This document shows, piece after piece, positions 1 to 11,071 of a stretch of DNA of 11,071 nt. Origin of the DNA: Actinomycetota bacterium (GTDB lineage: Bacteria; Actinomycetota; Acidimicrobiia; Spongiisociales; ZC4RG35). How positions within the stretch are numbered: position 1 is the stretch's first letter; the number at the start of each line of letters is the position of its first letter. The stretch lies in assembly GCA_019347585.1 (NCBI GenBank), contig JAHWLC010000016.1, forward strand, positions 1-11,071, read 5' to 3'. The notes below the pieces were generated by a model. That model made no database searches. It was not told the origin of the DNA and worked only from the letters and a program-made list of their open reading frames with translations. A program made the position numbers and the translations under genes.

Positions 1-45
1 CTCGGTCCTTCGACCGCGGCCGTCCGACGAGCTCGCACCCCTATT

Positions 46-423
46 TTAGCCTGTGGAGGCCTTTTGGCGACCCGACAGCCACCCGGCGAGGCCACTCACC
101 ACCACGGAGACGAAAGCCAGCCAGAGCACGCTGGCGGTGGGGGCGGGGCTGCCCCCGAGGCGGGCCACTACCACGATCATGAAAGCGAGGAGCAGCCCGG
201 TGACCGCGCCGTGGAAACGCTCGGAATGACGCGCCCGCGCTCCCGCCACCCATCCGCCCACGGCGAGCCCGGAGACGACCCCTACCACCAGGCCGATGCC
301 GGCGCCGTCCTCCACCCCGGCCACGGTGAGACCGCTCCCTATCACCAGGGCCAGTAACGAGGAGGAGAGGCCGCCCGACGCCACTCCCAGCATGAGGGCA
401 CCGAAGTTGAGGGCAGCGAGCAT
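46..423 (-). CDS. Small four-helix integral membrane protein of unknown function
   Basis: This encodes a 125-residue, very hydrophobic protein. Hydrophobic segments lie at about residues 3-36 (long, perhaps imperfectly predicted), 42-62, 72-90 and 97-117, separated by short polar loops; one loop is basic (around residues 61-70, GARARHSERF). There is no signal peptidase site, catalytic motif or cofactor motif. The small size, four Gly/Ala/Val-rich helices and short tail resemble the general layout of YrzE/TIGR04086-like membrane proteins, but I cannot assign a family from sequence alone. I chose the ATG at 423 because the frame upstream of it is arginine-rich, histidine-rich and not protein-like; an internal ATG at codon 11 is possible. 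No strong ribosome binding site is visible. The stop is TAA. The gene is divergent from the aquaporin gene, with about 96 nt between them. Function unknown. Confidence 0.65.
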   Translation of the reverse strand: MLAALNFGALMLGVASGGLSSSLLALVIGSGLTVAGVEDGAGIGLVVGVVSGLAVGGWVAGARARHSERFHGAVTGLLLAFMIVVVARLGGSPAPTASVLWLAFVSVVVSGLAGWLSGRQKASTG

Positions 424-508
424 GCGCCGATGATGCCAGCGACGAGGTGCCGCCGCTCCGCCCCTGATCCCGCATAGCCTGACCTCGAGCGGCGTGGTCG
501 CGAGGGAA

Positions 509-514
509 AAGGAG
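509..514 (+). promoter_or_regulatory. Ribosome binding site of the aquaporin gene
   Basis: AAGGAG lies 5 nt before the GTG at 520. It is the clearest Shine-Dalgarno sequence in the left part of the window. It decides the start, because an ATG at 515 is in another frame. Confidence 0.7.
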
Positions 515-519
515 ATGCC

Positions 520-1182
520 GTGGTCATCAACAAGTATCTGGCCGAGCTCCTGGGGACCTTCATCCTGGTGGCCCTGGGATCGTTGGGGATCGTCGCTGTC
601 GGCGGCCCTTCGGGGGCGGCCGAGATCATCGCCATCGGGTTCGCCTTCGGCCTGGCCCTCCTCGCCGGGATCTGGGTGGTCGGCCACGTGTCGGGGGCCC
701 ATTTCAACCCGGCGGTCACCCTCGCCTTCTGGGCCGACGGGAGGATGAGCCTCGCCGACGCCATCGGTTATTGGGTAGCCCAATTCGCCGGTGGCGCAGT
801 CGCCTCGCTGGTCGTTTGGCTCGCCGTGGGAAGCCGGGAGGCGGTCGCGGCCACCGCCACCACCTACCAGGAGCTGGGCACCGCCATCACCGTGGAGATC
901 GTCCTCACCGCGGTATTCGTGTGGATCGTCATGTCGGCGGGCCTGCGCGGGGCTCTCCATGCCCCGGGAGCCATCTCATTCACCCTGGTCGGGATCCATC
1001 TCGCCGGGATCCCGTTCTCGGGGGCGTCGGTCAACCCGGCCCGCTCGTTCGGGCCCGCCGTGGTCGGGGCGAACATCGCCCAGCTCGGGGTGTACATCTA
1101 CGCCCCGCTCATCGGGGCGCTGCTCGCCTGGGGGCTGTACCGGCTCTTCCCGGTGGCAGAGGTCGAGGTCGTTTCGACCTGA
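520..1182 (+). CDS. Aquaporin, MIP family (AqpZ-like water channel)
   Basis: This encodes a 220-residue six-helix channel of the major intrinsic protein family, which forms tetramers in the inner membrane and conducts water or small neutral solutes. Both hallmark half-helix motifs are intact: HFNPAV (NPA at 63-65) and SVNPARSFGPA (NPA at 172-174). Against E. coli AqpZ, the aromatic/arginine filter positions read F43, H160, A169 and R175. The Phe/His/Arg set is typical of water-selective channels rather than glycerol facilitators, which carry a Trp and lack the His. The length matches AqpZ (231 aa). The GTG start is supported by an AAGGAG 5 nt upstream. The gene stands alone; its 3' end faces the gamma-glutamylcyclotransferase-like gene. 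The family is certain from sequence; substrate selectivity is inferred. Confidence 0.95.
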   Translation: MVINKYLAELLGTFILVALGSLGIVAVGGPSGAAEIIAIGFAFGLALLAGIWVVGHVSGAHFNPAVTLAFWADGRMSLADAIGYWVAQFAGGAVASLVVWLAVGSREAVAATATTYQELGTAITVEIVLTAVFVWIVMSAGLRGALHAPGAISFTLVGIHLAGIPFSGASVNPARSFGPAVVGANIAQLGVYIYAPLIGALLAWGLYRLFPVAEVEVVST

Positions 1183-1190
1183 GCCGATCT

Positions 1191-1207
1191 CGCCCGATAT
1201 CCGGGCG
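1191..1207. terminator. GC-rich hairpin between convergent genes, possible bidirectional terminator
   Basis: CGCCCG (1191-1196) and CGGGCG (1202-1207) form a perfect 6-bp stem around the 5-nt loop ATATC. It lies between the aquaporin stop (1182) and the stop of the minus-strand gene (1229). There is no U-tract on either side, so it would be a non-canonical terminator of the kind proposed for high-GC genomes. Its placement is the main support. Confidence 0.4.
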
Positions 1208-1228
1208 GCGGCAGACTGAAGGCCGCAC

Positions 1229-1690
1229 TCAGGAGAAGAGGGGATCCTCGGCGAGGTCCTCGAGGCCCATGACCCAGCCGGCAGGCAGGCTCCAATGCCG
1301 GGCCCCCCTGATCATCGACTCCAGATATTCGGGGCTGGGGCGACTCTCCTCGTCTGGCTCGCCGGGGGCGACGAAGGTGAGGCAGTCGTGCTTGTTGCCC
1401 TCGCGGTCGACTGCCTTGTGATCGAATCCCGGTCGCCGGCCCTCGGCCTTCTCGGCCGCGACGAGGGACTCGACCTCCTCGTGGGGGATCTCGAAGACTC
1501 CGCCCCAGACCGTGTGCTCGGGGTCCTTGCTCAGCGTTGGGATCGCCGATCTCGAATTGGACTCGACAAAGCCCAGCCTGGTCTCGGGGTAATGGGCGGT
1601 GAATCGGAAGCGGGCACCCGGAGCTATCTCACCGATTCGGTCGGGGTCCAACAACGCGGTGTAGGCGAAGTACAGGGTGCTATCGGACAC
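1229..1690 (-). CDS. Gamma-glutamylcyclotransferase (GGCT/AIG2)-like protein
   Basis: This encodes a 153-residue protein with the outline of the GGCT/AIG2 superfamily, whose members cleave gamma-glutamyl amides to 5-oxoproline. Seen in the sequence: an N-terminal beta strand LYFAYTALLDPDRI in the place of the family's FAYGSN strand; a central segment VWGGVFEIPHEEVESLVAAEKAEG (about 61-84) matching the 'GxvyxI...l...Eg' core, with E80 at the likely catalytic Glu; and a C-terminal segment EYLESMIRGARHW. The glycine loop (YGSN) is changed to YTAL, so activity on a gamma-glutamyl substrate is uncertain. I chose the GTG at 1690, which fits a TACAAT -10 box just upstream (leaderless start); a TTG at 1708 is also possible. 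It is divergent from the candidate selenoprotein gene. Family moderately sure, function inferred. Confidence 0.7.
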   Translation of the reverse strand: MSDSTLYFAYTALLDPDRIGEIAPGARFRFTAHYPETRLGFVESNSRSAIPTLSKDPEHTVWGGVFEIPHEEVESLVAAEKAEGRRPGFDHKAVDREGNKHDCLTFVAPGEPDEESRPSPEYLESMIRGARHWSLPAGWVMGLEDLAEDPLFS

Positions 1691-1699
1691 GGGAGCCCG

Positions 1700-1705
1700 A
1701 TTGTA
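1700..1705 (-). promoter_or_regulatory. Possible -10 box for the GGCT-like gene
   Basis: On the minus strand this reads TACAAT, one base from the TATAAT consensus. It ends 9 nt before the GTG at 1690, so transcription would begin within a few bases of the start codon (a nearly leaderless mRNA). No convincing -35 is seen at the standard spacing. Low confidence. Confidence 0.35.
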
Positions 1706-1713
1706 CAAACAAT
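1700..1713. promoter_or_regulatory. Short inverted repeat in the divergent promoter region, possible operator
   Basis: ATTGT (1700-1704) and ACAAT (1709-1713) are perfect inverted 5-mers around ACAA. The palindrome TTGTACAA (1701-1708) is nested inside. The AT-rich patch stands out in this GC-rich region and overlaps the proposed -10 box of the minus-strand gene, so a bound regulator could affect that gene, and perhaps the divergent plus-strand gene. It is short enough to be chance. Confidence 0.25.
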
Positions 1714-1765
1714 CCGGCCCAGACTCTCCAACGCCTGTTTTACCCGGCTTAAACGGGGACGGGGA

Positions 1766-1771
1766 TAGCGT
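1766..1771 (+). promoter_or_regulatory. Possible -10 box giving a leaderless transcript for the thioredoxin lipoprotein
   Basis: TAGCGT matches the loose actinobacterial TANNNT -10 pattern and sits 6 nt before the GTG at 1778. Transcription would then begin at or next to the start codon. This would explain why no close Shine-Dalgarno sequence is present. The in-frame TAG within it (1766-1768) also rules out any start further upstream. No clear -35 is visible. Confidence 0.35.
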
Positions 1772-1777
1772 GGCGCA

Positions 1778-2395
1778 GTGCGACGACCGGCGATCTGGCT
1801 CCCATGCCTGACCCTGGCCCTGGCGGCGTGCTCGGGCGGCACAGCCGCCGATCAGCCCACGACCACGCCGGAGGGGCCGGCGGTGAACGCCCCCTCGACA
1901 ACGGCGACGGCGAACGCCACGTCGTCACATGCCGCCGACGCAACCGTGGCGCCGCCCACGACCGACTCGGGGCGTCCGGTGGCCCCCGACTTCACCCTCG
2001 AGTTGGGCGACGGCGGGGAATACACCCTGTCCGAGGGATCCAAGCCCGTGTACCTGGTGTTCTGGGCGGAGTGGTGACCGACCTGCCGACGGGAGTTGCC
2101 CGTCGTGGATGCCCTGGCGGCGGAATACGCGGACCGCGTCGACTTCGTGGCGCCGGCGTGGAAGTCGAGCCCCGAGGCCACCCGGGAGCGAGCCGCCGAG
2201 CTCTTCTCCTCGGGGGAGATCATGTGGGGCCTGGACGAGGACGAGGACATCTTCGCCAGATACGGGGTGCCCTATCAGCCGGTGACCGTGCTCATCGCAG
2301 CCGACGACACCGTGGTCGAGGCCTGGCCGGGCACGAGGCCGGAAACGGACATTCGGCAGGCCATCGAACAGCTGATCGAGATCTCCGGTTCATGA
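1778..2395 (+). CDS. Candidate selenoprotein: lipoprotein thioredoxin (MPT53/DsbF/TlpA-like) with Sec100-x-x-Cys103, in-frame TGA
   Basis: This is a single frame of 205 residues if the TGA at 2075-2077 is read through. Residues 1-18 form a lipoprotein signal peptide ending in the lipobox LAAC (lipidated C18). Residues 19-65 are a Thr/Ala/Pro-rich linker. From about 67 onward there is a TlpA-type thioredoxin fold: PDFTLELGDG, then YLVFWAEW followed by the TGA, then PTCRRELP, RVDFVAPAW, and the MPT53-like loop YGVPYQPVTVLI (cis-proline region 164-169). The TGA occupies exactly the first cysteine of WCxxC, and the second cysteine (C103) is intact. TGA is a normal stop for the neighbouring genes, so wholesale recoding is excluded. 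Insertion of selenocysteine, guided by the hairpin at 2087-2105, is the best explanation. The alternative is a TGC-to-TGA nonsense mutation. The likely role is thiol-disulfide exchange outside the membrane; oxidant versus reductant is unknown. The hydrolase gene follows after 32 nt and may be cotranscribed. The GTG start is fixed by an upstream in-frame TAG. Family assignment is firm; Sec is inferred. Confidence 0.8.
2075..2077 (+). other. In-frame TGA, proposed selenocysteine codon (Sec100)
   Basis: This TGA lies between the Trp and Pro codons of the thioredoxin active site. Codon phase is identical before and after it (1778, 2075 and 2393 are all 2 modulo 3), so no frameshift is involved. 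The next base is C, a context in which UGA termination is known to be relatively weak. Confidence 0.72.
2087..2105 (+). promoter_or_regulatory. Bacterial SECIS-like hairpin just after the TGA
   Basis: CGACGGG (2087-2093) pairs perfectly with CCCGTCG (2099-2105) around the loop AGTTG. The loop begins 16 nt after the TGA and has G in its second position. Both points meet the published bacterial SECIS search criteria as I recall them (loop roughly 16-37 nt from UGA, a G in the first two loop bases). Beyond the stem, ACC/GG bases (2081-2083 with 2107-2110) might pair weakly across an internal loop. The stem is made of the Arg-Arg and Pro-Val-Val codons, and in GC-rich DNA such a stem can arise by chance. 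Confidence 0.6.
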
Positions 2396-2411
2396 CCCGA
2401 GATCTCGATCA
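2373..2411 (+). terminator. Long hairpin overlapping the stop codon of the thioredoxin gene; terminator or attenuator
   Basis: TGATCGAGATCTC (2373-2385) is perfectly inverted at 2399-2411 (GAGATCTCGATCA). After one C-C mismatch, GGT/ACC extends the stem by 3 bp to a 5-nt loop, giving 16 pairs in all. The TGA stop (2393-2395) lies in the loop and upper stem. There is no U-tract, so it may be a U-less terminator, an attenuator before the hydrolase gene, or an mRNA-stabilising 3' structure. Some of the symmetry comes from the nested palindrome GAGATCTC on each arm. Confidence 0.55.
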
Positions 2412-2427
2412 ATAACCTCGGCGGCTC

Positions 2428-3822
2428 TTGAGACGCCTCGAGCTGATCCTCGTATTCGCCTCGGCATTCGCCGTGCTCTGGCCGGTGGTGTTCGGCGTGC
2501 GCCCGAGACGGGGGATCGTGGCGGGGGTCCTCGTCGTCGCCTTCGTCGCCCAGCTCCAGATCGAAGGCTACCGCTGGCAGATGGTCCCGCTGTACGGCGT
2601 CGCGCTCGGGCTCGCCCTCGGCGACGTCCTCTTCATCGACCGAACGCTCAGTTGGACCTCGCGGCTTTCGAGGGGTGTCTTCGGTCTCGCCGGCCTGACG
2701 CTGGCTGCCGCCCTTCCCTTGGCCCTGCCGGTGCCCGAGATCCCCCCGCCCCCGGGCCCGGAGGCGATCGGGGCAGTCACGGTGCACCTGGTCGACGTGT
2801 CCCGAGAGGAGATCTACGGCCCGGACCCCGGGGGACCCAGGCGCTTTCGCGCCCATGTCTGGTATCCGGCAGAGGCCTCTTCGGGCGTGGCGCCGGCGCC
2901 GTGGGTCACCGACTGGGATGTGGTGGTCCCGGCGCTGGCCCGGAGCATGGGTCTCCCCGGTTGGTTCCTCGACCACACCCGCTACACCGACTCTCATGCC
3001 CGGCGCTCCTTGCCCGTGGCTCCCGGTACCTTCCCGGTGGTCGTCTACAGCCACAGATGGAGCGGTCTCGGCTCCATCGCCGTCAACCAGGTCGAGGCGC
3101 TGGTCTCCAACGGCTATGTGGTCATCGCCCCCGACCACACCTATGGCGCGGTGGCCACCATCGGCAACGAAGGCGAGGTGGTGCCATTAGACCCGGCGGC
3201 GCTACCCGATCGTGGCGAGGTGGGCGACGCCGTCCACCTCGAGGCCGCCGCCGAGCTCGTCGACGTGTTCGCGGGCGACATCGTCACCATTCTCGACGGT
3301 CTCGAGGAGGGCGAGGAAGGTCCCTTCGGAGCCATCGCCGAGGTCGCCGACCTGACCCGGATCGGCGTCTACGGGCATTCCGTCGGGGGTGGGGCCGCCA
3401 TACAACTGTGTCTCACCGATGAGCGATGCGACGCCGTGCTGGGAATGGACCCCTGGGTCGAGCCTTTCTCCGTCCGCACGCTGCGCATCAGCGCCACCCG
3501 GCCCGCCCTGTTCATGAGGTCCGACGGGTGGCGGGGCACGCCCAACGATTCGCTCCTGCGCGGCATCGCCGGGCGCAGCGAGGCGGTCACCTACTGGCTG
3601 GGCATCGAGGGAGCCGGGCACAACGATTTCACCGTCGCTCCCTTCTTCTCGCCGTTCGGCTATCAGATGGGGCTGAAAGGGCCGATCCCCACCGGGCGCC
3701 TCACCCCGATAGTCGACAACTACCTCGTCGGGTTCTTCGACGTCTTCCTGCTCGGTACCGGGACCGCACCGCTCGACTCGGTCGACTTCCCCGAGGTGGC
3801 ATTGGAGGTCGTCTCCCCCTGA
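2428..3822 (+). CDS. Membrane-anchored PAF-acetylhydrolase II-like alpha/beta hydrolase
   Basis: This encodes 464 residues in two parts. Residues 5-100 hold about four hydrophobic helices (5-22, 29-45, 53-70, 84-100). A Pro-rich hinge (102-111) leads to an alpha/beta hydrolase domain resembling plasma-type platelet-activating-factor acetylhydrolase, a Ca-independent serine esterase. Key elements in order are: FPVVVYSHRWSG (oxyanion region, about 202-213); the nucleophile elbow GHSVGG with Ser318; MDPWVEP with Asp341, where PAF-AH has its LDAW aspartate; and GAGHNDF with His398. The triad is therefore complete. The likely substrates are short-chain or oxidised acyl esters, but this cannot be told from sequence. 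The start is TTG at 2428, the only start upstream of the first helix (an in-frame TAA lies at 2413); no ribosome site is evident. GTG at 2473 is an alternative that cuts into the first helix. The gene probably shares a transcript with the thioredoxin lipoprotein unless the intervening hairpin terminates it. Confidence 0.85.
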   Translation: MRRLELILVFASAFAVLWPVVFGVRPRRGIVAGVLVVAFVAQLQIEGYRWQMVPLYGVALGLALGDVLFIDRTLSWTSRLSRGVFGLAGLTLAAALPLALPVPEIPPPPGPEAIGAVTVHLVDVSREEIYGPDPGGPRRFRAHVWYPAEASSGVAPAPWVTDWDVVVPALARSMGLPGWFLDHTRYTDSHARRSLPVAPGTFPVVVYSHRWSGLGSIAVNQVEALVSNGYVVIAPDHTYGAVATIGNEGEVVPLDPAALPDRGEVGDAVHLEAAAELVDVFAGDIVTILDGLEEGEEGPFGAIAEVADLTRIGVYGHSVGGGAAIQLCLTDERCDAVLGMDPWVEPFSVRTLRISATRPALFMRSDGWRGTPNDSLLRGIAGRSEAVTYWLGIEGAGHNDFTVAPFFSPFGYQMGLKGPIPTGRLTPIVDNYLVGFFDVFLLGTGTAPLDSVDFPEVALEVVSP

Positions 3823-3891
3823 GCCGGGTCAGGGGGCGGGCCTTTGCCGGGTCAGGGGGCGGGCCTTTGCCGGGTCAGGGGGCGGGTCTTT
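3823..3891. repeat. Three tandem 23-bp G-rich repeats between convergent genes
   Basis: There are three head-to-tail copies: 3823-3845, 3846-3868 and 3869-3891. The first two are identical; the third differs by one C-to-T (GGGTCTTT for GGGCCTTT). Each unit carries GGG, GGGGG and GGG runs, so the plus strand has nine G-runs in 69 bp and could fold as a G-quadruplex. The array begins directly after the hydrolase stop. Its last copy overlaps the end of the minus-strand ccmG (stop 3877-3875) and encodes that protein's last residues. It occupies the place expected for a transcription terminator. Confidence 0.9.
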
Positions 3892-4468
3892 GCATCGTGT
3901 CCCCGGTGACCTTCTGCCCGGGCTGCTCCCCGGCCAGGATGGCGTCGATGGTGGCGCCGAGGATGAAGGCGTTCGACTCGCCTACGAATTTTCCGACCAC
4001 CGTTCCTTCTGCGTCCACGAAGAAAGTCTCCGGGATCCCGAAGACCCCATAGGCGATGGCGGCCCGGCTTCCCGGATCGGCGAGGTACAGCGCCGACTCC
4101 GCGGTCCCCGCCTCCTCCAGATACTCGAGCGTCCGCGCCGGGCTCTCCTGATAGCCGATCTGGACGAGTCTCACACCTCGGTCGGAGAAGGCGTCCGCCA
4201 TTGCCGTGAGATCGTCGTGCTCGGCCCGGCATTGCAGGCACCACGAGGCGAAGAAGTTGATGACCACCACCTCGCCCTGCAGTTCGGACAGGCTCACGGT
4301 CGACGATCCGTCCAGGGTGGGGAGCGAGAAGCCCGGGGCGGGCTCACCGATGAGCGGCGATGGCACCAATCCCGGGTCGGTGCCGAACCGCGACGCCAGG
4401 ATCACGGCGAAGACCACCGCACCCAGGGCCACCCCGAGTCCCAGCCAGCGAAGCCCCCGCCCGGTCAT
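3875..4468 (-). CDS. ccmG: CcmG/DsbE thiol-disulfide oxidoreductase
   Basis: This encodes a 197-residue, membrane-tethered thioredoxin that reduces apocytochrome c or CcmH thiols before heme attachment. Residues 7-26 form the N-terminal membrane anchor. The thioredoxin domain starts with GEPAPGFSLPTLDG (41-54) and contains INFFASWCLQC with C77 and C80, the acidic stretch RAEHDDL, and the cis-proline loop GVFGIPETFFVD (P146). GIPETF is typical of CcmG/TlpA proteins, and the size is close to E. coli CcmG (185 aa). It is the last gene of the operon. Its ATG overlaps the stop of the CcmH gene (ATGA, 4465-4468), so translation is likely coupled. The C-terminal tail runs into the 23-bp repeat array and may have been reshaped by it. 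High certainty for family; the exact partner is inferred. Confidence 0.93.
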   Translation of the reverse strand: MTGRGLRWLGLGVALGAVVFAVILASRFGTDPGLVPSPLIGEPAPGFSLPTLDGSSTVSLSELQGEVVVINFFASWCLQCRAEHDDLTAMADAFSDRGVRLVQIGYQESPARTLEYLEEAGTAESALYLADPGSRAAIAYGVFGIPETFFVDAEGTVVGKFVGESNAFILGATIDAILAGEQPGQKVTGDTMQRPAP

Positions 4469-5472
4469 GCGCCGCAGGGCTCGTCCCGGCGAGCCAACTC
4501 CAGGTCTTCCTCCACCTGGGCCCGGGGCTCGCCTTCCAGCCCGCCCCGGTCGAGCACTTCCTGGAAGAGAGCGGCCGCCTCCTCGGGGCGGCCGGCGCCG
4601 CACCAGAGCACCTGGCCCTTCAGATAGAGGGCCACCGGTGTGGCCTGAATGCTCAGAGCCTGGTCGAGCAGAGCCAGAGCCGTCTCCACCTCTCCGTTCC
4701 CCTCGTAGGCCATCCACCCGAGCCGGGCGAGGGCGGTATGCGCCTGCTCCTGAGAGGCGTTTTCAGACTCGGCGACCGCCAGGTAGTGGGGGAAGGCCGA
4801 GCGGTAGTCGCCAACCTGGAAATAGCGCTCGGCCAGGGCGAGCCTCATCCCGTCGATGCGTGGATCGTCGGCGTTCGCGGAGACCACGGCCTCCATGGTC
4901 TCGTTGGAGACCTGTGAGGAGTCGACCCCGTCGAGGTCGGCCGCCCCGGCAGCGGGGCCGGGCCGATCCTGGATGGCAGAGCCTGCGGCCACGATCACTC
5001 CGCCCGCGGCCACGGCGAGGATCACCCCTCCCACCCACGCCCGGGCCCGGCTCCTGGGCCGGGGTGCGGTGACGGCGGCACCTTCCCCGGGTGGATGTGA
5101 GCGCCACCAGACGATGACCGAGATCCCGACGAGCAGGGCGAGCAGCGGCGCGAGCCACAGCCACAAGGTGCCTCCGGAGGCGGGTGGGTCGAGGAGGAGG
5201 GCACCCGTGTAGGAGGTGGTGATCTCGGAGATGATCTCCTCGTCGGTGGCGCCCTCGTCGACTCGCTGGCGCACCAGGGCCATCATGTCCCGGGCCATGG
5301 GCGCCGGGCTGTCGATGATCGCCTCGCCCTGGCAGACCGGGCACCTGATTCGGGACCCCAGTGCCTCTACGCGGTCCTCGGTGCCCGGAGCCGAGGCCAT
5401 CAGCGTCACCAGGGTCACCAGTGCGGCTGCGATGAATCCCAGGTAGAGGAGGTTGCGCAGACGGTCAGACAT
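4465..5472 (-). CDS. ccmH: CcmH-CcmI fusion, apocytochrome c thiol reductase and chaperone
   Basis: This encodes 335 residues joining two functions. The N-terminal part is CcmH: a membrane segment at 8-27, then the signature RIRCPVCQGEAI with C44 and C47, and the three-helix domain ARDMMALVRQRVDEGATDEEI, followed by LLLDPPASGG and a second helix (103-123). A basic loop (138-145) and a third helix (146-166) lead to a C-terminal soluble region (about 190-330) with TPR-like helices (LALAERYFQVGDYRSAFPHYL; ALALLDQALSIQ; PEEAAALFQEVLDRGG). That region corresponds to CcmI, the apocytochrome chaperone. Such fusions are known, for example in E. coli CcmH. CcmH reduces the heme-binding CxxCH and works with CcmF and CcmG. 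The start ATG overlaps the end of ccmF by 8 nt; the stop overlaps ccmG by 4 nt. Cysteines C291 and C333 near the end are not family features. Confidence 0.92.
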   Translation of the reverse strand: MSDRLRNLLYLGFIAAALVTLVTLMASAPGTEDRVEALGSRIRCPVCQGEAIIDSPAPMARDMMALVRQRVDEGATDEEIISEITTSYTGALLLDPPASGGTLWLWLAPLLALLVGISVIVWWRSHPPGEGAAVTAPRPRSRARAWVGGVILAVAAGGVIVAAGSAIQDRPGPAAGAADLDGVDSSQVSNETMEAVVSANADDPRIDGMRLALAERYFQVGDYRSAFPHYLAVAESENASQEQAHTALARLGWMAYEGNGEVETALALLDQALSIQATPVALYLKGQVLWCGAGRPEEAAALFQEVLDRGGLEGEPRAQVEEDLELARRDEPCGA

Positions 5473-7483
5473 CGGCGGTGGCCCGCGGCTCCACCGGGGT
5501 CTCGGAACGGCGCCGTCCGGCCATGGCCATCATTCCGCCGCCGGCGACCACGCCTCCGCCCAGCCAAATCAGCCAGATCATCGGGGAGGTGTCGAACTTG
5601 AGAGTGGCATCATCAGGATCGAGGAAGAGCATGGTCACGTAGATGTCCCCACCTGGGAGGTGGAGGGCGTCGGGCGTGGCGACGCCGGTCGGGTCGTTGC
5701 CGAAGTAGTTCGCCGCCGGCTCCAAAGAGGCGACAAAGGAGCCGTCCCTCGTCACGGTGAGCCGGGCGCCCGTGGTCGTCCTCCCTGGAGCGGTCCTCTG
5801 GAACGGAGACTCGTAGGTGAAGGTGTGGCCGGCGAAGGCCACGCTCTCCCCGGGGCTCATCTCGAGCTCGGTGTGGGAGCCGAGATTGGCGGCGAAGGCG
5901 ATGCCAAGGGCGACCAGGACCACGCCGGCATGGCTGATCTGTCCACCCCAGAAACCAGGGTCCGATCTCAGCACCTCCAAGGCGGACCGAACCCCTCCCG
6001 GCCGGGAACGGGCTCGACGCTCCGCCTGCTGGAGAAGGACGCCAACGGCAGTGGCGACGACGAAGGTGCCGAGCACCACGGCGAGCACCACCCAGCCGAT
6101 GCGGGTGACGGTGAGAGCGGTGACTATTCCCGCGGCGAGCGCGACGGCGACGGGGCCCCGCACCCTCTCCCAAAGCAGCGATGCGGGAGCGGATCGCCAG
6201 GGAAGGGCGGGGCCGATGCCCATCATGAGCAGCAGGGCGAAGCTGAGCGGCACCGCCAGCCGGTTGAAGAAGGGCTCGCCGACTCCGATCCTGGTCCCGG
6301 TGAAGGCCTCCACGATCAGTGGGTAGGTGGTGCCGGTCAGCGTGATGAAGGCGTACAAGGTGAGCAGCAGGTTGTTGGCCAGGAAGGAGCCCTCCCGCGA
6401 GACGAGATTGTCTATCCGCGGCGCCGAGGCCACCAGATGCGACCTCGTGGAGAACAATGTGAACGAGCCGACCAATACCAGCACCAAGAATCCGAGGAGC
6501 ACCGGGCCGATGGCCGATTGGGTGAAAGAGTGGACGGATTGGATCGTCCCGGAGCGAGTCAGGAACGTGCCCAGGATGGTGAGGGCGAACGTCGAGATCA
6601 CCAGGACGAAGTTCCAGGCCTGGAGCATGCCGCGACGCCGCTGCACCAGCGCCGAGTGGAGAAAGGCAGTCGCCACCAGCCAGGGCATCAGAGAGGCGTT
6701 CTCCACCGGGTCCCACGCCCAGTACCCGCCCCAGGAGAGCACCTCGTAGGCCCACCAGCCTCCCAAGACGATGCCTACGGTGAGAAAGGACCAGGCGAGA
6801 AGGGTCGATCGGTGACTCCGCCGCAGCCACTCCACGCCCGGGACGGCCAGGGCGAGAGCGGCGATGGCGTAGGCGAAGGGGACGGTCATCCCCACATAGC
6901 CGAGGTAGAGCATGGGGGGGTGGATCGCCATCAGGAGATGGTTCTGAAGCAGCGGGTTGGGCCCGTTACCCTCGGCCGGCGCCTCGGCCGGCGACCACGG
7001 CCAGGGGCTCGATCCGGCGCACCCGTTGGCCACGGCTTCGGTGCAGACCTCGAACGGGTTGGCCACCGTCAGCATGAGCCCGAAGAAGAACACGGCGACG
7101 ACTCCCATCACGGCCAGGGCGCCGGCTCCCAGCGCATCGGGATTGGATCGATGGCGGCGAAGCACCATCCAGGTGAACCCGGCGAGGACCAAGCCCCAGA
7201 GGACGATCGATCCCTCCAGGGCAGCCCACGCGGTGGCCACATTGAAGGGGAACGGGGTGGTCGAGGCGTGGTTGTTGGCCACGTAGGCCAGGCTGAAGTC
7301 GTTGCTGAGCAGGGCGAGCTGCAGGGCGGCCATGGAGATCACCGCCCCGCCCAACATCAGCCGGGCAGCCGGCTCGAGCCCATACGCCTGGGCACCGCGA
7401 GATGCGCGCCAGCCTCGCCCCGCCAGCAGCAGTGACCCGAGCAGGGCGGCTGCCAGCCCGAGGGTTCCGAGGAGGGAGAGCAT
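5465..7483 (-). CDS. ccmF: CcmF, heme lyase core of System I cytochrome c maturation
   Basis: This encodes a 672-residue polytopic membrane protein that takes heme from holo-CcmE and, with CcmH, ligates it to apocytochrome c. The tryptophan-rich WWD heme-handling domain is intact (GGWWAYEVLSWGGYWAWDP starting at 241, running to MPWL at 268). Conserved histidine regions are present at HPPMLYLGY (H188) and TRSGTIQSVHSF (H318). The early helix pair LLSNDFSLAYV and ALEGSIVLWGL is also typical, as is the extracytoplasmic C-terminal domain followed by a last helix (about 633-655). The length matches E. coli CcmF (647). One oddity is a longer loop after SNPF/ANPFE containing C147 and C155 and a run of Pro/Trp/Ala (159-170), where E. 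coli reads almost straight into the NPLLQ motif. The ATG at 7483 shares one base with the ccmE stop (TGATG). Confidence 0.97.
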   Translation of the reverse strand: MLSLLGTLGLAAALLGSLLLAGRGWRASRGAQAYGLEPAARLMLGGAVISMAALQLALLSNDFSLAYVANNHASTTPFPFNVATAWAALEGSIVLWGLVLAGFTWMVLRRHRSNPDALGAGALAVMGVVAVFFFGLMLTVANPFEVCTEAVANGCAGSSPWPWSPAEAPAEGNGPNPLLQNHLLMAIHPPMLYLGYVGMTVPFAYAIAALALAVPGVEWLRRSHRSTLLAWSFLTVGIVLGGWWAYEVLSWGGYWAWDPVENASLMPWLVATAFLHSALVQRRRGMLQAWNFVLVISTFALTILGTFLTRSGTIQSVHSFTQSAIGPVLLGFLVLVLVGSFTLFSTRSHLVASAPRIDNLVSREGSFLANNLLLTLYAFITLTGTTYPLIVEAFTGTRIGVGEPFFNRLAVPLSFALLLMMGIGPALPWRSAPASLLWERVRGPVAVALAAGIVTALTVTRIGWVVLAVVLGTFVVATAVGVLLQQAERRARSRPGGVRSALEVLRSDPGFWGGQISHAGVVLVALGIAFAANLGSHTELEMSPGESVAFAGHTFTYESPFQRTAPGRTTTGARLTVTRDGSFVASLEPAANYFGNDPTGVATPDALHLPGGDIYVTMLFLDPDDATLKFDTSPMIWLIWLGGGVVAGGGMMAMAGRRRSETPVEPRATADV

Positions 7484-7893
7484 CAGCCCTCTGCTGCCGT
7501 CCCGCCGCGCTCGGGTATCCGATAGTTCTCGTCGTGGCGGATCAGCGCCTCGCCGGCGTCGAAGGTGTCACCCGACCACGAGCCGTCGAGCAGCACCGGC
7601 ACGCCCTCGGCGAACAGGGGCGGCGGGCTGTTGCGGAGGATGACAGGGATCGTCGCTCCCCCGTCGGTCACCTCGAACCGATAAACCTCGCCACGCTCCA
7701 CGGTTCCCTCCACGACCATCCCGGCGAGGCGGAACCGCTCCCCGTCGGGGAACTCGGCCCGCCGATCCACGGCCTCGGTCGGATACAGGTAATAGGTGAG
7801 GTTCTGGCCGAGGCCGATGAGGGTCATCGCTACGACGAGGGCGATCACCCCGCCGATGCCGAGGAGGACGAAACGCCGATGCTGCACGCTCAA
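7483..7893 (-). CDS. ccmE: CcmE, heme chaperone
   Basis: This encodes a 136-residue, membrane-anchored heme chaperone, which binds heme covalently through a histidine and hands it to CcmF. Residues 8-29 form the membrane anchor. They are followed by the beta-barrel OB-fold (RRAEFPDGERFRLAGMVVEGTV; VEGTVERGEVYRFEVTDGGATIPV). The heme attachment motif is LIRHDENYRIP, with H120 as the covalent ligand and Y124 as axial ligand. This is the classical HxxxY type, not the CxxxY variant of archaea and some other bacteria. The TTG at 7893 overlaps the ccmD stop (GGTTGAGC), fitting coupled translation; a GTG two codons later (7887) is an alternative. The short charged tail is normal for the family. Confidence 0.96.
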   Translation of the reverse strand: MSVQHRRFVLLGIGGVIALVVAMTLIGLGQNLTYYLYPTEAVDRRAEFPDGERFRLAGMVVEGTVERGEVYRFEVTDGGATIPVILRNSPPPLFAEGVPVLLDGSWSGDTFDAGEALIRHDENYRIPERGGTAAEG

Positions 7894-7994
7894 CCCCCGG
7901 CTCTGCGATGACGCAGATGGAGATAGACGGCGTATCCGACGATGACGCCGTAGGAGACCAAGAAGACGAGCGTCACCACCATCTGGTCAGACAT
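7890..7994 (-). CDS. ccmD: CcmD, small heme-exporter subunit
   Basis: This is a 34-residue protein (MSDQMVVTLVFLVSYGVIVG then AYAVYLHLRHRR-type tail) with one membrane helix at about 5-25 and a basic C-terminal end (HLRHRRAGG). That matches the usual CcmD layout of a single helix with a SYG/AYG motif followed by positive residues. In System I, CcmD is needed to release holo-CcmE from the CcmABC complex. Position confirms it: it overlaps the end of ccmC by 8 nt and the start of ccmE by 3 nt. It is short enough to be missed by gene callers. Confidence 0.9.
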   Translation of the reverse strand: MSDQMVVTLVFLVSYGVIVGYAVYLHLRHRRAGG

Positions 7995-8697
7995 CGCCGA
8001 CCTCGCTCAACCGCGGCGGCTTGACCTCGGCTCCGGCCATCGCCTCCCGCTCTGCTGCCGATTCCTCGGCCTCGGCCACCTCCATTCGAGCCACCACGAG
8101 GGCCACATAGAGCAGGGTGAAGGCAGCCAGGTTCACCAGCATCGCGACCAGCATCTCCCGGGGCATGGTGGAGCCGTCGGGTCGGATCGACTGCGTCTGG
8201 TGGAGGGTGCGGAACATGTTCACCGAGAAGTAGACCAGCGGGACCTGAACCACGGCCACGGCGCCGAGGATGGCCGAACGCCGGGCGCGAACCACCGGGT
8301 CGTCGATGGCGCCGCGCAGTGCCAGATATCCGAGGTAGACGAAGAACATGACCGCCGTGGTGGCGAGGCGGGGATCGCCCCAGTCCCAGGCGGTGCCCCA
8401 CACCCGCTGGCCCCAAATCATCCCGGTGGCGATGCCGATCGCGGTGAACAGGACCCCGACCTCGGCGGAGGCCATGGCAAGCCGGTCCCATCGGGGCCGT
8501 TTCTTCCACAGCCACATGATCGAGCCGAAGGCGGTGACGCCGAAGGCCAGGAAGGCGAGCCAGAGCGAGGGGACATGTATGTTGATGATCCGGCTGAACG
8601 CACCCTGGAGAGCGTCGGCGGGAGCGGTCAGAGCGAGCCAGAGGCCGACGGCGATCGCCAGCGCCGCCACTCCCACTAATACCGTTGCCCGCTTCAT
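7987..8697 (-). CDS. ccmC: CcmC, heme-handling membrane protein
   Basis: This encodes 236 residues with six membrane helices. CcmC binds heme on the outer face of the membrane and attaches it to CcmE as part of the CcmABCD complex. The WWD domain reads WGQRVWGTAWDWGDPRLAT (95-113). It is flanked by the two conserved histidines: H41 in NIHVPSLW and H166 in FRTLHQ. Length and motif spacing match the family (E. coli 245 aa). The ATG at 8697 overlaps the ccmB stop (ATGA), and its own stop lies inside the start of ccmD. The cytoplasmic tail (205-236) is rich in Glu/Ala, as is common. Confidence 0.97.
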   Translation of the reverse strand: MKRATVLVGVAALAIAVGLWLALTAPADALQGAFSRIINIHVPSLWLAFLAFGVTAFGSIMWLWKKRPRWDRLAMASAEVGVLFTAIGIATGMIWGQRVWGTAWDWGDPRLATTAVMFFVYLGYLALRGAIDDPVVRARRSAILGAVAVVQVPLVYFSVNMFRTLHQTQSIRPDGSTMPREMLVAMLVNLAAFTLLYVALVVARMEVAEAEESAAEREAMAGAEVKPPRLSEVGDV

Positions 8698-9368
8698 CGT
8701 GTCGCCTCTTCCAATGGTCTCGCCATGGCCACACCGGCCACGGCCAGCGCCAGGTCGGTGGTCAGCATGAGTAGTACCCAGGGAAGGATACCGGCGCCCG
8801 CCGCTATTGCCTCAAAGGTCTGAGATCCCGCGACGAGCAGCGGAATCGCCAGCGGGGCGACGATCAGGGAGGCCAGAGCCGTGCGGTCCCTGAGGCCCCA
8901 GGCGATCTCGCCGGCGAGGGTGCCCAGCTCGGACAGCCCCACCGCCACCATGACGATGGAGAGAGCGATGGCCGGGGCGGCCGCCAGAGGAAGACGAGGT
9001 CCGTAGAGAAGGACCATTGCCACGAACAGGACGACGAGGAAGGCCGTGGTGAGCAGCGACCCCGCCAGCACCCTCCCTGCGAAGCGGGCCGCCGGGTCCA
9101 CTCCGAGGAGGGCGTGGAGGTCCCGTCTCTCCCGGTCGTCGGTGGAGGAGCGTCGCAGGGCGACCTGCATGCCGAAGAGGATGCCGAGGGCCCAGAACAC
9201 CGCCGTCCCGATCTCGGAGACCAGGGTGATGCGGAGACCGAGCGCCATGGGGAACATGGCCAGGGCGACCAGGGCGAAGGGTGCGATGATGCGGAACGAC
9301 TCGCCGAGCCGGCGCTCCAGCGCGAGGTCGACACGGGCCAGTTCGAGCGTCTGGTCGCCAAAGCTCAC
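8694..9368 (-). CDS. ccmB: CcmB, permease subunit of the CcmAB transporter
   Basis: This encodes a 224-residue six-helix membrane protein, the permease partner of the ATPase CcmA. The complex uses ATP to free heme-loaded CcmE from CcmC/D. Family features visible are the amphipathic N-terminus (ELARVDLALERRLGES), the first hairpin of helices with EIGTAVFWALGILFGMQVALRRS, the cytoplasmic ERRDLHALLGVDP loop that contacts the ATPase, and the helix LASLIVAPLAIPLLVAGSQTFEA. Length is equal to E. coli CcmB (220). The GTG start overlaps the ccmA stop by 4 nt (GTGA), indicating coupling. Confidence 0.93.
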   Translation of the reverse strand: MSFGDQTLELARVDLALERRLGESFRIIAPFALVALAMFPMALGLRITLVSEIGTAVFWALGILFGMQVALRRSSTDDRERRDLHALLGVDPAARFAGRVLAGSLLTTAFLVVLFVAMVLLYGPRLPLAAAPAIALSIVMVAVGLSELGTLAGEIAWGLRDRTALASLIVAPLAIPLLVAGSQTFEAIAAGAGILPWVLLMLTTDLALAVAGVAMARPLEEATR

Positions 9369-10009
9369 GCGCCGGCCACCAGCCTTCCCACTGCCAGTCC
9401 CATGACGGCGTCGCAGCTGGTCGACAGCCGCTCGGCGTCGTGGGAGACCATGACCGCCGCCCCGCCCCCGGCGACGGTGCGGGCGATCAGGGCATCGATG
9501 AGCTCTTGGGCGGAGGAGTCGAGGCCGTGGGTGGCCTCGTCGAGGAGGAGCAGACGGGGACGGGTGAGGAGCAGTCGGGCGACCTCGAGACGGCGCAGCA
9601 TCCCGTGAGAGGCGGCTCCGGCCCTGGTCCGGGCGGCGTCCTCCAGGCCGACGACTCCCAGCGCACTCCGGGCTCGGGACAGCTCGAGTGCTGCGAGCCT
9701 GCAGACATGCTCCAGGTTCTCGGTGATGGTGAGCTCGGGGATGACCGCGGGGCGATGCCCCATCAGCCCGACCTCACTCCTCACCTCGTAGACCTGATCG
9801 GTGCCAAGGTCGGCGCCGAGGACGGTTCCCTGGCCGCGATCGATGCGGACCAGCGTCGCCAGGGTGCGTACCAGAGTGGTCTTACCGGAGCCGTTGGGCC
9901 CTGCGATCCCGATGACCTGGCGCGGGTGGAGGTCGAAGTCGATGTCCCTGAGAATGGTCTTGCCCCCCAGAGACACCCCCACCTGGCGAAGACTGCAGAG
10001 AAGGGCCAC
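9365..10009 (-). CDS. ccmA: CcmA, ATPase subunit of the CcmAB transporter
   Basis: This encodes a 214-residue ABC ATPase. Motifs seen are Walker A GPNGSGKTT (37-45), a Q-loop region GLMGHRPAVIPELTITENL with the His found in CcmA proteins, a signature segment ASHGMLRRLEVARLLL (133-148), Walker B LLLLDEATHGLD (153-164) and switch His190. The signature reads SHGM rather than the SxGQ of E. coli CcmA; that is tolerated in many bacterial ATPases. I chose the GTG at 10009, 31 nt after the end of the Lgt-like gene; a GGGGAGG stretch lies about 14 nt before it. The frame stays open further upstream, but that region overlaps the previous gene and lacks family similarity. Confidence 0.93.
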   Translation of the reverse strand: MALLCSLRQVGVSLGGKTILRDIDFDLHPRQVIGIAGPNGSGKTTLVRTLATLVRIDRGQGTVLGADLGTDQVYEVRSEVGLMGHRPAVIPELTITENLEHVCRLAALELSRARSALGVVGLEDAARTRAGAASHGMLRRLEVARLLLTRPRLLLLDEATHGLDSSAQELIDALIARTVAGGGAAVMVSHDAERLSTSCDAVMGLAVGRLVAGA

Positions 10010-10040
10010 GCCGGGAGTCTCATCCTCCCCCCGGCCACTC

Positions 10041-10712
10041 TCAAGTCGGTGTGGTGATGCGCCGGCGGAGCCGTCCACCGATGAGGAGGGCGGCTGTGCC
10101 CAGTGCCAGCGCCGCCAAGTACCACCGAATCGGGCCGCCATCCAGGCTGGGACGCATCGGCTCGGTGAGCAGGCGGATCAGGGCGGCAGCTCCGAGTGCC
10201 GCCCCCGATTTGAGCAAGGGGCGCCAAGGGAGCTTGGACACCGTCCAGGCGGCGAGAACATAGGCGACGGCGGCGTAGAGCTCCACCGGATGCCGGGTGG
10301 GTGCACCCGGGGAGAGGCCCCAGGCCCAGGGGAGGTCGGAGATCGAGCCCAGGCAGGCCGATCTCCAGACACAGCCGGCATGCCAGCCGGCCAGACCGAG
10401 CAGGGCCGCGGGGGCCACCGCGTCGAGATGATCGATTCGGCCGCTGACCGACCAGAGGTAGGCGGTGATGCCGCCGATGACCGCGGCGCCGGTGTGCACC
10501 CCACCGCGGACGACCACGACGTCGAGAGGGTTGCTCAGCGGGTTGGCTCCCTGAGAGAGCATGGCCGCGACCCGTCCCGCCAGCAGACCGACGAGGATTG
10601 CGGTGACGATGTGGTCGACGGGACGGGCGGGGAGCCGATCGGGCCAGATCCTGGTGCCCGCCCACGCCAGGCCGACTCCGGTCAGGGCTGCCCAGAGCAG
10701 GGTCAGCTCCAT
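10041..10712 (-). CDS. Lgt-fold membrane protein (prolipoprotein diacylglyceryl transferase-like) in the ccm operon
   Basis: This encodes a 223-residue polytopic protein with the order of motifs of Lgt, the enzyme that adds diacylglycerol to lipoprotein cysteines. Matching parts are GRVAAM (R47), RGGVHTGAAVIGG with H73 near the Lgt 'HGG' histidine, the loop SDLPWAWG (125-132), RHPVELYAA (140-148), and R180-x-x-x-E184-P, which has the spacing of E. coli R239/E243. The core signature GRxGN, carrying the essential Arg143 and Asn146 in E. coli, is replaced by GWHAGC (109-114). Two cysteines (C114, C120) sit in the same loop. It is also shorter than most Lgt proteins. It is therefore a divergent paralogue, and true diacylglyceryl transfer is doubtful. 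Its ATG lies 7 nt after the thioredoxin gene and it precedes ccmA, suggesting a role tied to heme or thiol handling. Fold fairly sure, function unknown. Confidence 0.7.
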   Translation of the reverse strand: MELTLLWAALTGVGLAWAGTRIWPDRLPARPVDHIVTAILVGLLAGRVAAMLSQGANPLSNPLDVVVVRGGVHTGAAVIGGITAYLWSVSGRIDHLDAVAPAALLGLAGWHAGCVWRSACLGSISDLPWAWGLSPGAPTRHPVELYAAVAYVLAAWTVSKLPWRPLLKSGAALGAAALIRLLTEPMRPSLDGGPIRWYLAALALGTAALLIGGRLRRRITTPT

Positions 10713-10719
10713 TGGTGGG

Positions 10720-11071
10720 TCAGCCCGAGCCGAGTTGCAACAGCTCGTCCAGGCGGAGGGCCAGGGTCCGCTCGTCGATCATCCCGTTGTGAGTGTGGAC
10801 CAGATCGCCGCCCGGCCCGAAGAAGAAGGTGATCGGGGTCCCGATACCGGCGAAGTGGTTGGGGACCGAGCGGTTGGGGTCGAAGAAGTGCTGGAACTCC
10901 AGCCCGAACTCGGCGAGGAACTCCCTGGCGTCCTCCCGGTTGTCCTGGACGTCGACGCCGATGAACTCGATTTGGGACCCGTATTCGACGAAGGCCTTGT
11001 TGAGCAGGGGAGCCTCGGCCCGACAGGGCAGGCACCAGGATGCCCACACATTGACCAGCGCCGGCTGGTCG
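10720..11071 (-). CDS. TlpA/ResA-like thioredoxin, 5' end beyond the window
   Basis: This is the C-terminal 117 codons of an extracytoplasmic thioredoxin. Reading in from the edge: ALVNVWASWCLPCRAEAPLL (CxxC of WCLPC), then IEFIGVDVQDNREDAREFL (the insert helix of TlpA/ResA proteins), a cis-proline loop GIGTPITFFFGPGGD, and a final helix DERTLALRLDELLQL. The signal or membrane anchor expected upstream is off the window. The GTG at 11049 is only an internal codon, since the fold needs the strand before it. It is the first visible gene of the ccm operon, ending 7 nt before the Lgt-like gene. A role in supplying or removing electrons for cytochrome c maturation fits the context but is inferred. 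It differs from the operon's own CcmG, giving two thioredoxins in one operon. Confidence 0.92.
   Translation of the reverse strand, partial: DQPALVNVWASWCLPCRAEAPLLNKAFVEYGSQIEFIGVDVQDNREDAREFLAEFGLEFQHFFDPNRSVPNHFAGIGTPITFFFGPGGDLVHTHNGMIDERTLALRLDELLQLGSG

Follow-up and report, generated by a model that had tools for sequence, protein, structure and literature searches.

A conserved in-frame TGA predicts an envelope-anchored, ResA-like selenoprotein in an order of Acidimicrobiia

Introduction

Does a stop codon in the middle of a redox gene end a protein, mark a damaged gene or encode selenocysteine (Sec)? The question is raised by a gene on a stretch of 11,071 nucleotides of an actinomycetotal draft genome of the class Acidimicrobiia (contig JAHWLC010000016.1), referred to here as the window. 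A preliminary description, made from the letters of the window, proposed that a TGA within this gene replaces the first active-site cysteine (Cys) of an extracytoplasmic thioredoxin-like lipoprotein. We followed up this proposal by comparing the gene, its surroundings and the Sec machinery across related genomes. By sequence comparison, the most likely reading is a single, envelope-anchored redox protein whose active site contains selenium, though annotation software splits the gene at the stop.

Results

The gene lies on the forward strand at 1778–2395 and comprises 205 codons followed by a TGA stop. Its GTG start at 1778 is the earliest possible one downstream of an in-frame TAG. A predicted lipoprotein signal (1778–1831) ends in the lipobox LAAC at codons 15–18, which was read by eye from the motif; the column of Cys18 is at least 90% conserved in our alignment A2. 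A linker rich in Ser, Thr, Pro and Ala follows (1832–1975), with low confidence in the structure model, and then a redoxin/TlpA-like domain (1976–2392). Pfam assigned Redoxin to residues 66–192 (5e-15), and this domain match runs across the TGA. As the preliminary description had stated, the frame contains a single internal TGA, codon 100 at 2075–2077, flanked by WAEW and PTCRRELP. It takes the place of the first active-site Cys. The second one, Cys103 (2084–2086), is invariant in A2, as is Pro168 (2279–2281, within YGVPYQP), and Glu106 is at least 90% conserved. Pro168 presumably belongs to the cis-Pro loop of the thioredoxin fold.

The structure model reached a mean pLDDT of 86, with blocks of 90–99 from about residue 61 on, and placed residue 100 just before a helix (101–117). 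That is, the domain has a thioredoxin fold with a CxxC-type motif in which Sec would stand for the first Cys. The best solved folds include ResA (1st9; TM-score by target 0.91, rmsd 1.4), DsbF (0.88) and MPT53 (0.82). Thus, the likeness to MPT53 and DsbF noticed at the outset holds in so far as both folds are close, but ResA is closer. Cys74, Cys77 and Glu80 of ResA, the residues named in PDB titles, have the same spacing as positions 100, 103 and 106 here.

All 13 gene ends that we read in the window are TGA. The codon is therefore an ordinary stop here and has not simply been reassigned, and decoding it at codon 100 needs a signal of its own.

To see how far the TGA is conserved, the protein was searched in 99 genomes, its own draft plus 98 relatives from its family or order, and some homologue was found in all of them. 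The exact FWAEW motif was then read in the window and in 80 stretches fetched around the listed matches from 76 of the 98 relatives. FWAEW-TGA occurred in 68 of the 99 genomes (own included) and FWAEWC alone in five. Neither form was read in the other 26, of which 22 are relatives with weak matches whose stretches were not fetched; the DNA pattern FWAEW-TGA-xx-Cys matched in none of these 26 genomes. In a sample of 395 genomes of the class, the same DNA pattern matched in 93, all of them from one order (93 of 138 genomes, the 138 being a hand count, versus 0 of 257 other class members), and the reversed pattern gave no match in the 395. We take this uncultured order to be UBA5794, a GTDB name that we adopt from a study of 2025 (PMC12008989); that study treats selenate reduction, and its selenium passages name no selenoproteins. 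Among named GTDB genomes, 116 stretches matched the DNA motif. Relatives of the protein account for 100, with 58 titled Acidimicrobiia; of the 16 non-relatives, some look like chance and others are thioredoxin-like frames with FWAEW-TGA. In a sample of the phylum, 20 of 396 genomes matched at 1e-15, the best seven belonging to the same order.

Several further places with this motif were seen in passing. Thioredoxin-like frames with FWAEW-TGA-xxC from Planctomycetota and others (L214, L226, L235, L242, L246, L157, L165 and L234) are not relatives of the family by tblastn. The genomes of family f6 (G038, G051, G058, G070, G076, G090 and G093) each have a second FWAEW-TGA-xxC place outside the fetched stretches, and genus g10 (L073, L075, L089 and L090) has three FWAEW-TGA genes in tandem, some with long T-rich linkers.

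The TGA is not only conserved but also aligns with the catalytic Cys of homologues, as is typical of selenoprotein genes; orthologues do carry Cys at this position, as had been assumed. Public proteins tell the same story from another side: at E ≤ 1e-10, 61 of 84 carry FWAEWC, and the remaining 23 (P0063–P0085) stop right after FWAEW, which looks like a gene caller's cut at the Sec codon of a selenoprotein. Fragmentation of this kind had been foreseen in the preliminary description. One Cys row, P0014, is almost identical to a Sec gene of G029 and was given no weight, since it may be a Sec that its source wrote as C. Synonymous substitution predominates before as well as after the TGA, in agreement with the purifying selection expected there. 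For the window against G016, dN/dS was 0.09/1.91 before the codon and 0.18/1.53 after it, with dS near saturation, and in other pairs dN was below dS on both sides. Over the 36 residues preceding the TGA, G011 gave 0.69/1.96; one additional residue there puts the ungapped comparison out of register.

We then asked whether a decoding signal accompanies the codon. A hairpin at 2087–2105, starting 9 nt 3' of the TGA, has a 7-bp stem (CGACGGG pairing with CCCGUCG) around the loop AGUUG. The model of the bacterial SECIS element (bSECIS) calls for a loop of 3–9 nt, a stem of 4–16 bp, a G within the first two loop bases, a position 16–37 nt after the UGA and an energy of at most -7.5 (PMC13188914). 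With a loop of 5 nt, a stem of 7 bp, -11.6 kcal/mol and 16 nt from UGA to loop, the window fits this model, the distance being at its lower limit. The model is likewise fitted by 66 of 79 Sec genes, 62 of which have their loop at the identical place, and by none of the five Cys genes. These counts exclude L133, which is cut by a contig end, and L138, which reads FWAPHU. When synonymous codons were resampled, the model was fitted in 13% of cases (maximum 24%). At an offset 9 nt earlier it was fitted in 82%, by the same hairpin; the mean for other offsets was 12%, that one included.

Pairing statistics gave a similar result. The 79 Sec genes (76 distinct) form a mean of 6.34 of the 7 pairs versus 4.44 ± 0.11 with synonymous codons resampled, and all seven pairs are formed in 59% of them versus 2.9% after resampling. 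Both sides of a pair were altered in 36 cells compared with 9.2 in shuffles, and 90.6% of cells were paired versus at most 69.7% when the partner was slid. Two-sided change affected four pairs, a number reached in 22 of 500 shuffles. These compensatory changes support the hairpin. It is not uniform: 13 of the 79 Sec forms miss the model, 30 of the 76 distinct sequences leave the outermost pair open, and one tandem copy in each of G033, G028 and G023 forms 2–3 of the 7 pairs, which counts against a uniform SECIS. RNAalifold found a weaker, five-pair version of the hairpin on the alignment, and an Rfam scan of eight stretches returned no SECIS family.

By position, it is the first tandem copy of G033, G028 and G023 in which the hairpin is mostly lost; in G030 it is retained. 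Active-site TGA codons were also seen in other TlpA-like predicted lipoproteins (L262, L265, L267, L138, L269 and L272), with the motifs WAPYU, WAPFU beside a Cys copy, WAPWU, WAPHU and FWESWU. The WAPHU protein comes from the order of the window and is the only one of these to fit the SECIS model; the other motifs come from other lineages of the phylum.

As to the Sec machinery, the own draft has selA (417.7 bits) and, immediately behind it, selB (334.8 bits), both over the cut-off. The selD gene, also over the cut-off, has a TGA of its own (motif UACK), and the region 3' of that TGA did not fit the SECIS model. Of the sel genes by which the preliminary description had suggested judging its proposal, selA, selB and selD are thus present, while tRNA-Sec was not found in this draft, which is 75.6% complete; matches to RF01852 of 28–43 bits in it are other tRNAs. 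The selD of G016 (L298) has no internal TGA, though the redoxin gene of that genome has one.

Among the 99 genomes, selA was over the cut-off in 82. For tRNA-Sec we counted matches of at least 56.8 bits, which occurred in 73 of the 98 relatives. This threshold was set after ARAGORN had called SeC(tca) in 13 of the 13 stronger matches checked, the lowest having 56.8 bits, and tRNA-Ser for over-cut-off matches of 47–56 bits in G005, G006, G022, G026, G060 and G091; the raw tally (82 of 99) was for this reason not used. Of the 68 Sec genomes, 63 contain selA or a fragment of it. In the other five (G029, G062, G069, G075 and G087) selD is over the cut-off throughout, and selB in G069 alone; four of the five are 56–75% complete. 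This is the pattern to be expected when a draft lacks a single contig that bears both selA and selB.

Could the gene nevertheless be a decaying TlpA gene of the Cys type, its TGA due to a nonsense mutation or an assembly error? Cys orthologues are common enough for this to be imagined (61 of the 84 public proteins), but the relatives keep the identical TGA instead of decaying, substitution downstream of it is mostly synonymous and a conserved hairpin follows just 3' of it. At the level of the family this refutes both pseudogene and assembly error, and we regard either as highly improbable. If the TGA were a true stop, a lipoprotein fragment of 99 residues would be made separately from the product of a second open reading frame downstream, which starts with TTG at 2096. 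Gene callers see two genes in just this way, and TGA is an ordinary stop in the window. Yet the break would split a single redoxin domain, Cys orthologues with the same gene order read straight through, and the SECIS hairpin would be left without reason. We reject two separate frames, giving them hardly any chance. One full-length protein with Sec at codon 100, as initially proposed, is supported by the conserved TGA, the sel genes and the SECIS hairpin together.

If so, how do the Sec and Cys forms relate? The Cys codon is TGC in five of five Cys genes. In four of the Cys-only genomes (G007, G022, G060 and G091, 93–97% complete), selA is missing, no match to tRNA-Sec reaches 56.8 bits, and neither selB nor selD exceeds the cut-off. 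The fifth, G027, has selA, selB and tRNA-Sec and no selD over the cut-off. All three sel genes are absent over the cut-off in G006, G021, G067 and G082, which have neither form. Fisher's test for selA against the form gave p = 0.0005, uncorrected for kinship. The gene order MIP – GGCT-like – redoxin – hydrolase – Ccm is common to the g8 Cys genes (G007, G022 and G027) and to the Sec genes of family f1, which are therefore orthologues; G060 and G091 share fewer neighbours.

On a tree of 94 rows, from whose family rows L133 and L138 were left out (the L138 protein being an outgroup row), the Sec/Cys label needs three changes (bootstrap range 3–3), two of them forced by well-supported branches. 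The g8 Cys rows fall inside a well-supported clade of 14 rows, 11 of which are Sec, and the Cys row of G060 is joined to Sec rows by a fork of weaker support (89/89). The Cys row of G091 branches off at the base of the order, where the fork is unresolved. A quick tree with 61 public Cys proteins added, which leaves out 24 Sec rows and three outgroup rows, needs nine changes, three of them forced. Since the outgroup rows are a mixture of U and C, we infer the direction from Sec to Cys and do not claim it as proven.

The opposite direction, an ancestral Cys with several gains of Sec, is called the general trend in reviews (PMC1794560, PMC13188914). It would agree with the mixed outgroup, with the many Cys forms in public catalogues and with the unresolved basal place of the G091 row. 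We nevertheless consider it unlikely: the g8 and G060 Cys rows are placed among Sec rows, and a single origin of the Sec form is suggested by the loop, whose place is identical in 62 of the 79 Sec genes. Our somewhat preferred reading is a signature selenoprotein of the order that went back from Sec to Cys at least two to three separate times, with G027, already swapped to Cys but still with selA, selB and tRNA-Sec, as a genome that would show the swap to come first and the loss of the machinery after. Judged from these comparisons, the new point would be that the change from Sec to Cys goes together with the loss of the Sec machinery.

What the protein does is approached through its fold and neighbours. 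An alpha/beta hydrolase gene (PAF-AH_p_II, 2428–3822, forward strand) begins 32 bases downstream of the redoxin gene, and 27 of 75 loci have a relative downstream in the same orientation. Immediately behind the hydrolase gene, at 3822–3895, about three copies of a short direct repeat (gccgggtcagggggcgggcctttgc) were seen by eye. On the reverse strand, 3875–10141 holds a cytochrome c maturation (Ccm) cluster, in which the start of the last gene is uncertain and which includes a Cys-type CcmG/TlpA-like gene (3875–4483). CcmH, CcmE and the redoxin of this cluster were named by Pfam; the names CcmA, CcmB, CcmC, CcmF and CcmG are presumed. Relatives of CcmB, CcmC, CcmE, CcmF or CcmH occur in 30 of 75 loci, and these or Lgt in 42 of 75, always on the opposite strand, with many contigs ending early. 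Neither CcmG nor CcmA enters these counts; CcmA matches, found on both strands and probably including other ABC proteins, were disregarded. As a possible source of electrons, the own genome encodes a DsbD_TM protein; such a protein was over the cut-off in 19 of 21 genomes searched, with no match in G041 and one below the cut-off in G007.

We propose the following course. The UGA at codon 100 would be read by SelB-bound Sec-tRNA because the hairpin acts as a bacterial SECIS. The product would be exported and lipid-anchored outside the cytoplasmic membrane, where Sec100 would attack a substrate disulfide and Cys103 resolve it. Electrons would probably come from a CcdA/DsbD-type membrane protein, and the protein may serve apocytochrome c or a more general control of envelope disulfides. 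Conserved Sec codon, SECIS, machinery and fold emerge from comparison; decoding in the cell, export and anchoring, the reducing direction, the donor and the substrates are what we infer from them.

The substrate is the weak step. Since the Ccm cluster is encoded on the opposite strand and already includes a Cys-type redoxin, a role for the selenoprotein in cytochrome c maturation rests on proximity. The protein could instead be an oxidase, an isomerase or a peroxidase-like enzyme, and we rate this only slightly below an even chance: it forms no operon with ccm, the redoxin of the cluster may do the apocytochrome c job, and the downstream neighbour on the same strand is a hydrolase. Against this stand ResA as the best fold match, Glu106 at the spacing of Glu80 of ResA, and the presence of Ccm or Lgt relatives at 42 of 75 loci. 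We favour a reductase of the ResA type that would act on disulfides in the envelope, apocytochrome c being one of its candidate substrates. The explanation as a whole, one full-length, lipid-anchored, ResA-like thiol:disulfide reductase with a SECIS-read UGA, we hold with high confidence.

Discussion

A widespread redox trait of this order appears to be hidden from annotation, since public sets cut its proteins at the active site and no NCBIfam model reaches its cut-off. In release 20, this held for the window protein and for seven relatives, five of them searched as the domain alone. Open-access literature searches gave no paper on this redoxin family.

Among known proteins, ResA of Bacillus (1st9/2f9s), DsbF of Mycobacterium (3ios) and MPT53 (1lu4) share the fold, the spacing of the redox motif and the extracytoplasmic location, but have Cys where the window protein has Sec, and identity is about 28%. 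To the NCBIfam model of ResA, the protein scores 51 bits against a cut-off of 170.

The supposition that a lipid-anchored member of this type had not been described needs correction in so far as the kind is already known. A review of 2026 lists TlpA-like UxxC (cd02966), redoxin UxxC (PF08534) and UGC TlpA proteins in its Table 1 (PMC13188914). The cd02966 (thiol-disulfide isomerase-like) and PF08534 entries, each represented there by one accession, the two being HEU0032618.1 and MGB1650493.1, belong by description to the same domain class and have the same UxxC motif; a search of the review's available text for actinobacteria or actinomycetes gave no hit. A model also exists for a predicted seleno-lipoprotein with a thioredoxin-like domain, NF041057 (Rcas_1661 thioredoxin-like (seleno)lipoprotein), which the review lists as DsbG-like (PMC13188914) and to which the window protein scores 21.4 bits against a cut-off of 190. 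NF041054 is likewise ResA-like with Sec in the active site, but its motif is WAxxUGC and not UxxC, and the score is 23.5 bits against 300.

Thus, the protein is of a kind already catalogued (PMC13188914), and the less ordinary part is the repeated change from Sec to Cys. A survey of 2006 counted 15 such events, spread over four families and most of them in FdhA and SelD (PMC1794560), and the review repeats that they are rare and mostly concern these two (PMC13188914). Orthologues that carry Sec in some genomes and Cys in others, in a shared gene order and with the Sec machinery present or absent, would offer a natural experiment on keeping or dropping selenocysteine, and it falls in a thioredoxin-fold family, where this change is said to be rare (PMC1794560, PMC13188914).
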